Source: Silicimonas algicola (lineage in GTDB: Bacteria; Pseudomonadota; Alphaproteobacteria; Rhodobacterales; Rhodobacteraceae). From it: a DNA stretch of 64,000 bases. Location of the stretch: assembly GCF_003148765.1 (NCBI RefSeq), contig NZ_QGGV01000011.1, positions 1-64,000 on the forward strand, written 5' to 3'. Numbering within the stretch: position 1 is the stretch's first letter; every line of letters starts with the position of its first letter. This document shows positions 1-64,000 of the stretch, piece by piece. The position numbers and the translations under genes are program-made. Under the pieces are notes generated by a model. That model worked only from the letters and a program-made list of their open reading frames with translations. It was not told the DNA's origin and searched no databases.

Positions 1-239
1 ATCCAGAGCGCCTGCTCGGCGCGTTCGCCATCGTGGGCGAGCTTCCGGCTCTCGACGCGGTAGCCGAAGGGCGGCACGCCATCCATCCAGATGCCCTTGC
101 GGCGGCTGGCGGCGACATTGTCGCGAATGCGTTCGGCGGTCACCTCGCGTGCTCCAGCGCTTCAATTGAGGATTTCCGATTGTAGACAGCACTCCGCAGC
201 TTGCGGACGACCTTCGATTTTTTCGGACGGCTGCGTCAT
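1..239 (-). pseudogene. Serine recombinase remnant (5' part, internally deleted), runs off the left edge
   Basis: Read on the minus strand, an ATG at 239 overlaps the stop of the DUF2924 remnant (ATGA), as is usual for this cassette. Two pieces of a large serine recombinase can be read. The first is an N-terminal piece containing KLRSAVYNRKSS (compare CAIYTRKSS in the copy at 44.2 kb), which is out of frame with the ATG. The second, from about 149 down to 1, reads REVTAERIRDNVAASRRKG then GIWMDGVPPFGYRV, the segment just after the catalytic domain. Most of the catalytic domain between them is missing and the frame changes, so the gene is dead. The rest lies outside the window. Confidence 0.75.
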
Positions 240-450
240 GTCCGCCCTCTGTGGTTCTTGAGGCCGAAGAAGTTCCAGCCATTTCACCGCGTGCCGGTGA
301 TGGCGCGGGCGATCGAGGACAGCGACTTGTATGATCCTACCTGCCATTCGAAACAGTCGGCTGTGACCGTGACGACTTGCTCGACTCCCTGCCACTCGCG
401 CAGCAGTCGCGTAAAGTGATGGGGCGCTCGTGGCCGTCCGAAACGGCCTC
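236..450 (-). pseudogene. DUF2924 protein remnant with in-frame stop
   Basis: The minus strand reads LLREWQGVEQVVTVTADCF, then EWQVGSYKSLSSIARAITGTR, a TGA stop, then NGWNFFGLKNH. This is the C-terminal half of a DUF2924 protein, in which the stop replaces the Trp expected in TRWNG. The N-terminal half is not recognisable beyond about 450, where another stop interrupts the frame. DUF2924 proteins of unknown function normally sit just upstream of a large serine recombinase, as here and at 43.8 kb. The two copies in this window are clearly diverged, so this is not a recent duplicate. Confidence 0.7.
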
Positions 451-529
451 TCCGCGCTCGGCATACCCGTCACGGAGCCGGTGGGACGTGTCTGTCTGGG
501 GAAGGGGAAGCTTCACTATCAGATTATTT

Positions 530-778
530 GCGCAATACGGCGCTGACCTCGGCCGCGACCTTGCCGTTGGCGCCGCGGTGCCGCCGGCTATGGTCCTATT
601 GATGCCGCGGCCGACACTGGTGGCGGGGGTGTCGGCGGCCTCGCTGCTGTTCCTGGCGCTGCTGGGCGCCTGGGCTGCCGGCGCGAACGTGGTGAAGGCG
701 ATATGGCGCGTGACCTTCTGGGGCACGCTCGCAGTGGCCCTTACCGGGATTGGGGCGGTGTTCGGGTCGGTCCAATGA
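530..778 (+). pseudogene. VIT1/CCC1-family transporter, 3' fragment with frameshift
   Basis: From about 563 to the stop at 776-778 the plus strand encodes a hydrophobic tail (VGAAVPPAMVLLMPRP, later WRVTFWGTLAVALTGIGAVFG) that resembles the last two membrane segments of VIT/CCC1 iron-manganese transporters. Just upstream, in the neighbouring frame, ALTSAAT continues the family pattern, so one base appears lost near 563. The rest of the gene (normally about 230 residues) is absent. The assignment rests on remembered family pattern only. Confidence 0.55.
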
Positions 779-831
779 CGGCGATCAGGTAAACTTCGCG
801 CCGCGGCTGCCTGCTTGGCGCCGGCGCGGCG

Positions 832-1551
832 TCAGCCGGCCGTGGCGCGGCGGCCGGTGCCGAAGCGGCCCGGTTTGCCCGGTTCAGGAAGGTCCATCCG
901 CAGCCGCGCGGTATAGGCGTTGCGGACGTGCTGCGCCGCCGCCTCGGCCGCCGCTGCCGCGTTCCGCGCGGCGATCGCCTCGGCCAGGATCGCGTGTTCT
1001 GCGATCACTTCGGTCTGCCGTTCCGGCACCAGCAGGGTGGACCCGCGCCGGTCGGCAGTGACCATGTCCATCGTCGTGGCGCTCATCTTGGCGAGGTAGC
1101 GGTTATGCGCTGCGCGGCGGATTAGGTCGTGAAAGATCTTGTTGTGCACATACATCCGGTCGCAGTCGCCGAACAGCTCCGCCTCGGCCCGCGCGTGGCG
1201 GGTGATCGCGGCCAAGTCCGGCCCTGATCCATTCAGTGCCGCCTGTGCCGCCAGCGCGCTTTCCAGTACCTCGCGCGTAAGGAACAGTTCGCGCTGCGCA
1301 TCCTCGTCCACCGATACGACGACCAGCCCGCTGCCGTCATGCCCTGACAAAAGCCCCTCGGCCTCGAGCCGGCGCAGCCCCTCGCGCGCCGGGGTGCGGC
1401 TGATGCCAAGCCACTCGGCCACGCGGTATTCCGAAATCCGGTTCCCCGGGGCGAGCTTGCCCGACTCGATCGCCTCGCGCACCACATCGTAGGCGCGTTC
1501 GGCAAGTGGTGTGCCGTCGCTGGGTTTGCGGATCGCCTTCTGGTCCGTCAT
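832..1551 (-). CDS. GntR-family transcriptional regulator, FCD (FadR-type) domain
   Basis: A 239-residue regulator. An N-terminal winged helix-turn-helix (about residues 14-80, with LAERAYDVVREAIESGKLAPG and SEYRVAEWLGISRTPAREGL) is followed by an all-helical FCD ligand domain with the usual His/Asp metal-site spacing (HNKIFHDLI, then EHAILAEAI). FCD regulators typically bind organic acids and often repress catabolic operons through short palindromes. It is the last gene of a leftward unit with the DUF35 and thiolase-like genes, 73 bp after DUF35. It is the best candidate to bind the GGTATACC palindromes found before many transcription units of the 0.8-39.6 kb island; that link is inference. 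Confidence 0.88.
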   Translation of the reverse strand: MTDQKAIRKPSDGTPLAERAYDVVREAIESGKLAPGNRISEYRVAEWLGISRTPAREGLRRLEAEGLLSGHDGSGLVVVSVDEDAQRELFLTREVLESALAAQAALNGSGPDLAAITRHARAEAELFGDCDRMYVHNKIFHDLIRRAAHNRYLAKMSATTMDMVTADRRGSTLLVPERQTEVIAEHAILAEAIAARNAAAAAEAAAQHVRNAYTARLRMDLPEPGKPGRFGTGRRATAG

Positions 1552-1624
1552 TCTTCGTCACTCCTGCGGCTCGCGTTGCCGTGCAGCATACCAGATTGGA
1601 TTTGCCGCGCCACCATGCCGCGGA

Positions 1625-2020
1625 TCAGCGCGGGCGGAACATCGGGACCGGCGGGCCGTCCGGGTCGGATGTGCGGCAGAATACGATTTCGACAAGCTGT
1701 CCGATCGCCACGGCGTCAGGGTCAACGTCTACAAGGTCGGTCAGCATCCTTGGCCCTTCGTCTAGTTCGACAAAGGCTACGATGTTCGGCACCGCCCCGG
1801 CGCGCAGCACGGTCCAGGAATAGACGGTGCCGTGCCCGCTCGCCTGTTCCCAAGTCGTGTCGGCAGTCCAGCAGAACGGGCAGAGGCTGCGCGGGAACCA
1901 ATGCGCCTGAGCGCAGGCGCGGCAGCGGCGGATCAGGAACCGGCCCTCGCGCGCCGCCTCCCAAAAGGGCAGGCTTTCGGGGTCAGGGCGGACCGGAGGG
2001 ATGGCGCGGTCGTTGGTCAT
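1625..2020 (-). CDS. DUF35 OB-fold, zinc-ribbon acyl-CoA-associated protein
   Basis: 131 residues. An N-terminal rubredoxin-like zinc ribbon with two CxxC pairs (RRCRAC and LCPFC) precedes an OB-fold (GTVYSWTVLRAG, later FVELDEGPRMLTDLVD). DUF35 proteins are partners of thiolase-like enzymes or MaoC hydratases, as in the Ltp2-ChsH2 steroid side-chain aldolase. The ATG at 2020 overlaps the stop of the upstream thiolase-like gene by 4 bp, so the two products are probably made together and form a complex. This pairing supports an acyl-CoA condensing or cleaving role. Confidence 0.88.
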   Translation of the reverse strand: MTNDRAIPPVRPDPESLPFWEAAREGRFLIRRCRACAQAHWFPRSLCPFCWTADTTWEQASGHGTVYSWTVLRAGAVPNIVAFVELDEGPRMLTDLVDVDPDAVAIGQLVEIVFCRTSDPDGPPVPMFRPR

Positions 2021-3186
2021 GCCGCGCGCTCCAAGATCAGGGTGCCGGCACCGTGTCGGGTCGCCAGTTGCCCGCCGGTGCCGTGGACCAGCGCCAGCGC
2101 GCAGTCCGGCACCTGCACGGCCGGATGCGCCTCGCCGCGCAGCTGGCGTACGGCCTCGATGATCTTGGTGATGCCGCCACGATTGGCGGGGTGGTTGTTG
2201 CACAGCCCGCCACCGTCGGTGTTGACCGCCAGCCGCCCGACCCCCGAAATCAGAGCCCCGTCCGAGACAAAGGCGCCGCCCTTTCCCTTGCCACAGAATC
2301 CCAGATCCTCGAGCTGCAGCAGCACGGTGATGGTAAAGCTGTCGTAGAGCGAGGCGTAGCGGATGTCGGCGGGCGTCACCCCTGCCTCGGCAAAGGCGAC
2401 GGGGCCGGTGCGCACCGCCGCCGTCCGGGTTAGGTCGATCCGGCCGCCGTGCTGGTGCCCGGTCGATTCCCCCGCCCCGAGCACCCGCACCACCGGACGC
2501 GCCAGCGACCGCGCGATGTCCGGCCGGGCGACCACGACCGCGCCGCCGCCGTCGCTGATGACGCAGCAGTCCAGCCGGTGCAGCGGGTCCGCGACTAGGG
2601 GTGAATTCACCACATCCTCGACCGTCACGAGGTCGCGCAGCACGGCGTGCTGGTTGTGCTGCGCATGGTGCGAGGCCGCGACCTTGATCCAGGCGAGTTG
2701 TTCTGACGTGGTGCCGAACTCGTGCATGTGCCGGCGTGCGGCCAGCGCATAGCTCGCGGCGGTAGGAATGGCGTAAGGGTATTCCCACTGCACGTCCGGT
2801 GCGGCGGCATGGCGGATTCGCGGCTCGGTCCCGGTCCTGATGCGGTCGGCCCTGGGTCGCCCCGCCAGCGTGATGAGCGCGACGCTGCAGCGTCCCAGCG
2901 CGATGGCCGCCGCTGCATGGGCGACCTGCACTACAGGGGACACACCGCCGATGTCGGTGGCGTCGACATGGCGCACCGTAAGGTTGAGATAGTTCAGCAT
3001 CGACTGGAGCCCGCCCGGCGCGTCGCCGGAACAGAAATAACCGTCAATGTCGTCGCGGCTCAGGCCCGCATCGGCGATGGCGCCGGCCGCGACCTCGGCA
3101 TGCAGCTGGGCGTGGCTTTTGTCAGGGGCGTGGCGCGTCGGATGTTCGAAGGCGCCAACGATGCAGGCCGCATGGCGGATCGTCAT
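2017..3186 (-). CDS. Thiolase-like protein (SCP-x/Ltp2 type), lacking the nucleophilic cysteine
   Basis: 389 residues of thiolase fold, starting at MTIRHAACIVG (an upstream in-frame ATG would add 24 atypical residues). The segment that carries the catalytic Cys in true thiolases reads ATDIGGVSPVVQVAH here, with no cysteine. The usual HDCF motif is YDSF (in LYDSFTITVLLQLEDLG), and the C-terminal GHP motif appears as NNHPANRGG. These changes resemble the Ltp2 retro-aldolases, which also pair with a DUF35 protein as this gene does. It may therefore be an acyl-CoA aldolase rather than a thiolase. First gene of the thiolase-DUF35-GntR unit, with a GGTATACC palindrome at 3217. Confidence 0.82.
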   Translation of the reverse strand: MTIRHAACIVGAFEHPTRHAPDKSHAQLHAEVAAGAIADAGLSRDDIDGYFCSGDAPGGLQSMLNYLNLTVRHVDATDIGGVSPVVQVAHAAAAIALGRCSVALITLAGRPRADRIRTGTEPRIRHAAAPDVQWEYPYAIPTAASYALAARRHMHEFGTTSEQLAWIKVAASHHAQHNQHAVLRDLVTVEDVVNSPLVADPLHRLDCCVISDGGGAVVVARPDIARSLARPVVRVLGAGESTGHQHGGRIDLTRTAAVRTGPVAFAEAGVTPADIRYASLYDSFTITVLLQLEDLGFCGKGKGGAFVSDGALISGVGRLAVNTDGGGLCNNHPANRGGITKIIEAVRQLRGEAHPAVQVPDCALALVHGTGGQLATRHGAGTLILERAA

Positions 3187-3216
3187 CGCTCTCCTCCCGT
3201 CCTTACTCCGCACTAT

Positions 3217-3224
3217 GGTATACC
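3217..3224. promoter_or_regulatory. GGTATACC palindrome, candidate operator (divergent intergenic region)
   Basis: Perfect 8-bp palindrome in ACTATGGTATACCTTGAC, 31 bp upstream of the thiolase-like start at 3186. It is one of four exact copies in intergenic regions of the island. The short symmetric shape suits a GntR-FCD regulator. Confidence 0.6.
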
Positions 3225-3325
3225 TTGACCGGCTAGCCCGGCAACCAGAATGTCTCAACGCAGTAAGGCTGCAATGGCAGAAACCCGGAAAAAGGTGTCG
3301 GCCAACCTTGCGCGCCGAGGATAAT

Positions 3326-3333
3326 GGTATACA
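3326..3333. promoter_or_regulatory. GGTATACA, one-mismatch copy of the island palindrome
   Basis: Sits in AATGGTATACAGTTTT, about 54 bp before the MFS start at 3387, in the same divergent intergenic region as the 3217 site. It could serve the rightward promoter. Confidence 0.5.
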
Positions 3334-3386
3334 GTTTTCCGTGAACCTGCGGCCGCCCCGGCGCCGCCTTGTCCGGGGACTGCCCG

Positions 3387-4649
3387 ATGTCCGTGAGGCT
3401 GCATTTCGGCAAGGTGCTGGACACGCTTCTGCAGCCGAACTTCGGCATCTACATCCTCGGCAACGCGGTCTCGTTAATCGGCACCTGGACCCAGCGCATT
3501 GCCGCTGGCTGGCTGGTGTGGGAGCTGACCGGGTCGCCCGCGTGGCTTGGCGTGATCGCCTTTGCCGACCTGTTCCCGGCGGTCGTGATCGCGCCCTTTG
3601 CCGGCGTTGCCGCCGATCGGTGGAGCCGACTTAGGGTCATGCGGCTGGCGCAGGCGCTGGGGGCGGTCTTTGCCGGGCTGCTGGCGCTCCTGTATTTCGC
3701 CGGGCTGGTCGATATCTGGACCTTGCTCGCCATGACGCTGGCGCTGGGCGTCGTAGATTCCTTCGTGCAGCCGTTTCGCCTCGCCGTCGTGTCGGCGCTG
3801 GTAGAGCGCGAGAGCCTGACATCGGCCGTCGCCATCAAGTCGGTGACCTTCAACCTCGCCCGATTCGTTGGGCCGGCGGTCGCGGGCATCATCATCGCCA
3901 CGGTCGGCGTCGGCTGGGCCTTTGCCGTCAACGCGCTGTCGTTCCTTGCGCTGTTGGCGGCGCTGATGGTGGTGCGCGAACTGAGGCCGCCGCTGCCCCG
4001 CCCGCCGGCGCAGGGCCTGTTCGCCGAGGCGGCGGCGGGGCTGCGCTATGCCCTGCGCACCCCCGGACTGGCGGTCGTGCTCGGCCTGCTGTCGGCGACC
4101 TGTCTGTTCGCGCGTCCGGTTGTGGAGCTGCTGCCGGGCTGGGCTGGCCGCATCTTTGGCGGCGACGCGACGAACCTCGCCGCGCTGACATCGGCCATCG
4201 GCGTCGGCGCGGTGGCAGGTGGGGTCTGGCTGGCGGGGCGGCCGAGCGCCCAAGGCCTCGTGCGCATCATGATTTTGTGCTGTTACGGCCTTGTCGCCTC
4301 GCTCCTCGCTTTTGCCGTCGCGCCGGGGATGCTTGTTGCGCTGCCGCTGATGGCGGTGACAGGGTTCTTTCTCATCACCTCGGCGATTTCGACCCAAACT
4401 TTGATCCAGTTGAACGTCGAAGACCGGATGCGGGGTCGCGTGCTCAGCGTCTATGCGATGATCATCAAGGGCGGCCCGGCCGTGGGCGCGCTGGTCATGG
4501 GCTTTGCCGCGACCGCGGCGGGGCTGCGCTGGCCGCTGGTGGCGGCCATGGCGCTGCTGGCGCTCGCCACGATCGCGGCGCATCAGGGCCGCCGCCGGAT
4601 GGAGGTCCAGCTGGAAACCGCCACCGATCTGAGGGGAGAGGGCGCATGA
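3387..4649 (+). CDS. MFS transporter (EntS/MFS_3-like)
   Basis: 420 residues with about 12 predicted membrane segments. The start of the fold has LIGTWTQRIAAGWLVWELTG and AGVAADRWSRLRVM, the loop 2-3 motif of the family, and the second half has VEDRMRGRVLSVYAM, which is typical of the EntS-like exporter branch. ATG 3387 is chosen over the TTG at 3369 because homologues begin close to the first helix. The stop overlaps the ATG of the TPP enzyme by 4 bp, so the two are co-translated. Substrate unknown; uptake or export of the island substrate or a toxic intermediate is possible. Confidence 0.85.
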   Translation: MSVRLHFGKVLDTLLQPNFGIYILGNAVSLIGTWTQRIAAGWLVWELTGSPAWLGVIAFADLFPAVVIAPFAGVAADRWSRLRVMRLAQALGAVFAGLLALLYFAGLVDIWTLLAMTLALGVVDSFVQPFRLAVVSALVERESLTSAVAIKSVTFNLARFVGPAVAGIIIATVGVGWAFAVNALSFLALLAALMVVRELRPPLPRPPAQGLFAEAAAGLRYALRTPGLAVVLGLLSATCLFARPVVELLPGWAGRIFGGDATNLAALTSAIGVGAVAGGVWLAGRPSAQGLVRIMILCCYGLVASLLAFAVAPGMLVALPLMAVTGFFLITSAISTQTLIQLNVEDRMRGRVLSVYAMIIKGGPAVGALVMGFAATAAGLRWPLVAAMALLALATIAAHQGRRRMEVQLETATDLRGEGA

Positions 4650-6301
4650 CGATCCAGGACGGCGGGGCCGTGAAGGCCGACCTGCAGGGGTGGGAGGCGC
4701 TGGCCGACGCCTTCGTCGCCGAGGGGACGGACCATCATTTCCAGCTGATGGGCCATGGCCAGATGCTCTGGGCCACGTCGCTGGACGACCGGCCAGGGGT
4801 GCGCACCGTCGATGCCCGCCACGAACATTGCGCGGTGATGGCGGCGGTTGGCTACCATTATGCCACCGGCAAGGTCGGAGTCGCCTCGGTCACCTGCGGG
4901 CCCGGGTTCACCCAGATCCTGACCGCGCTGGCGCAGGCGGCGCAGGCGCGCGTGCCCGTCGTGGTGCTGGCGGCGGACGCGCCCGTGGGGATGCGCTGGT
5001 ACAACCAGACGGTTGATCAGATAGGCCTCGCCCGCGGCGCAGGGGCCCGCGTCGTCGCGGTGCGGTCGGGTCGGCTGCTGCTGGACGGCGTGCAGGAGGC
5101 GTTCCACACGGCGAGGCTCGAACAGATGCCCGTTGTGCTGAACATCCCCTATGACCTGATGAGGGATCCGCAGCCGCGCGACCGCGCCTATATCGCCTCA
5201 ACCGACCTCGTACCCCGGCTGTCGCCGCTGGCCCCGCATCCGGACGAGGTGGAGGCGCTGGCCGGCTGGCTGGCAGGCGCGGCCCGGCCGATCTTGCTGG
5301 CAGGGCGCGGTGCTTTGGGTGCGCAGGATCAGATCCGCGCGCTGGCCGATCGTTGCGGCGCGCTGCTGGCGACGACCCTGCCGGTGCGGGGCGCCTTTGA
5401 CGACGATCCCTTCTGCATTGGGCTGGCCGGCGGGTTTTCCGACGACCTCGCGCGCGGTTGTTTTGCCGAGGCGACGCATGTGCTGGCGATCGGCGCCAGT
5501 CTGACGCAGTACACCACGGACGGCGGCACGCTCTATCCGCAGGCGCAGGTGGCGCAGATCGACACCGCGCCCAGCGGGTTGCGGCACGGGCGGCAGGTGG
5601 CGGCGACCTTTCTGCGCGCGGACGCGGCGCTGGGGGTCGCGGCTCTCGCCTCCGCCATCGACCCTGCGTCGGGATGGCGCAGCGACGCGATGCGGGCGCG
5701 GATCGACAATCCCCCGCCGCAAGAGCCGGTCGAGATCGAGGACGGCTTGCTGGACCCCCGCGCGGTCGTCGCCGAACTCGACGCCGCGATCCCCAAGGAC
5801 TGGGACATCGTCGCCGGCACCGGCCATTCGTCCTATTTCACGTCCCACATGAAGGGGCGGCCGCCGGAACGGCACCACCTGCTGCGCGAATTCGGCGCCA
5901 TCGGGTCTAGCCTGCCGCTCGCCATCGGCGTCGCGGTGGCGCGGGGCAGCGGCAAGGTCGTTCTGATCGACGGCGATGGCGGGTTGATGATGCATCTGCA
6001 GGAACTGGAATCGATCCGGCGGCAGGGCATCCGCCTGATCGTCGTGGCGCTGAACGACGGCGGCTACGGGGCCGAGATTCATAAGCTGCGCAACATCGGC
6101 CTGTCGGACCGGCTGGCAACCTTTGGCCGGCCCGACTTCGCGCGGATCGCTCGGGGCCACGACCTGCTGGCCGAAAACCCGGGCGCGGGCGGGGTTGCCG
6201 AGGCGCTGGCGCGGTACCTTGCGGCGGACCGGGCGGCGATCTGGGATTTCGCGATCTCCACCCGGGTCCGGTCGCCGCGCGGCCGCAAGCTGCCGGTCTG
6301 A
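4646..6301 (+). CDS. Thiamine-pyrophosphate-dependent enzyme (decarboxylase/acetolactate-synthase superfamily)
   Basis: 551 residues with the three-domain TPP layout. The N-terminal PYR domain carries the catalytic Glu in DARHEHCAV and VGVASVTCGPGFTQI. The central domain follows (about 190-320). The C-terminal PP domain has the TPP/Mg motif running from GDGG to LNDGGYG. Related to benzoylformate-decarboxylase-like and acetolactate-synthase-like proteins; the 2-oxo acid substrate cannot be read from sequence. It shares long near-identical blocks with the enzyme at 37978-39651 (HEHCAV, GVASVTCGPG, GYGAEIHKLR). Overlaps the MFS gene by 4 bp. Confidence 0.86.
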   Translation: MTIQDGGAVKADLQGWEALADAFVAEGTDHHFQLMGHGQMLWATSLDDRPGVRTVDARHEHCAVMAAVGYHYATGKVGVASVTCGPGFTQILTALAQAAQARVPVVVLAADAPVGMRWYNQTVDQIGLARGAGARVVAVRSGRLLLDGVQEAFHTARLEQMPVVLNIPYDLMRDPQPRDRAYIASTDLVPRLSPLAPHPDEVEALAGWLAGAARPILLAGRGALGAQDQIRALADRCGALLATTLPVRGAFDDDPFCIGLAGGFSDDLARGCFAEATHVLAIGASLTQYTTDGGTLYPQAQVAQIDTAPSGLRHGRQVAATFLRADAALGVAALASAIDPASGWRSDAMRARIDNPPPQEPVEIEDGLLDPRAVVAELDAAIPKDWDIVAGTGHSSYFTSHMKGRPPERHHLLREFGAIGSSLPLAIGVAVARGSGKVVLIDGDGGLMMHLQELESIRRQGIRLIVVALNDGGYGAEIHKLRNIGLSDRLATFGRPDFARIARGHDLLAENPGAGGVAEALARYLAADRAAIWDFAISTRVRSPRGRKLPV

Positions 6302-6330
6302 CGATGGCTGCCCGCCGCACCCTCGCGCGT

Positions 6331-7278
6331 TCAAGCCTCGATTGGGGCCGGGCAGCCGATCATCTCGGCCCTGAGCCAGCGGCCCGAGTGCACGAGGTCG
6401 GCAAAACAGTCGCGAACCGTGTCGATCATCAGGCGCAGGTCGGGCGTCATCTCGGCCTCTTCCGACAGGGCGATGACCCGGACGGAATACAGCCCCCGGA
6501 TCGGCACCGCGCACAACTCGCCCCGTTCCAGTTCGGCGCGCGCCATCGCCGCGACGTGGATCGTCGGCCCCACGCCTTCGCGCACCAGCGCCTTGCAGGT
6601 GCCGGCGGTGTTGGCGACGGCCGCCACCGTCAGCCGCAGGCCGACGGAGGAAAACGCCTCCTCGATGATCGACCGGACGCCCGAATCCCGGTCACCGCCG
6701 AGGATCAGCGCAATCCCGGCCAGATCCGCGATGTCGATCGACACCGGGTCGAGCCTTGTGTCGTCGGGGCGGTGGATCAGGCACAGCGGCTCGCGCAGCA
6801 GGGGCAGGATGCGGAGCCCGTTCAGCGACCGCGGCCGGTTCATCACCGACAGCGCCATCTGCCCCTCGCGCAAGAGATCAGCTCGCGCCGGCATCAGCAT
6901 CGACACGAATTCGCAGGTCAGCTGCGGGTGGCGGCGCTGGATCAGTTGCGAGAGCGGATAGGCCAGAAGCTCGGCCGTGCCGGGCGACACGCCGATCCGC
7001 AGACAGCGCTTTTCGACCGCGTCCGGCTGCTCCAACGCGTGGCGGAACCCGTCGATTTCCTCAAGGATATGCTCCGCCCGAGGCGCGAGGTTGCGGGCGG
7101 CGGCGGTCATGGTGATGCCGTGCGGATGCCGCACGAACAATTCGACGCCCAGTTCCTCTTCCAGCTTCTTGATCTGCCGGCTCAGCGCGGGTTGGGCCAC
7201 GTTCAGCCGGACCGCCGCGCGGCCAAAACTGCCCTCCCGGGCGACGCTGGCAAAGTAGCGAAGCTGCCGTACCTCCAC
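6331..7278 (-). CDS. LysR-family transcriptional regulator
   Basis: 315 residues. A classic LysR helix-turn-helix at 1-60 (LRYFASVAREGSFGRAA, then QPALSRQIKKLEEELGVELF) is followed by a periplasmic-binding-like effector domain. It is divergent from the MmgE/PrpD-HMG-CoA-lyase operon starting at 7362, with 83 bp between, so it probably controls that operon. The palindrome at 7349 lies in the same gap, suggesting dual control by LysR and the GGTATACC-binding protein. Effector unknown, probably a pathway acid or CoA ester. Confidence 0.88.
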   Translation of the reverse strand: MEVRQLRYFASVAREGSFGRAAVRLNVAQPALSRQIKKLEEELGVELFVRHPHGITMTAAARNLAPRAEHILEEIDGFRHALEQPDAVEKRCLRIGVSPGTAELLAYPLSQLIQRRHPQLTCEFVSMLMPARADLLREGQMALSVMNRPRSLNGLRILPLLREPLCLIHRPDDTRLDPVSIDIADLAGIALILGGDRDSGVRSIIEEAFSSVGLRLTVAAVANTAGTCKALVREGVGPTIHVAAMARAELERGELCAVPIRGLYSVRVIALSEEAEMTPDLRLMIDTVRDCFADLVHSGRWLRAEMIGCPAPIEA

Positions 7279-7348
7279 GCCACGACCCTCCTGCTGGTAT
7301 CCGGTGCGGGCATTTGCGACGCCCCCCGGACTGGCGATCAGACTAGAC

Positions 7349-7356
7349 GGTATACC
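7349..7356. promoter_or_regulatory. GGTATACC palindrome, candidate operator
   Basis: Exact copy within TAGACGGTATACCACA. The flanks TAGACGGTATACCA also occur at 36744-36757. It lies only 5 bp before the annotated ATG at 7362, which suggests that either the real start of that gene is a little downstream or the site covers the ribosome-binding region. Confidence 0.6.
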
Positions 7357-7361
7357 ACACG

Positions 7362-8783
7362 ATGAAAATAGCTGTTGGACCAGATGACGTCGGGACGGGC
7401 GCCGGTGTGCCGGACGGGGAGGTCACGCGCGCGCTGGCGGCCTTTGTCGCCGAAACTCCGGTTGCGGCGGTCCCGTCTTCGGCGATCGTTGCAGCACGGG
7501 CGGCGGTCGTCGATACAGTGGGGGTGGCGCTCGCTGGCCTGGAAGAGCCGCCGTCGCGGATCGCCGCCACCGCCGCGCTGGCCGCAGGGGCTGCTGGCAT
7601 CGCGCCGCTCTGGGGGCGGCAGACGGGAACCGCGCCGGCCGAGGCCGCCTGGGCCAATGCGGTTGCAGGCCACGCACTCGACTTCGACGACAGCCTGCCG
7701 AGCCTTTGCGGCCATCCCTCGGTGCCGCTTTGTGCCACCGGGCTGGCGGTCGCAGCCGCGTTGTCGCGGCGCGGGCGGCCGGTTGACGGCACGGCGTTCC
7801 TGTCGGCCTTCGTCGTAGCGCTTGAGGTGGCGGGCAAGCTGTCGCGGGCGTTGGGCCATGGCCACTACGGCAGGGGCTGGCATCCGACCGCGACGCTGGG
7901 CGTGTTCTCGGCCACCGCGATGGCTTGCCGGCTGCAGGGTCTCGACGCCACCACCACGGCGCGGGCCTTCGGCCTTGCCGCCGCGCAGTCGGGTGGGATG
8001 GTGCGCAACTTCGGCACCATGGCCAAGCCGTTCCAGGCCGGCCACGCGGCCCGCGCCGCGGTGATCTCGGCCGATCTCGCGGCGGCAGGGATGACCGCGG
8101 CCGAGGACGTTTTCGACGGGCCGCGCGGCTACCTCGCCGTCTATGGCAACGGGTCCGCCGCGCCTATGCCGGTTCCCGGCGCATCGTGGGACATCTTCGA
8201 ACCCGGCATATATGTGAAACGCTGGCCCTGCTGCTATGGAAACCACCGCGGGCTAGCCGGGATTTTTGAACTCGTCGCCCGCCACGGCATCGCAGCCGAC
8301 GAGGTGCAGCGGGTCGAGGTAGGGTTCCTGCCCGACGCGGACAAGGCGCTGATCCACCGCGCCCCCACGGATGGACTGTCGGCCAAGTTCAGCATCGAAT
8401 ACTGCGCCGCCGCCGCCCTGATCGACGGTCGCGTGACGCTGGCGAGTTTCGAGGACAGTGCCATCCTTCGCCCCGACATCCGGGCGCTGATGGGCGGGGT
8501 CCACCGCGTGCCGATGCCGGGCGAGGGGTCGTTTTCCGGCGTGCTCGGCTGGACCGACGTCGCCATCGACACTGCGCGCGGCCGGTTTGAAACCCGCGTG
8601 GACCACACTCCAGGCTCGCCCGAGGCGCCGATGACCGATGCCGACCGGCTCGACAAGTTCATGGGCTGCGTTACTGGTCTTCTGGGGACCGACGGCGCCG
8701 ACCGCCTATTCGCGGCCTTGGGCTCGCTGGAGCGGATGCCCGATGTCGCGGCCATAGCACCGCTGATGGAGGTCCGGGCATGA
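7362..8783 (+). CDS. MmgE/PrpD-family protein (first of five)
   Basis: 473 residues. The family comprises 2-methylcitrate dehydratase, cis-aconitate decarboxylase and iminodisuccinate epimerase-like enzymes. Visible hallmarks are AGHALDFDDS with a GHPS loop, GRGWHPTATLGVF, NFGTMAKPFQAGHAA and KRWPCCYGNH. Most similar by eye to the copy at 30078. ATG 7362 has little room after the palindrome at 7349, so a GTG at 7407 is an alternative start. The stop overlaps the next gene by 4 bp. A dehydratase, decarboxylase or isomerase acting on a polycarboxylate is likely; exact substrate unknown. Confidence 0.85.
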   Translation: MKIAVGPDDVGTGAGVPDGEVTRALAAFVAETPVAAVPSSAIVAARAAVVDTVGVALAGLEEPPSRIAATAALAAGAAGIAPLWGRQTGTAPAEAAWANAVAGHALDFDDSLPSLCGHPSVPLCATGLAVAAALSRRGRPVDGTAFLSAFVVALEVAGKLSRALGHGHYGRGWHPTATLGVFSATAMACRLQGLDATTTARAFGLAAAQSGGMVRNFGTMAKPFQAGHAARAAVISADLAAAGMTAAEDVFDGPRGYLAVYGNGSAAPMPVPGASWDIFEPGIYVKRWPCCYGNHRGLAGIFELVARHGIAADEVQRVEVGFLPDADKALIHRAPTDGLSAKFSIEYCAAAALIDGRVTLASFEDSAILRPDIRALMGGVHRVPMPGEGSFSGVLGWTDVAIDTARGRFETRVDHTPGSPEAPMTDADRLDKFMGCVTGLLGTDGADRLFAALGSLERMPDVAAIAPLMEVRA

Positions 8784-9727
8784 CCGCGCGCGATATGGTG
8801 ATCTGCGAATGTTTCGCCCGCGACGGGTTGCAGCATGAACCGGATTTCGTCCCGACCGCGACCAAGATCGCGCTGATCGACGCCTTTTCCCGCGCCGGAT
8901 TCGCCCGGGTCGAGGCGACGAGCTACAGCCACCCCGGTCAGGTGCCGGCCTTTGCCGATGCCTCCGACGTGTTGGACGGCATTGCTCGGCCGTCCGGCGT
9001 GGCGTTCAAGGCGACCTGCCCGAACCCGCGCGCGGTCGACAGGGCGCTGGCCGATCTCGACGCCGGGGCCGGCGCGGATGAACTGAGCCTGCTGATTTCC
9101 GCGACCGAGGCGCATACTGCGCGCAACCTGCGCACCACCCGCGCCGACCAATGGCAACGGGTCGCAGAGATGGCCACGGCGGCGCGCGGGCGGGCGCGGC
9201 TCGTGGGCGTGATCTCGATGGCCTGGGGCTGCCCGTTCGAGGGTGCTGTCGATCCCGCCCGGGTGGCCGAGGATGCAGCGCGGTTTGCCGACCTCGGCGC
9301 CCACCTCGTGACGCTTGGCGACACCATCGGTACGGCAACGCCCAGCAGCGTGCGGGCGCTGATCGCGCGAGTCCGGGCGGCGGCACCGGCGGTAATCCCG
9401 GTCGGCCATTTCCACGACACCCGCGGCACCGGGCTGGCCAACTGCCTCGCCGCGCTCGACGCCGGCTGCACCCACCTCGACAGCGCGATGGGCGGCACCG
9501 GCGGGCATCCGGCCGACATCGTCTATGGCGAGGGCTTCACCGGCAATGTGGTGACCGAGGATCTGGTGAACCTGCTGGAGGAGGAGGGCGTGTCGACCGG
9601 CCTTGACCTTGACGCGGTGGACGCGGCCTCGAGCGCCTGCGAAACCGCACTGGGGCGGCCGCTGCGCAGCATGGTTGCCCGGTCCGGCTGGGGCCTGTCC
9701 CGGCGAGGGGAGGTGGCGCGTGCCTGA
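8780..9727 (+). CDS. Hydroxymethylglutaryl-CoA lyase family protein
   Basis: 315 residues, a TIM-barrel of the HMGL-like superfamily. DGLQHE near the N-terminus is the DGLQ substrate/metal motif, and VGHFHDTRGTGLANC supplies the HxH metal ligands. AMGGTGGHPADIVYGEG corresponds to the C-terminal loop, in which HMG-CoA lyases have a catalytic Cys in GCPYA; that Cys is not present here, so the true reaction may be cleavage of another 3-hydroxyacyl-CoA. Overlaps both neighbours by a few bases and is in one operon with MmgE/PrpD and two crotonases. Confidence 0.83.
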   Translation: MTARDMVICECFARDGLQHEPDFVPTATKIALIDAFSRAGFARVEATSYSHPGQVPAFADASDVLDGIARPSGVAFKATCPNPRAVDRALADLDAGAGADELSLLISATEAHTARNLRTTRADQWQRVAEMATAARGRARLVGVISMAWGCPFEGAVDPARVAEDAARFADLGAHLVTLGDTIGTATPSSVRALIARVRAAAPAVIPVGHFHDTRGTGLANCLAALDAGCTHLDSAMGGTGGHPADIVYGEGFTGNVVTEDLVNLLEEEGVSTGLDLDAVDAASSACETALGRPLRSMVARSGWGLSRRGEVARA

Positions 9728-10451
9728 TGTCCTGACGATCGAAACGCGCGGGCCGGTCCGCATCCTGACGATGAACCGGCCCGACAAGCTGAACGCGCTC
9801 GACACCGCCCTTACCCGGGCGCTGTGCGACGCGCTGGACGCGGCGGCAGGGGACGCTCAAGTCCGGGCTCTGGTCCTTAGCGGGGCGGGGCGCGCGTTCT
9901 GCGCCGGGGCCGACACCGGCGAATTCAGGGATCTGGTGCCGGGGCAGGGAGACCGCGTGGCAGACCGCGCCTCGCTGACAGCCCGCCTACACCGGCTGCT
10001 GCGCGCGGTGCCGCAGCCCATCGTTTCGGCGGTCCACGGTGCGGCGGTAGGCGGTGGGGCGGGCCTCGCTATCGGTTGCGATATGGCGGTGGCGGCCGAG
10101 GGGACGCGCTTCGGCTATCCCGAACTGCGCCACGACCTCGTCCCCGCGCTGGTGATGACCAACCTTGTCCGCCAGATGGGGCGCAAGCTGGCGTTCGAAC
10201 TGGTGGCGACGGGCCGGATGCTGTCGGCGGCCGAGATGCTGGCGGCGGGCCTCGTCAATCGCGTGGTACCCGACGGCGATGCCTTGGCGGCGGCGCTGGA
10301 CCTGGCGGAGATCTGCGCCCGGCCGAAGCCCATCGCGATGGAGGCGACCAAGCGACTTTTCCACGAGGTGGCCGAGGCCCATTACGACGCCGCTATGGAG
10401 GCCGGACTGCAGGCGAATATCGCGATGCGCGGATACAGGGACGGGCCATGA
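9720..10451 (+). CDS. Enoyl-CoA hydratase/isomerase family protein
   Basis: 243 residues of crotonase fold, GTG start at 9720 overlapping the lyase stop. The oxyanion-hole segment is RAFCAGADTGEF and the CoA-binding pattern follows. Of the two catalytic glutamates of crotonase, the first (in GGGCE) is replaced by Gly here (GGGAGLAIGCD), while the second is kept (GYPE). It may thus be an isomerase, hydrolase or retro-Claisen enzyme rather than a standard hydratase. Followed by a second crotonase with 4-bp overlap. Confidence 0.82.
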   Translation: MPDVLTIETRGPVRILTMNRPDKLNALDTALTRALCDALDAAAGDAQVRALVLSGAGRAFCAGADTGEFRDLVPGQGDRVADRASLTARLHRLLRAVPQPIVSAVHGAAVGGGAGLAIGCDMAVAAEGTRFGYPELRHDLVPALVMTNLVRQMGRKLAFELVATGRMLSAAEMLAAGLVNRVVPDGDALAAALDLAEICARPKPIAMEATKRLFHEVAEAHYDAAMEAGLQANIAMRGYRDGP

Positions 10452-11209
10452 CCGACGAAAGCCGTTTGATCGTCACCCGCGACGGCCCCGTCGCCAGCGT
10501 CATCCTGAACCGCCCGGACAAACGCAACGCCGTCGATCTCTCGACCTGCCACGCGCTGCGGTCGGCGTTTCAGGAGCTTGACGCCGACCCTACAGTGCTC
10601 GTCGTCCTGATCTCCGGCGCGGGGCCCTCGTTCTGCGCCGGGGCTGACCTATCCGAACGCAAGGGCCGCGATGCCGCCTGGGTCAGGCAACGACGGCTGG
10701 CGGCTTTTGCCGCCTATGACGCCATCGAACGCTGTGGTGTGCCGGTGGTGGCACTGGTCCATGGCGCCGTCGTGGGCGCGGGTGGCGAGATTGCGATGGC
10801 CGCCGATTTCATCATCGCCGCCGAAGGCACGGTGTTCCGCTTTCCCGAACCGAAATGGGGCACTGTCGGCGCGACGCAGCGGCTGCAACGCGCCATCGGC
10901 ATTCGCGGCGCCAAGGAATTGCTGTTCACCGGCCGCGATCTGCCGGCGGCTGAGGCGTTGGCGCGCGGGCTGGGCGCGCGGGTGGTGCCGGCGGGCGACC
11001 TTGAGGCCACGGGACAGGACATCGCTGCCGCCATCGCCGCCGCGCCCGCGCTTGCGATTCGTCTGACTAAGCAGGCCATCAACCTGGGTGGCACCACCGA
11101 TCTGGCGAATGGTATACGTATCGAACTCGCTGCGATTGACCACAATCTGGCGGAAGGCGACTGGCAGAAAGGACAAGAGCGCTTTATGGATCGCAAGAAA
11201 GATAGCTAG
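10448..11209 (+). CDS. Enoyl-CoA hydratase/isomerase family protein
   Basis: 253 residues of crotonase fold. PSFCAGADLSERKG marks the CoA/oxyanion site, and both catalytic glutamates are in place (VGAGGEIAMAADF and RFPEPKWG), so hydration of an enoyl-CoA is plausible. Its ATG overlaps the upstream crotonase stop. It ends the 7362-11209 operon and is followed by a 148-bp gap with a near-match operator. The GGTATACG at 11111-11117 inside this gene is probably chance. Confidence 0.85.
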   Translation: MTDESRLIVTRDGPVASVILNRPDKRNAVDLSTCHALRSAFQELDADPTVLVVLISGAGPSFCAGADLSERKGRDAAWVRQRRLAAFAAYDAIERCGVPVVALVHGAVVGAGGEIAMAADFIIAAEGTVFRFPEPKWGTVGATQRLQRAIGIRGAKELLFTGRDLPAAEALARGLGARVVPAGDLEATGQDIAAAIAAAPALAIRLTKQAINLGGTTDLANGIRIELAAIDHNLAEGDWQKGQERFMDRKKDS

Positions 11210-11306
11210 ATCAGGAGATTAAACGACCAATAGCATTTCGGCATGACCTCATTCATCAACGGCCTTTGACTTGCCTGGTTCCGGGCGCCAGTCTCGACCC
11301 AAGAAT

Positions 11307-11314
11307 GGAATACC
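11307..11314. promoter_or_regulatory. GGAATACC, one-mismatch copy of the island palindrome
   Basis: Within AATGGAATACCGGATG, 44 bp before the acyl-CoA dehydrogenase start at 11358. It breaks symmetry at one position. Supported mainly by its place before a transcription unit of the island. Confidence 0.4.
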
Positions 11315-11357
11315 GGATGCCCCGTAGAGAAGGTGCACCGGAAGGGAGGATCTGACG

Positions 11358-12536
11358 ATGAGTGACTGGCCGCTTTCGGACGAGCTTGTCATGGTGCGCG
11401 ACACCGCCAGACGGTTCATGCGACAGGACGTGAAACCGGCCGAGGATCAGGTCGAACACGACGCAATCCATCTGCCTGACCACCTGCTGCTGCCGCTGCA
11501 GCAAAAGGCCAAGGATCTGGGCATCTGGTGCATCCGCTCACCGGCCGAATACGGCGGCGCCGGGCTGTCGCTCTTAGGACAGGCCGTGGTGGCCGAAGAA
11601 ACTGCCCGCTGCCGGATGGGTGCCTACATTCCCGCCTGCGGTGCCATCGGATTCGACGTGCCGAACACCGTGTTCGAATGGGGCACCCCCTACCAGATCG
11701 AGAAGTACGCCAAGCCCGGCGTGATCGAGGGGCGCAAGGTGTTCACCGCCGTGACCGAGCCCACTGGCGGGTCGGACCCGGCGCGGTCGATCCGCACCCG
11801 CGCCGTACGGCAGGGCGACGACTATGTGCTGAACGGCACCAAGATGTGGATTTCCGGCATCCAGCACGCGACCTGGGGCATGGTCTTTGCCCGCACCGGC
11901 GACCAGGGCGACCGGGGCGGCATTTCCGCTTTCATCCTGGAACTCGACACACCCGGCGTGTCGACCCGGCGGATCCCGGTGCTGCGTGCCTATTCGCCCT
12001 ACGAAATCACCCTGCAGGACGTGAAGATCCCGGTCAAGAACCTGTTGGGCGAAGAGGGCAAGGGCTTTCAGGTGTTCTCGAAATGGACCACCGAGGGCCG
12101 CATCCCCTATGCCGCCGGCACCCTCGGCGTGGCGCAGGAGGCGCTCGAGATGGCGATCGAGTGGGTCCGCCACCGCGAGACTTTCAAGACAAAACTTGCC
12201 GACAAGCAAGCGATCCAGTGGATGGTCGCCGACAGCGAGATGGAGCTGCAGGCGGCGCGGATGCTGGTCTACAAGGCCGCGATGGTCCACGAAACCGGCG
12301 GCGACCTGCGCTACTGGTCCTCGATGGCCAAGGTCACGGCGACGGAAACCGCGCACCGCGTGGTGGACCGCTGCGTGCAGATGTTCGGCGCGCTGGGCGT
12401 GGCCGAGGAGATGCCGCTGGAACGCTGGTTTCGAGAGTTGCGGGTCAAGCGCGTGGGCGAGGGGCCGTCAGAAGTGCAGCGCATGGTCGTTGCGCGCAGC
12501 CTGCTCAAGACACGGTCGACCGTCGATGCCGGTTGA
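11358..12536 (+). CDS. Acyl-CoA dehydrogenase
   Basis: 392 residues with the three-part ACAD fold: an N-terminal helical domain; a middle beta domain with AVTEPTGGSDPARSIRT and KMWISGIQHA for FAD and substrate; and a C-terminal helical domain ending in GEGPSEVQRMVVARSLL. The Glu in GEGPSE aligns with the catalytic base of medium-chain enzymes. Good ribosome-binding site (GGGAGG) ahead of ATG 11358. First gene of an operon with a crotonase, a CaiB transferase and an Fe-ADH-like gene. Probably introduces the alpha-beta double bond into the CoA ester made by the transferase. Confidence 0.9.
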   Translation: MSDWPLSDELVMVRDTARRFMRQDVKPAEDQVEHDAIHLPDHLLLPLQQKAKDLGIWCIRSPAEYGGAGLSLLGQAVVAEETARCRMGAYIPACGAIGFDVPNTVFEWGTPYQIEKYAKPGVIEGRKVFTAVTEPTGGSDPARSIRTRAVRQGDDYVLNGTKMWISGIQHATWGMVFARTGDQGDRGGISAFILELDTPGVSTRRIPVLRAYSPYEITLQDVKIPVKNLLGEEGKGFQVFSKWTTEGRIPYAAGTLGVAQEALEMAIEWVRHRETFKTKLADKQAIQWMVADSEMELQAARMLVYKAAMVHETGGDLRYWSSMAKVTATETAHRVVDRCVQMFGALGVAEEMPLERWFRELRVKRVGEGPSEVQRMVVARSLLKTRSTVDAG

Positions 12537-13299
12537 GCTCAGCCTTTCGGATGGGATCGCGACGGTCACCATCGACCGCCCGGACAAGCGCAACGCGCTG
12601 GACGCGGACCACTATACCGCGCTGTCCGAGGCGTTCGTGCAGGTCCGCGACGACGACTCAATCCGTTGTGCGATCCTCACCGGGGCAGGCAACCGCGCGT
12701 TCTGCGCCGGGGCCGACATCGGTACCTGGCTCGGCCGCGACCGCAGGCTGACGGACCTCTGGGCGACGCAGACGGGGCTGCTGCCGAACCGCGGACTGGA
12801 GATCTGGAAGCCGGTGATTGCCGCCGTGAACGGTGACTGCATCGGCGGCGGGATGACGCTGCTGATGGGGACGGACATCCGCGTTGCCGCGCGCCATGCT
12901 ACCTTTTCCCTGCCAGAAGGGCGGCGCGGCGTGATCCCCGCCAATGGCGGCACCCAGCGCCTGCTGCGGCAACTGCCCCATGCCGTGGCGATGAAGTTGC
13001 TGCTGTTGGGCGAGCCGATGACGGCGGACGAGGCCGGTCGCTGGGGTTTCGTCAACGACGTGGTGGAAGCCGATGAGGTGATGGAGGTGGCGCTGGCTTG
13101 CGCCCGCCGGATCGCTGCTGCCGCGCCGCTGGCGATGCAGGCGGCCAAAGAACTGGCGATCCGCTCACAGGATCTGACGATGGCCGAAGGGCTGCGGATG
13201 GAACAACTGGTGCAGCACGCGCTTCTGGCCAGCAACGACGCCGCCGAAGGGCGCGCGGCGTTCGCTGAGAAACGTGAACCGGCGTTCGGGGGGCACTGA
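12526..13299 (+). CDS. Enoyl-CoA hydratase/isomerase family protein
   Basis: 257 residues of crotonase fold, ATG 12526 overlapping the dehydrogenase by 11 bp. The motif RAFCAGADIGTWLG is present. As in the protein at 9720, the first catalytic Glu is absent (GGGMTLLMGTD) while the second is kept (SLPEGRRGVIPANGGTQR). Genetic coupling to an acyl-CoA dehydrogenase implies it acts on that enzyme's enoyl-CoA product, but the missing Glu leaves hydratase activity open. Confidence 0.84.
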   Translation: MPVELSLSDGIATVTIDRPDKRNALDADHYTALSEAFVQVRDDDSIRCAILTGAGNRAFCAGADIGTWLGRDRRLTDLWATQTGLLPNRGLEIWKPVIAAVNGDCIGGGMTLLMGTDIRVAARHATFSLPEGRRGVIPANGGTQRLLRQLPHAVAMKLLLLGEPMTADEAGRWGFVNDVVEADEVMEVALACARRIAAAAPLAMQAAKELAIRSQDLTMAEGLRMEQLVQHALLASNDAAEGRAAFAEKREPAFGGH

Positions 13300-13300
13300 C

Positions 13301-14464
13301 ATGGACGGGCCTCTCAGCGGCATCCGCGTGGTCGACCTGACCCAGATCTACAATGGGCCCTATGCCACCTTCCTGATGGCGATGGCCGGGGCCGAGATCA
13401 TCAAGGTCGAGCCGCCGGGCGGCGAACACACCCGCCGCCGCCAACGCGACGGCGGCGGCGCGCATATCCCCCATGCTATGCTGAATTCCGGCAAGGTCTT
13501 CGTCGAACTCGACCTCAAGACCGAGGCGGGAAAGGCGGAGCTGACCGCGCTCATTGAAACCTCCGACGTGCTGGTGGAAAACTTCCGCCCCGGCGTGCTT
13601 ACCCGGCTAGGATTTTCACGCGAGCGGCTGGCCGAGTTGAACCCCAAGTTGGTCTATGCGGCCAGCTCCGGCTTTGGCACCACCGGCCCCTACCGCGACT
13701 ATCCGGCGATGGACCTTGCCGTGCAGGCGCTGAGCGGCGTGATGAGCATCACCGGCTTTCCCGACAACCCGCCGGTCAAGGCCGGGCCGGCGATCTGCGA
13801 CTTCAACGCCGGGGTGCATCTGTATGGTGCCATCGTCACAGCGCTCTTGGAACGCGAACGCACCGGGCGCGCACGGGCGGTCGAGGTGTCGATGTTCGAG
13901 GCAATCTATCCTGCGCTCGCGTCGAACCTCGGGCTGATGAGTGGCACCAACAAGGACCGCCCGCCGCGTACCGGCAACCAGCACGGCGGGCTGTCGATCT
14001 CGCCCTACAACGTCTATGCCTGCCGCGACGGTTGGTGCGCGATCCTCGCCAACAACGAACACCAGTGGCGCGCGCTGGCGCGGTTCTTTGGCCAGGACTG
14101 GGCCATCGACGAACCCCGCTATGCCTCCATGTATGACCGCGTGGCCCGCATCGACGAGGTCGACGCGCTCGTCGCCGGCTGGGCGGCTGGGTTCACCAAG
14201 GACGAGCTGTTCCGCGGCCTCGTCGCGGTCGGCGTTCCGGCGGCCCCGGTGCGCGAGCTGTCCGAGGTGATGACCGACCCGCACCTGCACGCGCGCGGCG
14301 CGCTGGTGGACATCGACCATCCGATCTACGGGCCCGTGACGCTGCCGACCAGTCCGATGGTCTACGAAGGGATGGACCGTACGATCCGCTGGCCCAGCCG
14401 GAAACTGGGCGAGGATCAGGCGGTCCTGGACCAGGTGCGCGCCGCAGCCGCGGAGGCGGAGTGA
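13301..14464 (+). CDS. CaiB/BaiF (class III) CoA-transferase
   Basis: 387 residues. The N-terminal pattern is GIRVVDLTQIYNGPYATFLMAMAGAEIIKVEPPGG (residues 5-39, shortened here to its key words DLTQ, GP and VEPPGG). The catalytic Asp lies in YPAMDLAVQALSGVM, the conserved site for the acyl anhydride. CaiB enzymes move CoA from a donor such as succinyl-CoA to a free acid, so this is a candidate for activating the island substrate. Starts 1 bp after the crotonase stop; its stop overlaps the next ATG. Confidence 0.9.
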   Translation: MDGPLSGIRVVDLTQIYNGPYATFLMAMAGAEIIKVEPPGGEHTRRRQRDGGGAHIPHAMLNSGKVFVELDLKTEAGKAELTALIETSDVLVENFRPGVLTRLGFSRERLAELNPKLVYAASSGFGTTGPYRDYPAMDLAVQALSGVMSITGFPDNPPVKAGPAICDFNAGVHLYGAIVTALLERERTGRARAVEVSMFEAIYPALASNLGLMSGTNKDRPPRTGNQHGGLSISPYNVYACRDGWCAILANNEHQWRALARFFGQDWAIDEPRYASMYDRVARIDEVDALVAGWAAGFTKDELFRGLVAVGVPAAPVRELSEVMTDPHLHARGALVDIDHPIYGPVTLPTSPMVYEGMDRTIRWPSRKLGEDQAVLDQVRAAAAEAE

Positions 14465-15666
14465 TGACCGCGACTCCAACATCCGCCCCGGTGGGCGAGG
14501 CCGACATTCCTGCCGCGACCCGTGTGCGCTATGGCCCGGGCACGCTGTACAGCGCGGTCCCAGCCGAGGTTGAGGCAATGGGTGCTTCGCGCGCCTTCGT
14601 CATCACCGGCCGCACACTCGGCGCCCATGCGCAGGTGGGGGAGCTGAAGCTCCGGCTGGGTGACCGCCTCGCGGGGCATTTTGCCGGCATGGGTGAACAT
14701 TCGCCTCGTTCCACGGTCCTTGCTGCGGCGGCAGCGGCGCGCGAGGCCGGGGCGGACTGCCTGATCGGCATTGGCGGCGGCAGCGCGATCATCGGGACCA
14801 AGGGCGTCGCCCTGATCCTCGGAGAAGGCGACGATCTGGACGCGCTGCGCGCCGACTACGACTACCGCACGCAGAAGATCACGGTGCCGTCTCTGACCAA
14901 CCGCAAGCCGCCGGTGATCGCGGTGCCGACGACGCTGACCTCGGGCGAGTTTTCGTCGGCGATGGGCATCACCGACGACGCGACCGGCGCCAAGGACATC
15001 TTCATCGACCCCGGCGTGGTGCCGCGGGTGATCGTGCTGGACCCGGTACTGGCGGCCGAGACACCGGCCCGGCTTTGGGCCTCGACCGGGGTCAAGGCGC
15101 TGCAGAACGCCATCGAGCGGTTCTACGCCAAGAACGCCAATCCATTCATCGAGGGCACCTGCCTCGAAGCCATTGCGATTGTGTTCCGCGACCTTGTGCC
15201 GTCGCTGGCGGATCCGCAGGACATCGCCGCGCGCGGGCGGCTGCAATTCCTGAACTGGATGACGGCGTTCGGTGCGGGCAAGGGCGGGATAGGCCTTGGC
15301 CACGGCATCTGCCACCAGCTGGGCGCGGTCAGCCACATTCCGCATGGCATCAGCGGCGGCATCGTTCTGCCGCACATGATGCGGTTCAACCGGCCCGATA
15401 CGCTGGCCCGGCAGCGCCGGATCGCCACCGCGATGGGCATCCGCGACGCCGCGTCCGACACCGAGGCGTCGGAACGGGCCGAGGCCAGGGTGCGCGCGCT
15501 GGTGGCCGACCTTGGCCTGCCCGCTACGCTGTCTGCCGTGGGGGTGCAGCGGGCGGATCTGCCCAAGGTGGCCGAACTGACGCTAAGGGACCGGACCCTT
15601 GCCCCGACGCCGCGCCCGCCGCGCGACGCGGCCCAGGTGCTCGCCCTGCTTGAGGAGATGTATTGA
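14464..15666 (+). CDS. Iron-containing alcohol dehydrogenase / maleylacetate-reductase-like protein with altered metal ligands
   Basis: 400 residues of the Fe-ADH superfamily. The N-terminal Rossmann half carries GIGGGSAIIGTKG for the nucleotide and VPTTLTSGEFSS. The usual metal ligands Asp and His in D-A-L-x-H are replaced by Lys and Asn (VKALQNAIERF), whereas the later histidines are kept (GLGHGICHQLG, IPHGISGG, VLPHM). Maleylacetate reductases also lost the metal, but in a different pattern. A metal-free reductase or dehydrogenase is likely. ATG 14464 is preferred over GTG 14461 because it makes the common ATGA overlap. Confidence 0.82.
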   Translation: MTATPTSAPVGEADIPAATRVRYGPGTLYSAVPAEVEAMGASRAFVITGRTLGAHAQVGELKLRLGDRLAGHFAGMGEHSPRSTVLAAAAAAREAGADCLIGIGGGSAIIGTKGVALILGEGDDLDALRADYDYRTQKITVPSLTNRKPPVIAVPTTLTSGEFSSAMGITDDATGAKDIFIDPGVVPRVIVLDPVLAAETPARLWASTGVKALQNAIERFYAKNANPFIEGTCLEAIAIVFRDLVPSLADPQDIAARGRLQFLNWMTAFGAGKGGIGLGHGICHQLGAVSHIPHGISGGIVLPHMMRFNRPDTLARQRRIATAMGIRDAASDTEASERAEARVRALVADLGLPATLSAVGVQRADLPKVAELTLRDRTLAPTPRPPRDAAQVLALLEEMY

Positions 15667-15771
15667 CGACCCGCGGTCGCCCGCGGAGGAGGCGGGCGGC
15701 GGCGGAAGACGGAACGGGCCGAGAGAAGCCCCCCTACGATAACTGACCCATATACCAGAGGAGGAGAGACA

Positions 15772-16851
15772 ATGCGACTTCAGTCCCTACCCGCCGCCGT
15801 GTTCGCCGCGGCGCTGGCGCTTCCTGCCGCTGCGCAGGACGTCGATTTCAGCGGCCAGACCATCGACTTCATCGTGCCCTACGGCCCGGGCGGCGGGTCC
15901 AGTACCCACGCCCGCGCCATCGCGCCGCTGCTGGAACAAGAGCTTCCGGGCAATCCGACCATCGTCATTACCAATGTCGAGGGCGGCGGGTCGATCCGTG
16001 GGTTGAATCAGTTCACCCAGACCGCCGAACCCGACGGGCTGACCATCGCGGCGCTGGGCACCGGCAGCTACTTTGCCCCGCTGCTGGGCGATGCCACGGT
16101 GGAATACCCGCTGTCGGAATTCCGCCCGATCCTCGCCTCGCCCTACGGGCTGGTGGCCTATGGCCGGGCGGATGCGGGGTTCACCGGCGACTCGCTGCAG
16201 GACGTGCAACTGCTTCAGGACAACACCTTTGTCCACGTCGGCGACGGCCCGGCCAAGGCCGACATGCCGGTGATGTACTGCTATGACCTGCTCGGCATCG
16301 AAGTGCTGGGCGTCTGGGGAACCTCGCGCGGGGAAAGCCGACAGGCGTTCGAACGCGGCGAGAGCCAGGTCAACTACGATAACCTCGCCGGCTGGGAATC
16401 AGAGCTCAAGCCGATGATGGACGAAGGCGTTATGGTGCCGATCTTTACCATGGGCTATCTGAACGAGGCCGGAGAACTGGAGCGCGACCCGACACTGCCG
16501 GACACGCCGCATTGCATGGAACTCTATGAAATGGTGCATGGCGAGCCGGTGACCGGGGTCCAGCGCGAGGTCTGGGACGCCATGTTCGCGATCCGCATGT
16601 CCACCGCCAAGACCATCGTGCTGCCGCCCGGCACGCCGGACGACATCTTCGCCACCTACCAGGCCGCGATGCAGCGCGTGGTGAACCGGCCCGAGATGGC
16701 GGACCCGACCCTGCAACTCGAACTGGGCGGCTATCCGCAGGCGGTGGGCGAGGCGGCAATACGCGGCCACCGGCAGGCGTCCGTAATCTCCGACGAGGCC
16801 CAGGCGGAATTGCTGCGCTGGCTGGCCGACACCTGGTCGGTGACCTACTGA
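15772..16851 (+). CDS. TctC-family tripartite tricarboxylate transporter binding protein
   Basis: 359 residues with a Sec signal peptide (about 1-22, ending LPAAAQ). The mature part begins IDFIVPYGPGGGSSTHARA, the TctC ligand loop, followed by NVEGGGSIRG and EPDGLTIAALGTGSY. Periplasmic capture of a carboxylate for the permease encoded 67 bp downstream. Strong ribosome-binding site (GAGGAGAG). A loose match to the island palindrome (CATATACC at 15749-15756) overlaps that site. First of three TctC paralogues in the window and the only one next to a permease. Confidence 0.88.
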   Translation: MRLQSLPAAVFAAALALPAAAQDVDFSGQTIDFIVPYGPGGGSSTHARAIAPLLEQELPGNPTIVITNVEGGGSIRGLNQFTQTAEPDGLTIAALGTGSYFAPLLGDATVEYPLSEFRPILASPYGLVAYGRADAGFTGDSLQDVQLLQDNTFVHVGDGPAKADMPVMYCYDLLGIEVLGVWGTSRGESRQAFERGESQVNYDNLAGWESELKPMMDEGVMVPIFTMGYLNEAGELERDPTLPDTPHCMELYEMVHGEPVTGVQREVWDAMFAIRMSTAKTIVLPPGTPDDIFATYQAAMQRVVNRPEMADPTLQLELGGYPQAVGEAAIRGHRQASVISDEAQAELLRWLADTWSVTY

Positions 16852-16918
16852 CGCGACGACAGGGTGGTGCCATCAGGTGCCGCCCTCAACCTGAGGCCCG
16901 GCAGGGGCGGAGAAAGAA

Positions 16919-18889
16919 GTGATCGAAATGTTCGATGTCCTCGGCACAACGGCGCTGCCGGCTTTTGTGGAGTTGTTCCAGATCCAGCACCTGCTGCACC
17001 TGTTGTTCGGCGTGGTCCTGGGGCTGAGCGTGGGCCTCTTGCCCGGGCTCGGCGGGCTGACGGCGATGGCCCTGGTGCTGCCGTTCATCTACGGCATGGA
17101 CCAGACCTCGGCGCTGGCCATGATTATCGGCATGACATCGGTCACCAATACGTCGGATACCTTCCCATCGGTGTTGATGGGGATTCCTGGCAGTTCCTCG
17201 TCGCAGGCGACGGTGGTGGACGGCTACCCCCTGGCCCGCAAGGGGCAGGGCGCGCGCGCGCTGTCGGCGGCATTCATGGCGTCGATGGTGGGCGGCGTGT
17301 TCGGCGCGTTCGTGCTGACCTTTGCGGTGTTCTTCGCCAAGCCGATCCTCTTGATGATCGGGTTCGGCGAACAGCTGTTGCTGGTCATCCTGGCGCTCAT
17401 CCTGGTCGGCATGCTGACCGGCCCAAGCGTCATCAAGGGACTGGCCGGATGCGGCTTTGGCATCCTCGTCGGCTGCGTCGGCGCGGCGACGGCAACCGCC
17501 GAATACCGCATGACCTATGGCAGCCTCTACTTGTCGGACGGGATCCCGCTGGTGGTGCTGGCGCTGGGCCTGTTCGCGATCCCCGAAATCCTCGAGGTGC
17601 TGCGCACTCGCGAACGCATCGCCGAGGAGCAGCTTCTGGGAAAGGGCTGGCTTCAGGGATTGAAGGATACCTGGATCCACAAATGGATCGTACTGCGCTG
17701 TTCGGCCATCGGCACGATCATCGGCGCGCTGCCCGGGATCGGCGGCAGCGTCATCGACTGGGTTGCCTATGGCCACGTCGTGCAGACCAGCAAGGACAAG
17801 TCGCAATTCGGCAAGGGCGACATCCGCGGCGTGATCGCGCCCGAATCCGCTAACAACGCCAAGGAGGGCGGCGCGCTGATCCCGACCCTGCTGTTCGGCA
17901 TCCCGGGGTCGGGGACGATGGCGCTGGTTCTGGCGGCCTTTACCCTCATCGGCATTACTCCGGGCCGCCAGATGGTGCAGGAAAACCTTTCGCTCACCTT
18001 CACCATCATCTGGTCGATCGCCGTCGCCAACATCTTCGGCGCCGGGATCGCCTTTGCGCTGGCCTCGCCGATCTCGCGGCTGACGGCGGTGCGCTACCGG
18101 CTGCTTGCGCCGTTCCTGCTGAGCGTCGTGTTTTTCGCCGCCTACCAGGCGACGCAAAGCTGGGGCGACCTTCTGACGATGATGGCCGTCGGCGGCATCG
18201 CGATCTTTCTCAAGCGGTTTGGCTGGTCGCGCCCGGCCTTCCTGATCGGCTTTGTGCTGTCCTCGGGGCTGGAGGCGGCGTTCTACCGAACCGCTCAGAT
18301 CTACGGATTCAGCTTTCTCTACCGGCCGGTGTCGATTGTGCTGTTCCTGCTGGTCGCAGTGACGGGCTATATGGCTTGGCGCAGCAAGACGCGGGTCAGC
18401 GACCAGGTCGGCGACATGGAGGGCAAGACGCCGCGCAGGCTGCCGCAGGTGGCCTTTGCGACCGTGCTCCTGCTGGTGCCGCTCGCTGTGATCCTGGATA
18501 CCTGGGATCTGCGCTTCCTCGGCCGGGTGTTCCCGCTGACCGTCGCCGTCATCACGCTGATGTTCATCTCGGTGGGGATATACAGGCTGGCGCGCGCGCC
18601 GGACGGGGCCTCAATCCTGTTTGATGGCGACCTCGGGCTCGATACCTCCGGCAGCGACCTAACGCTGTGGCACGGGGCGGGCATCATCGCGGGCTTTGCA
18701 GGGCTAATCGCCGTGCTGGGCTTTGCGGTGGGCTCGCCGGTGTTCGTCGGGCTGTTCCTGCTGGGGGTCGCCCGGGTGCGCTGGCCCTGGGCGATCTTCG
18801 GTGCGGCGGCGATGGCGGCGTTTCTCTACCTGCTGACCTCGGTCCTGAACGTGGCGCTGGTCGCGCCGCTGATCGACTGGGGCTTCTGA
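16919..18889 (+). CDS. TctA-TctB fusion permease of a tripartite tricarboxylate transporter
   Basis: 656 residues. The first 500 or so match TctA: GLLPGLGGLTAMALVLPF, MGIPGSSSSQATVVDGYP, then the second family repeat with IGALPGIGGSVIDW and FGIPGSGTMALVL. Residues about 505-656 form four more membrane segments with the look of TctB (DUF1468), normally a separate small gene that is missing here. So both membrane subunits are in one chain. GTG 16919 has GGAG 6 bp upstream; ATG 16928 is an alternative. Sodium- or proton-driven uptake of the acid bound by TctC is expected. Confidence 0.85.
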   Translation: MIEMFDVLGTTALPAFVELFQIQHLLHLLFGVVLGLSVGLLPGLGGLTAMALVLPFIYGMDQTSALAMIIGMTSVTNTSDTFPSVLMGIPGSSSSQATVVDGYPLARKGQGARALSAAFMASMVGGVFGAFVLTFAVFFAKPILLMIGFGEQLLLVILALILVGMLTGPSVIKGLAGCGFGILVGCVGAATATAEYRMTYGSLYLSDGIPLVVLALGLFAIPEILEVLRTRERIAEEQLLGKGWLQGLKDTWIHKWIVLRCSAIGTIIGALPGIGGSVIDWVAYGHVVQTSKDKSQFGKGDIRGVIAPESANNAKEGGALIPTLLFGIPGSGTMALVLAAFTLIGITPGRQMVQENLSLTFTIIWSIAVANIFGAGIAFALASPISRLTAVRYRLLAPFLLSVVFFAAYQATQSWGDLLTMMAVGGIAIFLKRFGWSRPAFLIGFVLSSGLEAAFYRTAQIYGFSFLYRPVSIVLFLLVAVTGYMAWRSKTRVSDQVGDMEGKTPRRLPQVAFATVLLLVPLAVILDTWDLRFLGRVFPLTVAVITLMFISVGIYRLARAPDGASILFDGDLGLDTSGSDLTLWHGAGIIAGFAGLIAVLGFAVGSPVFVGLFLLGVARVRWPWAIFGAAAMAAFLYLLTSVLNVALVAPLIDWGF

Positions 18890-18909
18890 GGCCAGAGAGG
18901 GATTTGGAA

Positions 18910-19833
18910 ATGGCGACACCAGGCAAGGCGGTCGAAGGCAAGGTGGTCCTCGTCACCGGGGCGGGCCGCGGCATCGGTCGCGCCATCGCCATGGCAATGG
19001 CGGCCGAAGGCGCGCGCGTCGTGGTCAACGACCTCGGCGTCGGCGTGGACGGCGCGGGGGGCGAGGCGGGGCCGGCGGAACAGACAGCCGACGACATTCG
19101 GGCGGCGGGCGGCGCTGCGGTGGCCAACACCGACAGCGTCGCGGACTGGGACGGCGCGCACCGCATGGTCGCGCAGGCACTGGACAACTTTGGCCGGATC
19201 GACGCGGTGGTGAACAACGCGGCGATCCTGCGCGACGCGATATTCCACAAGATGACGCGCGAGGACTGGGATCTTTCCCTGTCAGTGATCCTTTCCGGCA
19301 GCTTCTACGTCTCGCGCGCGGCGGCGCCGCACTTCCGGGCGCAAGAAGCCGGCGCCTATGTCCACGTCGCCTCGACCTCGGGCCTGATCGGCGGCATGGG
19401 ACAGGCGAACTACGGCGCGGCCAAGCTGGGCCTGCAGGGCCTGTCCAAGGCCATTGCGATCGACATGGCACGGTTCAACGTGCGGTCGAACATCGTGGCC
19501 CCCACGGCCTTTACCCGGATGACGGAATCGATCCCGACCCAGACGTCGGAACAACGCGCCCGCGCCGCCGCGCGTCGGACCATCCCGGCCGAACGCAACG
19601 CGCCGATTGTCGTCTATCTGGCCAGCGACTTGGCGGCCCATGTCTCGGGCCAGATCTTCTACACCCGCGACAACGAGCTGGTCCTGTTCAGCCAGCCCCG
19701 CCCGGTCCGGCAGGCGCATACCGCCGAGGGCTGGACCCCGCAGACCATCGCCGACCACGTCATGCCGGTATTTGCGCCGAATTTCGTGCCGCTGGACCGG
19801 ACCCGCGATGTATTCAAGGGCTATCTGCCGTGA
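18910..19833 (+). CDS. Short-chain dehydrogenase/reductase (MFE-2 3-hydroxyacyl-CoA dehydrogenase-like)
   Basis: 307 residues. The nucleotide motif is VTGAGRGIGRAIA, NNAAILRD is the NNAG-type motif, and the catalytic Ser-Tyr-Lys is seen in STSGLIGGMGQANYGAAKLG. The acidic loop after the second strand (VNDLGVGVDGAG) and the NAAILRD form are typical of the peroxisomal-type 3-hydroxyacyl-CoA dehydrogenase domain of MFE-2, and probably NAD-dependent. A 50-residue C-terminal tail exceeds the basic SDR fold. 20 bp after the permease; its stop overlaps the next gene's GTG. Confidence 0.86.
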   Translation: MATPGKAVEGKVVLVTGAGRGIGRAIAMAMAAEGARVVVNDLGVGVDGAGGEAGPAEQTADDIRAAGGAAVANTDSVADWDGAHRMVAQALDNFGRIDAVVNNAAILRDAIFHKMTREDWDLSLSVILSGSFYVSRAAAPHFRAQEAGAYVHVASTSGLIGGMGQANYGAAKLGLQGLSKAIAIDMARFNVRSNIVAPTAFTRMTESIPTQTSEQRARAAARRTIPAERNAPIVVYLASDLAAHVSGQIFYTRDNELVLFSQPRPVRQAHTAEGWTPQTIADHVMPVFAPNFVPLDRTRDVFKGYLP

Positions 19834-21929
19834 CACCCGATGCGCCCGACCTCGGCCGGCTGATCTCGCCGCGGGGGATCGCAGTGGTGGGCGCCTCGGA
19901 CAACGCGCGGTCGGTCGGCGGGCAGCCGATGATCTACCTCACCAGCTATGGCTACGCCGGCACGGTGCATCCTGTGAACCCGACGCGAGTCCGGGTAATG
20001 GGCCTGCCCTGCGTGCCGTCGGTCCGCGACGTCCCCGACCCCTGCGACGTGGCACTGGTCGCGGTCGCCGCACACCGGGTCGCCGACGTCATCCGCGACT
20101 GCGGTGCGCGCGGCATCCCCTTTGCGGTGATCCTGTCCTCGGGCTTTCGCGAGGCGGGGCCGGACGGTCAGTTGCTGGAGGCTAACTTGGCGAGCGTTGC
20201 GCGTGCGGCCGGCGTACGGCTCGTCGGTCCGAACTGCATGGGCGTCCTTAACATCCCCGAGCACATCCACTGCGGCTTTGGCCAGGGGTTTCGGGTCCGC
20301 GACTACATCCCCGGACCGGTGGCGATGGCGACGCAAAGCGGCGGCTACGGCTTCACCCTGCTGCGCAATGCCAGCCGCGAGAAGCTGGGGTTCAACCATG
20401 TCGTGTCGGTCGGCAACAGCATCGATCTGGACGCGCTGGATTTCGTCGGCCACTTCCTCGAACGCGACGACGTGCGGATCGTCACCGCGTTCCTAGAAGG
20501 CGTCCGCGACGGCCGCCGCCTCCTGACGCTCGGCCGCCGCGCGCTGGCGCTGGGCAAGCCGATCCTGGTGTGGAAGGTCGGCAACACCCCAGCCGGCCGC
20601 ACCGCCGCCGCATCCCACACGGCGAGCCTGACCAGCAGCTACGACCTGTTCCGTGCGGCGTTCCGCGAAGGCGGCATCATCGAGTTGCGCGATTACGAGG
20701 ATCTCGTGGACGTGGCGCGCGGCTTCCTTGGCGGGCGGCTGCCTCGCGGTCCCCGCGTCGGGTTAGTCAGCGGGTCGGGCGGGGCCGGGGTGATCGCCGC
20801 CGACCGGTTCTCCGAAGCCGGGCTGACCCTGCCGGCCTGGTCCGACGCGACCCGCGCGGCACTGCGCGACGGGCTCGGCCCATTCTCGGGCACCGGCAAC
20901 CCGATCGACCTGTCGGGCGAGGGCAGCCGCGACGGGCGCAGCCTGTCCAACATCGCGACGGACATCGTGCTGGCCGACGACGGCGTGGATATGGTCATGG
21001 TCCGATCCGGTCAAACCTCCGGGTCGGCCGCGGCCGCCCGCGCGCTCGCCGCAATCCGCGATGCGGCGGATAAGCCGGTGCTGGTGGCGACGGTGGCCGA
21101 GGATCATGCCGAGGGCAAAGCGGCGCTGGATGCCGCAGGCGTGCCCTGGTTCCTGACGGTCGGCCGTGCCGCGACAGCGGCGCGGGCGCTCGCCACCTTT
21201 GCCGCCGCCCAAGCCGCGCCGCCTGGCGACCCCAGCCCCCGCCCACTGCCCCGTCCCGCGCTGGAATTGCCCGACCGGGGCGGGTTTCTGAGCGAGGGGG
21301 ACTCCCGCCCGGTACTGGCGGCATACGGCATCCCGCAAGTCCGCACGTTGCATGTCGCGGGCGCAGTGCCGGCGAATCACGGCCTGTGCTATCCGCTGGC
21401 GGTCAAGGCGAACTGTGCCGGCCTGCCGCACAAGACCGAGGCCGGGGCCGTGCGGCTGAACCTCCCTGACTTGGCTTCGGTGAGGGCCGCCGCGCGTGAG
21501 GTGACCGGAGCCGCGTGCACCGCCAGCCCCGACACGCCGCCCGACGGCGTGCTGCTGCAAGAGATGACCCGCGGCACCGAACTGATCCTCGGCGCGATGG
21601 ACGACGCCTGTTTCGGCCCTATCGTCATGGTCGGCTTGGGCGGGGTTTTCGCGGAACTGCTGCGCGACACCGCCTACGGCTTTGCCCCCGTCTCGGCCGC
21701 GACCGCCCGCGCGATGATCGACAGCCTGCGCGGCAAGCCGCTGCTCGACGGCTGGCGTGGGGCCGCGCCCGCCGACCGCGACTCCGTGGCCGATGCGCTG
21801 GTGCGGCTGTCCTGGCTGATCGCCGACCACCGCGATCGGATCGCCGTCATCGACATCAACCCGCTGTTCGTCGAGGGCGACACCGTGCTGGCCGCCGATG
21901 CAGTGATCACGCTAAAGGACCTGGGCTGA
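19830..21929 (+). CDS. Acyl-CoA synthetase (NDP-forming), fused alpha and beta subunits
   Basis: 699 residues. Order: CoA-binding Rossmann domain (IAVVGASDNARSVGG; GPNCMGVLN), succinyl-CoA-ligase-like domains with the phosphorylated His in SHTASLTSSY, then an ATP-grasp domain from about residue 480 (YPLAVKANCAGLPHKTEAG; GVLLQEMTRGTELILGAMDD; MVGLGGVFAELLRD). This is the fused layout of archaeal-type ADP-forming acetyl-CoA synthetases and of bacterial acid:CoA ligases such as feruloyl- or pimeloyl-CoA synthetase. A second possible activator, or a CoA-recycling step, beside the CaiB transferase. GTG 19830 overlaps the SDR stop. Confidence 0.86.
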   Translation: MTPDAPDLGRLISPRGIAVVGASDNARSVGGQPMIYLTSYGYAGTVHPVNPTRVRVMGLPCVPSVRDVPDPCDVALVAVAAHRVADVIRDCGARGIPFAVILSSGFREAGPDGQLLEANLASVARAAGVRLVGPNCMGVLNIPEHIHCGFGQGFRVRDYIPGPVAMATQSGGYGFTLLRNASREKLGFNHVVSVGNSIDLDALDFVGHFLERDDVRIVTAFLEGVRDGRRLLTLGRRALALGKPILVWKVGNTPAGRTAAASHTASLTSSYDLFRAAFREGGIIELRDYEDLVDVARGFLGGRLPRGPRVGLVSGSGGAGVIAADRFSEAGLTLPAWSDATRAALRDGLGPFSGTGNPIDLSGEGSRDGRSLSNIATDIVLADDGVDMVMVRSGQTSGSAAAARALAAIRDAADKPVLVATVAEDHAEGKAALDAAGVPWFLTVGRAATAARALATFAAAQAAPPGDPSPRPLPRPALELPDRGGFLSEGDSRPVLAAYGIPQVRTLHVAGAVPANHGLCYPLAVKANCAGLPHKTEAGAVRLNLPDLASVRAAAREVTGAACTASPDTPPDGVLLQEMTRGTELILGAMDDACFGPIVMVGLGGVFAELLRDTAYGFAPVSAATARAMIDSLRGKPLLDGWRGAAPADRDSVADALVRLSWLIADHRDRIAVIDINPLFVEGDTVLAADAVITLKDLG

Positions 21930-22795
21930 TGCCGCTCGACCCCGACAGGCTCGCCGCCTACCGCATTCCGGTCACCACGATGGAGTGGACCGAGCGCGAC
22001 ACCATGCTTTACGCGCTGGGCGTGGGCCTGGGCGCCGACCCTCTGGACACGTGTCAGTTGCGCTTCGTCTGGGAGGAAGGGCTGCTGGCCCTGCCGACGA
22101 TGGCTGCTATCCTCGCAGCGCCCCATGCCTGGATACGCCACGCCGATGTCGGATCCTCGGGCCGCAGCGTCCACGCCGGCATCCGGCTCGCCCTGCACGC
22201 ACCGATCCCCGTGGCGGGGCGGGTGCGGTCCGACAACACCGTGGCCGAGGTCATCGACAAGGGCCCAGGCAAGGCCGCACTTGTGACGACCCGGCGCGAG
22301 ATCGTGTCGGACCCGGACGGCCGCTCGCTCTGCACGATCCTGTCTACGAGCATGCAGCGCGGCGACGGCGGCTTTGGCGGATCGCCAACCCCGGCCGAAC
22401 CGCCGCGCCCGATGCCCGATCGCGCCCCGGACGAAGTCATGGACATCCACGTCCTGCCGCAAGCCGGACTGATCTACCGGCTTTCCGGCGATCGTAACCC
22501 GCTGCACGTCGATCCCATGACCGCGCGGCGCCACGGGTTTCCCCGGCCTATCCTGCATGGCCTCGCCACCTTCGGCAGGGCCGGCCACGCAGTGATGGCC
22601 CGGCTCTGCAGCTATGACCCCACGCGGCTGCGTGCCATCGCGGCGCGGTTTTCGCAGCCCGTCTACCCGGGGGACACCCTGCGCATCGGGCTGTGGCGTG
22701 AAACCCGCGGGCCGCACCGGTTCCGCGCCTGGGTGCCGGCGCGGGACGACGTGGTGGTGCTGGACGGTGGCGAGGCGGAGGTGATGGATGGCTGA
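21929..22795 (+). CDS. MaoC-type double hot-dog hydratase (HTD2/mesaconyl-CoA hydratase-like)
   Basis: 288 residues. An N-terminal MaoC_N-like half (YALGVGLGADPLDTCQLRFV) is followed by a C-terminal half with the R-hydratase motif YRLSGDRNPLHVDPMTA and GFPRPILHGLAT, whose Asp and His are the catalytic pair. Hydrates an enoyl-CoA, giving an R-3-hydroxyacyl-CoA. ATG 21929 overlaps the ligase stop. Together with the SDR upstream and the fused acyl-CoA dehydrogenase downstream it makes a full dehydrogenation-hydration-oxidation set. Confidence 0.88.
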   Translation: MPLDPDRLAAYRIPVTTMEWTERDTMLYALGVGLGADPLDTCQLRFVWEEGLLALPTMAAILAAPHAWIRHADVGSSGRSVHAGIRLALHAPIPVAGRVRSDNTVAEVIDKGPGKAALVTTRREIVSDPDGRSLCTILSTSMQRGDGGFGGSPTPAEPPRPMPDRAPDEVMDIHVLPQAGLIYRLSGDRNPLHVDPMTARRHGFPRPILHGLATFGRAGHAVMARLCSYDPTRLRAIAARFSQPVYPGDTLRIGLWRETRGPHRFRAWVPARDDVVVLDGGEAEVMDG

Positions 22796-24137
22796 CGGAC
22801 GCAGCGCGGCGCTGGCCGCATGGATCTCCGGGGCCGCCGACCGGCCGCTACCGGACGAGGTCCGCGCCGCGGCGCGCGAGGCGTTGATCGACCACATCGG
22901 CGTCGCCGTGGGTGCCGCGAACGAAGGCGTGACGCTGGTCGCCCGGCGCATGGCTCAACGCTGGGCAATGCCCGGCAGGGCGCGCATCTACACCGGCGGC
23001 CTCACCGGCGCCCCGCTCGCGGCACTGGTCAACGGCACGATGGCCCATGCCACCGACTTCGACGACACCCACGAAAACGGATCGGGCCATATCTCGGCGC
23101 CGGTGCTGTCGGCGGCACTGGCGCTGGCACTGGACCAGGGGCAGGAGGGCGACCGCGCGGTGGCGGGCTTCGTCGCGGGATTCGAGGTGATGGCCCGTCT
23201 TGGTGGTGGCTTCATCGACGGTGTGGGCCGCAACTTGCAGGCGCGCGGGTTCCATCCTACGGGCATCCACGGCGTCGTCGGCGCGGCGGCGGCGGCCTCT
23301 GTCCTGCGCGGCTTCGACGCCGCTGCCACCGCCAGCGCGCTCGGTGCCGCCGCCACTACCGCTTCGGGGCTCGTCGCGTCCTTCGGCACCCATGCCAAGC
23401 CGTTTCATGCCGGCCATGCCGCGATGAACGGGCTGATGGCTGCGGATCTCGCCGCCGACGGCTTTGCCGCCGCGACCGATCTGCTGGACCTCGACCGGGG
23501 CCTGCTGCCCGCGATGATCCAGGACGGAAAGGTCACGGTGCCGCCGCTCGACCTCGACCGCTGGCTGATCCTGCGCAACGGCTACAAGCCCTTTGCCTGC
23601 TGCCGCGCGACCCATGCGTCGGCGCAGGCGGGCCACAGGATCGGACCGCGCCTCGCCGGCCGCAGGATCACCCGCGTGACCACCCGCGTCCACCGCAGCG
23701 CTCCTTTCACCGCCGGGCGGATGGACCCGCAGACCCCGCTCGAGGCCAAATTCAGCGTCGCCTTCTGCCTGTCGGCGGCAATCTGCGGGTATCAGCTGGA
23801 GGACACCGATTTCGCCGAACCGATGCTGCGCGACACCCGCGTCCGGGCGATCCTGCCGGTGGTAGAGCTGCACCCGCAGCCCGACCAGCCGCAGTCGCAG
23901 GCGCGGATCGATGTCTGGCTGGAGGACGGCACGCAGCTGACCGAGGAGACGACGCTGTTCCTCGGCCACCCCGACAACCCGATGGGCCGCGACCGCATCG
24001 CGGGCAAATTCCTGTCGCTGGTGACGCCGGTCCTGGGCGAGGGCCGGACGACCCGCCTGCTTGCGGCGCTGGACCGATTCGAAAGCCCCGGCGCGCTGGG
24101 CGAAATGGCGGACCTGCTCGCAGGCCGGGCGGCATGA
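22788..24137 (+). CDS. MmgE/PrpD-family protein (second of five)
   Basis: 449 residues. Family hallmarks: GTMAHATDFDDTHENGSGH, RGFHPTGIHGVVGAAAAA, SFGTHAKPFHAGHAAMNG, and GYKPFACCRATHAS. Differs in detail from the two like pairs in the window (7362 with 30078; 27504 with 35356), so it stands alone. The start overlaps the MaoC gene by 8 bp, and the stop overlaps the next ATG. Expected to add or remove water, or remove a carboxyl, on a polycarboxylate; the order relative to CoA activation is not clear. Confidence 0.84.
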   Translation: MADGRSAALAAWISGAADRPLPDEVRAAAREALIDHIGVAVGAANEGVTLVARRMAQRWAMPGRARIYTGGLTGAPLAALVNGTMAHATDFDDTHENGSGHISAPVLSAALALALDQGQEGDRAVAGFVAGFEVMARLGGGFIDGVGRNLQARGFHPTGIHGVVGAAAAASVLRGFDAAATASALGAAATTASGLVASFGTHAKPFHAGHAAMNGLMAADLAADGFAAATDLLDLDRGLLPAMIQDGKVTVPPLDLDRWLILRNGYKPFACCRATHASAQAGHRIGPRLAGRRITRVTTRVHRSAPFTAGRMDPQTPLEAKFSVAFCLSAAICGYQLEDTDFAEPMLRDTRVRAILPVVELHPQPDQPQSQARIDVWLEDGTQLTEETTLFLGHPDNPMGRDRIAGKFLSLVTPVLGEGRTTRLLAALDRFESPGALGEMADLLAGRAA

Positions 24138-26395
24138 CCGACGACGCGGACGACCTGCTGGCACTGATGACGAACAGCGCGGCCCGCTTTGCCGGGGCGT
24201 CGACCGACCGGGCGCGCGCCTTGCGCGGTAGGCTGCCGGGGTTCGACCAGGGCGTCTGGGACGCGATGACGGCACAGGGCTGGACCGGTGTGATGGTGCC
24301 AGAGGACGCGGGCGGGCAGGGCCTGACCCTCGCCGCCGCCTGCGCTTTGCTGGACCCGCTGGCCCGGGCGCTCCTCCCCGAACCGCTCGCTGCCGTGGCG
24401 GTCGAAGCGGCGGTGCTGGCCGGGGCCGTGGACGCGATCGAGGTGCTGCAGGGCATCGCTGCGGGCCGGGTCACGGTGGTCGCTGCGGGGGGAACGCTGG
24501 CGGTCGCGGCGGGGCGATTGTCGGGGCGGGTGAATCATGTACCAGTTGGCCCGGGGGCCGACCTGTTCCTTGTTGCGGCCCCCTACGGCCAGATCGCCGC
24601 CCTGCCGCCCGGCACGCCGGGCCTGACGGTGACGCCAGAACCCCGCGCCGACGGAACCTATGCCGCGCGGCTGGATCTGGACGCCGTTCCGATCGGCATG
24701 GCTCTAGCCGAAGGTGCCACCGGCCGGTCCGCCCTGCGCCGCGCCCGCGCTGCCGCCGTCATCGCCACCTCGGCCGAATTGTTCGCCTGCATGGACCGGG
24801 CGCTGGAGATCACGCTCGACTACATGCGTCTGCGCGAACAGTTCGGCCGGCCGATAGGCGCGTTCCAGGCGCTCCAGCACCGCGCTGTGGACCTCTACAT
24901 CCAGAAGGAACTGGCGCGCGCCGTGCGGGACGAGGCAGTCGCCGCCTTTGACGCAGGGGCTGACCCTGACTGGCTGGACCTTGTGGCGTCGCGCGCGAAG
25001 GCCCGCGCGGGCCATGCGGCGGCGTTGATCGGCCGCGAGGCCATCAAGCTGCACGGCGCCATCGGCGTGACCGATGCCCATGACGCCGGTCTCTACTTGC
25101 GGCGCATCCTGTCGCTGGCTGCCTTGCACGGCAACGCCGACCACCACCGCATCCGCTGCGACGCGCTTAGCCCGACTCTGACCGAAGCTAAGGACACCAA
25201 CCTCCCGCCGCCTCCGCCCGAATTTCTGGCCAACAGCAACGCCGACATCGACTGGAACGCTTGGCCGGAGCCGGTATTTCGCGCCGGCATCCGGGCCTGT
25301 TTCGACCGGTACTACCCCGACCACTTACGCCACAAGGGCCGGCGCGGGACACCAGCAGAGCTGCGCGACTGGCTGGCGCTGATGGTCGCCAAGGGCTGGA
25401 TGGCCCCGGCCTGGCCGCGCGACCGGGGCGGCATGGGCCTGTCGCCGGCACGGCAACTGATCTTCATCGAGGAACGCGAACGCGCCGGGATCATGCGCCA
25501 CCCCGATCAGGGTACGGTGATGCTGGGGCCGATGCTGATGCGGCATGGCACGGCCGCGCAGCAGGACCACTGGCTGCCCCGCATCCTGTCGAACAAAACG
25601 ATCTGGTGCCAGGGTTATTCCGAGCCGCAGGCGGGGTCGGATCTGGCCAGCCTGCGCACCCGTGCGGTGGCGAGGGACGGCGGCTGGACCCTCGACGGGT
25701 CGAAGATTTGGACCACAATGGCGCACCACGCGACCCACATGTTCCTGCTGGCGCGCACCGACCTGCAGGCGAAAAAGCAGGCGGGGCTCAGTTTCTTCCT
25801 CCTCGACCTCGCAACGCCCGGCGTCACGATCCGGCCGATCCGCAACATCGCCGGCCACGAGGAGTTCTGCGAGGTGTTCTTCGACGCCGTCGCGATCCCG
25901 GCCGAAAATCTTGTCGGGCCGCTGCACGGTGGTTGGACCGTGGCCAAGTCGGTACTCGGGTTCGAGCGACTGAACAACGGCAGCCCGCGCCGGGTCGAGG
26001 GGCCACTGAAGCTGGTGACCGAACTGGCTCAGGCGACGGGGTTGGACGCCGACCCGGTGTTCCTATCGCGGCTGGCGGCGGTGACGCTGGACGTGGCTGA
26101 CCTGAAATCCGCCTATGCCCGCTTTGCCGGGCAGGTCGCCGCCGGCGAGTCGCCGGGGCCCGAGGTGTCGCTGCTCAAGGTCTGGGCCGGCGAATGCGCG
26201 CAGCGGCTGACCGAATTCCTGATCGAGGCGGCGGGCGAGGCCGGTGGCGTCGCCGGGCGGCAGGACTTCAGCGGGGTGCAGCTCGACGTTCTGGCGCCGT
26301 TCTACGCTATGTTTCCCGCGCAGATTGCGTCGGGCACCAACGATATCCAGCGGAACATCCTCGCCACCCGGGTGCTGGGCCTGCCGCGCAGCTAG
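24134..26395 (+). CDS. Fused double acyl-CoA dehydrogenase
   Basis: 753 residues with two ACAD modules. Module 1 (about 1-350) is of the small FadE29-like type: it has LREQFGRPIGAFQALQHR and KLHGAIGVTDAHDAG and a short variable middle domain. A proline-rich linker (LPPPPPEF) follows. Module 2 (about 375-753) is of the larger type, with QGYSEPQAGSDLASL, GSKIWTTMAHHATH and a C-terminus SGTNDIQRNILATR. The window has an unfused homologous pair at 50825-53085 in the opposite order (large then small). Such pairs form alpha2beta2 enzymes for branched or steroid-side-chain acyl-CoAs. Confidence 0.88.
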   Translation: MTDDADDLLALMTNSAARFAGASTDRARALRGRLPGFDQGVWDAMTAQGWTGVMVPEDAGGQGLTLAAACALLDPLARALLPEPLAAVAVEAAVLAGAVDAIEVLQGIAAGRVTVVAAGGTLAVAAGRLSGRVNHVPVGPGADLFLVAAPYGQIAALPPGTPGLTVTPEPRADGTYAARLDLDAVPIGMALAEGATGRSALRRARAAAVIATSAELFACMDRALEITLDYMRLREQFGRPIGAFQALQHRAVDLYIQKELARAVRDEAVAAFDAGADPDWLDLVASRAKARAGHAAALIGREAIKLHGAIGVTDAHDAGLYLRRILSLAALHGNADHHRIRCDALSPTLTEAKDTNLPPPPPEFLANSNADIDWNAWPEPVFRAGIRACFDRYYPDHLRHKGRRGTPAELRDWLALMVAKGWMAPAWPRDRGGMGLSPARQLIFIEERERAGIMRHPDQGTVMLGPMLMRHGTAAQQDHWLPRILSNKTIWCQGYSEPQAGSDLASLRTRAVARDGGWTLDGSKIWTTMAHHATHMFLLARTDLQAKKQAGLSFFLLDLATPGVTIRPIRNIAGHEEFCEVFFDAVAIPAENLVGPLHGGWTVAKSVLGFERLNNGSPRRVEGPLKLVTELAQATGLDADPVFLSRLAAVTLDVADLKSAYARFAGQVAAGESPGPEVSLLKVWAGECAQRLTEFLIEAAGEAGGVAGRQDFSGVQLDVLAPFYAMFPAQIASGTNDIQRNILATRVLGLPRS

Positions 26396-27486
26396 TCCTC
26401 GCGCCGGGGGCCGAAGACCGCGACTTCCAGCCGTTCGACGGCAGGCAGGAACCGCAAGCGGACCTGCAGGTCGAGGATCGTCTTGGCAAAAGCGTTCACC
26501 ATGATTGCGCGGGTAACGTGGAATCCTAGGATCAGCGCGGAATTGAGGTGCAGCACCTGCGCCGTCACCGACATCTCGGCGATGCCCCCGGCCGATGAGG
26601 CGAGTGCAGCGGTGGCGAGGTCAAGCCCGGTTGCCGCCGACAGGATCGCCGCCACGCCGAACAGCGCCGCCGTGACCAGCAGGGTAAACACGACGCCCAG
26701 CAGGAACAGCCGCGGCATGCGCAGCACGATGTCGCGCCGGAACCGCGCGCCGACCGCGACGCCCAGCAGGTATTGCCCGCCGATGAACAGCCCGTGCGGC
26801 AGGTGCCCGCCGATCATGTCGAACGACGACAGCGCCGCCGCCGCGACCAGCGCGCCTAGCATCCAGGGGTTCGCAGCCCCAAGCCAGCGCATCGCCATGA
26901 CCCCCAGAAGCGCCGCGAGGAACAGCGGCAGCAGGAAGGGCAAGGGAACCGACGGGGCGGTGACGATGGTCGCAAAGGTGCCGTGGATGTCCAACGCGAT
27001 GATCGTCGGCGGCAGCACCAGTACGACGAGGCCCAGCCGCACTGTCTGGGCTACGGCAATGGGCTCGGACCGCGCGCCGGCGGCGGCGCCGATGTTCGCC
27101 ATCTCGGATAGCCCGCCCGGCATCATCGCGAAGAACGCGGTGTTGCGGTCGAGCCGGCCGAAATGCGCGTAAAACACGCTGAAAAATCCGGTGACGCAGG
27201 CGGCGGTTAGCGCGATCACCACCATCACCGGAACCCACAGAACGATCTGCGCCAACAACGCGCCGGTGATGTTCAGCCCCAGCGCGGCACCGATCACCAA
27301 CTGCCCTAGTCGCCGCATCCGCGTCGTCGCCAGCACTGGGCGGCCCGACACCGAGAAAAGCGCCGTCGCGATCAGCGGCCCAAGGATCCAGGCCAGCGGC
27401 ACATCGGCCACCTCGAACGCGACGCCGGTCGCCGCCGCCACCGCCAGAGCCAGCCCGCGCTGCAGCCAGAGGAACAGGCGCGACAC
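26392..27486 (-). CDS. AbrB-family (AmoA-like DUF) membrane protein
   Basis: 364 residues, hydrophobic throughout, with about ten membrane segments in two repeats. Characteristic stretches are PLAWILGPLIATALFS, MMPGGLSEMANIGAAAGA and, in the second repeat, SSAGGIAEMSVTAQVLHL. Members are putative regulators or transporters, often next to carboxylate catabolism genes. GTG 27486 is chosen because GGAGG lies 5 bp upstream. 18 bases separate it from the MmgE/PrpD gene before it. Its stop shares the CTAG palindrome with the stop of the convergent dehydrogenase gene. Confidence 0.8.
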   Translation of the reverse strand: MSRLFLWLQRGLALAVAAATGVAFEVADVPLAWILGPLIATALFSVSGRPVLATTRMRRLGQLVIGAALGLNITGALLAQIVLWVPVMVVIALTAACVTGFFSVFYAHFGRLDRNTAFFAMMPGGLSEMANIGAAAGARSEPIAVAQTVRLGLVVLVLPPTIIALDIHGTFATIVTAPSVPLPFLLPLFLAALLGVMAMRWLGAANPWMLGALVAAAALSSFDMIGGHLPHGLFIGGQYLLGVAVGARFRRDIVLRMPRLFLLGVVFTLLVTAALFGVAAILSAATGLDLATAALASSAGGIAEMSVTAQVLHLNSALILGFHVTRAIMVNAFAKTILDLQVRLRFLPAVERLEVAVFGPRRED

Positions 27487-27503
27487 CGCCGCCTCCGACC
27501 GGG

Positions 27504-28901
27504 TTAGGCTGCAGCGAGCAAGGCGATCAGCGTGCCGGCATCGTCGAGGTTGTCCATCCTCAGCACTGCGTCGGCCAGCTCCCGGGCCTGCGCCTCGGGC
27601 AGGGCCTTGGTCGCCAGTTTCATGAACTTGTCCACGATGTCGGCCTCTGTCGCGAACGATTTTTCGCTGCCGCGCGGCGCCTCGACCGTTTCCTCGTGGA
27701 CGCTGCCGTCGGTGAGTTGGACCTCGACCCGGACCATGTGCCGGAACCGCGACCCGCGCGCGGTGATGGCGGGATCCTCGCGGCAGGTGACCCGGCGCGA
27801 GAGCGAGATCCGGTCGGCGTTGTCCACCACATCGGGAGTGAACTGGTCCACGAATACGTCGCCTTCGATCAGCAGGGTCGCTACGCAGAACGGCAGGTTC
27901 AATTGGGCCGAGGTCAGGCCTTCGGGTCGGTAGGGCCAGCCAACATGATCGACCGTGACCTGGCTGCCGTGCACCACGATCTCCTTCAACTCGTCCAGTG
28001 TGAAGGGCCGCCGCGACTGGATCGCGCGGATTGCGTCGAGCGTTGTGTGGTTGCTGCCGACGCAGGAATAGAACTTGAGCGCGATCTTCTCCGTCTCCCA
28101 CCGCTCGCCAAGATCGGCCGAAAGCTCGGTCATGTCGAAGCGATCGGTGGAGCGCGAAAACGTGGTGCAGAACCCGCCATAAGGCGCCTCGAGCACGTCG
28201 CGGATGCCGGTGAAGCCGTCCTTCGCAAACAGCGCCCCATACAGCCCGCTTTGTGAGGACCGCCCGGCGTGCATCCGTTTCACCATCGCGCCGTATTGCG
28301 CGGCCATCAGCCCGGCGGCCTGCGTCCCGGCGATCCCCAGCGCGTTCTGCGTCTGCTCGGCGTCCAGCCCGAGCGCGCGGGACGCCCCCGCCGCGGCGGA
28401 AAACACGCCGAGCGTCGCGCCGGAATGCCAGCCCTGGCCGATGTGTTCCTGCCCCATGCAGATGCCGACGCGGGGCCCGATCTCGTAGCCTGCGACGATG
28501 GCGGTCAGGAAGTCGCGACCGCTGATCGGGCTGCCTTCGACAGCCGCGATCAGCGCCGGCAACGTCACCGCGCCGACATGCAGGACGCCGACCCGGTGCA
28601 CGTCATCCAGTTCGAACCCTTGCACCTGCGTGCCGTTCACCAACGCCGCGTGGGGCGCCGACAGCCGCTGCGCCGTGCCCCAGACCGAACACCCGGTCGA
28701 GCTGTCGATCCGGCCCAGCGTGTCCTGCAGGATCCGCGTCCACGGCAGGTTCGCGCCATAGAGCGCACAGCCCAGCGAATCTAGCACCAGAAGCTTGATC
28801 CGGGTCCGCACGCTGGCGGGGATGTCCTCGTAGCGCAGGCCGGACACGAATTCGGCGATGCGGCGGGTATGGGTGTCGTCAAAGGCGGTGTGGGCGGTCA
28901 T
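27504..28901 (-). CDS. MmgE/PrpD-family protein (third of five)
   Basis: 465 residues. Motifs: GANLPWTRILQDT, NGTQVQGFELDDVHRVGVLH, GQGWHSGATLGVF, AQYGAMVKRMHAGR and LKFYSCVGSNHTT. Its DFDD motif is varied (FELDD) and it belongs by eye with the copy at 35356 (ELDS, VKRLHLGR). Encoded with the methylisocitrate-lyase-like gene (4-bp overlap) and the AbrB-type protein, a set that resembles methylcitrate-cycle genes without a synthase. Confidence 0.85.
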   Translation of the reverse strand: MTAHTAFDDTHTRRIAEFVSGLRYEDIPASVRTRIKLLVLDSLGCALYGANLPWTRILQDTLGRIDSSTGCSVWGTAQRLSAPHAALVNGTQVQGFELDDVHRVGVLHVGAVTLPALIAAVEGSPISGRDFLTAIVAGYEIGPRVGICMGQEHIGQGWHSGATLGVFSAAAGASRALGLDAEQTQNALGIAGTQAAGLMAAQYGAMVKRMHAGRSSQSGLYGALFAKDGFTGIRDVLEAPYGGFCTTFSRSTDRFDMTELSADLGERWETEKIALKFYSCVGSNHTTLDAIRAIQSRRPFTLDELKEIVVHGSQVTVDHVGWPYRPEGLTSAQLNLPFCVATLLIEGDVFVDQFTPDVVDNADRISLSRRVTCREDPAITARGSRFRHMVRVEVQLTDGSVHEETVEAPRGSEKSFATEADIVDKFMKLATKALPEAQARELADAVLRMDNLDDAGTLIALLAAA

Positions 28902-29824
28902 GGCCGGGCTCCGTCAGCGGGGGGGTGGTCGGGAAGAACGGTCGCCGCGATGTTTTCGTCCAGCCGTTCGTAGTCATAGTAGCCGATCCGCTCGTAAAGC
29001 TCGGCCCGGGTCATCATCGCGGACAGGTCGGCAGACACGTCGCCGTTGGCAATCAGCCGGCCGTAGAATTCCTCCATCGCCCGCCCCGCGACGCGCAGCG
29101 CGGACACCGGGTAGATCACGAGGTTGACGCCCCAGGCGGTCCAGTCAGACAGCGGGATGATTGGCGTCCGCCCGAATTCCGTCATGTTGCCGAGCAGCGG
29201 GATGTCGAGCGCCCCGCGCACCTCGCGCACCATGTCGGCCGAAGTCATCGCCTCGACAAAGACGATGTCGGCGCCGGCGTTCACATAGGCCCGCGCCCGT
29301 GTCAGCGCCTCGTCGAGCGAGATCATCACCGCATCGGTGCGAGCGCAGATCAGCAGGCTGTCGGCGGCCTTCTTCGCCGCCGCGACCTTGCGGCACATAT
29401 CGTCCATCGGGACCAGCCGCTTGTCGTTCAGGTGGCCGCACTTCTTGGGGAAGTCCTGATCCTCGATCTGGATCGCGGCGGCGCCTGCGGATTCCAGTTC
29501 GCGCACCGCGCGCATGACATTCAGCGCTTCTCCGAACCCGGTGTCGCCGTCCACGATCAGGGGCAGGCCGCTGGCTCGCACCACGGTGCGGGCGGCGCGA
29601 GTAACATCTTCCATCGTCAACAGACCGAGGTCGGGAAGCGCCATCGACGCCGACAGCGCCGCACCGGACAGATACAGCGCCTGGAATCCGGCGCGTTTGG
29701 CGAGCAAGGCCGACAGCCCGTCCCAGCATCCGGCCACCGCCGTGGTGCCGCCGCCATCGATCAGCGCCTGCAGGGTCGGCGGGGCGTGAGGCCGCGCGTC
29801 GCGGTTCAGAAGCCAGTCGGTCAT
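28898..29824 (-). CDS. Isocitrate lyase/PEP mutase family protein (methylisocitrate-lyase-like)
   Basis: 308 residues, TIM barrel. PLIVDGDTGFGEALNVMR carries the Mg-binding Asp, and QIEDQDFPKKCGHLNDKRLV carries the KKCGH signature with the catalytic Cys of lyases, so cleavage of a 2-hydroxy-acid to pyruvate or glyoxylate plus a dicarboxylate is likely. ICARTDAV follows. Length suits PrpB or 2,3-dimethylmalate lyase rather than isocitrate lyase. First gene of a leftward unit with MmgE/PrpD and AbrB; near-match operator at 29914. Confidence 0.88.
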   Translation of the reverse strand: MTDWLLNRDARPHAPPTLQALIDGGGTTAVAGCWDGLSALLAKRAGFQALYLSGAALSASMALPDLGLLTMEDVTRAARTVVRASGLPLIVDGDTGFGEALNVMRAVRELESAGAAAIQIEDQDFPKKCGHLNDKRLVPMDDMCRKVAAAKKAADSLLICARTDAVMISLDEALTRARAYVNAGADIVFVEAMTSADMVREVRGALDIPLLGNMTEFGRTPIIPLSDWTAWGVNLVIYPVSALRVAGRAMEEFYGRLIANGDVSADLSAMMTRAELYERIGYYDYERLDENIAATVLPDHPPADGARP

Positions 29825-29913
29825 GTGTCCCTCCAGTCGTCGGCGTCCGAGGCAAGTGTGCCCTGCCGGTGCACCTATTCTGCCGATGCGGGTCCTCGAT
29901 ACTGTTCGGTCTC

Positions 29914-29921
29914 AGTATACC
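29914..29921. promoter_or_regulatory. AGTATACC, one-mismatch copy of the island palindrome
   Basis: In CTCAGTATACCAAAAA, 89 bp upstream of the lyase start at 29824, in the 253-bp divergent region that also holds the exact site at 30024. No other feature is seen in this region. Confidence 0.5.
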
Positions 29922-30023
29922 AAAAACCGGAACTCGGTCTGCCTGCGTCATGGCACCTGGGACCATGCAAGGTCAAGAGGCTGGGGCGATACAGAAAGAA
30001 CTGGCGCCCGGCAGCGCAGGACT

Positions 30024-30031
30024 GGTATACC
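30024..30031. promoter_or_regulatory. GGTATACC palindrome, candidate operator
   Basis: Extends to a perfect 10-bp palindrome TGGTATACCA (30023-30032), 46 bp before the ATG at 30078. The best-formed copy in the window. Confidence 0.62.
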
Positions 30032-30077
30032 ATTTTTGAAATGATCTGGATCTCGAATCGAACGTGACTGGTGTTCC

Positions 30078-31472
30078 ATGCTGAATGAGGTGGCACGGCG
30101 ACTGCTGGCGATCCGGTTCGACACGCTGCCCAAGGTAGCCGTGGCGACCGCCGTCGATGCGATCCTCGATACCGTAGGCGTCACGCTGGCCGGGGCGCCG
30201 GAACCGGCGGCACTGGCTGCGCGCGCCGCACTGGTCGCCGGGGGCGGAAGTTCCGGGGCGGCGACCCTCTTTGGGCTGCCAGACACAGCCGGGGTACTGG
30301 ACGCTGCGCTGGCGAACGGCACGGCGAGCCACGCACTCGACTTCGATGACTGTTCCAACACGCTGGGCGGCCACCCCTCGGCTCCCATCATACCGGCACT
30401 CTGGGCGTTGGCCGAGGCGGAGGGTGGAACGGGACGCGCCCTGATCGCCGCCTATGTCGCCGGATTCGAGGTCGAGACCCGGATTGGCCGCGCCGTCAAT
30501 TTCCACCATTATGAAAAGGGCTGGCACCCTACTGCGACGTTGGGGATCTTCGGCGCCGCCGCCGCATCGGCCCACCTGATGCGGCTGGACGCGGAGCGCA
30601 CGGCAATGGCGCTGGCGTTGGCGGCCACAATGTCCTCGGGGCTCAAGGCCAACTTCGGCACCATGGCCAAGCCGTTCCACGTCGGCCACTGCGCCCGCAA
30701 CGGGCTGTTCGCCGCGCTTCTGGCGCGAGAGGGCATGACCGCCAACCCCGAGGCGCTGACCCATCCGCAAGGGTTCTTCGAAGTGCTGAACAGCCCGGGC
30801 ACCTATGCGCCGGAACGCGTGCTGGAGCAATTCGCCGACCCGCTCGACATCGTGGAAACTGGTGTCGCGTTCAAACGCCACCCCTGCTGCGCCAGCACCC
30901 ACCCGGCAATCGACGCGCTGCTGGCCCTGCGCGCCGACCAGGGCCTGACGGCGGACGACGTGTCCCACGTCCTGTCCTGGACCCACCCGCGCCGGCTGCG
31001 CCATACCAACCGGCCTAGCCCCTCCAGCGGTCTCGATGCCAAGTTTTCCGTCCAGTATGTGCTGGCCCGCGCGCTCCGGCACGGGATCGTCAGTCTCGAC
31101 CATTTCAGCGATGTCGCGATGGCCGACCCGGCGACGCGCGACCTGATGGCACGGATCACCGCCGAACCGCACCCCGAGGCGCGGATGGACACGACCGAGC
31201 ACTTCTTTGGCGAGGTGACGCTGACGCTGGCCGATGGCCGCGTGCTGCGGCACCGCGTCGAACGCCCCGTGGGGCGCGACCGCGACCACCCGCTGCCGCC
31301 CGGCGCGCTGCACGCCAAGTTCCGCGACTGTGCAGGCCGCTCGCTCGACACGGACCGGACCGATCGCCTGCTGGCCGCGCTGGTGGCGCTTCCCGACCTC
31401 CCGCGCATCGCAGACCTGTCGGACCTGCTGCGCGCGCCACGGCCCGGTCTGTCCCGCCGCGCCGCCCTCTGA
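30078..31472 (+). CDS. MmgE/PrpD-family protein (fourth of five)
   Basis: 464 residues. NGTASHALDFDDCSNTLGGH, EKGWHPTATLGIFGAAAASA, NFGTMAKPFHVGHCARNG and FKRHPCCASTHPAID give a textbook family pattern, closest by eye to the copy at 7362. It leads a unit with the tricarballylate-dehydrogenase-like flavoprotein (24 bp downstream) and a TctC protein. The pairing suggests the substrate or product is an unsaturated tricarboxylate such as an aconitate; this is inference. Confidence 0.86.
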   Translation: MLNEVARRLLAIRFDTLPKVAVATAVDAILDTVGVTLAGAPEPAALAARAALVAGGGSSGAATLFGLPDTAGVLDAALANGTASHALDFDDCSNTLGGHPSAPIIPALWALAEAEGGTGRALIAAYVAGFEVETRIGRAVNFHHYEKGWHPTATLGIFGAAAASAHLMRLDAERTAMALALAATMSSGLKANFGTMAKPFHVGHCARNGLFAALLAREGMTANPEALTHPQGFFEVLNSPGTYAPERVLEQFADPLDIVETGVAFKRHPCCASTHPAIDALLALRADQGLTADDVSHVLSWTHPRRLRHTNRPSPSSGLDAKFSVQYVLARALRHGIVSLDHFSDVAMADPATRDLMARITAEPHPEARMDTTEHFFGEVTLTLADGRVLRHRVERPVGRDRDHPLPPGALHAKFRDCAGRSLDTDRTDRLLAALVALPDLPRIADLSDLLRAPRPGLSRRAAL

Positions 31473-31495
31473 TCCATCGACCTGAAGGAGTTCCT

Positions 31496-33025
31496 ATGAC
31501 CCCGATCGACCTGCGCCAGTTTCAACCCGATGTGATCGTCGTCGGCGCCGGCAATGCCGCCCTCAGTGCGGCCATCTCGGCGCAGGAGAACGGCGCCCGG
31601 CCGCTGATCGTCGAGGCCGCGCCGTTCGAGGAACGGGGGGGCAACTCGCACTATACTGGCGGCGCGTTCCGCTTCGCCTACGACGGGGTGGACGACCTCT
31701 TGGAGATTTGCCCGGCGATGGCCGAGGAGGACCTGACGCAGATCGATTTCGGCACCTACACCGAGGAACAGTATTTCGACGACATGTTCGAGCTGACGCA
31801 GTTCCGCACCGACCCCGAGCTGTGCGAGATCCTAGTCCGGTCGAGCAAGGAGACTGCTAAGTGGGTCGCCCAGCAGGGCGTTAAGATGTGGCCAGGCCTC
31901 GGCCGGCAGGCCTACAAGGTCGACGGTAAGTTCCGGTTCTGGGGCGGGCTCGCTCTGCACATCTCGGGCGGAGGGCCGGAGATGCTTGCAGCACTCTATG
32001 CCCGGGCCGAGGTGCTGGGGATCCCGGTCGCCTACGAGACGCCGGCCGTCGAATTGCTGCGCGACGGCGACCGCGTCACCGGCGTCGCGGTGATGAGCAA
32101 GGGCGAGCGGGTGGAGCTTCGCGCCGGTGCCGTGGTGCTGGCCTGCGGCGGGTTCGAATCGAACCCCGAGATGCGGGCGCGCTACCTCGGCCCCGGCTGG
32201 GACCTCGCCAAGGTGCGCGGGACGCGGTTCAACATGGGCGCGGGCCTGCGCATGGCACTGGCCATCGGGGCGCGCAGCCACGGCAACTGGTCGGGCTGCC
32301 ATTCCGTCGCCTGGGACGTGAACGCGCCGCCCTTTGGCGATCTGGCCATCGGCGACCAGTTCCAGAAGCACAACTATCCATATGGTATCCTGGTGAACGC
32401 CAAGGGCGAGCGCTACGTTAACGAGGGCGCCAACTTCCACTCGCACACCTATGCCAAGTATGGCGGCGAGATCCTGAAACAGCCGGGCATGTTCGCCTGG
32501 CAGGTGTTCGACGACAAGACGCGGCACCTGCTGCGAGGCGAATACCGCATCCGTCGCGTGACCAAGGTTGAATCCGACACCATCGACGGGCTGGCCGAGC
32601 AACTGGACGGCGTCGATACCGAAGCCTTCCTGCGCATGGTGCGCGACTTCAACGCCGCCTGCCGCACCGACACCCCGTTTGACCCGAACGTCCGCGACGG
32701 CCGCCGGACCGAGGGGCTAGCCATCGACAAGACCAACTGGGCCAACCCGATCGACACCCCGCCATTCCACGCCTACCACGTCACCACGGGCATCACCTTC
32801 ACCTTCGGCGGGCTCAAGGTGACGACAGATACGGCGGTCGAATCAGAATTTGGCGCGCCAATCGCCGGCCTTTATGCCGCGGGCGAAATCGTTGGCGGGC
32901 TGTTCGTCCACAACTACGCCAGCGGCACCGGCCTGATGTCGGGCGCGACCTTCGGCCGGATCGCCGGTCGAAACGCGGCCCGGCACGCGCAGGTCGCCGA
33001 CACCGAAACACGCGCCACCGCGTGA
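31496..33025 (+). CDS. FAD-dependent dehydrogenase, TcuA (tricarballylate dehydrogenase)-like
   Basis: 509 residues of the fumarate-reductase flavoprotein family. DVIVVGAGNAALSAA is the dinucleotide-binding motif; GGNSHYTGGAFRF, GTRFNMGAGLRMALAIGA and the C-terminal YAAGEIVGGLFVHNYASGTG are typical of TcuA, which oxidises tricarballylate to cis-aconitate in Salmonella. No iron-sulfur electron-acceptor partner (TcuB) is encoded nearby. AAGGAG lies 7 bp before ATG 31496. Lies between an MmgE/PrpD and a TctC gene, as expected for uptake and oxidation of a tricarboxylic acid. Confidence 0.84.
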   Translation: MTPIDLRQFQPDVIVVGAGNAALSAAISAQENGARPLIVEAAPFEERGGNSHYTGGAFRFAYDGVDDLLEICPAMAEEDLTQIDFGTYTEEQYFDDMFELTQFRTDPELCEILVRSSKETAKWVAQQGVKMWPGLGRQAYKVDGKFRFWGGLALHISGGGPEMLAALYARAEVLGIPVAYETPAVELLRDGDRVTGVAVMSKGERVELRAGAVVLACGGFESNPEMRARYLGPGWDLAKVRGTRFNMGAGLRMALAIGARSHGNWSGCHSVAWDVNAPPFGDLAIGDQFQKHNYPYGILVNAKGERYVNEGANFHSHTYAKYGGEILKQPGMFAWQVFDDKTRHLLRGEYRIRRVTKVESDTIDGLAEQLDGVDTEAFLRMVRDFNAACRTDTPFDPNVRDGRRTEGLAIDKTNWANPIDTPPFHAYHVTTGITFTFGGLKVTTDTAVESEFGAPIAGLYAAGEIVGGLFVHNYASGTGLMSGATFGRIAGRNAARHAQVADTETRATA

Positions 33026-33082
33026 TCTGAAATCCGACCTGCCCCAAGGGCGGGCGGCCACATCGTCTGGGAGGACAAAGAG

Positions 33083-34189
33083 ATGACAAAACTGACACAC
33101 AACCGCGGCCGGCGCGGCTTTCTCAAGGGCAGCGTGGCGCTCGGGGCCGCGGCGATCCTGCCGCTGCCGCTGCGCGCGCAGGAGTTCGCGCCCGACGAGA
33201 TCGAGATGATCGTGCCTTACGGCGCGGGCGGCGGGTCCACCATTCATGCGCGCCTGTTCGCGGGCCCCCTGGGCGAGGCGTTGCCGGGCCAGCCGACGAT
33301 CCTGATCCGCAACGTCGAAGGCGCCGGGTCCGTCGTCGGCATCAACGAGTTTGCCCAGAACGCCGAACCCGACGGCATGACCATCGGCGCGCTCGGCACC
33401 GGCACGTTCTTTCAGTACCTCTTGCGCAACCCGGCGGTACGCTACGACCTGCCGAGCTTTCGCCCGTTCCTCGCCTCTCCCTTCGGCGTGGTGGTCTATG
33501 GCCGGACCGATTTCGGTCTGACCGGCGATCCGGCGCATGACATTCCGTTCCTGCAGGAAAATATGCCGGTCTACGGCGGCGACGGCGCCACGGCGGCCGA
33601 CCTGCCGACGCTGGTGTCGCTGGACCTACTGGGGATCAAGATCCGCCCGGTGTTCGGCCTGTCGAACGCCGACGCACGCGGCGGCTACGAACGCGGCGAA
33701 TTCCAGGTCAACTTCGACAACATGGCGTCCTGGACCTCGGGCGTGCTGCCGATGATCGAGGAAGGCACGACCGTGCCGCTGTTCACGCTGGGCTACGAAC
33801 GCAACGGCGTGATCGAACGCGACCCGATGGCGCCCGACGTCCCGACCTTCCTGGAGGTCTACGAGATCGTCCACGGCTCGCCGCTGGAGGGCATCGAATA
33901 CAGCGTTTGGAAGATGCTCTTCGACATCCGCGTCATGGCGGCCAAGATGTTCGTGCTGCCCGCCGGCACGCCGGACGAGATCCTGCAGATCTACGCCGAC
34001 GCCGCCGCCGCCGCGATGGCGAGCGAGGCGCTGCAGGGAGAGGCAGCGCAAGACGTACTCGGCCCCTATGACCAGGTCGTGGGGATCGAGGCGGCCGCCG
34101 CCGTGCTGAAAGGCGCAGCCGAGGTTAGCGACGAACAGCGCCAGTGGCTGACCGACTGGCTGCTCGAGGTCTATGACGTCACGCTCTGA
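33083..34189 (+). CDS. TctC-family binding protein with Tat-type signal
   Basis: 368 residues. Unlike the other two TctC proteins here, its leader has a twin-arginine motif (GRRGFLKGSVALGAAAIL), which predicts folded export. The mature part has MIVPYGAGGGSTIHARL, NVEGAGSVVGINEFAQNAEPDG and the rest of the family pattern. No permease follows, so it may feed the fused TctAB at 16919 or act as a sensor-type orphan. A strong hairpin at 34207-34232 follows its stop. Confidence 0.87.
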   Translation: MTKLTHNRGRRGFLKGSVALGAAAILPLPLRAQEFAPDEIEMIVPYGAGGGSTIHARLFAGPLGEALPGQPTILIRNVEGAGSVVGINEFAQNAEPDGMTIGALGTGTFFQYLLRNPAVRYDLPSFRPFLASPFGVVVYGRTDFGLTGDPAHDIPFLQENMPVYGGDGATAADLPTLVSLDLLGIKIRPVFGLSNADARGGYERGEFQVNFDNMASWTSGVLPMIEEGTTVPLFTLGYERNGVIERDPMAPDVPTFLEVYEIVHGSPLEGIEYSVWKMLFDIRVMAAKMFVLPAGTPDEILQIYADAAAAAMASEALQGEAAQDVLGPYDQVVGIEAAAAVLKGAAEVSDEQRQWLTDWLLEVYDVTL

Positions 34190-34206
34190 CCTTGCCTGAC
34201 TTGGGA

Positions 34207-34232
34207 CGCGCCCCGGTGCAAGCCGGGGCGCG
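34207..34232 (+). terminator. GC-rich hairpin, probable terminator after the TctC gene
   Basis: Perfect 10-bp arms CGCGCCCCGG and CCGGGGCGCG with a 6-base loop, 17 bp past the stop at 34189. The following bases (ATCTATCTTA) are only weakly T-rich, so termination may be partial. Confidence 0.6.
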
Positions 34233-34265
34233 ATCTATCTTAGCGCCAACGCACAAGGCCGCCCG

Positions 34266-35351
34266 ATGCCCCTGATCCTCGACAACGACGCGGTGGCGCG
34301 GCTGGTGACGCCGGCCGACGTGGTTGCGACGCTCGACACCGCCTACTGCGCCTATGCCGAGGGCCGGTCGCTGACCGCGCCACGGCTTGATTTCCAGTCG
34401 CCGCAAGGGCAGGGCGGGCAGAACTGGCAACTCGGGCTGGCCGCAGGCCTGGGACCCGACCGGTGGGCCTGCCTGAGGATCAAGTCCGACGTGATCTATC
34501 GCCGGACCGTCGACGGTCGCCCCCGCAAGGAGAAATTCTGCGTCGAGCCCGGCACCTACATGGGCCTCTTGATGGTATTCGACATGATCGACGGCGCCCT
34601 GCGCGCCATCGTCCACGACGGGCTGATCCAGCAGATGCGCGTCGGCGCGGATTCCGCGCTGGGCGTGCGCTACATGGCGCGCGAGGATGCGGTGAGCCTC
34701 GGCGTCCTCGGAGCCGGCGGCATGGCCCGCACCCATATCGACGCAATCCAGCATGTCCGGCCGATCCGCCGCATTCGCATCTACGCCCCGACTCGGGTCA
34801 ATGCCGAGGCGCTTGCCGCAGAGGCACGCGCCCGTCACGGCATCGACGCCACGGCAGTGGACAGCGCCGAGGCGGCAGCCGCAGGGGCCGACATCCTGTC
34901 CGCCTGCACCAATGCGATCGGCCCCGTCGTCCCCGGCGCGGCGCTGGACCCCGGCACACATGTCACCTGCATCGGCGGCACGCTCGATTCCGTGGCGGAT
35001 GGCCGCGTGGACCGCGCGCTGCGCTTCGGCACCGCGTCCGGCCCGATCGAGGTGCCGGACTGGGCGGTCGAGGACGAAGGCGTGACCTTTTCACGGGGTG
35101 AAAAGGCGGGGGCAGGCACCGCGCGGCGGTTCCACGCGATCCCCCGCGACCGCCGGGTTATGTTCGCCGACTTGTTGGCCGACCCGTCGCTCGGGCGCAC
35201 CGCCGCCAGCCAGATCACCTTTTCCGAACGCGGCAACATTCACGGCGTTCAGTTCGCCGCTCTCGCGGGCCTGATCGTCGAACGGGCCGTCGCGCTGGGT
35301 GAAGGCGTCGCGCTGGACGACGCGCTTTTCCTGCAGAACATAAGGAACTGA
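34266..35351 (+). CDS. Ornithine cyclodeaminase / mu-crystallin family protein
   Basis: 361 residues. The NAD-binding core is SLGVLGAGGMARTHIDAI, and the substrate side has LRIKSDVIYRR (Arg and Lys positions of the family) and DILSACTN. Family members include ornithine cyclodeaminase, alanine dehydrogenase, ketimine reductase and opine/staphylopine-type synthases, so the substrate is uncertain. Located just before an MmgE/PrpD gene (4-bp spacing); it may handle an imine or 2-oxo acid formed in the pathway. Confidence 0.84.
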   Translation: MPLILDNDAVARLVTPADVVATLDTAYCAYAEGRSLTAPRLDFQSPQGQGGQNWQLGLAAGLGPDRWACLRIKSDVIYRRTVDGRPRKEKFCVEPGTYMGLLMVFDMIDGALRAIVHDGLIQQMRVGADSALGVRYMAREDAVSLGVLGAGGMARTHIDAIQHVRPIRRIRIYAPTRVNAEALAAEARARHGIDATAVDSAEAAAAGADILSACTNAIGPVVPGAALDPGTHVTCIGGTLDSVADGRVDRALRFGTASGPIEVPDWAVEDEGVTFSRGEKAGAGTARRFHAIPRDRRVMFADLLADPSLGRTAASQITFSERGNIHGVQFAALAGLIVERAVALGEGVALDDALFLQNIRN

Positions 35352-35355
35352 CGCC

Positions 35356-36681
35356 ATGGCAGATCGATCCGCGGGCACGGTCGCCGAGACACATGCCGCG
35401 TTCGCGCGCGACCTGAGCCTTCACGACATCCCGCCCCACGTCGCGCAACTGGCCCGCCATTGCCTAGTCGATGCGCTGGGCTGCGCGATGTTCGGCCGGC
35501 AACTCCCGTGGTCGAGGATGATCCTGGCCGAGGCGGTTGAAACCGGTTCGGGCGGCCCCTGCGAGATCCCCGGCGAACCCGGCTTGCGTCTGCACCCGCC
35601 CCAGGCGGCGCTGGCCCTCGGCGCATTTTGCCACGCCTTCGAACTCGACAGCCTGCGCAAGCCCGGGGCCGGCGTCCATGCCGGTGCGACCGTGGCGCTG
35701 CCCGCCTTGGCCGTGGCGCAGGCGGTCGGCGCGTCGGACGACGACCTGATCGCGGCCATCGTCGCGGGTTGCGAGACGATGTTCCGGCTGGGTGCCGCGA
35801 CGCTGCACACGCCTGAGAAGTCCGGCTTTCACGCCCCCGGCCTGACCGGCCCCTTTGGCGCGGCCATCGCCTGCGGCCGGCTGATGGGCCTGTCCGCGAC
35901 GCAACTCGCCAATGCCCAGGGTATCGCCGGGTCGCTCGCCTCGGGACTTCTGGCCTTTGCCGCGTCGGGGCAGGGTGGCATGGTGAAACGGCTGCACCTC
36001 GGCCGGGCGGCGGAATCGGGCGTGCTGGCGGCACGCCTCGCCGCGCGCGGGTTCGAGGCGCCGCATGCGGTGATCGAGGGGCCCTATGGATTCCTCGACG
36101 CCTTTTGTTCGGATACCGCACCTGACCTTTTGACCCAGGGCCTCGGCACCAACTGGGCACTCGAAACGCTCTGCCTGAAACGGTACGCCTGCCACATTAC
36201 CGCCCACGCTCCGGTGGAGGCGCTGCGCGGGATGATGGCCGACCACGGCTTTGGCGGGGCCGCCATCGCGGAAATCTCGTTGCAGGGCAGCGAGAAACTG
36301 GTCTCGCACCATGCCGGCAAGGCGCCGACTGACATCGGGCTGGCACAATACAGCGCGCCATTCGTGTTGGCGCTGTCGGCCTACCGCGACCCCGAGGATC
36401 CGGCGGCGTTCTCGGACGATGCGCTGACCGACTCCGGCATCCTCGACCTGATGCGGCGCATTACCGTGACCGAACGGCCGGGCGGCGGGGCCAAGGGCTG
36501 GGGGGTAGATCTGACGGTGGTGTTGCGCGACGGCACGCGCCTGACCGAGACCCGCGACAGTTTCGAGGGCACACCGGAACGGCCGCTCTCGGGGGAACAG
36601 GTCTGCGGCAAGGCGATGCGGCTCGCCGGGGACGATGCTGCAGAGATGGAGGCGCTGTGCCGGCGCTTCCTGCCAAGGTGA
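35356..36681 (+). CDS. MmgE/PrpD-family protein (fifth of five)
   Basis: 441 residues. GRQLPWSRMILAEAV, CHAFELDSLRKPGAGVHAGA, GQGGMVKRLHLGRAAESG and LKRYACHITAHAP give the family pattern in the same variant form as the copy at 27504. The second aspartate of the DFDD motif is Ser (ELDS) and the CC pair is reduced to a single Cys (ACHI), so its activity may differ from the canonical members. Confidence 0.84.
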   Translation: MADRSAGTVAETHAAFARDLSLHDIPPHVAQLARHCLVDALGCAMFGRQLPWSRMILAEAVETGSGGPCEIPGEPGLRLHPPQAALALGAFCHAFELDSLRKPGAGVHAGATVALPALAVAQAVGASDDDLIAAIVAGCETMFRLGAATLHTPEKSGFHAPGLTGPFGAAIACGRLMGLSATQLANAQGIAGSLASGLLAFAASGQGGMVKRLHLGRAAESGVLAARLAARGFEAPHAVIEGPYGFLDAFCSDTAPDLLTQGLGTNWALETLCLKRYACHITAHAPVEALRGMMADHGFGGAAIAEISLQGSEKLVSHHAGKAPTDIGLAQYSAPFVLALSAYRDPEDPAAFSDDALTDSGILDLMRRITVTERPGGGAKGWGVDLTVVLRDGTRLTETRDSFEGTPERPLSGEQVCGKAMRLAGDDAAEMEALCRRFLPR

Positions 36682-36748
36682 TCCCGTGGTCGTTAGAATA
36701 CTGAAAAACTCTATATAAGAAATGCGATCGCGGATCGAATCTATAGAC

Positions 36749-36756
36749 GGTATACC
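36749..36756. promoter_or_regulatory. GGTATACC palindrome, candidate operator
   Basis: In TAGACGGTATACCATTT, about 76 bp before the TctC ATG at 36832. The 150-bp gap is AT-rich for this genome (ACTCTATATAAGAAATG just upstream) and probably holds the promoter. Confidence 0.6.
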
Positions 36757-36831
36757 ATTTGTACGCTAGCCTCCCTGCCATGCGCGCCGGGGCGGAGGAG
36801 CGGCTCGGCGCCCGAAAGGGAGGATAGAACG

Positions 36832-37950
36832 ATGAAGGATCGCAACCCGATGGACCACCTCCGCCGGCGCATCGCCGCGCCTCTGGCGGGGTTTGCCCTC
36901 GCGCTGGCGGCAGGGCCGCTGGCGGCGCAGTCGGACACCGATTTCGCCGGTGAAACGGTCGAGATGATCGTGCCCTACGGCCCGGGCGGCGGCACCACAG
37001 CCTTTGCCCGGCTGTTCGTGGCGCCGCTGCAGGACACCCTGCAGGGCGGCCCGACCGTGCTGCTCCGCAACATCGAAGGAGGGGGGTCGATCGTCGGCAC
37101 CAACGAGTTCGTCAACATGGCCGAAACTGACGGCCGCACCATCCTGGCCATCGGCGCCAGCACCATCCTGAACCAGGTGTTCCAGGATCCCGCCGTGCGC
37201 TACGATCTGGGCGCGATGGTCCCGATCATCTCGTCGCCCGCCGGGACCGTGGTCTACGCCCGCCGCGACTACAACGGTGGCCTGCCCGAGGATCCGGTCA
37301 AGGCGATCCGTGTGCTGATCGAGAACCCGCCGGTGATCGCGGCACAGACTCTGACGTCGTCCGACCTTGGCGTACTGCTCAGCTACGACCTGCTTGGCAT
37401 TCGGCCGCAGGTAGTGTTCGGCATTAGCCTCGGCGAATCGCGCGGCGGGCTGGAACGCGGCGAATTCCAGATGCGCCACGACACCATGCTGTCCTATGCC
37501 AACGCGGTCGTGCCGCTCATCGAGGACGGCGTGGTGCAGCAGCTCTTCACCATGGGCTACGAACAGGACGGAGTGATCGGCCGCGATCCCGTTGCCCCCG
37601 ACGTGCCGACGTTCCTCGAGGTCTACGAGGCGGTGCATGGCGAACCGCTGGACGGAATCGAATACCAGGTGTGGAAGTCGCTGTTCGACATCCGTGTCAC
37701 CGCCGGGAAGATGATCCTGCTGCCTGAAGGCACGCCCGCCGACATGGTCGCCGCCTACGAGGCCGCTATCACGGATGCGATGGACCATCCCGACCTGACC
37801 AGCGCCGCCGCGCAAGAGGTTATGGGAGACTATCCGCAGCTGATTGGGGCCGAGGCGACGGGCCGCGTGCTGACCGGCGCGCTGAGCCTCAGCGGCGCGC
37901 CGATGGACTGGCTGCAGGACTGGGCCGATGACCGCTACGGCGGCTTCTGA
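36832..37950 (+). CDS. TctC-family tripartite tricarboxylate transporter binding protein
   Basis: 372 residues, with a Sec-type leader (about 1-33, LALAAGPLAAQ). Mature start: EMIVPYGPGGGTTAFARL, then NIEGGGSIVGTNEFVNM and the long family tail DVPTFLEVYEAVHGEPLDG. More similar by eye to the 33083 copy than to the 15772 one. No membrane subunits follow; the next gene, 27 bp on, is the second TPP enzyme. Good ribosome-binding site (GGGAGG). Confidence 0.87.
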   Translation: MKDRNPMDHLRRRIAAPLAGFALALAAGPLAAQSDTDFAGETVEMIVPYGPGGGTTAFARLFVAPLQDTLQGGPTVLLRNIEGGGSIVGTNEFVNMAETDGRTILAIGASTILNQVFQDPAVRYDLGAMVPIISSPAGTVVYARRDYNGGLPEDPVKAIRVLIENPPVIAAQTLTSSDLGVLLSYDLLGIRPQVVFGISLGESRGGLERGEFQMRHDTMLSYANAVVPLIEDGVVQQLFTMGYEQDGVIGRDPVAPDVPTFLEVYEAVHGEPLDGIEYQVWKSLFDIRVTAGKMILLPEGTPADMVAAYEAAITDAMDHPDLTSAAAQEVMGDYPQLIGAEATGRVLTGALSLSGAPMDWLQDWADDRYGGF

Positions 37951-37977
37951 TCCAGTCCACAGAAAAGGGCCAGCGCC

Positions 37978-39651
37978 ATGACCGACCGAACGATCTACCA
38001 GGCGCTGGCCGAGGCGTTTCGTGCCGAAGGCGTTACCGCGCAGTTCGTTCTGATGGGCGACGGTAACATGCACTGGGTCACAGTGATGAAGGACTTGCCT
38101 GGTGTGACCACCGTCCACGCCCGGCACGAACACTGCGCCGTCGGCATGGCGATGGGCTACGCCAGCGCCACCGGCGGGGTCGGCGTCGCCTCGGTCACCT
38201 GCGGGCCGGGTATCACCCAGATCACGACCGCGCTCGCCTCCGCCGCGCGCAGCCGGGTGCCGGTCGTGGTGCTCGCCGGCGATGTGCCGCTAAAGGCGCG
38301 GTTCTACGGGCAGGCCATCGATCAGCAGCCCTTGGTGACCACCTGTGGCGCGCACTACATCGCCGGTCTGCATCCCGTACGGATGCACCAGTATGTGCGC
38401 GAGGCGTTCTGGACCGCGCGCCATGAACGCAGGCCCGTGGTGCTGGCGATCCCTTACGATCTGCAGAAACAGCCGATGCCTGACATCGGCCCCTACGTCC
38501 CCTCGGACGATCTGATCCCGGTCACTCCACCCTTGCCGCCCGATCCGGCGCAACTCGACGCGCTGGCCAGGCGGCTGGCGTCGGCGCGATGTCCGGTCCT
38601 GATCGCCGGGCGCGGCGTGCTGGCTGCCGGGGCGACCGACGAGCTGGCCGAGGTCGCGGACCTGTCGGGGGCATTCCTATCCACCACGCTGCTGGCGCGG
38701 GGTCTGTACGACGCACATCCGTTCTCGATGGGTGTCGCGGGCGGCTTTGCACGGCGCGTCGCGCGCGAGGTGTTCGCCGAGGCCGACCTGGTCGTCGCCA
38801 TCGGTGCGAGCCTAACCTACCACACCGTCGACGGCGGTCGCCTGATCCCGCCCGACGCCCATGTCGTCCAGATCGACCCCGAACCGCTGGGTCTGAGAGA
38901 AGGGCTGCGCGCCGCCGACACCTACCTGCGCGCCGACGCGAGGCTTGCAGCGCTGGGACTGCTGGACCGGCTGCGCGCCGGTCCGGCCCCCGCCGCCCGG
39001 ATGCGGACCGACGCACTCGCCGCCCGCATCCGCGACGAACCGGCGGACCCGACCGACTATGACATCGACCCCGGCACGCTAGACCCCCGGGCGGTGTTCG
39101 CGGAGCTGGAAACCGCGATCCCCGGCGACTGGGACGTAGTCAGCGGGTCCGGCCACCAGTCCTATTTCCACACCGTGATGCGCGGGCAGGCGCCCGGCCG
39201 CTACCATGTCATGCGCGACTTCGGCGCCATCGGAAACGCGATTTCCTATGCCATCGGCGTGGCCGTGGCGCGAGGCGACGGGCGAGTCGTTCTGTATGAA
39301 GGCGACGGCAGCCTGCTGATGCACGTGCAGGAACTGGAGTGTCTGCAACGGCAGGGCATCCGGCTGCTGGTCGTCTGTTCCAACGACGGCGCCTACGGGG
39401 CCGAGATCCACAAGCTGCGCGAGGACGGGATGGACGACAGCGGCGCGATCTTTGGCCGTACCGACCTTGGCGCCATCGCCCGCGGGTTCGGGTTGACCGG
39501 CGAGACGGTGACGGAGCTTGGTCATTTTGCCGACCTGCGCGCCGCCTACGAGGCCGGGACCAAGGCGGCGGTCTGGAATGTCCATGTCTCGGACAAGGTG
39601 GTTAACCCGCGGATGCGGCTCAATATCAAGGCTGGTCACGGCACCCGCTGA
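37978..39651 (+). CDS. Thiamine-pyrophosphate-dependent enzyme, paralogue of 4646-6301
   Basis: 557 residues. Catalytic Glu in HARHEHCAVGMAMGY; GVGVASVTCGPGITQI; TPP/Mg motif from GDGS through CSNDGAYGAEIHKLR. The N- and C-terminal domains keep the same motifs in the same order as the enzyme at 4646, so the pair arose by duplication and one may act on a homologous 2-oxo acid. Last gene of the island on this side, 55 bp from the end of the convergent terminase gene. Confidence 0.86.
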   Translation: MTDRTIYQALAEAFRAEGVTAQFVLMGDGNMHWVTVMKDLPGVTTVHARHEHCAVGMAMGYASATGGVGVASVTCGPGITQITTALASAARSRVPVVVLAGDVPLKARFYGQAIDQQPLVTTCGAHYIAGLHPVRMHQYVREAFWTARHERRPVVLAIPYDLQKQPMPDIGPYVPSDDLIPVTPPLPPDPAQLDALARRLASARCPVLIAGRGVLAAGATDELAEVADLSGAFLSTTLLARGLYDAHPFSMGVAGGFARRVAREVFAEADLVVAIGASLTYHTVDGGRLIPPDAHVVQIDPEPLGLREGLRAADTYLRADARLAALGLLDRLRAGPAPAARMRTDALAARIRDEPADPTDYDIDPGTLDPRAVFAELETAIPGDWDVVSGSGHQSYFHTVMRGQAPGRYHVMRDFGAIGNAISYAIGVAVARGDGRVVLYEGDGSLLMHVQELECLQRQGIRLLVVCSNDGAYGAEIHKLREDGMDDSGAIFGRTDLGAIARGFGLTGETVTELGHFADLRAAYEAGTKAAVWNVHVSDKVVNPRMRLNIKAGHGTR

Positions 39652-39706
39652 TTTGCCCCGGCGGTGCCCTGGCCGAGGTGCGCGTCACATTCGAACCTTC
39701 GCTCCA

Positions 39707-41173
39707 TTATCCCCGCAATCTCGGCCGTTCCCGTCGCGCGATCCTCGTAGGATGCTCTCGCGGCAATGCCCGCCAGAAGCCCGTGCCCTTGGACCAGTTC
39801 AAGAGCTGGCTGAAACTGTCGACCTGGTCGTCGTACCGCCCGCGAGGGAAGCTCTGCAGCTCTCGCCGGAACTCCGCCAACCAAGGTGCGTCCTTCGGAA
39901 GAAGGACCTCACCAGCCTCCACCGGCGAACAAGAGGCGTTGAACCGGACTTCCTTGTCCTGAACCGGGGTGATCGCACGGAAGCGGCGCCGGTTCGCTGG
40001 AAGACATTCCTGAAGGATAGGTATGCCGGTCGCTGCTTTCTCGATGAGTACAGCATCGGCCGACCAGGTGTGCCCTAGCGTCAGGACGTTTTTCTTCAGG
40101 TCCGGGTAGTCGAGGCGGTCGCGCAAGACGTCGAGGAGCCACCACTGGCGGCGATAGTATCCCCACGTTGTGCAGACCGAGTAGTCTGATCGAGCGTCTG
40201 CGGACATACCTGTGTCCCAGCTTTGCACCACGAGCTCGTACTGGTGGCGCTCGAGCTGGCTATCGTAGGTACCGAACCATTCCCACCGCAGGACGGAGCC
40301 GTCAGTGGCGATCGGGTTCTGTTGGTACTGACAGTTGAACGTGGCCGTTCCCATCTCCTTGCGCATCTCGTCGAGCTTCTCGGGTGGCAGGCGCGCCGGG
40401 GAGAGCACGTCGCCTGGACGCCTGAGGTGCACACGGCCCCGCGTAAGCGGCACCCGTTCTTCGATTTCTGCGATCGCGGGCAGGTTGAGGTGGCGATAAA
40501 TGCCTTTCGACAGGAGATGTCCTGCAGGGTCGACTTCGTGAAGCCGCTGCTGGATGCAGATCACCCGGCCCTCGGACGGGTTGTCGAAGCGCGACAACAA
40601 GGAGGCATCCATGAACTCCTGCGCCCGGCAAAGCTCGGTCTCGCTCTGCGCATCGCTGGCTTTCAGGAGATCGTCGATCACGAGGACGTCGCAGCCGTGC
40701 CCGGTAACCGCTCCACCGATGGAGACGGCCTTGCGGCCGCCTCCTGCCGTTGTGCTGATTTCATCCTGGGTATTGCGCCTCGACGCGAGCCGCGTCGCCG
40801 GAAACGTGGCTCGATACCAGGCGCTTTCCATCACGCGTCGACAGTCGGCGCCATGCTTGCGCGCGAGGTCAAGGCCGTAGCTTGCCGAGATGATTTTCAC
40901 GCGCGGGTTATGTCCGAGCAGGAAAGCAGTGAACGCCACGGCGACGGTGATCGACTTCAGGTGCCGCGGCGGAACGGTGATGACGAGGCGCTTGTCGCGC
41001 CCCGACTTGACGTCCTCGAGCGCCTGACACATCGCATCGATATACCAGCCGTCGACGAACTCCGTCAGACCACCGTGAAGCTCGGCAAAGACCTTTATCG
41101 CGAACGCCCGAAAATCGCCCGCATAGACCGCGCGAACCATCGCCCCGACATCTTCTGGAGACTGCTGTGTCAT
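39707..41173 (-). CDS. Phage terminase large subunit
   Basis: 488 residues. The ATPase part has VITVPPRHLKS (Walker A-like), then DVLVIDDLLKASDAQ (Walker B). The nuclease part starts at VQSWDTGMSADARSDYSVC, the RNase-H-like fold, and ends with FPRGRYDDQVDS, the conserved C-terminal acidic motif. It seems intact. No portal, capsid or tail genes are seen beside it, so it belongs to a mobile-element remnant. ATG overlaps the DUF5681 stop by 4 bp. Confidence 0.9.
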   Translation of the reverse strand: MTQQSPEDVGAMVRAVYAGDFRAFAIKVFAELHGGLTEFVDGWYIDAMCQALEDVKSGRDKRLVITVPPRHLKSITVAVAFTAFLLGHNPRVKIISASYGLDLARKHGADCRRVMESAWYRATFPATRLASRRNTQDEISTTAGGGRKAVSIGGAVTGHGCDVLVIDDLLKASDAQSETELCRAQEFMDASLLSRFDNPSEGRVICIQQRLHEVDPAGHLLSKGIYRHLNLPAIAEIEERVPLTRGRVHLRRPGDVLSPARLPPEKLDEMRKEMGTATFNCQYQQNPIATDGSVLRWEWFGTYDSQLERHQYELVVQSWDTGMSADARSDYSVCTTWGYYRRQWWLLDVLRDRLDYPDLKKNVLTLGHTWSADAVLIEKAATGIPILQECLPANRRRFRAITPVQDKEVRFNASCSPVEAGEVLLPKDAPWLAEFRRELQSFPRGRYDDQVDSFSQLLNWSKGTGFWRALPREHPTRIARRERPRLRG

Positions 41174-41598
41174 GACACGTCCCCCGAGACATCTTCACCG
41201 GCTGCTTCGATCTCCTGCGCCAGATAGCGCATGATCTCTAGGTCGCTGTCGGTGATCCTGAACGGCGTCCCGCCATCCGGTCCATCTCTGTCTTCCGATA
41301 CCTGATCGCGCCGCGCGTCGTAGAACTTCATCAGGTCAATGATCTTGGCTAGGGCGCGGGGATCCCCCTTTAGGGCGTCGACTGACAGCTTTTGCATCAG
41401 CGCTTCCGCCAAAGGAACTTTCCTGGCTCCGCGTTCGTCCCTGATGGAGACCTTGCGGAACAGGGTCTCCTCGATGAGCGTCGAGATGTTGCGGCTGCCC
41501 TTCGGCCGGCCTTTCGGATTGCCAGACTGGCCCTTTTTGAAGCGTGTCGCGGCAGGCGGCTTCCTATATCCGACGTCAAAATCATCAGGCTGCGACAT
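41170..41598 (-). CDS. DUF5681 domain protein
   Basis: 142 residues. The N-terminal signature TRFKKGQSGNPKGRPKGSRN is the DUF5681 motif, and the rest is helical and charged. Such proteins are encoded directly before terminases and may act as a small terminase-like DNA-binding partner; no function is proved. ATG 41598 is best spaced after GGAGG; ATG 41601 is next to it. Overlaps the upstream methyltransferase gene by 14 bp. Confidence 0.8.
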   Translation of the reverse strand: MSQPDDFDVGYRKPPAATRFKKGQSGNPKGRPKGSRNISTLIEETLFRKVSIRDERGARKVPLAEALMQKLSVDALKGDPRALAKIIDLMKFYDARRDQVSEDRDGPDGGTPFRITDSDLEIMRYLAQEIEAAGEDVSGDVS

Positions 41599-42973
41599 CA
41601 TTCGCCTCCTCGCCCCGGGCTCCGCGGATCTCCGCGAAGCTCTCGCCCGTAGCATCGAGCACAGCCTCCTCGCCGGTCATCTCCTGCCAGCGGCGGATCG
41701 CAACGTCGCAGTAGAGGGGGTCGAGTTCGATCAGGCGCGCCACACGCCCGGTGCTCTCCGCCGCGAGGAGGGTCGAGCCCGAGCCGCCGAAGCAGTCCAG
41801 CACCACATCGCCGCGGTCGGTTACATCCATGAGGGCGTCGGCAACGAGGGCCGTCGGCTTGACCGTCGGGTGGTCCGCGAGATCTGCCTCGCGGCCTTTA
41901 CCGAAGCTATTGACACCTGCGTAGTCCCAGACATTGGTCCGGTTCCGACCATGGCGGCCAAGCTCGACATTGTTGACGTGCGGTGCGCCGGGCCGCTTGA
42001 AGATGCAGACGAGTTCATGTTTTGAGCGGTAGAGCGATCCCATGCCGCCGTTCGACTTGTTCCAGACACAGAGGTTGATGAGTTCGAAACCGGCAGCCTT
42101 TCCGGCCCGGATCAGCTCTTGGATGTGGCGCCAATCCATGCAGACCATTGCAATGGCGCCAGGCGGGAGTACTTCGCGCAGGCGAGCAAACATCGTGGCG
42201 AGAAAGCTGTAAAACTCGTCGGCGGTCATCTCGCCTGAGGCCATCGCGAACTCGCGATGAGCAGTCGCTCCGCCGGACCGAACATGTCCCTGAACGGGCA
42301 CATTGTAAGGCGGATCGGTGAACGCCATCCGAGGCGTGGTCCCAGCGAGCAGGCGGGCGTAGGTTGTCGCCTCCAAGCTGTCTCCGCAGAGCAGGCTATG
42401 GCGCCCGAGGCTCCATAGATCGCCCTGGCGGGTGATCGCTCGTGCCTCAGTATCGGGAAATTCCACAATCTCGGGCGCTGCCTCGGCCGAACCCGAAGGT
42501 CCCGCCAGCCTGAAATCGATCTCGCCCATTTCGAAGCCGGTCAGGGTGAGATCGAAGTCGAGCGTCCCGTCGAGAACGAGCTCCGACAACTCGGCAAACT
42601 CGATGCGGAGGTTGTCCTCGTCCCACTCCGACAAGCTGGCCAGCTTGTTGTCGGCGATGCGGAGCGCGCGGACTTGCGTATCGCTCAGATGATCGACGAC
42701 CACCGCCGGGACCATCGCCATGCCGAGCGTCTTTGCGGCTTCCACACGGCCATGGCCGGCGATGATCGTGCCGTCCGACTTGATCACGATCGGGATGACG
42801 AAGCCGAATTGCGCGATACCGTCTGCGAGCTTCCTGATGCTCTTCTTGGTGTGACGCCGGTTGTTGTGCTCGTAGGCGCTGAGCGAGGTAATGGCGCGCT
42901 CTTCGACGAGCGATGCCATCCAGATGTCGGAAGCCGCCACGGAGACTGCTTCGTCAACTTTGGTTTTGGGCAT
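41585..42973 (-). CDS. ParB-domain DNA methyltransferase (N6-adenine/N4-cytosine type)
   Basis: 462 residues. The N-terminal ParB/sulfiredoxin-like domain (about 1-130) has YEHNNRRHTKKSIRKLADGI, IIAGHGRVEAAKTLG and ALRIADNKLA. The methyltransferase domain has FTDPPYNVPV (catalytic DPPY) and, near the C-terminus, VLDCFGGSGSTLLAAE (SAM-binding FxGxG), so the motif order is DPPY first (beta class). Phage and island relatives probably modify element DNA. Start MPKTKVDEA at 42973 fits homologues better than the longer frame from 43048. Confidence 0.88.
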   Translation of the reverse strand: MPKTKVDEAVSVAASDIWMASLVEERAITSLSAYEHNNRRHTKKSIRKLADGIAQFGFVIPIVIKSDGTIIAGHGRVEAAKTLGMAMVPAVVVDHLSDTQVRALRIADNKLASLSEWDEDNLRIEFAELSELVLDGTLDFDLTLTGFEMGEIDFRLAGPSGSAEAAPEIVEFPDTEARAITRQGDLWSLGRHSLLCGDSLEATTYARLLAGTTPRMAFTDPPYNVPVQGHVRSGGATAHREFAMASGEMTADEFYSFLATMFARLREVLPPGAIAMVCMDWRHIQELIRAGKAAGFELINLCVWNKSNGGMGSLYRSKHELVCIFKRPGAPHVNNVELGRHGRNRTNVWDYAGVNSFGKGREADLADHPTVKPTALVADALMDVTDRGDVVLDCFGGSGSTLLAAESTGRVARLIELDPLYCDVAIRRWQEMTGEEAVLDATGESFAEIRGARGEEANDVAA

Positions 42974-43614
42974 TGTGGGCCCCTTTCTTCCAGGCGCAGT
43001 GCGCCGATCAAGAACAGGACCTGGGCGAGAGAGAGCTAAGGACAGCAACCTCCCGGACCTCGGTCCGCGAAGCTGCCCCTGGAATGCTCTCTCTGCCCGT
43101 GCGGGCTCGAGCCTCTGGCTCGGTGAGTGCTGCCCTATGGGACAGTGCCTTCAATAGGTGAAGACACGAGCTGGATAGCGTATCGCGAATTGTCGCGCAA
43201 GCCCTTGATTTGTTGACGAATAATTCGAGATACGGAGCGGTGATCGCGTTCATCGTGGCGTGGGAGATGATGTCCGGCAGCAAAGCGAGGCTGGCCGCTT
43301 GCGACCCAACGAGCTTTCGTCATCAACACAGCTCATGACGCGTTCCGCCGTTCTGTTAGTTCGTGCACGGCGCCGTGATAGTCCGCGGACGAGGCACGAC
43401 AGTTGCGCACCTCGCAACAAGATCCACGATCAAGCCGTGGACGACCAAAACCCGCATCGCGAAGGACCAGCTTGAGCTTCAGCTCGACGCGCTGTCTTCG
43501 GACTGGACTAGTTGCGAAAGCGGAGCATCAGTGGATGCACGCCCGGCAGATCGCACCCGGGCGCTCCTCAGTACGGGGGCCGGACGACCCGGCCGTAACC
43601 AGAGGAGAAGCAAG
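42974..43614. other. 641-bp gap without a recognisable gene
   Basis: Lies between the leftward methyltransferase and the rightward DUF3489 gene, so it should hold both promoters. Short open frames on both strands have no recognisable protein pattern. A good ribosome-binding site (AGAGGAG) precedes 43615. I see no tRNA, repeat array or clear operator. Confidence 0.6.
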
Positions 43615-43839
43615 ATGGCTCAATCGCCTACCACCAAATCAGCCAAGTTGAAGAACATGCTCGCACGCCCGAACGGTGCCAGCCTCGACGCCCTCTGCAA
43701 GGCGACGGGATGGCAGAAGCACTCGGTCCGCGCAGCGATCCCAAGTGTGCGCAAGGCAGGCCACACCGTCATCCGCGAAGCCAACGGGGACAAGGGGCCT
43801 GTATACCGACTCGTCGCCACCGAAAGCGACAGCCAGTGA
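43615..43839 (+). CDS. DUF3489 domain protein
   Basis: 74 residues. KSAKLKNMLARPNGASLDAL followed by CKATGWQKHSVRAAIPSVRKAGH is the winged-helix-like DUF3489 pattern, and the C-terminus GPVYRLV is the usual beta wing. First gene of the DUF3489-DUF2924-recombinase cassette found in many alphaproteobacterial mobile elements; function unknown, possibly DNA binding. Its stop overlaps the GTG of the next gene. Confidence 0.85.
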   Translation: MAQSPTTKSAKLKNMLARPNGASLDALCKATGWQKHSVRAAIPSVRKAGHTVIREANGDKGPVYRLVATESDSQ

Positions 43840-44225
43840 CCGTCGCTGGCCTCGAGCAGATGGACCGGGCCGCGCTTAGCGCGGCCTGGTCCGAGCTTTT
43901 CGACACCCCTGTGCCGAAGAGCCTCAGTCAGCCGCTGCTACGGCGCTTCCTCGCGCGACGCTTGCAAGAAGAGGCGGGCGCGTCGCTCTCAGCGCGGCAC
44001 CGCAAAGTCCTAGCGGACGCGGCAGCGAAGCCAACCCGAAGCGTCCTTCCCGGCGGCCGGCTGATCCGCGAGTGGAACGGGGTCACGCATATCGTCGACG
44101 TCACCGAGGCCGGCTTCGTCTGGAACGGTGAGACCCACCGGTCGCTCTCCCAGGTCGCGAAAGCAATCACGGGCGCACACTGGTCGGGGCCTCGCTTCTT
44201 CTGCCTCAGGAAAGGAGATCGCTGA
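43836..44225 (+). CDS. DUF2924 domain protein
   Basis: 129 residues, GTG start overlapping the DUF3489 stop. The pattern runs from AAWSELFDTPVPKSLSQPLL through GRLIREWNGVTHIVDVTEAG to SLSQVAKAITGAHWSGPRFF. It is intact, in contrast to the broken copy at 236-450. Always found before a large serine recombinase, here with an ATGA-type overlap, so it may assist recombination; no function is established. Confidence 0.85.
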   Translation: MTVAGLEQMDRAALSAAWSELFDTPVPKSLSQPLLRRFLARRLQEEAGASLSARHRKVLADAAAKPTRSVLPGGRLIREWNGVTHIVDVTEAGFVWNGETHRSLSQVAKAITGAHWSGPRFFCLRKGDR

Positions 44226-45348
44226 TGGCGGCCAACCATGTTCGCTGCGCGATCTACACGCGGAAGTCGTCGGACGAGGGTCTCGACCAGAACTTCAACT
44301 CGCTCGATGCACAGCACGAGGCCTGCGCGGCCTATATCGCGAGCCAGAAGCATGAAGGCTGGAAGATGCTGCCGACCCGGTACGACGACGGCGGCGTCTC
44401 TGGCGGGACGTTGGAGCGCCCTGCGCTTCAGCGCCTCATCGCGGACATCGAGGCACGCCGCGTCGACATGGTGGTCGTCTACAAGATCGATCGGCTGACG
44501 CGATCGCTTGCGGACTTCGCAAAGCTCGTCGAGCGGCTGGACGCCTGCGACTGCTCCTTCGTGTCGGTGACGCAGGCCTTCAACACCTCGTCCTCCATGG
44601 GTCGACACCGACGTCGACCAGGAAGCAGGGTCGGCTCCATCGCTACTACGTCTCGAACCGGATCATCAGCGGCCGATCCGATCCGACAGCCTGGCGGCTT
44701 CCGGCGCGCGAACTGGAGCAAGCCGTCAAAGCCGCGATCGCGTCTCATCTGGGGCAACTGGCCGCAGAACATCGACTCCTTGCTGAGCCGGATGCGACGC
44801 ACCTGGCTGAGATCGCGCAGCGCCTCCGCGACACAGCGCAGAAAATTGCAACCGGGTGCACTGCGGATGCAGCCTCTATGCTTGCATCGGGGGTACTCAG
44901 CAGAGGAAGCATCGACCTCAGGCTTTGCCAGAAGACGCTTGCCCAGGCACTGAACCTGCAACCGTCCGCGCTCGCCGAACGCGCCTTGAGCATCTCCACG
45001 CCGTTCGACTTACGTAGGCGTGGCGTGGAAACCAGGATCGTGACGGGCGAGCGTGCGCCCGAAGCTGACCGCACACTTCTCGAAGGTCTGCGTCGCGCCG
45101 AGCGATGGTCCGCGGAGATCATCGCAGGCCACTCTGCGCAGGACATCGCGGAGCGCGAGCAATGCTCGCCGCGTCACATCCTCAGAACCGCACATCTGTC
45201 GGGACTGTCGCCGCGCATCAAGGCCGCCATCGTCGAAGGGAGGCAGCCCGTCGACCTCACGCTCGATCGCCTGATCCGCGACGACATTCCTCTCGATTTC
45301 AGAACCCAGGAAGCTCGCTACGGACTGGATCCGCGCCGTCCCTGTTAG
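44225..45348 (+). pseudogene. Large serine recombinase with internal deletion and frameshift
   Basis: The N-terminal 127 codons give the resolvase catalytic domain: CAIYTRKSSDEGLDQ with the nucleophilic Ser, YDDGGVSGGTLERPAL, VVYKIDRLTRSL and SVTQAFNTSSSMGR. The frame then jumps at a GTCGAC (44601-44606), and from 44602 the other frame reads STPTSTRKQGRLHRYYVSNR and the C-terminal domain to 45348. The whole segment from LTLN...FEREVTAER to the end of the zinc-ribbon region is gone, so the protein cannot work. The lost segment is the type that survives, inverted, at 1-149. Confidence 0.85.
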
Positions 45349-45693
45349 ACTCTGAAGCTTCCCTGCTCTTCGCAGAGAGTTCCCGGTTCGCGCAGAAAAC
45401 TTCCCTGTTAGCTCGCGTAGGGAATTTCTTCTCAACTTATTGATCTTGCGCATGAATTCCTGGAGGTTGCACCGTCAGGAGTGCCGATTTCGCCCGTTTT
45501 CCCTGTAGATTCCCTGTTATCAGGGAAATCTGGAAAAGCGGATCTCTGCAAATTGCCGACAGAGACTTGCGTAGGGAATCCGCTACCGATGCGGACAGAG
45601 ACGCGTCTCTGACTACCTCTCGGGAGCGCAAGCCGCGGAAATCGCGGCGTCAAATCTGAGAGAACGGACATCAGGGAAATCTGGAGGGGTCGG
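45349..45693. repeat. Intergenic repeat region next to tRNA-Ser
   Basis: A 16-bp direct repeat ATCAGGGAAATCTGGA occurs at 45519-45534 and 45670-45685. The first copy is also the right arm of a hairpin, TTCCCTG TTAT CAGGGAA (45510-45527). A third pairing, TTCCCT at 45401-45406 with AGGGAA at 45419-45424, lies further left. The second direct repeat ends 8 bp from the encoded CCA of tRNA-Ser. No gene is seen. Confidence 0.65.
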
Positions 45694-45783
45694 TGGCGGA
45701 GACGAAGGGATTCGAACCCTCGAGACGATTTCCCGTCTGCACCCTTAGCAGGGGTGTGCCTTCGACCACTCGGCCACGTCTCC
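45694..45783 (-). tRNA. tRNA-Ser (anticodon GCT), CCA encoded
   Basis: 90 bases on the minus strand, from GGAGACGTGGCCGAGTGG at the 5' end to CGTCTCCGCCA at the 3' end. The acceptor arms GGAGACG/CGTCTCC pair fully. The anticodon loop CTGCTAA gives GCT, for Ser codons AGC/AGU, and a long variable arm identifies a class II tRNA. T loop GGTTCGAATCC. The 3' end faces the mobile-element remnant, a common island insertion point. Confidence 0.95.
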
Positions 45784-45845
45784 GCCGGTGGGTCTAGCGG
45801 AGGGGGGGCAGGGCGGCAAGTGGGTTTTCCGGCGGTGGAGCGGGG

Positions 45846-46526
45846 TCAGGGGGCGTCGAGATGGCGGCGGGCGCGTCTCAGGTCGGCCTCGGTGGTGATC
45901 TTGAAGTTCTCTTCCGAGCCCTCGACCAGACGAACCTCCAGTCCTGCCGCACGGGCGACTTCGACGTCGTCGGCGGCGTCCGCAGGCGCGCGGGCGTGGG
46001 CGGCGCGGATCGCGTCGAAGCGGAAGCCCTGCGGGGTCTGGGCGCGGTACAACCCGGCGCGGGGGACGGGGGCGTAGTCGCGGTCGCCGTCGGCCCGCCA
46101 GAGGGCATCGACCACGGGGAGGGCGGCAAAGGCTCCCTCGGCATCGCCCAGGGCTGCGAGCACGGCGAGAATGACCTCTGCCGGGACGAAGGGACGGGCG
46201 GCGTCGTGGATCAGGACATGATCCGGCCCCGCATCGGCAAGCGCATCCAGACCCGCGCGGACCGACAGGGCGCGCGTCGCGCCGCCTGGAACCGGAGGGC
46301 GAAGGCGCGCGTCGTTCAGCCCTCGCAGGGCATCGGCGCAGAGCGCCTCGTCTCCGGCCGCGATGACCACCTGCACGACGGCGATGTCCGGAAGGTCGAG
46401 GAAGGCAGACACGGATCGGGCCAGGATCGTCCGGCCCCCGATATCAAGGTATTGCTTCGGGAGGTCCGCGCCCATCCGGGTCCCGCGTCCCCCGGCGACG
46501 ATCAGCGCGGCAGTGCCTCCCGACAT
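45846..46526 (-). CDS. ispD: 2-C-methyl-D-erythritol 4-phosphate cytidylyltransferase
   Basis: 226 residues. ALIVAGGRGTRMGADLPKQY is the CTP-binding loop (the Arg and Lys are catalytic). HDAARPFVP and the C-terminal SEENFKITTEADL are diagnostic of IspD, third step of the MEP isoprenoid pathway. Many alphaproteobacteria have an IspD-IspF fusion; here the protein stops after IspD and no ispF follows before the tRNA, so IspF must be encoded elsewhere. Confidence 0.93.
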   Translation of the reverse strand: MSGGTAALIVAGGRGTRMGADLPKQYLDIGGRTILARSVSAFLDLPDIAVVQVVIAAGDEALCADALRGLNDARLRPPVPGGATRALSVRAGLDALADAGPDHVLIHDAARPFVPAEVILAVLAALGDAEGAFAALPVVDALWRADGDRDYAPVPRAGLYRAQTPQGFRFDAIRAAHARAPADAADDVEVARAAGLEVRLVEGSEENFKITTEADLRRARRHLDAP

Positions 46527-46759
46527 CCGACTAGCCCTGCGACGCGGCTGGCGAACGCTGCGACCGCCGACCGACCTGCGCCGTCCGTAGTTTACTGCCT
46601 CGCATGGGCCCTCCCGCCATTGCGGCAGGGAATAGCACAGGTCGAGCGCGGGACAAGCGTTCGAGGGACAGGCGTTTCACTCCGATCTGCTTGCGGGTCG
46701 GATGAGGTGGCCTGCCGCCACGGCGCCCGCGTCCCCTGAGGAGCGATGGAAAACACGTC

Positions 46760-48454
46760 TCAGCCGCGCTGTCGCTCATGCAGACCCGAAATGGTGGTGA
46801 AGGCCGAAATCGCCTCGGCGCTGGAACGGACGGTAAGGACGGCCATGCGCGTCTCGCCAAGGAAGGCCGAGACGGTGCCCGCGACATCGTCGCCCAAGCC
46901 AAGCGCGAAATCCGCTGCGCCGAATGACCGCGCCCAGACCGCGAAGTCGGGGTTGCGCAGGTCCGTGCCGGACACGCGGTTCGGATAGTCCCTCTCCTGG
47001 TGCAGGCGGATCGTGCCGTAGGTGCCGTTGTCCGAGATGACGATCTTCGGCGCCACGCCGCAGACCGCCGCCGTTGCGAGTTCGTTGCCCGTCATCATCA
47101 CGCCGCCGTCGCCGACGAAGCCGATCACGCAACGGCCTGGATGGCGCAACGCCGCCGCGACCGAACCGGGAACGCCCAGCCCCATGGCGCCGCCCGCCGC
47201 ACCGATCGCCTGCTGCGTCCCGTCCCAGGGCCAGCACTGGTGAACCCAGCTTGAAAAGTTGCCTGCGTCCGTCACGACGATGGCGTCGCGCGGTGCCTGG
47301 CGCGCCAGTTCCCGCACGACGATCCCGAAGTCGAGGCCGTCGTCGGACGCCTGCGGCCGGGCAGCCGAAAGGTCGCGCGCCGACGCGTTCGCCCGACGCG
47401 CCCAGTCCGCTCGTTCGGGCGGTGCGCCGAGCGTCATGCGGGCCAACGCTTCGCAGAAGGCCGAAGCGTCGCAAGGCACGGCCAGGTCGGTTCGAAACAC
47501 CCGGCCCAGCACATTTGCATCGGGCCAGACGTGGATCAGCGGCTGACGCGGATCGGGCGCCAAGGGCAGGGTATAGCCTTGCGTCGGCACGTCGCCCAAT
47601 CGCGTGCCGATGGCGAGGATCAGGTCCGCTTCCGACAAGACCTCGACGTGTCGTGCGGGGATCTTGAACCCAAGGTGCCCGGCGAAGAGCGGCGATCCGT
47701 TGTCGAAGATTTCCTGATGCTTGAAGGTCGGCGCGACGGGGATGCCATGCGCCTCGGCCAGCCGCGCCAGCGCCGCCCTCGCGGCGGGGCGGTCGAGACC
47801 GCTGCCGGCGATGACGAGAGGGCGTTGCGACCGGGACAGCAGAGCGGCCGCGCGCGCGATCTCGTCGTCGCCGGGTCCCGTGCGCGCAGGCGCGGACGGA
47901 GCGACGCCGGTCGGGGCAGGGCACTCGTCCGACAGCATGTCCTCGGGCAAGGCCAGGACCACGGGGCCGGGCGTGCCCGCAAGCGACAGCCGCCAGGCGC
48001 GCACCACGGTTTCTGCCAGCATCCCGGCCTCGGTGACCTCCCAGACCCCCTTGGCGATGCTGCCGAACATCCGTCCGTAGTCGACCTCCTGAAACGCGCC
48101 CCGCCCGCGCTCGTCGCGCGCGACCTGTCCGACCAGAAGGATCAGCGGAACGGCGTCCTGCTCGGCGAGATGGACGGCGATCGACGCATTCGTCGCACCG
48201 GGTCCGCGACTGACGGCCACGACGCCCGGTGCGCCGGTCAGCTTGGCGTCCGCGACCGCCATCAGCCCGGCTCCGCCCTCGTGGCGGCACACGACCGTGT
48301 CGATCCCGGAGAAGCCGTGGAGCGCATCGAGAAAGGCGAGGTAGCTCTCGCCCGGAACACAGAAAATACGGTCTGCGCCCAAGGCGTCCAGAGTATCGCG
48401 CAGCACCTCGGCCGCTCGGAGTTTGGAGTTGGACAAGCGCGTCTCCCGTGACAT
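46760..48454 (-). CDS. Thiamine-pyrophosphate-binding protein, acetolactate-synthase-like
   Basis: 564 residues. IFCVPGESYLAFLDAL and VVCRHEGGAGLMAVADA (catalytic Glu) form the PYR domain. The central domain begins near residue 190. The PP domain has GFVGDGGVMMTGNEL followed by VISDNGTYG. Belongs to the large ALS-like group whose substrates range from pyruvate to other 2-oxo acids; no regulatory subunit lies nearby, so biosynthetic acetolactate synthase is unlikely. Start set at MSRETRLSN; an upstream ATG would add ten residues. The two other TPP enzymes in the window are clearly different from it. Confidence 0.85.
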   Translation of the reverse strand: MSRETRLSNSKLRAAEVLRDTLDALGADRIFCVPGESYLAFLDALHGFSGIDTVVCRHEGGAGLMAVADAKLTGAPGVVAVSRGPGATNASIAVHLAEQDAVPLILLVGQVARDERGRGAFQEVDYGRMFGSIAKGVWEVTEAGMLAETVVRAWRLSLAGTPGPVVLALPEDMLSDECPAPTGVAPSAPARTGPGDDEIARAAALLSRSQRPLVIAGSGLDRPAARAALARLAEAHGIPVAPTFKHQEIFDNGSPLFAGHLGFKIPARHVEVLSEADLILAIGTRLGDVPTQGYTLPLAPDPRQPLIHVWPDANVLGRVFRTDLAVPCDASAFCEALARMTLGAPPERADWARRANASARDLSAARPQASDDGLDFGIVVRELARQAPRDAIVVTDAGNFSSWVHQCWPWDGTQQAIGAAGGAMGLGVPGSVAAALRHPGRCVIGFVGDGGVMMTGNELATAAVCGVAPKIVISDNGTYGTIRLHQERDYPNRVSGTDLRNPDFAVWARSFGAADFALGLGDDVAGTVSAFLGETRMAVLTVRSSAEAISAFTTISGLHERQRG

Positions 48455-48734
48455 GTCGCCATCGCCTGTCGCCGCGCGAAACACACATCCGCCGACAACA
48501 GGGGGCCACTGAATGGTGACCCATCTATCTCGGAGTGACCATCGCTGAAATCCGTCGGTCGCAGGCTGAGCCCCTTGAACCCGACCAGCCAGCGAGGCCC
48601 CTCATAAGGCACTTCAGGGGCATCGGCGGGTTCCACATCGCCGTGACCTCTGCTCTTGTCGTCGGTCTGGATTATATCGGAAATCACGGCCCTCGGGCCG
48701 GAGCGATATGACGGGCGGCACACGAGGAGTCAGC

Positions 48735-50834
48735 ATGACCGACACGCCGGACAAAGTGGTGCGGCTCGAGCGCGTTGACGCAACCGGGCTCGTCATCATC
48801 GACAACCCGCCGGTCAACGCCTCGTCGCATGCCGTGCGGCAGGGACTGACAGAGGCCTTGGCAATGGCGCAGGCGGACGACGACATCGACGTGATCGTCG
48901 TCTTCGGTGCCGGGCGAACCTTCATCGCGGGCGCCGATATCCGGGAGTTCGGCAAGCCGCCCCTCCACCCCCTCCTGCCCGAAGTGAACAACGGCATCGA
49001 AGCCTCTGAAAAGCCTGTCATAGCGGTTCTGCACGGAACGGCGCTTGGCGGCGGATTCGAGGTCGGTCTCGCCTCCCACGCCCGGATCGCGCTGCCGGGC
49101 ACGCAGGTCGGCCTGCCAGAGGTGACCCTCGGTGTTCTGCCCGGTGCGGGCGGCACGCAGAGGGTGCCTCGGCTGATCGGCATTCCGGCGGCGCTCGACA
49201 TGATAACCTCCGGGCGCCGGATCGGCGCGGACGAGGCGCTGAAGCTGGGACTGATCGACCGCATCGAAGCAGGCGACGTGCGCGATGTCGCACTGCGTAT
49301 GGCCGAGGCTGTTCGGGCGGGGGACCTGAAGACTTGGCGCACGGGCGACCTGGCGGTCACGCCCGACGAGACGGCGCTCGAGGCCGAAGCCGAGAGGCTG
49401 GACCGCACCGCCCGCCACCTTTTCTCTCCGCACAAGTGCGTCGAAGCCGTGGCCCTCTCGACTGGCGACCTTGCCCGGGGCCTCACGCGAGAGCGCGAGC
49501 TTTTCATGGAGTGCATCGACAGCCCGCAGCGCGCCGGGCTGATCCACGCCTTCTTCGCCGAGCGCGCCGCAGCCCGCATTCCCGAAGCGGGGACGCCCCC
49601 CATGCAGGTCGAAAGCGTCGGCGTGATCGGCGGCGGCACCATGGGGTCCGGCATCGCGACCGCCTGCCTACTCGCAGGCCTTCCGGTGACCCTGGTTGAA
49701 CAGACCGACGACGCACTCGACCGCGGCGGCGCCGCCGTGGCGGCAAACCTCGCGCAGGCGGTGAAACGCGGCAAGCTGACCGAGGACGCCCGCGCGGCGA
49801 TCCTCTCGGACGCTCTGACGCTGACCACCGACATGGCCGATCTGGCCGAGGCCGACCTCGTGATCGAAGCCGTCTTCGAGGACATGGACATCAAGCGTTC
49901 GATCTTTCGCCGCCTCGACCGCATCTGCAAGCCGGGCGCGATCCTTGCCACGAACACCTCCTACCTCGACGTGAACGCCATCGCCGCCGAGACGACGCGA
50001 CAGGAGGACGTCATCGGCCTCCACTTCTTCTCGCCTGCCCACGTCATGCGCCTTCTGGAGGTCGTGGTCGCCCATCGCACCGCGCCCGATGTCGTGGCGA
50101 CGGGCTTTGCGCTGGCGAAGCGGCTCAGGAAGGTCGCGGTACGGGCGGGCGTCTGCGACGGCTTCATCGGCAACCGCATCCTCGCGCACTATCGCAAGGC
50201 CGTGGACTATATGCTGATGGACGGCGCATCGCCCCAGCAGATCGACGCCGCTCTCGAAGATTTCGGTTTCGCCCTCGGCCCTTTCGCGGTCTCGGACCTC
50301 GCCGGGCTCGACATCGCCTGGGCCACGCGCAAGCGAAAGGCACCCCTCCGCCCGCCGGAGGAGCGCTACATCGCCATCGCCGACCGGATCTGCGAGATGG
50401 GATGGTTCGGCCGCAAGACCGGACGGGGCTTCTACCTTTATGGCGACGGCAAGCCGGTGCCGAACCCCGATGCGCTCGCGATCGTCGACGAAGAGCGCAC
50501 GAATGCCAGGATCACCCCGCGAGACTTCACCGACGACGAGATCGTCGCGCGGGTCATGACCGCCATGATATCGGAAGCGACGCGCGTGCTCGAGGATGGC
50601 ATCGCGCTCCGGCCGTCCGACATCGACGCGGTCTTTCTCTTCGGGTACGGATTTCCACGTCACAGGGGCGGACCGATGCACCACGCCGATACGGTCGGCG
50701 CGGCGGAACTCGTCCGGCGGATCGAAGCCTGGGCAAGGGACGACCCGTACTACTGGCAGGTGCCGCCGCTTCTGGCCCGAATGGCGCAGGAGGGCGGCAC
50801 CTTCGCCGAGATGAAGGAGCGCGAATGGACCTGA
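48735..50834 (+). CDS. 3-hydroxyacyl-CoA dehydrogenase / enoyl-CoA hydratase, multifunctional (FadJ/FadB-like)
   Basis: 699 residues. The N-terminal crotonase domain (about 1-190) has both glutamates (LGGGFEVGLASH, VGLPEVTLGVLPGAGGTQR) and may also isomerise. From about 295 comes the dehydrogenase: SVGVIGGGTMGSGIATA for NAD, ATNTSYLDVNAIA, IGLHFFSPAHVM with the catalytic His, and the C-terminal helical repeats. Start MTDTPDKVV follows GAGGAG by 5 bp. It is transcribed with the two dehydrogenases below (10-bp overlap), giving three steps of beta-oxidation; the thiolase is elsewhere. Confidence 0.9.
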   Translation: MTDTPDKVVRLERVDATGLVIIDNPPVNASSHAVRQGLTEALAMAQADDDIDVIVVFGAGRTFIAGADIREFGKPPLHPLLPEVNNGIEASEKPVIAVLHGTALGGGFEVGLASHARIALPGTQVGLPEVTLGVLPGAGGTQRVPRLIGIPAALDMITSGRRIGADEALKLGLIDRIEAGDVRDVALRMAEAVRAGDLKTWRTGDLAVTPDETALEAEAERLDRTARHLFSPHKCVEAVALSTGDLARGLTRERELFMECIDSPQRAGLIHAFFAERAAARIPEAGTPPMQVESVGVIGGGTMGSGIATACLLAGLPVTLVEQTDDALDRGGAAVAANLAQAVKRGKLTEDARAAILSDALTLTTDMADLAEADLVIEAVFEDMDIKRSIFRRLDRICKPGAILATNTSYLDVNAIAAETTRQEDVIGLHFFSPAHVMRLLEVVVAHRTAPDVVATGFALAKRLRKVAVRAGVCDGFIGNRILAHYRKAVDYMLMDGASPQQIDAALEDFGFALGPFAVSDLAGLDIAWATRKRKAPLRPPEERYIAIADRICEMGWFGRKTGRGFYLYGDGKPVPNPDALAIVDEERTNARITPRDFTDDEIVARVMTAMISEATRVLEDGIALRPSDIDAVFLFGYGFPRHRGGPMHHADTVGAAELVRRIEAWARDDPYYWQVPPLLARMAQEGGTFAEMKEREWT

Positions 50835-52012
50835 ACTTCACCGAGCAAGAGCTTGCCTTCCGGGAGGAGGTGCGGCGCTTCCTTGACGAAAAGCTGCCTG
50901 CAGAGATCGCCGACAAGGTCATCGCGGGCCGCGAGTTGACCAAATCCGACATGGAGCGGTGGCACGCGATCCTGAACGCAAGAGGCTGGCTCGCCTCGAC
51001 CTGGCCGGTCGATTTCGGCGGGCCCGGCTGGGGGCCGGTCGAACGTCACATCTTCGAGGAGGAGGCCTGCCGCGCCGGCGCGCCGCGTGTCCTGCCATTC
51101 GGGCTTCACATGCTGGCCCACGTCCTGATGAAGTTCGGAACGAAGGAACAGCAGGACCACTACCTCCCCCGCATCCTCGAAGGCACCGACTGGTGGTGTC
51201 AGGGGTATTCCGAGCCGGGCGCGGGATCGGACCTCGCCAGCCTCAGGACGACCGCGGTGCGCGGCGGAGACGCCTATCTCGTCAACGGTCAGAAGACCTG
51301 GACGACCCTCGGCCAGCACGCGAACCGGATCTTTTGCCTTGTCCGCACGAAAAAGGATGGAAAGCCGCAGGAGGGGATCAGCTTCCTCCTCGTCGACCTC
51401 GACAGCCCCGGCATCGAGATGCGCCCCATCCGCCTGATCGAAGGCGGGCACGAGGTGAACGAGGTATTCTTCACCGACGTGCGCGTTCCGGCTGAAAACC
51501 TCGTCGGCGACGAGAACCAGGGTTGGACCATCGCCAAGTATCTTCTCACCCACGAGAGGACGAACATTGCCGGCATCGGCTTCTCGGTTCAGGCCTTCGA
51601 GCAGGTGAAGGCGCTGGCTCGGACGGTGAAACGCGGCGGCAAGCGCCTGATCGACGACCCGCTTTATGCCGCGCGGCTGGCCCGCGTCGAGGCCGAACTC
51701 GAGGCGTTGAAGATCACCAACCTCAGGATGCTGTCCAACGCGCAGAAGAACGGCCAGCCCGGCCTCGAAAGCTCGATGCTCAAGATCAAGGGAACGGTGA
51801 TCCGGCAGGCGCTGAACGATCTAGCCCGCCGCGCGCTTGGCCCCGCCGCCGGGCCTTTCCCGGCAGAAGCGCTTGCCGGCAACCTCGAGATCGCGCCGCC
51901 CGAGCACGCCCGCGCCGCGGCGCGGTACTTCAACAACCGCAAGATCTCGATCTTCGGCGGCTCGAACGAGATCCAGCGGAACATCCTCTCCAAGTCGATG
52001 CTGGAGCTTTAG
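50825..52012 (+). CDS. Acyl-CoA dehydrogenase, large-type partner
   Basis: 395 residues. GWLASTWPVDFGGPGWGPVE, QGYSEPGAGSDLASLRT, NGQKTWTTLGQHANRIF and the C-terminal FGGSNEIQRNILSK give the fold. The usual catalytic Glu before G-[TS]-N-E is Phe here (I-F-G-G-S-N-E), as in FadE28-type subunits that work as heteromers. Overlaps the FadJ-like gene; 2 bp before its small partner. Homologue of module 2 of the fused protein at 24134. Confidence 0.9.
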   Translation: MDLNFTEQELAFREEVRRFLDEKLPAEIADKVIAGRELTKSDMERWHAILNARGWLASTWPVDFGGPGWGPVERHIFEEEACRAGAPRVLPFGLHMLAHVLMKFGTKEQQDHYLPRILEGTDWWCQGYSEPGAGSDLASLRTTAVRGGDAYLVNGQKTWTTLGQHANRIFCLVRTKKDGKPQEGISFLLVDLDSPGIEMRPIRLIEGGHEVNEVFFTDVRVPAENLVGDENQGWTIAKYLLTHERTNIAGIGFSVQAFEQVKALARTVKRGGKRLIDDPLYAARLARVEAELEALKITNLRMLSNAQKNGQPGLESSMLKIKGTVIRQALNDLARRALGPAAGPFPAEALAGNLEIAPPEHARAAARYFNNRKISIFGGSNEIQRNILSKSMLEL

Positions 52013-52014
52013 AC

Positions 52015-53085
52015 GTGGATTTCGAAACCTCCGACGACCGCCGGATGCTGGCCGACACGCTGGCGCGCTTCCTTGCCGAGGCCTGCCCGCCCGAAAAGCG
52101 CGCGACGCTGGCTTATGCCGCACCCTTCCACGACCACGAAGCGTGGTCCGGCCTCGCCGGACTCGGCGTCCTGATGGCCTTCATCCCCGAAGCCGAGGGC
52201 GGTCTCGGGGGCAGAGGCTTCGACGTGATGACGGTCTTCGAACAGATCGGCCGCGCCCTGTCGCCCGAACCCGTTCTTCCAGCGCTGATGGCCGCGCGTC
52301 TTCTCCTTGCGGCAAGAGGCGACGTCGATGGCTTGATGAGCGGAGAGGTCCGCCTTGCCGTGGCCATCGGCGAACCCGACGCGCCGTGGGACCTGTCCGA
52401 CATCGCGACACGGGCGGAGCGCAACGCCGACCGGTGGACCCTCACGGGACGCAAAAGTGTCGTCTACGGGGGCAACGACGCCGACCGTCTGCTGGTCGCA
52501 GCGCGGACCGGCGAGGGCCTGTCTCTTTTCGATGTATCCCCTGAAAATGCTGGGGTGATCGGCTACGGCATGATCGACGGCGGCGGCGCGGCCGAGGTGA
52601 TCCTCGACGCCACCCCGGCGACGCTGTTGATCGAGAACGCGGAAGACGCGCTGAACGACGCGCTCGACCACGGCCGCCTTGCGCTCTGCGCCGAAGCCCT
52701 GGGTGCGATGGACCATGTGCAGGCTCTCACGCTCGACTACCTGAAAACCCGCCAGCAGTTCGGCCGCCCCATCGGCAAGAACCAGGCCCTCCAGCACCGC
52801 ATGGTCGATCTGATGACCGAGATCGAGCAGGCGCGGTCCATCACCATCCTCGCCGCTTCGCGCATGGCCGAGGGTGACCGCGCCCGCAGCGTGGCCATGG
52901 CCAAGCACCTGGTGGGGAGGGTCGCGACGCTCGTCGCCGAGGAAGCGATCCAGATGCACGGCGGCATCGCGATGACATGGGAACACCCCGTCTCGCATTA
53001 CGCCAAGCGACTGGTGATGATCGACCACCAGCTCGGCGACACGGACTTTCACCTGTCCCGGCTGATGGAGGATCTCCGCGCCTGA
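52015..53085 (+). CDS. Acyl-CoA dehydrogenase, small-type partner
   Basis: 356 residues, GTG start 2 bp after the TAG of the large partner. LKTRQQFGRPIGKNQALQHR and IQMHGGIAMTWEHPVSHYAKR are the conserved C-terminal motifs; the middle domain is short and diverged, as in FadE29-type subunits. Homologue of module 1 of the fused enzyme at 24134. The pair probably forms an alpha2beta2 dehydrogenase for branched or bulky acyl-CoAs. Confidence 0.88.
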   Translation: MDFETSDDRRMLADTLARFLAEACPPEKRATLAYAAPFHDHEAWSGLAGLGVLMAFIPEAEGGLGGRGFDVMTVFEQIGRALSPEPVLPALMAARLLLAARGDVDGLMSGEVRLAVAIGEPDAPWDLSDIATRAERNADRWTLTGRKSVVYGGNDADRLLVAARTGEGLSLFDVSPENAGVIGYGMIDGGGAAEVILDATPATLLIENAEDALNDALDHGRLALCAEALGAMDHVQALTLDYLKTRQQFGRPIGKNQALQHRMVDLMTEIEQARSITILAASRMAEGDRARSVAMAKHLVGRVATLVAEEAIQMHGGIAMTWEHPVSHYAKRLVMIDHQLGDTDFHLSRLMEDLRA

Positions 53086-53116
53086 GGCCGTCTTCTGTCG
53101 CAAAATACTCCGGGGT

Positions 53117-53133
53117 CTGGGGCAGCGCCCCAG
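53117..53133. terminator. GC-rich hairpin between convergent genes
   Basis: CTGGGGC AGC GCCCCAG, perfect 7-bp arms, in the 49-bp gap between the dehydrogenase (+) and the thioesterase (-). It can serve both directions. The same GGGGCAGCGCCC core is found near 60005. Confidence 0.55.
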
Positions 53134-53134
53134 C

Positions 53135-53533
53135 TCACCCCTTCCGGTAGCGAAACACGCCCGTGGCGGTCGCGACGATTTCGCCCGTCTCGTCCTCGAC
53201 CCGGCCCGACGCGAAGAAGGTGGACGAGCCGCCGCCCGTCTTTCGGCCTTCCGCGATCAGAAGCGACCCCTTCGGCCGCGACAGGAAGTTCGTCGTCATC
53301 GACAGCGTCATCGCCATGACGCGGGTGTCGGGATCGCCTGTGAAGCAGCCCGCGTAGCCCATCACCGTGTCGAGAAGGACGGCATGGACCCCTCCGTGAG
53401 GGATGCCGTGGCGGTTCAGGATCGCGTCCGTCACGTCCAGCTCGAAGCGCGCATAATCCGCGCTCCAGTCCGCCATGCGAAAGCCGATGAGTTTCTGAAA
53501 GGGATAGGGATCTTCCCTCAGCCGTGGATCCAT
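53135..53533 (-). CDS. PaaI-family hot-dog thioesterase
   Basis: 132 residues. Hot-dog motif RHGIPHGGVHAVLLDTVMGYAG, in which HGG positions the CoA thioester and the Asp is the likely catalytic acid. C-terminal GRKTGGGSSTFFASGRV, VFRYRKG. Start MDPRLREDP at 53533 is preceded by GGGAAGG. Hydrolyses a dead-end or product acyl-CoA of the neighbouring degradation genes; chain or ring specificity is not visible. Confidence 0.88.
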   Translation of the reverse strand: MDPRLREDPYPFQKLIGFRMADWSADYARFELDVTDAILNRHGIPHGGVHAVLLDTVMGYAGCFTGDPDTRVMAMTLSMTTNFLSRPKGSLLIAEGRKTGGGSSTFFASGRVEDETGEIVATATGVFRYRKG

Positions 53534-53576
53534 CGCGCCTTCCCCGTTCCCGTCATCCCGATATCCCCGCATCGCC

Positions 53577-54605
53577 TCAGCCCCTCCCCGCCGCCGCAAG
53601 ACCCGAGGTTGCGTAGCCGGGCACCTGCGCACCAAGCTGAAGCGCGCGTTCGGGGTTCGAGGCGTTGCCGTCTAGGGCCCGCCGCTTCACACCCTGGAGG
53701 ATGGCGGCCATGCGGAAGAAGGCGAAGGCCAGGTAGAACTCCAGCCGGTCGATGCCGGGCAGTCCCATGCGCCGGCAATAGTCCTCGACGAAGGCAGCGT
53801 CCGAGGGCAGGCCGAGTGCTGCGCGGTTCACGCCCGCCAGTCCGCGTCCCGCGGTGCCCGCTGGCCTGCTCCATTGCATCAGGACCGCCGCCAGGTCGGC
53901 GAAAGGGTGGCCGAGCGTCGAGAGCTCCCAGTCCAGCACGGCGACGATCCGCGGCGCATCCGGCGCAATCAGAAGGTTGTCGAGCCGGTAGTCGCCGTGA
54001 ACCAGCGCCACCAGCCCATCGTCCGGTGGCATTTCGGCATCGAGCCACTGGATCAGCGCATCCATGTCCGGGATCGTCTCGGTCTCGCTCGCGCGGTACT
54101 GTTTGGTCCAGCGGTCGACCTGGCGGCGATAATAGCTGCCGTGCGGCCCGTAGTCGGCCAGTCCCACGGCATCGAGGTCGACCGAATGGATCGCGGCCAG
54201 GACCCGCGCCATGTCCTGCACGATGGCGGTCCGGTCGTCCTTCGTCAGGCCAGGCATGGCGGGATCGTTGAACGTGCGGCCCGGCACCAGGTCCATCAGG
54301 TAGAAGGCCGAGCCTATGACGCCGTCGTCCTCGCAAAGCGCGTGCATTCGCGCCACTGGGACGTCTGTTCCGGCCAGCGCGGATTGCACGCCGAACTCCC
54401 GTTCGACGGCATGGGCGGACTTCAGCAGCACGCCCGGAGGCTTCCGGCGCAGCACATAGTCGCCGGCCGCCGTGCGCAACGCATAGGTCGGGTTCGACTG
54501 CCCGGTCTGGAACTTCTCGACCCCGACGGGCCTCTCGAAGCCGGGCAGCCGGTCTCTGGCCCACAGGGCCACCGCGTCGACGTCGAGAGTTAGCGCGTCC
54601 GTCAC
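53577..54605 (-). CDS. APH-family phosphotransferase (ACAD10/11 kinase-like)
   Basis: 342 residues of the aminoglycoside phosphotransferase fold. GQSNPTYALRTAAGDYVLRR is the nucleotide loop with its Lys/Arg, LVHGDYRLDNLLIAP carries the catalytic Asp, and VLDWELSTLGHPFADLA binds Mg. These match the kinase domain of ACAD10/ACAD11, which phosphorylates 4-hydroxyacyl-CoAs in 4-hydroxy acid degradation. The place beside two acyl-CoA dehydrogenases supports this rather than antibiotic resistance. Confidence 0.86.
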   Translation of the reverse strand: MTDALTLDVDAVALWARDRLPGFERPVGVEKFQTGQSNPTYALRTAAGDYVLRRKPPGVLLKSAHAVEREFGVQSALAGTDVPVARMHALCEDDGVIGSAFYLMDLVPGRTFNDPAMPGLTKDDRTAIVQDMARVLAAIHSVDLDAVGLADYGPHGSYYRRQVDRWTKQYRASETETIPDMDALIQWLDAEMPPDDGLVALVHGDYRLDNLLIAPDAPRIVAVLDWELSTLGHPFADLAAVLMQWSRPAGTAGRGLAGVNRAALGLPSDAAFVEDYCRRMGLPGIDRLEFYLAFAFFRMAAILQGVKRRALDGNASNPERALQLGAQVPGYATSGLAAAGRG

Positions 54606-54608
54606 CGC

Positions 54609-55601
54609 TCAGCCCCGTCCTCTCTCGATCATCGGCAGAACGTCCGCGCAGGCCGTGCGATACTCCGTCTCGATCCGGTCGACGAGGGCCGCGACCGGCA
54701 CCACCTCGCGCACCGCGCCGATGCCCATGCCCGACCCCCAGATGTCGCGCCAGGCCCTGGGCTTCGCGGATCCCTTCGAGAAATCCATCGGCTTTGCGTC
54801 CGCCAGCATGGTGTCCGCGTCCAGCCCCGCCCGCGCGATCGACGGCTTCAGGTAGTTGCCGGGAATGCCGGTGAAGGCGGCCGAGTTCACGATGTCCTCG
54901 GCGCCCGAGTCGACGATCATCGCCTTGTAGTCGTCGGGCGCCTGCGCCTCGACCGTCGCGATGAACGGCGAACCGACATAGCCGAGGTCCGCCCCCATCA
55001 CCTGCGCCGCCAACAGGCTGCGCCCGGTGGCGATGCACCCGGAGAGAAGGACAGGGCCGTCGAACCACGCCCGGATCTCCGAGACGAGAGCGAAGGGAGA
55101 CTGCGGCCCCGCGTGCCCGCCCGCCCCGGCGGCGACCGCGATCAGGGCATCCGCACCCTTGTCGATGGCCTTCCGCGCAAAGGTGTCGTTGATGATGTCG
55201 TGCATCACGAAGCCGCCCGCCTCATGCGCTATGGCGTTCACCTCGGGCCGCGCGCCAAGCGAGGTGATCCAGAGCGGCACGCGCCACTTCGCGCAGATCT
55301 CGACGTCGCGCATCAGGCGCTCGTTCGAACGGTGGACGATCTGGTTGACCGCGAAGGGTGCGGCGGGCCGGTCGGGGTTCGCCTGATTGTGGCGGTCGAG
55401 CTCCTCGGTGATCCGCTTCAGCCAGCGCTCCAGCATCGGCGTCGCGTCGCCGTCCTCGTCGCGCGCGTTTAGCGCGGGGAAGGATCCGACGATCCCCGCC
55501 TTGCACTGCGCGATGACGAGGTCCGGGCCGGACACGAGGAACATGGGGGCGCCTACCATCGGAAGGCGCAGGGATTGCAGGATCGGCGGAAGGCCCGGCA
55601 T
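54609..55601 (-). CDS. Nitronate-monooxygenase-like FMN protein (NPD family)
   Basis: 330 residues. LRLPMVGAPMFLVSGPDLV, the central GAGGHAGPQSPFALV, and GADLGYVGSPFIATVEA are FMN-binding features of 2-nitropropane dioxygenase-like proteins. Function in this family is broad (nitronate detoxification, enoyl reductases). ATG 55601 overlaps, as TGATG, the stop of a 12-codon open frame that carries the strong ribosome-binding site AAGGAG; see findings. 3 bp before the kinase gene, so co-transcribed. Confidence 0.85.
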   Translation of the reverse strand: MPGLPPILQSLRLPMVGAPMFLVSGPDLVIAQCKAGIVGSFPALNARDEDGDATPMLERWLKRITEELDRHNQANPDRPAAPFAVNQIVHRSNERLMRDVEICAKWRVPLWITSLGARPEVNAIAHEAGGFVMHDIINDTFARKAIDKGADALIAVAAGAGGHAGPQSPFALVSEIRAWFDGPVLLSGCIATGRSLLAAQVMGADLGYVGSPFIATVEAQAPDDYKAMIVDSGAEDIVNSAAFTGIPGNYLKPSIARAGLDADTMLADAKPMDFSKGSAKPRAWRDIWGSGMGIGAVREVVPVAALVDRIETEYRTACADVLPMIERGRG

Positions 55602-55778
55602 CAGGATGGCGCACTCGCACTCGGCAGGGCTTCGGGCATGGGGTCTCCTTCCTGTCCTGCGACGAGTCATGCAATGCGGAACGGTCGTTCGCAAGGTCGC
55701 CAGCCCGGCGCATCGACCTGACGCCTTGCAATTCCCCGCCCCTGCGCGAAAAAGTGCGACGAGCAGAGGAGGGACGGC

Positions 55779-56231
55779 ATGGCAGGCCTGTATTTCGAGG
55801 AATTCCACGAGGGCCAGCACTTCGTCCACGAGTTGCGGCGGACCGTGACCGAGGCCGACAACACCATGTTCAGCCTCATGTCGATGAACCCGCAGCCTCT
55901 GCACATCGACGCGCACTTCGCCGAAGGGACCGAGTGGGGGCAGCGGCTGTTCAATTCGATGTTCACCTTCGCGATCATGGTGGGCCTGAGCGTGCAGGAC
56001 ACGACGCTCGGGACGACGGTGGGCAACCTGGGCTTCTCCGAGGTGACCTTCCCCGCGCCGGTCTTCCACGGCGACACGCTGAGAGCGGAAACGCGCGTCC
56101 TGTCGGTGCGCGAAAGCAAGTCGAAACCCGATCGCGGCCTCGTCGAATTCGAGCACTCCTGCTTCAAGCAGGACGGCACGCTGGTCGCGCGCTGCAAGCG
56201 GATGGCCATGATGATGAAGCGGGCGGTGTGA
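55779..56231 (+). CDS. MaoC-family hot-dog dehydratase
   Basis: 150 residues. GLYFEEFHEGQHFVHEL at the start and the hydratase region TEADNTMFSLMSMNPQPLHID follow the MaoC pattern in which Asp is followed by N-P-x-x-L-H; here the Asp position is Met-Asn. Resembles the mesaconyl-CoA/beta-methylmalyl-CoA dehydratase-like group, but the assignment beyond MaoC is uncertain. Divergent from the NMO-like gene (177-bp gap), 4 bp before the gamma-glutamyltransferase gene. Confidence 0.84.
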   Translation: MAGLYFEEFHEGQHFVHELRRTVTEADNTMFSLMSMNPQPLHIDAHFAEGTEWGQRLFNSMFTFAIMVGLSVQDTTLGTTVGNLGFSEVTFPAPVFHGDTLRAETRVLSVRESKSKPDRGLVEFEHSCFKQDGTLVARCKRMAMMMKRAV

Positions 56232-56235
56232 CGCG

Positions 56236-58029
56236 ATGACCTTCACCACACGCCCCGACATCCTCGGCACCTTCGGCGCGGTCGCCACGACACACTGGAT
56301 CGCCAGCGCCGTGGGGATGCGGATGCTGGAGGCCGGCGGCACGGCCGCCGACGCTGCCGCCGCCGCCGGCTTTACCCTGAACGTCGTCGAGCCGCATCTG
56401 AACGGGCCCTTGGGCGACATGCCCGCCCTCGTGTGGGCCGCCGACGCGGAAGCGCCGCGCATGATCTGCGGGCAGGGGACGGCGCCAGCGGGAGCCACGG
56501 TGGCGCATTACCGCGACCAGGGGCTGGACCTGATCCCGGGGGCGGGCCACCTCGCCACGGTCATCCCGGGCGCGTTCGACGCCTGGATTGTCATGCTGTC
56601 GCTCCACGGGCGGCTGACGCTGCGCGAGGTGCTGGAGCCCGCGATCCACTACGCCAGGCATGGCCATCCGATCCTCGCGCGGGTCTGCGACACCATCGCG
56701 GGGCAGGCCGATCTCTTCCGCGCCGAGTGGCCGACGTCTGCCGCCGTCTGGCTGCCGGGCGGCGACGTGCCCCAACCGGGAGCGCTGTTCCGGAACGTCC
56801 AGCTTGCCGATTTCTGGACACGCCTTCTGGAGGAGGCCGAGACAGCGTCGGGCCGCGAGGCGCAGATCGAGGTGGCGCGTCGCGCGTTCCGCGAGGGTTT
56901 CGTCGCCGAGGCTATCGACGGCTTCGTTCGCGAAATCGAACCGATGGACGGCACCGGCGTTCGTCGCAAGGGCGTGTTGACAGGGGCGGACATGGCCGGA
57001 TGGCGCGCGACCGTGGAGGATACGGTCTCGACCCGTCACGCGGGGTGGGAGGTCTTCAAGGGCGGGTTCTGGTCGCAGGGTCCGGTCCAGCTTCAGGCGC
57101 TGAACATCCTCGACGCGCTCGGTATCGCCGGAGAGGCGCCGCTGTCGGACGGCTTCGTCCACAAGGTGACCGAGGCGCTGAAACTCGCCTTCGCCGACCG
57201 CGAGGCGTTCTATGGCGACCCGGATCACGCCGACATTCCAGCAGACCGTCTCTTGTCGCCGGACTACGCCCGCGAGCGCGCAACCCAGATCGGAGACACC
57301 GCGTCCCGCGACCTGCGTCCCGGCAGGATCGTGGGCTTCGAGACGCTGGCCGACGCCGCCATCGCCCGCTCCGCCCGGATCGGCACAGGTGCGGGGGCGG
57401 GTCTCGGCGGGGGCGAACCGACGATGGCGCACCTCGCCAACCGGAGGGGCGACACTGTCCACATCGATGTCATCGACCGCTGGGGCACGATGGTCTCGGC
57501 CACTCCCTCGGGCGGCTGGCTCCAGTCGAACCCGGTCGTGCCGGGCCTCGGCGTGCCGCTGAACAGCCGGGCGCAGATGTTCTGGCTGGACGAGGGGCTG
57601 CCCACGACGCTTGCGCCCGGACGCAGGCCCCGCACGACGCTGTCGCCCTCGATGGCGCGCGCGCCGGACGGGACGCGGATGGCTTATGGCACGCCGGGCG
57701 GCGATCAGCAGGACCAGTGGCAGCTGACCTTCATCCTGCGGATGATCCACCACGGCATGACGCCGCAGCAGGCCATCGACGGGCCGCTGTTCCACACCGG
57801 TCACCTGCAGGCCAGCTTCTATCCGCGCGGACTGAAACCCGCGCACCTGATGATCGAGCCGGCCTTCGCCCAGGCCACCCTCGAGGCGCTGCGCGCGCGC
57901 GGCCACGCGGTCGAGGTCTCGGAACCCTGGGCGGTCGGCCGCCTGACCGCCGCGCTGCGCCGTCCGGACGGGGTGATCTCGGCCGCTGCCACGCCGCGGC
58001 TGATGCAGGCCTACGCCATTGGACGTTGA
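56236..58029 (+). CDS. Gamma-glutamyltransferase family protein
   Basis: 597 residues. Ntn-hydrolase proenzyme: the N-terminal large subunit has AGGTAADAAAAAGFTLNVVEPH and LEPAIHYARHGHPI. The autocleavage site and catalytic Thr lie in RRGDTVHIDVID (the Thr before VHIDV), and PSGGWLQSN and TPGGDQQDQW line the active site. No signal peptide is seen, so it may be cytoplasmic, as for GGT-like cephalosporin acylases or glutathione hydrolases. Its stop overlaps the permease TTG start. Confidence 0.87.
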   Translation: MTFTTRPDILGTFGAVATTHWIASAVGMRMLEAGGTAADAAAAAGFTLNVVEPHLNGPLGDMPALVWAADAEAPRMICGQGTAPAGATVAHYRDQGLDLIPGAGHLATVIPGAFDAWIVMLSLHGRLTLREVLEPAIHYARHGHPILARVCDTIAGQADLFRAEWPTSAAVWLPGGDVPQPGALFRNVQLADFWTRLLEEAETASGREAQIEVARRAFREGFVAEAIDGFVREIEPMDGTGVRRKGVLTGADMAGWRATVEDTVSTRHAGWEVFKGGFWSQGPVQLQALNILDALGIAGEAPLSDGFVHKVTEALKLAFADREAFYGDPDHADIPADRLLSPDYARERATQIGDTASRDLRPGRIVGFETLADAAIARSARIGTGAGAGLGGGEPTMAHLANRRGDTVHIDVIDRWGTMVSATPSGGWLQSNPVVPGLGVPLNSRAQMFWLDEGLPTTLAPGRRPRTTLSPSMARAPDGTRMAYGTPGGDQQDQWQLTFILRMIHHGMTPQQAIDGPLFHTGHLQASFYPRGLKPAHLMIEPAFAQATLEALRARGHAVEVSEPWAVGRLTAALRRPDGVISAAATPRLMQAYAIGR

Positions 58030-58780
58030 CCTGTCGTTCCTCGGCAGTGCGATGGAGCTTTTCTCGGTGCCCGCGCTTCTTGGCATCGCGGCAGCAAGCT
58101 TCATCGGGTCCTTCATCACCGTGGCGCTCGGCATCGGAGGCGGCGCGCTGATGCTGGCCGCGCTGGCGAGCCTGATGCCGCCCGCGGCCCTGATCCCGGT
58201 CCACGGCGCGATCCAGATCGGGTCGAACCTGTTCCGCGCTGGCATCCTTCTCGGCCATGTCTACTGGCCACCGTTCCTCGCCTTCACCATAGGCTCGGTC
58301 ATCGGCGCAGTGGCGGGCGGGTCGATCGTCGTCAACCTGCCGCCGCCCTACGTCCAGATCGGCGTCGGCGCCTTCGTCATCTGGAGCGTGCTGTCGAAAC
58401 CGCCCGCCTGGCTGTCGCGCTGGCCGGGCCTGACCGGGGGCATCTCCAGCTTCCTGACGATGTTCTTCGGCGCGACGGGCCTTTTCGTCGCGAACTTCAC
58501 CAAGTCGCTCAACCTCCCCCGCCAGAGCCACGTCGCAACCCATGCCTCGCTGATGACGCTGCAACACGTGCTGAAGGTGGCGATCTTCGCCATCCTCGGC
58601 TTCGCCTTCGGCCCGTGGCTTGGGTTCATCGTGGTGATGGTGCTCGCTGGTCTCGCGGGAACGCTGGCGGGGAAACTTCTGCTGAACCGGATGACCGACC
58701 ACGGCTTCAAACGCGCGCTCGACGTGATCCTGATCCTCGTGTCGCTGCGGCTGATCTGGACCGGCGTCGCGGCGCTCTGA
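58019..58780 (+). CDS. TauE/SafE-family sulfite/organosulfonate exporter-like permease
   Basis: 253 residues, about eight membrane segments. GIAAASFIGSFITVALGIGGG near the start and the second repeat GGISSFLTMFFGATGLFVANF show the family duplication. Likely TTG start 58019 overlapping the GGT stop by 11 bp, so translation is coupled. Pairing with a gamma-glutamyltransferase suggests movement of a sulfur compound from glutathione or a conjugate; inference only. Confidence 0.83.
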   Translation: MDVDLSFLGSAMELFSVPALLGIAAASFIGSFITVALGIGGGALMLAALASLMPPAALIPVHGAIQIGSNLFRAGILLGHVYWPPFLAFTIGSVIGAVAGGSIVVNLPPPYVQIGVGAFVIWSVLSKPPAWLSRWPGLTGGISSFLTMFFGATGLFVANFTKSLNLPRQSHVATHASLMTLQHVLKVAIFAILGFAFGPWLGFIVVMVLAGLAGTLAGKLLLNRMTDHGFKRALDVILILVSLRLIWTGVAAL

Positions 58781-58783
58781 GCG

Positions 58784-59809
58784 TCAGACCGAGGCGCGTA
58801 CGACCAGGGGGCAGTCGACCTTGACCTGGATCGGCACCGTGTTGTGGCCGCCCGCCATGTCGATCAGGATCTCTGCCGCGATCTCTCCCATTTCATAGTG
58901 CGGCAGGACCATGGTCGTCAGCGGCGGGTGCATGTCCTTGGCGATCTCGCGGTCGTCGAAGCCGATGACGGAGATGTCGTCGGGAATTTTCAGCCCCGCC
59001 TCGCGGATCGCCTCGTAGCAGCCGAAGGCCATGGGGTCGTTGGCGCAGAAGATCGCGTCGGGCCGGGTTTCGAGCGCCAGAAGCGCCTTCGTCTCCTCAT
59101 AGCCCGAGCGCGCCTCCCAGTTGCCGTCGCGGACGAGAACGGGGTCGAACGGGATTTCGCGCGAGGCCAGCGCCTGGCGATAGCCCCGGGCGCGGTCCTG
59201 CGTCGCCTCGAGCCCCTCAAGCCCGTTGATGAGCGCGATCCGCGTCCGGCCCCTGTCCAGAAGATGTTCGACTGCAGTGCGGCCTCCAAGCGCGTCCCCG
59301 GGCACAACCGAATGAAGCGAACGATCCTTGTCCCAGCCGTTCAGAAGGACGGTCGGGTGCCGCGTGACCTGCGCGGATGGCCGGACCTGCCGCGTGAGGA
59401 TGGTGCCGTAGATGATCCCCGCCAGCGGCGTCGACTGGAACTGCTCCATCACCACCGCTTCGTTCTCGGCGTCTGCGGCCACGGCGAGGACGGCGTTCAG
59501 CCCGAACTCCAGCGCCTTCTTCTGCGCGCCGTCGAAGGCGGCGGTCATCCAGGGATCCGAGGAAATCTCGTCGGCGAGGAACAGAAGCACGGGCTGGGTG
59601 TCGGGAAGCTTGCGCGACTTCCGCCGCGGCAGGCTGTAGCCCAGATCGCGCGCGGCCGTGCGCACCCTCTCGCGCGTTGTCTCGGCCAGCTTGACGTCGG
59701 GGCTGCCGTTCAGGACCAGGGACACCGTCGCCTGCGAGACGCCGGCAAGTTCGGCGACATCCATCATCGTTGCGCGCGACTTCTTCCGGCCTTTCGGCGT
59801 AGCGTCCAT
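58784..59809 (-). CDS. LacI-family transcriptional regulator, probably of inositol genes
   Basis: 341 residues. Helix-turn-helix at the N-terminus: MMDVAELAGVSQATVSLVLNG, then a periplasmic-binding-like domain with RIALINGLEGLEATQDRARGYR and ISVIGFDDREIAKDMHPPLTT. Divergent from iolC, with 225 bp between starts containing three dyads. This suggests control of iolCB with an inositol-derived effector. ATG 59809 is preferred; ATG 59824 would lie 3 bp from the palindrome at 59828 and has no ribosome-binding site. Confidence 0.88.
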   Translation of the reverse strand: MDATPKGRKKSRATMMDVAELAGVSQATVSLVLNGSPDVKLAETTRERVRTAARDLGYSLPRRKSRKLPDTQPVLLFLADEISSDPWMTAAFDGAQKKALEFGLNAVLAVAADAENEAVVMEQFQSTPLAGIIYGTILTRQVRPSAQVTRHPTVLLNGWDKDRSLHSVVPGDALGGRTAVEHLLDRGRTRIALINGLEGLEATQDRARGYRQALASREIPFDPVLVRDGNWEARSGYEETKALLALETRPDAIFCANDPMAFGCYEAIREAGLKIPDDISVIGFDDREIAKDMHPPLTTMVLPHYEMGEIAAEILIDMAGGHNTVPIQVKVDCPLVVRASV

Positions 59810-59827
59810 TCGTGTCCGTCCCATTCG

Positions 59828-59840
59828 GCGAAAGTTTCGC
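59828..59840. promoter_or_regulatory. Palindrome GCGAAAGTTTCGC, candidate LacI-family operator
   Basis: Perfect 6-1-6 dyad just upstream of the LacI gene, partly repeated as GCTAAAGATTTTCGC at 59839-59853. Place and symmetry suit autoregulation. Confidence 0.55.
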
Positions 59841-59860
59841 TAAAGATTTTCGCTCTCGGA

Positions 59861-59874
59861 TGCAAGTCTTTGCA
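59861..59874. promoter_or_regulatory. Dyad TGCAAGTCTTTGCA, candidate operator
   Basis: 5-4-5 inverted repeat in the iolC/LacI intergenic region. LacI-family sites often contain TGCAA half-sites. A further dyad, CAACAT (59891-59896) with ATGTTG (59909-59914), lies beside it. Confidence 0.45.
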
Positions 59875-60033
59875 TATGCGGCTCACATCTCAACATGAAG
59901 GGTTGAAAATGTTGTCATTTCGTCTCATCCCGAGCGCCCTTGCCGAGGCAGAGGCGCTTCTCATTCCCTATTCCGCGCGTTAGGTGACGTAGCGGAGGCG
60001 GCGCGGGGCAGCGCCCAGAAGAAGGCGGCGACC

Positions 60034-61944
60034 GTGACCACGACACTCGATCTCATCACCATCGGCCGGTCATCGGTGGACCTTTACGGCGGCCAGGTCG
60101 GCGGGCGGCTCGAGGACATGCGGTCCTTCGACAAGTACATCGGCGGCTCGCCCACCAACATCGCCTGCGGCACCGCGCGGCTGGGTCTGAAGTCGGCCGT
60201 CATCACGGGTGTGGGCGACGAGCACATGGGTCGCTTCATCCGCGAGGAGCTGGAGCGTGAGGGCGTCGACACGCGCGGCGTCAAGACCGACCCCGAGCGG
60301 CTGACGGCGCTGGTGCTTCTGGGCATCCGCGACCAGGAGCGGTTTCCGCTGATCTTCTACCGTGAGAACTGCGCCGACATGGGTCTGACCGAAGCCGACA
60401 TCGACCCCGACTTCATCCTTGAGGCGCGCGCCGTCGTTGCCACGGGCACGCACCTGTCGCACCCCCGCGTCGAGGCCGCGACGCTGAAGGCGCTGAAGAT
60501 CGCACGAGAGGCGGGGCGCAGGACGGCGCTCGACATCGACTATCGCCCGAACCTCTGGGGCGTCGCCGGGCATGGCGAGGGCGAAAGCCGCTTCGTCGAA
60601 AGCCAAGCGGTCACCGACAAGCTGCAATCGACGCTGCATCTCTTCGACCTGATCGTGGGCACCGAGGAAGAGTTCCACATCGCGGGCGGCTCGACCGATA
60701 CGGTCGCGGCCCTTCGTGCGGTGCGGGAGGTGTCGGCGGCGACGCTCGTCTGCAAGCGCGGTGCGCGAGGCGCGGTGGCCTTCACCGGCGCCATCCCCGA
60801 CAGCCTCGACGACGGCGAGGCGGGTCCCGGGTTCCCGATCGAGGTGTTCAACGTCCTCGGCGCGGGCGACGGCTTCATGTCCGGGCTGCTGAAGGGCTGG
60901 CTCGACGACGAGGACTGGCCGATTGCGCTGAAGTACGCCAACGCCTGCGGCGCTTTCGCCGTGTCACGACACGGCTGCACGCCGGCCTATCCGTCGTGGG
61001 AGGAGCTTCAGTTCTTCTTCCGCCGCGGGATCGAGCGGCCCGACCTTCGCAACGACGAGGAGCTGGAGCAGGTCCACTGGGCCACGAACCGCCACCCCGA
61101 CTGGCCGGCGGTGCGCGTCTTCGCCTTCGATCACCGCGCGCAGATGGAGGCGCTGGAAGGTGCGACGGACGAGCGGATCGGGCGCTTCAAGGAGCTGTGC
61201 CTCGACGCCACGCTCGCGGTCGCGCAGGGTCAGCCGGGTTACGGGCTTCTCTGCGACGCTCGCCTGGGACGCGACGCGCTTTACCGCGCGGCGGGGCAGG
61301 GCCTGTGGATCGGGCGTCCGGTGGAATGGCCGGGGTCGCGTCCCCTGACGCTCGAGCCCGAGCTGGGGCCGGACTTCGGTGGGTTGGCGGAGTGGCCGCG
61401 CGAGCATGTCGTCAAGGTGCTGTGCTTCTGCCATCCGAACGACAAGGCCGCGACCTGGGCCGACCAGGAAGCGACGATCCTGAGGCTCTACCACGCCTGC
61501 CGCCGCAACCGGCTGGAGTTCCTGCTGGAAGTCATCCCGTCGAAGGTCGGACCCGTGGGCGACGACACCACGGCGTGGCTCGTCGAGCGCTTCTACGACC
61601 TGGGCGTGCGGCCGGACTGGTGGAAGCTCGAACCGATGCGCTCGGAAGCGGCGTGGGACGCGACGGTCGAGGCGATCGAGCGCAACGATCCGCACACGCG
61701 CGGCATCGTCATCCTCGGCCTCGGCGAAAGCGAGGAGGTGCTGGCGGAGAGCTTTCGCGTCGCCGCGAGCTATCCTCTGGTCAAGGGCTTCGCGGTCGGT
61801 CGCACCATCTTCGGCGATGCCGCGAGCGACTGGATGGCGGGCCGCATCGGCGACGACGAGGCTGTTCGCAGCATGACCGACACCTACGCGCGGCTCTGTT
61901 CCGTGTGGGACGACGCGCGCGCTGCAGCCCAGGCCCGCGCCTGA
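60034..61944 (+). CDS. iolC: 5-dehydro-2-deoxygluconokinase, fused to DUF2090 aldolase-like domain
   Basis: 636 residues. The PfkB kinase half (about 1-330) has DKYIGGSPTNIACGTARLG and the ATP/catalytic motif NVLGAGDGFMSGLLKGW with its Asp. It phosphorylates 5-dehydro-2-deoxygluconate in myo-inositol catabolism. The C-terminal half (from VRVFAFDHRAQMEAL) is DUF2090, an aldolase-like barrel often fused to IolC in proteobacteria, possibly doing the next cleavage step. GTG start with AAGG upstream. iolB follows after 15 bp; iolD and iolE are not between them. Confidence 0.92.
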   Translation: MTTTLDLITIGRSSVDLYGGQVGGRLEDMRSFDKYIGGSPTNIACGTARLGLKSAVITGVGDEHMGRFIREELEREGVDTRGVKTDPERLTALVLLGIRDQERFPLIFYRENCADMGLTEADIDPDFILEARAVVATGTHLSHPRVEAATLKALKIAREAGRRTALDIDYRPNLWGVAGHGEGESRFVESQAVTDKLQSTLHLFDLIVGTEEEFHIAGGSTDTVAALRAVREVSAATLVCKRGARGAVAFTGAIPDSLDDGEAGPGFPIEVFNVLGAGDGFMSGLLKGWLDDEDWPIALKYANACGAFAVSRHGCTPAYPSWEELQFFFRRGIERPDLRNDEELEQVHWATNRHPDWPAVRVFAFDHRAQMEALEGATDERIGRFKELCLDATLAVAQGQPGYGLLCDARLGRDALYRAAGQGLWIGRPVEWPGSRPLTLEPELGPDFGGLAEWPREHVVKVLCFCHPNDKAATWADQEATILRLYHACRRNRLEFLLEVIPSKVGPVGDDTTAWLVERFYDLGVRPDWWKLEPMRSEAAWDATVEAIERNDPHTRGIVILGLGESEEVLAESFRVAASYPLVKGFAVGRTIFGDAASDWMAGRIGDDEAVRSMTDTYARLCSVWDDARAAAQARA

Positions 61945-61959
61945 CGAAAGGACGACACG

Positions 61960-62766
61960 ATGCCCGATCTTCTCCTCCGCCCCTTTGGCACCCGCGGCAA
62001 GGTTCACGAGGTCACGCCCCAGACCGCCGGTTGGCGCTATGTGGGCTTCGGGCTCTATCGCCTGCGAGCAGGCGATACGGCGTCCGAGGTCACGGGCTCG
62101 AACGAGGTGATCCTCGTCGTGGTCGAGGGCAAGGTCCGGATCGAGGGTGGGGGACAGGACTGGGGTGTCCTCGGCGAGAGGATGGACGTCTTCGAGAAGA
62201 CGCCGCCGCATTCGCTTTATCTCCCGAACGGCGCGGAGTGGACGGCCACGGCCGAGACCGACTGCGTTCTTGCCGTCTGCGCCGCCCCCGGCAAGGGCGG
62301 CCACGAGGCGCGGAAGATCGGGCCCGATGGCATCGACCTCGTCACGCGGGGCAAGGGCACCAACACGCGCCACATCAACAACGTGGCGATGGAGAACGAG
62401 GATTACGCCGACGCGCTCCTGGTCACCGAGGTGTTCACGCCTGCCGGCCACTGGTCGTCCTACCCGTCCCACCGGCATGACGAGGACGACTTCCCGCGCG
62501 TGACCTACCTGGAAGAGGTCTATTATCACCGCCTGAATCCTTCGTCGGGCTTCGGGGTTCAGCGCGTCTACACCGACGACGGCAAGCTCGACGAGACGAT
62601 GGCGGTGTCGGACGGCGACGTGGTGCTGGTGCCGCGCGGGCATCATCCATGCGGTGCGCCCTACGGGTTCGAGATGTACTACCTCAACGTCATGGCGGGG
62701 CCGCTGCGCAAGTGGCGCTTCGTGCCCGCGCCCGAGGTCGAATGGATCATGGAGCGCGACAAGTAG
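61960..62766 (+). CDS. iolB: 5-deoxy-glucuronate isomerase
   Basis: 268 residues, a bicupin. GKGTNTRHINNVAMENEDYA and GHWSSYPSHRHDEDDFPRVT (metal-binding His and Glu/Asp) and VLVPRGHHPCGAPYGFEMYY are diagnostic of IolB, which turns 5-deoxy-glucuronate into 5-dehydro-2-deoxygluconate, the IolC substrate. AAGGA precedes ATG 61960. Cytoplasmic; same unit as iolC. Confidence 0.93.
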   Translation: MPDLLLRPFGTRGKVHEVTPQTAGWRYVGFGLYRLRAGDTASEVTGSNEVILVVVEGKVRIEGGGQDWGVLGERMDVFEKTPPHSLYLPNGAEWTATAETDCVLAVCAAPGKGGHEARKIGPDGIDLVTRGKGTNTRHINNVAMENEDYADALLVTEVFTPAGHWSSYPSHRHDEDDFPRVTYLEEVYYHRLNPSSGFGVQRVYTDDGKLDETMAVSDGDVVLVPRGHHPCGAPYGFEMYYLNVMAGPLRKWRFVPAPEVEWIMERDK

Positions 62767-62773
62767 GCCGGCG

Positions 62774-62968
62774 TCAGGCGAGCGTCGAGTCGTAGCCTGC
62801 GGACTTGATCGCCGCCGCGATTTCAGTGGCCGAACGCTCGGACGCGACCGTGACGGTGTTGGTCGCGAGGTCTGTCTGCACCGTCGCATTCGGATCGACG
62901 TCGGCAATGCCCTTGGTGATGGCAGCGGTGCAATGCCCGCAATCCATGCCCGGAACGTTGAATTTCAT
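62774..62968 (-). CDS. copZ: Copper chaperone (heavy-metal-associated domain)
   Basis: 64 residues: a single HMA domain. The metal loop is GMDCGHCTAAI (two Cys), and the C-terminal IAAAIKSAGY matches the CopZ fold. Carries Cu(I) to the P-type ATPase encoded divergently at 63103. A MerR-type promoter with a 5-5-5 dyad sits at 63003-63023. Its stop lies 7 bp from the convergent iolB stop. Confidence 0.9.
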   Translation of the reverse strand: MKFNVPGMDCGHCTAAITKGIADVDPNATVQTDLATNTVTVASERSATEIAAAIKSAGYDSTLA

Positions 62969-62989
62969 CTTGGACTCCCTGCTTATTCA

Positions 62990-63023
62990 AGTGTTTTGAG
63001 GCTTCCAGCGGGTGGAACGTCAA
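62990..63023 (-). promoter_or_regulatory. MerR/CueR-type promoter of copZ
   Basis: On the minus strand, TTGACG (63018-63023) is a -35 followed by the dyad TTCCA GCGGG TGGAA (63003-63017) and a weak -10 (CAAAAC) near 62993. The long spacer with a central dyad is the hallmark of MerR-family activation. Confidence 0.6.
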
Positions 63024-63041
63024 GATCTTTCGGAAGACCCC

Positions 63042-63072
63042 TTGAGCTTCCAGTGACTGGAAGCTCTATATC
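63042..63072 (+). promoter_or_regulatory. MerR/CueR-type promoter of copA
   Basis: -35 TTGAGC (63042-63047) and -10 TATATC (63067-63072) with a 19-bp spacer. A perfect 10-bp dyad, GAGCTTCCAG TGA CTGGAAGCTC (63044-63066), fills the spacer. This is the layout of copper-responsive CueR promoters. The regulator gene is not in the window. Confidence 0.8.
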
Positions 63073-63102
63073 CTGTTCCGACTCGGAAATCGGGAGATTG
63101 CC

Positions 63103-64000
63103 ATGACTGGCGCAGACAAGGTGACGTTGCACGTTGAGGGGATGAGTTGCGCGTCCTGCGTCGGGCGCGTCGACCGGACGCTCGCGGCGCTCGACGGCGT
63201 GACGGACGTCTCGGTGAACCTCGCCGCAGAGACGGCGAGCTTCCGCGTTTCAGACGTTTCGCGCGTGAGTGATGCGGCGCAGGCACTCGAAGTCGCGGGA
63301 TATCCCGCGCGACGGACGCGCGTGACCTTCGACATCGAGGGCATGTCCTGCGCCTCCTGTGTCGGACGCGTTGACCGGACGCTGGCGGCAATGCCGGGCG
63401 TCCTGTCGGTGTCCGTGAACCTCGCCGCCGAGACGGCGACGGTGGAGTATCTGGAAGGGGCCACGACACCTTCCGATCTGGCTGCGGCCTCGTCCGCCAT
63501 CGGCTACCCCGCGAGAGCGGCGCTGGCCGACGCGACGCAAGGCCGGGCCGAACGCAAGGCCGACGAGGCCCGCGCCTTCGCCCGCCGCGCCGCCGTGGCT
63601 GGGGCGCTGACCTTGCCGGTCTTCGTCTTGGAGATGGGTGCGCACATGGTGCCGGCCTTCCATCACCTCATCGCGCGGACCATCGGAACCGAGGCCTCCT
63701 GGATCATCCAGTTCCTGCTGGCGACGGCCGTTCTCTTCGGTCCCGGACGACAGTTTTTCGAAAAGGGCGTGCCTGCGCTTCTGAAGGGCGCGCCCGACAT
63801 GAATAGCCTGGTGGCGGTCGGCACGGGTGCGGCGTGGGGCTATTCGGTGGTCGCGACGTTCCTGCCCGGCGTGCTGCCCGAGGGGCTGCGCGCCGTCTAT
63901 TTCGAGGCGGCGGCGGTGATCGTCGTGCTGATCCTGATCGGCCGCTGGCTCGAAGCGCGCGCGAAGGGGCGCACGGGGGCGGCGATCCAGGCGCTTCTGG
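63103..64000 (+). CDS. copA: Copper-translocating P-type ATPase (N-terminal part, runs off the right edge)
   Basis: About 299 residues are visible, with no stop before the window end. Two HMA domains each carry GMSCASCVGRVDRTLAAL-type copper loops (the pair of CASC motifs at about residues 16 and 84). Membrane segments begin near residue 165 (VAGALTLPVFVLEMG), and KGAPDMNSLVAVGTGAAW and IVVLILIGRWLEARAKGRTG are the P1B-type TM and pre-A-domain motifs. The CPC, DKTG and ATP-binding motifs are beyond the edge. Exports Cu(I) to the periplasm. ATG 63103 fits the MerR promoter. Confidence 0.92.
   Translation, partial: MTGADKVTLHVEGMSCASCVGRVDRTLAALDGVTDVSVNLAAETASFRVSDVSRVSDAAQALEVAGYPARRTRVTFDIEGMSCASCVGRVDRTLAAMPGVLSVSVNLAAETATVEYLEGATTPSDLAAASSAIGYPARAALADATQGRAERKADEARAFARRAAVAGALTLPVFVLEMGAHMVPAFHHLIARTIGTEASWIIQFLLATAVLFGPGRQFFEKGVPALLKGAPDMNSLVAVGTGAAWGYSVVATFLPGVLPEGLRAVYFEAAAVIVVLILIGRWLEARAKGRTGAAIQALL

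Follow-up and report, generated by a model that had tools for sequence, protein, structure and literature searches.

A single open reading frame of Silicimonas algicola reads as two different acyl-CoA dehydrogenase (ACAD) modules in one chain, and genes for the same two types lie separately 25 kb away, large first (50825-53085), as the original prediction stated. The locus raises the question of whether the join is real, how one chain would divide the work of two subunits, and from what kind of genes it arose. The window analyzed here is a stretch of 64,000 nucleotides (contig NZ_QGGV01000011.1, positions 1 to 64,000), in which the frame runs uninterrupted from ATG to stop over 753 codons and encodes a small-type module, a linker of about 25 residues and a large-type module (Table 1).

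Two modules in one frame and a divided set of active-site motifs

Pfam domains PF02771 (N-terminal) and PF00441 (C-terminal) were each detected twice in the fusion and PF02770 (middle) once, all above their cut-offs; by these N-terminal, middle and C-terminal domains, the protein is a member of the acyl-CoA dehydrogenase superfamily. The best PDB sequence matches were 6wy8_A (Tcur3481) and 4x28_D for module 1, and 6wy9_A (Tcur3483) and 4x28_A for module 2; these closest solved subunits, together with matching groups in the trees, support the assignment of both modules to the heteromeric ACAD type. Intact full-length fusions were found in Wenxinia marina DSM 24838 (82% identity to the window) and in a Devosia MAG (58-59%), which, with the single frame and the doubled domains, confirms the predicted small-then-large architecture. 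The linker measures 25-30 residues in each of the three fusions. Its description as proline-rich held in part: the LPPPPPE run recurs in Wenxinia marina but is missing from the Devosia fusion, so this run is not essential. Since the modules form one chain, their stoichiometry is predicted to be 1:1.

Table 1. Features of the fusion, its neighborhood and the unfused pair in the window.
Feature	Position	Strand	Basis
SDR dehydrogenase	18910..19833	+	PF13561 on longer ORF; ATG from sequence
Acid-CoA ligase, ADP-forming type	19830..21929	+	PF13549, PF13607, PF13380
MaoC-type hydratase	21952..22795	+	PF01575, PF22622 on longer ORF 21515-22795; start provisional
MmgE/PrpD gene	22788..24137	+	PF03972, PF19305
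Fused ACAD, 753 aa	24134..26395	+	single ORF; orthologous fusions in 2 genera
Module 1, small-type non-catalytic ACAD, residues ~1-346	24134..25171	+	PDB sequence matches; small-module tree
REQFG loop, residues 234-238, module 1, part of predicted FAD site	24833..24847	+	column counts
HGAIG loop, residues 307-311, module 1, part of predicted FAD site	25052..25066	+	column counts
Linker, residues ~347-371	25172..25246	+	proline-rich in window and Wenxinia, not Devosia
Module 2, large-type catalytic ACAD, residues ~372-753	25247..26392	+	PDB sequence matches
EPQAGSD motif, residues 497-503, module 2	25622..25642	+	column counts
KIWTT motif, residues 524-528, module 2	25703..25717	+	column counts
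Glu611 codon, predicted catalytic base	25964..25966	+	alignment to Glu247 of 4x28_A
TcuA-type (tricarballylate dehydrogenase family) flavoprotein	31496..33025	+	NF006130
Unfused large ACAD subunit, PimC-like, ATG to TAG	50825..52012	+	TIGR03204, 460.8 bits (cut-off 623.85)
Unfused small ACAD subunit, PimD-like, GTG start	52015..53085	+	TIGR03203, 228.9 bits (cut-off 652.7)

Motif columns were counted over 144 non-redundant partner sets, with small and large modules tested jointly; L191, L140, L150 and rows identical to one another over the first 100 residues were left out before this alignment. A complementary split, with the flavin motifs and the Glu in the large module and the RxQF loop in the small one, was present in 144/144 sets. 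The Arg and Phe columns of the REQFG loop were conserved in all 144 small modules, compared with 4/144 (Arg) and 0/144 (Phe) in the large ones, and the His of the HGAIG loop was found in 142/144 small and 0/144 large modules, its first Gly being non-specific (144/144 small, 134/144 large). We take both loops to have a role in FAD binding. In the EPQAGSD motif, Ser and Asp occurred in 143 and 144 of the 144 large modules and in 0 and 47 of the small ones, and the first Glu is non-discriminating, as it is also present in 128/144 small modules (a gap in module 1 of the window); the Trp of KIWTT was found in 143 large and 11 small modules. The Glu611 column contained Glu in every large module (144/144) and in no small module (0/144), with Ala in module 1 of the window. 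In five of eight ordinary ACADs this column was not Glu, so it is weak when taken alone; in such enzymes the catalytic base sits elsewhere. Two different ACAD subunits with the Glu in only one of them, the arrangement by which heteromeric ACADs are recognized, are what the fusion contains.

This split is consistent with one predicted FAD site per alpha-beta unit, with parts from both modules. We consider it very likely that the fusion is a single-chain alpha-beta heteromeric ACAD with one predicted FAD per chain, derived from two adjacent genes, small before large, an arrangement that persists in relatives. In support of this reading, an unfused cassette with the order ligase-MaoC-small-large-SDR was found on the Actibacterium plasmid pNS6002. 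The large C-terminal module would bind both acyl-CoA and the flavin end of FAD, with Glu611 as the base, and the small N-terminal module, its own active site lost, would provide the loops holding the ADP end, so that each chain would have the parts of one FAD site; two chains may then form a pseudo-tetramer with two FADs. The fusion would dehydrogenate, at the alpha,beta position, a branched or bulky acid activated with CoA, a substrate class guessed from the neighboring genes; in the cassette that it shares with the ligase (19830) and the MaoC hydratase (21952), this step would come between the two.

The alignments used for structure prediction comprised 11 sequences, three of which covered the small module; small subunits were excluded because MAFFT, when run with the fusion, put them onto the large module. 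Both modules of the Devosia fusion were modeled with an ACAD fold, and the window model was well matched only over residues ~265-752, with pLDDT below 50 at residues 1-34 and 49-72. Foldseek ranks 1-4 for both models were chains of the Tcur3481-Tcur3483 and 4x28 (ChsE4-ChsE5) entries. In VIA-align, ordinary ACADs came marginally above 6wy8_C for the Devosia model (Z 37.3 vs 36.4), a tie indicating that the fold by itself does not pick out heteromeric ACADs.

A site completed in trans has only a little less than an even chance: the covalently joined pair would be the one that meets at the dimer-dimer interface, as in the extension of methylsuccinyl-CoA dehydrogenase, and each FAD would lie between two chains. 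Among the top 50 Foldseek matches of each model, only methylsuccinyl-CoA dehydrogenases aligned over more than 432 columns (with the window model, 590 columns for 6es9 and 596 for 8ciw; with the Devosia model, 596 for 6es9), and the accessible part of their published description reports an N-terminal ACAD-derived helical part before a full ACAD core, which mimics the neighbor's helices G-K at the dimer-dimer interface (PMC5798300). On the other hand, these alignments come without residue ranges and with rmsd of 6.4-8.1 A, the same entries are absent from the VIA-align lists of both models (an absence that is not exclusion), and a monomer prediction cannot tell cis from trans. Unlike the fusion, methylsuccinyl-CoA dehydrogenase is, according to the same part of that description, a homodimer of 60-kDa subunits whose extension of ~170 residues is a partial self-duplication (PMC5798300).

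Order and recurrence of the join

For the trees, L080 was dropped and the large-then-small pairs were thinned to 24 random draws plus the pair from the window. The small- and large-module trees placed the fusion in matching groups, with small-then-large pairs, as expected under a heteromeric origin of both modules; module 1 grouped with the small subunits of such pairs. Fused rows accounted for 14 of the 144 partner sets and were scattered among unfused ones, and a single clade of all 13 small-first fusions was rejected (AU test, p 7e-5), which suggests that fusion recurred or, as a less simple alternative, that splitting did. Joins of ACAD modules seem to have arisen more than once, and the relatives are mostly unfused. 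One ancient fusion followed by many splits appears improbable: change counts on the tree cannot separate gain from loss, which is in its favor, but with so few and scattered fused rows splitting would need to far outnumber fusion, and the single large-first fusion requires a separate event. Fused and separate forms alternate among the relatives, and fused and unfused relatives with 50-60% large-module identity are usable pairs for asking about the effects of fusion on stability, FAD retention and a cis or trans active site.

In the first order count, made after 23 duplicate or near-duplicate loci were removed, the small module came first in 11/11 fusions; the rule that it always does so was later broken by a large-first fusion of 795 aa (L190). 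Later removals comprised L060, L082 beyond its first 295 residues, and 21 loci that were duplicates or long stretches already covered. The pooled order was 13:1 small-first for fusions vs 43:91 for tandem pairs (Fisher 1.2e-5), in a biased sample where most plasmid hits were picked as single-piece matches (6/13 fusions) and the query itself has the small module in front; when only the class and phylum draws were counted, the bias was not significant (2:1 fused vs 23:61 tandem, p 0.20).

Known heteromeric enzymes and the second pair in the window

The window fusion has two fused ACAD domains of which the C-terminal one is catalytic, the architecture of CasC and presumably of FadE34, which we take to be a CasC-like fused ACAD. 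For CasC of Rhodococcus jostii RHA1 (bile-acid degradation), the accessible portions of a review describe two fused ACAD domains, the catalytic Glu in the C-terminal one only, and an N-terminal domain required for FAD; in the similarly partial literature on fused ACADs, CasC was the single case found. On that description the fused architecture is already known from CasC, and the window fusion, which differs in phylum and gene neighborhood, adds a different, conserved gene set; CasC-type single-chain heteromeric ACADs appear not to be limited to actinobacterial steroid breakdown.

That the fusion is a CasC/FadE34 orthologue acting on a steroid side chain is nonetheless highly unlikely. The domain order and division of labor described for CasC are shared, and the well-studied heteromeric ACADs are steroid enzymes, but the actinobacterial fusions L087 and L088 group apart from that of the window (CasC itself is outside the tree), a single clade of the small-first fusions was rejected, and Pfam scans of 40 distinct ORFs yielded no recognizable steroid ring-cleavage set, although Pfam names alone cannot exclude one. 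ChsE4-ChsE5 (4x28) and Tcur3481-Tcur3483 (6wy8, 6wy9), with the Glu in one subunit only according to the review portions, are heterotetramers of separate chains with steroid substrates, whereas the window protein is one chain. The pimeloyl-CoA dehydrogenase models were the top NCBIfam models for the fusion (TIGR03204, PimC) and for the small subunit of the window pair (TIGR03203, PimD); the fusion scored far below both cut-offs (240.5 vs 623.85 and 145.7 vs 652.7), and the window pair also remained far below them (460.8 and 228.9).

The GTG start of this small subunit was chosen by us from the sequence. The proposal of a before-and-after test of fusion between the two window loci was not supported: their large modules are 42% identical and their small modules 36%, and they fall in different starred groups of both trees, where both subunits of the pair group with other large-then-small pairs. 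Direct descent of the fusion from this pair by duplication and permutation, suggested by the presence of both subunit types at each locus of one genome, is extremely improbable and contradicted by these trees, the closest unfused kin being small-then-large pairs in other genomes; among these, L094, L095, L096, L098, L032-L041, L043 and L081 are better unfused comparators. An assembly or sequencing error that merged two neighboring genes has next to no probability and was dropped: in 18/43 small-then-large pairs the small gene ends within ATGA or GTGA, and a small error could merge such genes, but the junction is open in three independent frames from separate assemblies, and full-length fusions at the identities given above in separate genera exclude chance or a frameshift artefact.

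The surrounding gene cluster

Genes of TcuA-like and MmgE/PrpD type accompany the fusion in a conserved catabolic cluster, which the fusion flags as an unexplained one. The stop of the MmgE/PrpD gene overlaps the ATG of the fusion (ATGA). The TcuA-type flavoprotein passes one TcuA model (NF006130, 570.7 bits vs a cut-off of 369) and is below a second (TIGR02485, 267.2 vs 372.55), and a 73.7% identical copy lies one gene from the fusion in Devosia. The acid-CoA ligase scored below the cut-offs of the NCBIfam ligase models. The Pfam scans of the 40 ORFs recovered TctA, PrpD, CoA-transferase and related genes.

A broader reading, tentative and rather unlikely to hold as a whole, is that a cluster of ~20 genes conserved in three genera encodes an undescribed pathway, with the fusion as its flavin step and a branched di- or tricarboxylic acid as its substrate, and that heteromeric ACADs have been fused many times, joined across the dimer-dimer interface, with FAD shared in trans between two chains. 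The cluster genes considered in this pathway comprise several MmgE/PrpD genes, a PrpB-like lyase, the TcuA-like flavoprotein, TctA-type uptake, an HMG-CoA-lyase-like gene, a CoA-transferase and the ADP-forming ligase.

Fused gene, unfused pair and division of the active-site motifs

The original prediction of a small-type and a large-type acyl-CoA dehydrogenase (ACAD) module joined in one gene was supported by a single open frame, in which Pfam detected the N-terminal and C-terminal ACAD domains twice each and the middle domain once. The first half matched the NCBIfam small-subunit model pimD and the second half the large-subunit model pimC, both far under the cut-offs. The same two types are also encoded separately, large first, as had been proposed, and both frames were confirmed; a FadB-like gene precedes this pair, its end overlapping the large gene. 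Across the 4.34 Mb genome the fusion had 15 matches at E 0.001, and both modules were covered only by the fusion itself. A resolvase-domain gene (PF00239, window 44225-44953) sits between the two ACAD regions and is a possible trace of mobility.

Coordinates of the fused and unfused ACAD genes in the window
Feature	Extent	Strand	Basis
Fused ACAD, 753 residues	ATG 24134 to stop 26395	+	uninterrupted open frame
Unfused large ACAD	ATG 50825 to TAG 52012	+	sequence
Unfused small ACAD	GTG 52015 to 53085	+	sequence

In a search of all PDB sequences, module 1 was closest to 6wy8_A, Tcur3481 (1.5e-24) and 4x28_D (5.8e-16), and module 2 to 6wy9_A, Tcur3483 (1.1e-43) and 4x28_A (1.9e-42); that is, the two different subunits of the heteromeric steroid ACADs Tcur3481-Tcur3483 and 4x28 (ChsE4-ChsE5) were the best matches of different modules. 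Glu611 of the fusion aligned with Glu247 of 4x28_A, which we take to be the ChsE4 catalytic base.

Motifs that contact FAD in ACAD structures were aligned for a non-redundant collection of 144 partner sets, made up of fusions (13 small-first, one large-first) and tandem pairs (42 small-then-large, 88 large-then-small), and for eight ordinary ACADs. The base column was Glu in 144/144 large and 0/144 small modules, the EPxxGSD Asp was present in 144/144 and 47/144, and the WTT Trp in 143/144 and 11/144, respectively; the Arg and Phe of RxQF were each found in 144/144 small modules, and in 4/144 and 0/144 large ones. Scored jointly, the split held in all 144 sets: no large module had both Arg and Phe (0/144), and no small module had Ser, Asp and Trp together (0/144). 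The first Glu of EPxxGSD (128/144 small modules) and the first Gly of HGxxG (134/144 large modules) were non-discriminating. The eight ordinary ACADs retained Arg (8), Phe (7), Ser (7), Trp (6), Asp (5) and the base-column Glu (3). Thus the motifs lost from one half of a pair are those that its partner keeps. Judged from the alignment, the fusion carries one complete set of active-site motifs.

AlphaFold models, both from shallow alignments, reached a mean pLDDT of 73.8 and pTM of 0.74 for the window fusion, and 75.0 and 0.67 for a fusion from a Devosia MAG. Chains of 6wy9, 6wy8 and 4x28 held the top Foldseek ranks for both. In the window model VIA-align covered residues 265-752, and 6wy9_A came out on top (Z 33.5); in the Devosia model it covered residues 1-375, over which 6wy8_C (Z 36.4) was level with ordinary ACADs (Z 37.3). 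Among the Foldseek targets listed, methylsuccinyl-CoA dehydrogenases gave the longest alignments to both models and were the only ones exceeding 432 aligned columns (590 and 596 for the window model, 596 for the Devosia model). These alignments, and the passage of PMC5798300 describing the interface of that enzyme, suggest that the covalent pair may meet at the dimer-dimer interface, with the FAD site formed between chains.

Frequency of small-large fusions

An 82% identical, full-length open copy was found in Wenxinia marina DSM 24838 (G074, locus L066) in a search of 394 family genomes, and a third copy, 58-59% identical over its entire length, in the Devosia MAG (L065). These intact copies rule out a sequencing or assembly artefact and bear out the frameshift-free junction. 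Fused small-large ACADs occurred in at least 3/394 family genomes (the window genome, G074 and genome G379; E 1e-85 or better), at least 2/367 genomes of the class draw (E 1e-80) and at least 2/388 of the phylum draw (E 1e-85), the last two counts including the window's own; the fusion is uncommon but real. W. marina holds two different small-large fusions; the second, distant one (L049, 757 aa) has a sister in G379 (L048, 783 aa), and both belong to a PimC-like branch of the large-module tree. In a Comamonas endophytica plasmid fusion (L082:1892-4359) the open frame breaks off shortly before the end and the C-terminal portion of its large module carries on in another frame, which represents either a pseudogene or a sequencing error.

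The fused architecture is already known from the passage on CasC of Rhodococcus jostii in a 2021 review. New here are a proteobacterial fusion group outside the steroid setting, evidence for more than one fusion event, and a conserved cluster around the fusion; fused-ACAD searches of the open-licence literature found nothing in print on this group, repeated fusion or the cluster.

Origin of the fusion and order of its modules

In the large-module tree (like the small-module tree of 'quick' type, with SH-aLRT support, several long branches and approximate numbers), the fusion and its Wenxinia and Devosia copies formed one group (100*), nested in a starred set (27 rows, 98*; second tree, 29 rows, 99*) that comprises fusions as well as small-then-large pairs, and adjoined by the unfused pairs L094, L095, L096 and L098 (91, unstarred). 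The window's other pair fell in starred sets of large-then-small pairs only (13 rows, 100*; second tree, 10 rows, 96*), the wider branch around it including small-first pairs and fusions too. The two loci belong to different starred sets, so the natural fused/unfused test envisaged for them was not borne out. The small-module tree placed the fusion in the same way (30 rows, 98*), and this agreement indicates that small and large partners travelled together.

The small-gene stop lay within an ATGA or GTGA context in 18/43 small-then-large pairs, and in L095, L096 and L098 two bases separated it from the large ATG. A frame change plus a linker in such a pair would yield the fusion. A single clade of all 13 small-first fusions was rejected (p-AU 6.9e-5); these fusions needed at least seven changes on the large-module tree (five forced by starred branches) and at least eight on the small-module tree (three forced), counts that do not separate fusion from splitting events. 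Since only 14/144 sets are fused, repeated fusion is the simpler reading.

The first 11 fusions found were all small-first, and the wider sample held 13 small-first versus one large-first, L190:2023-4407, a 795-aa fusion in G958, a genome from another class of this phylum. A joined large-small query recovered no large-first fusion among 30 loci from 40 matching genomes (367 in the class), and in the phylum (49 matching genomes of 388) L190 alone matched across both modules with no intervening stop. Tandem pairs whose two genes share a frame and are separated by just one stop were about equally common in both orders (large-first 45/91, small-first 18/43). The pooled contrast in order between fusions and tandem pairs was strong but biased by sampling, and within the class and phylum draws it had no significance (p 0.20); given this and the existence of L190, a small-first rule was dropped. 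At L093:5154-8922, L108 and L118 the tandem array consists of a single small subunit and, after it, two large ones, an arrangement in which the same small partner may work with two catalytic subunits.

Gene cluster around the fusion

Twenty-five genes at window 4277-36681 were collinear with the Wenxinia region (66-97% identity, blast of window genes), and 20 of them lie within 33 kb in the Devosia MAG in a changed order, where the genes ahead of the fusion encode the TcuA-like flavoprotein (74%) and a PrpD. Taken as a pathway, the cassette (SDR, ADP-forming ligase, MaoC, PrpD, fusion) would activate an acid and then dehydrogenate, hydrate and oxidize it. Pfam matched five MmgE/PrpD genes in the window, all within this catabolic cluster. 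The flavoprotein gene at 31496 scored above one TcuA cut-off (570.7 vs 369) and below another, the HMG-CoA-lyase model was exceeded by a cluster gene (263.4 vs 246), the PrpB model was narrowly missed (347.1 vs 354.4), and a TctA gene is present; from these, our guess for the substrate would be a branched di- or tricarboxylic acid. The cluster was not kept at L094 (only ligase and lyase-like matches) or at L095 (SDR, hydratase and MaoC matches). The Actibacterium plasmid pNS6002 carries ligase, MaoC, small, large and SDR genes, the ACAD genes being separate.
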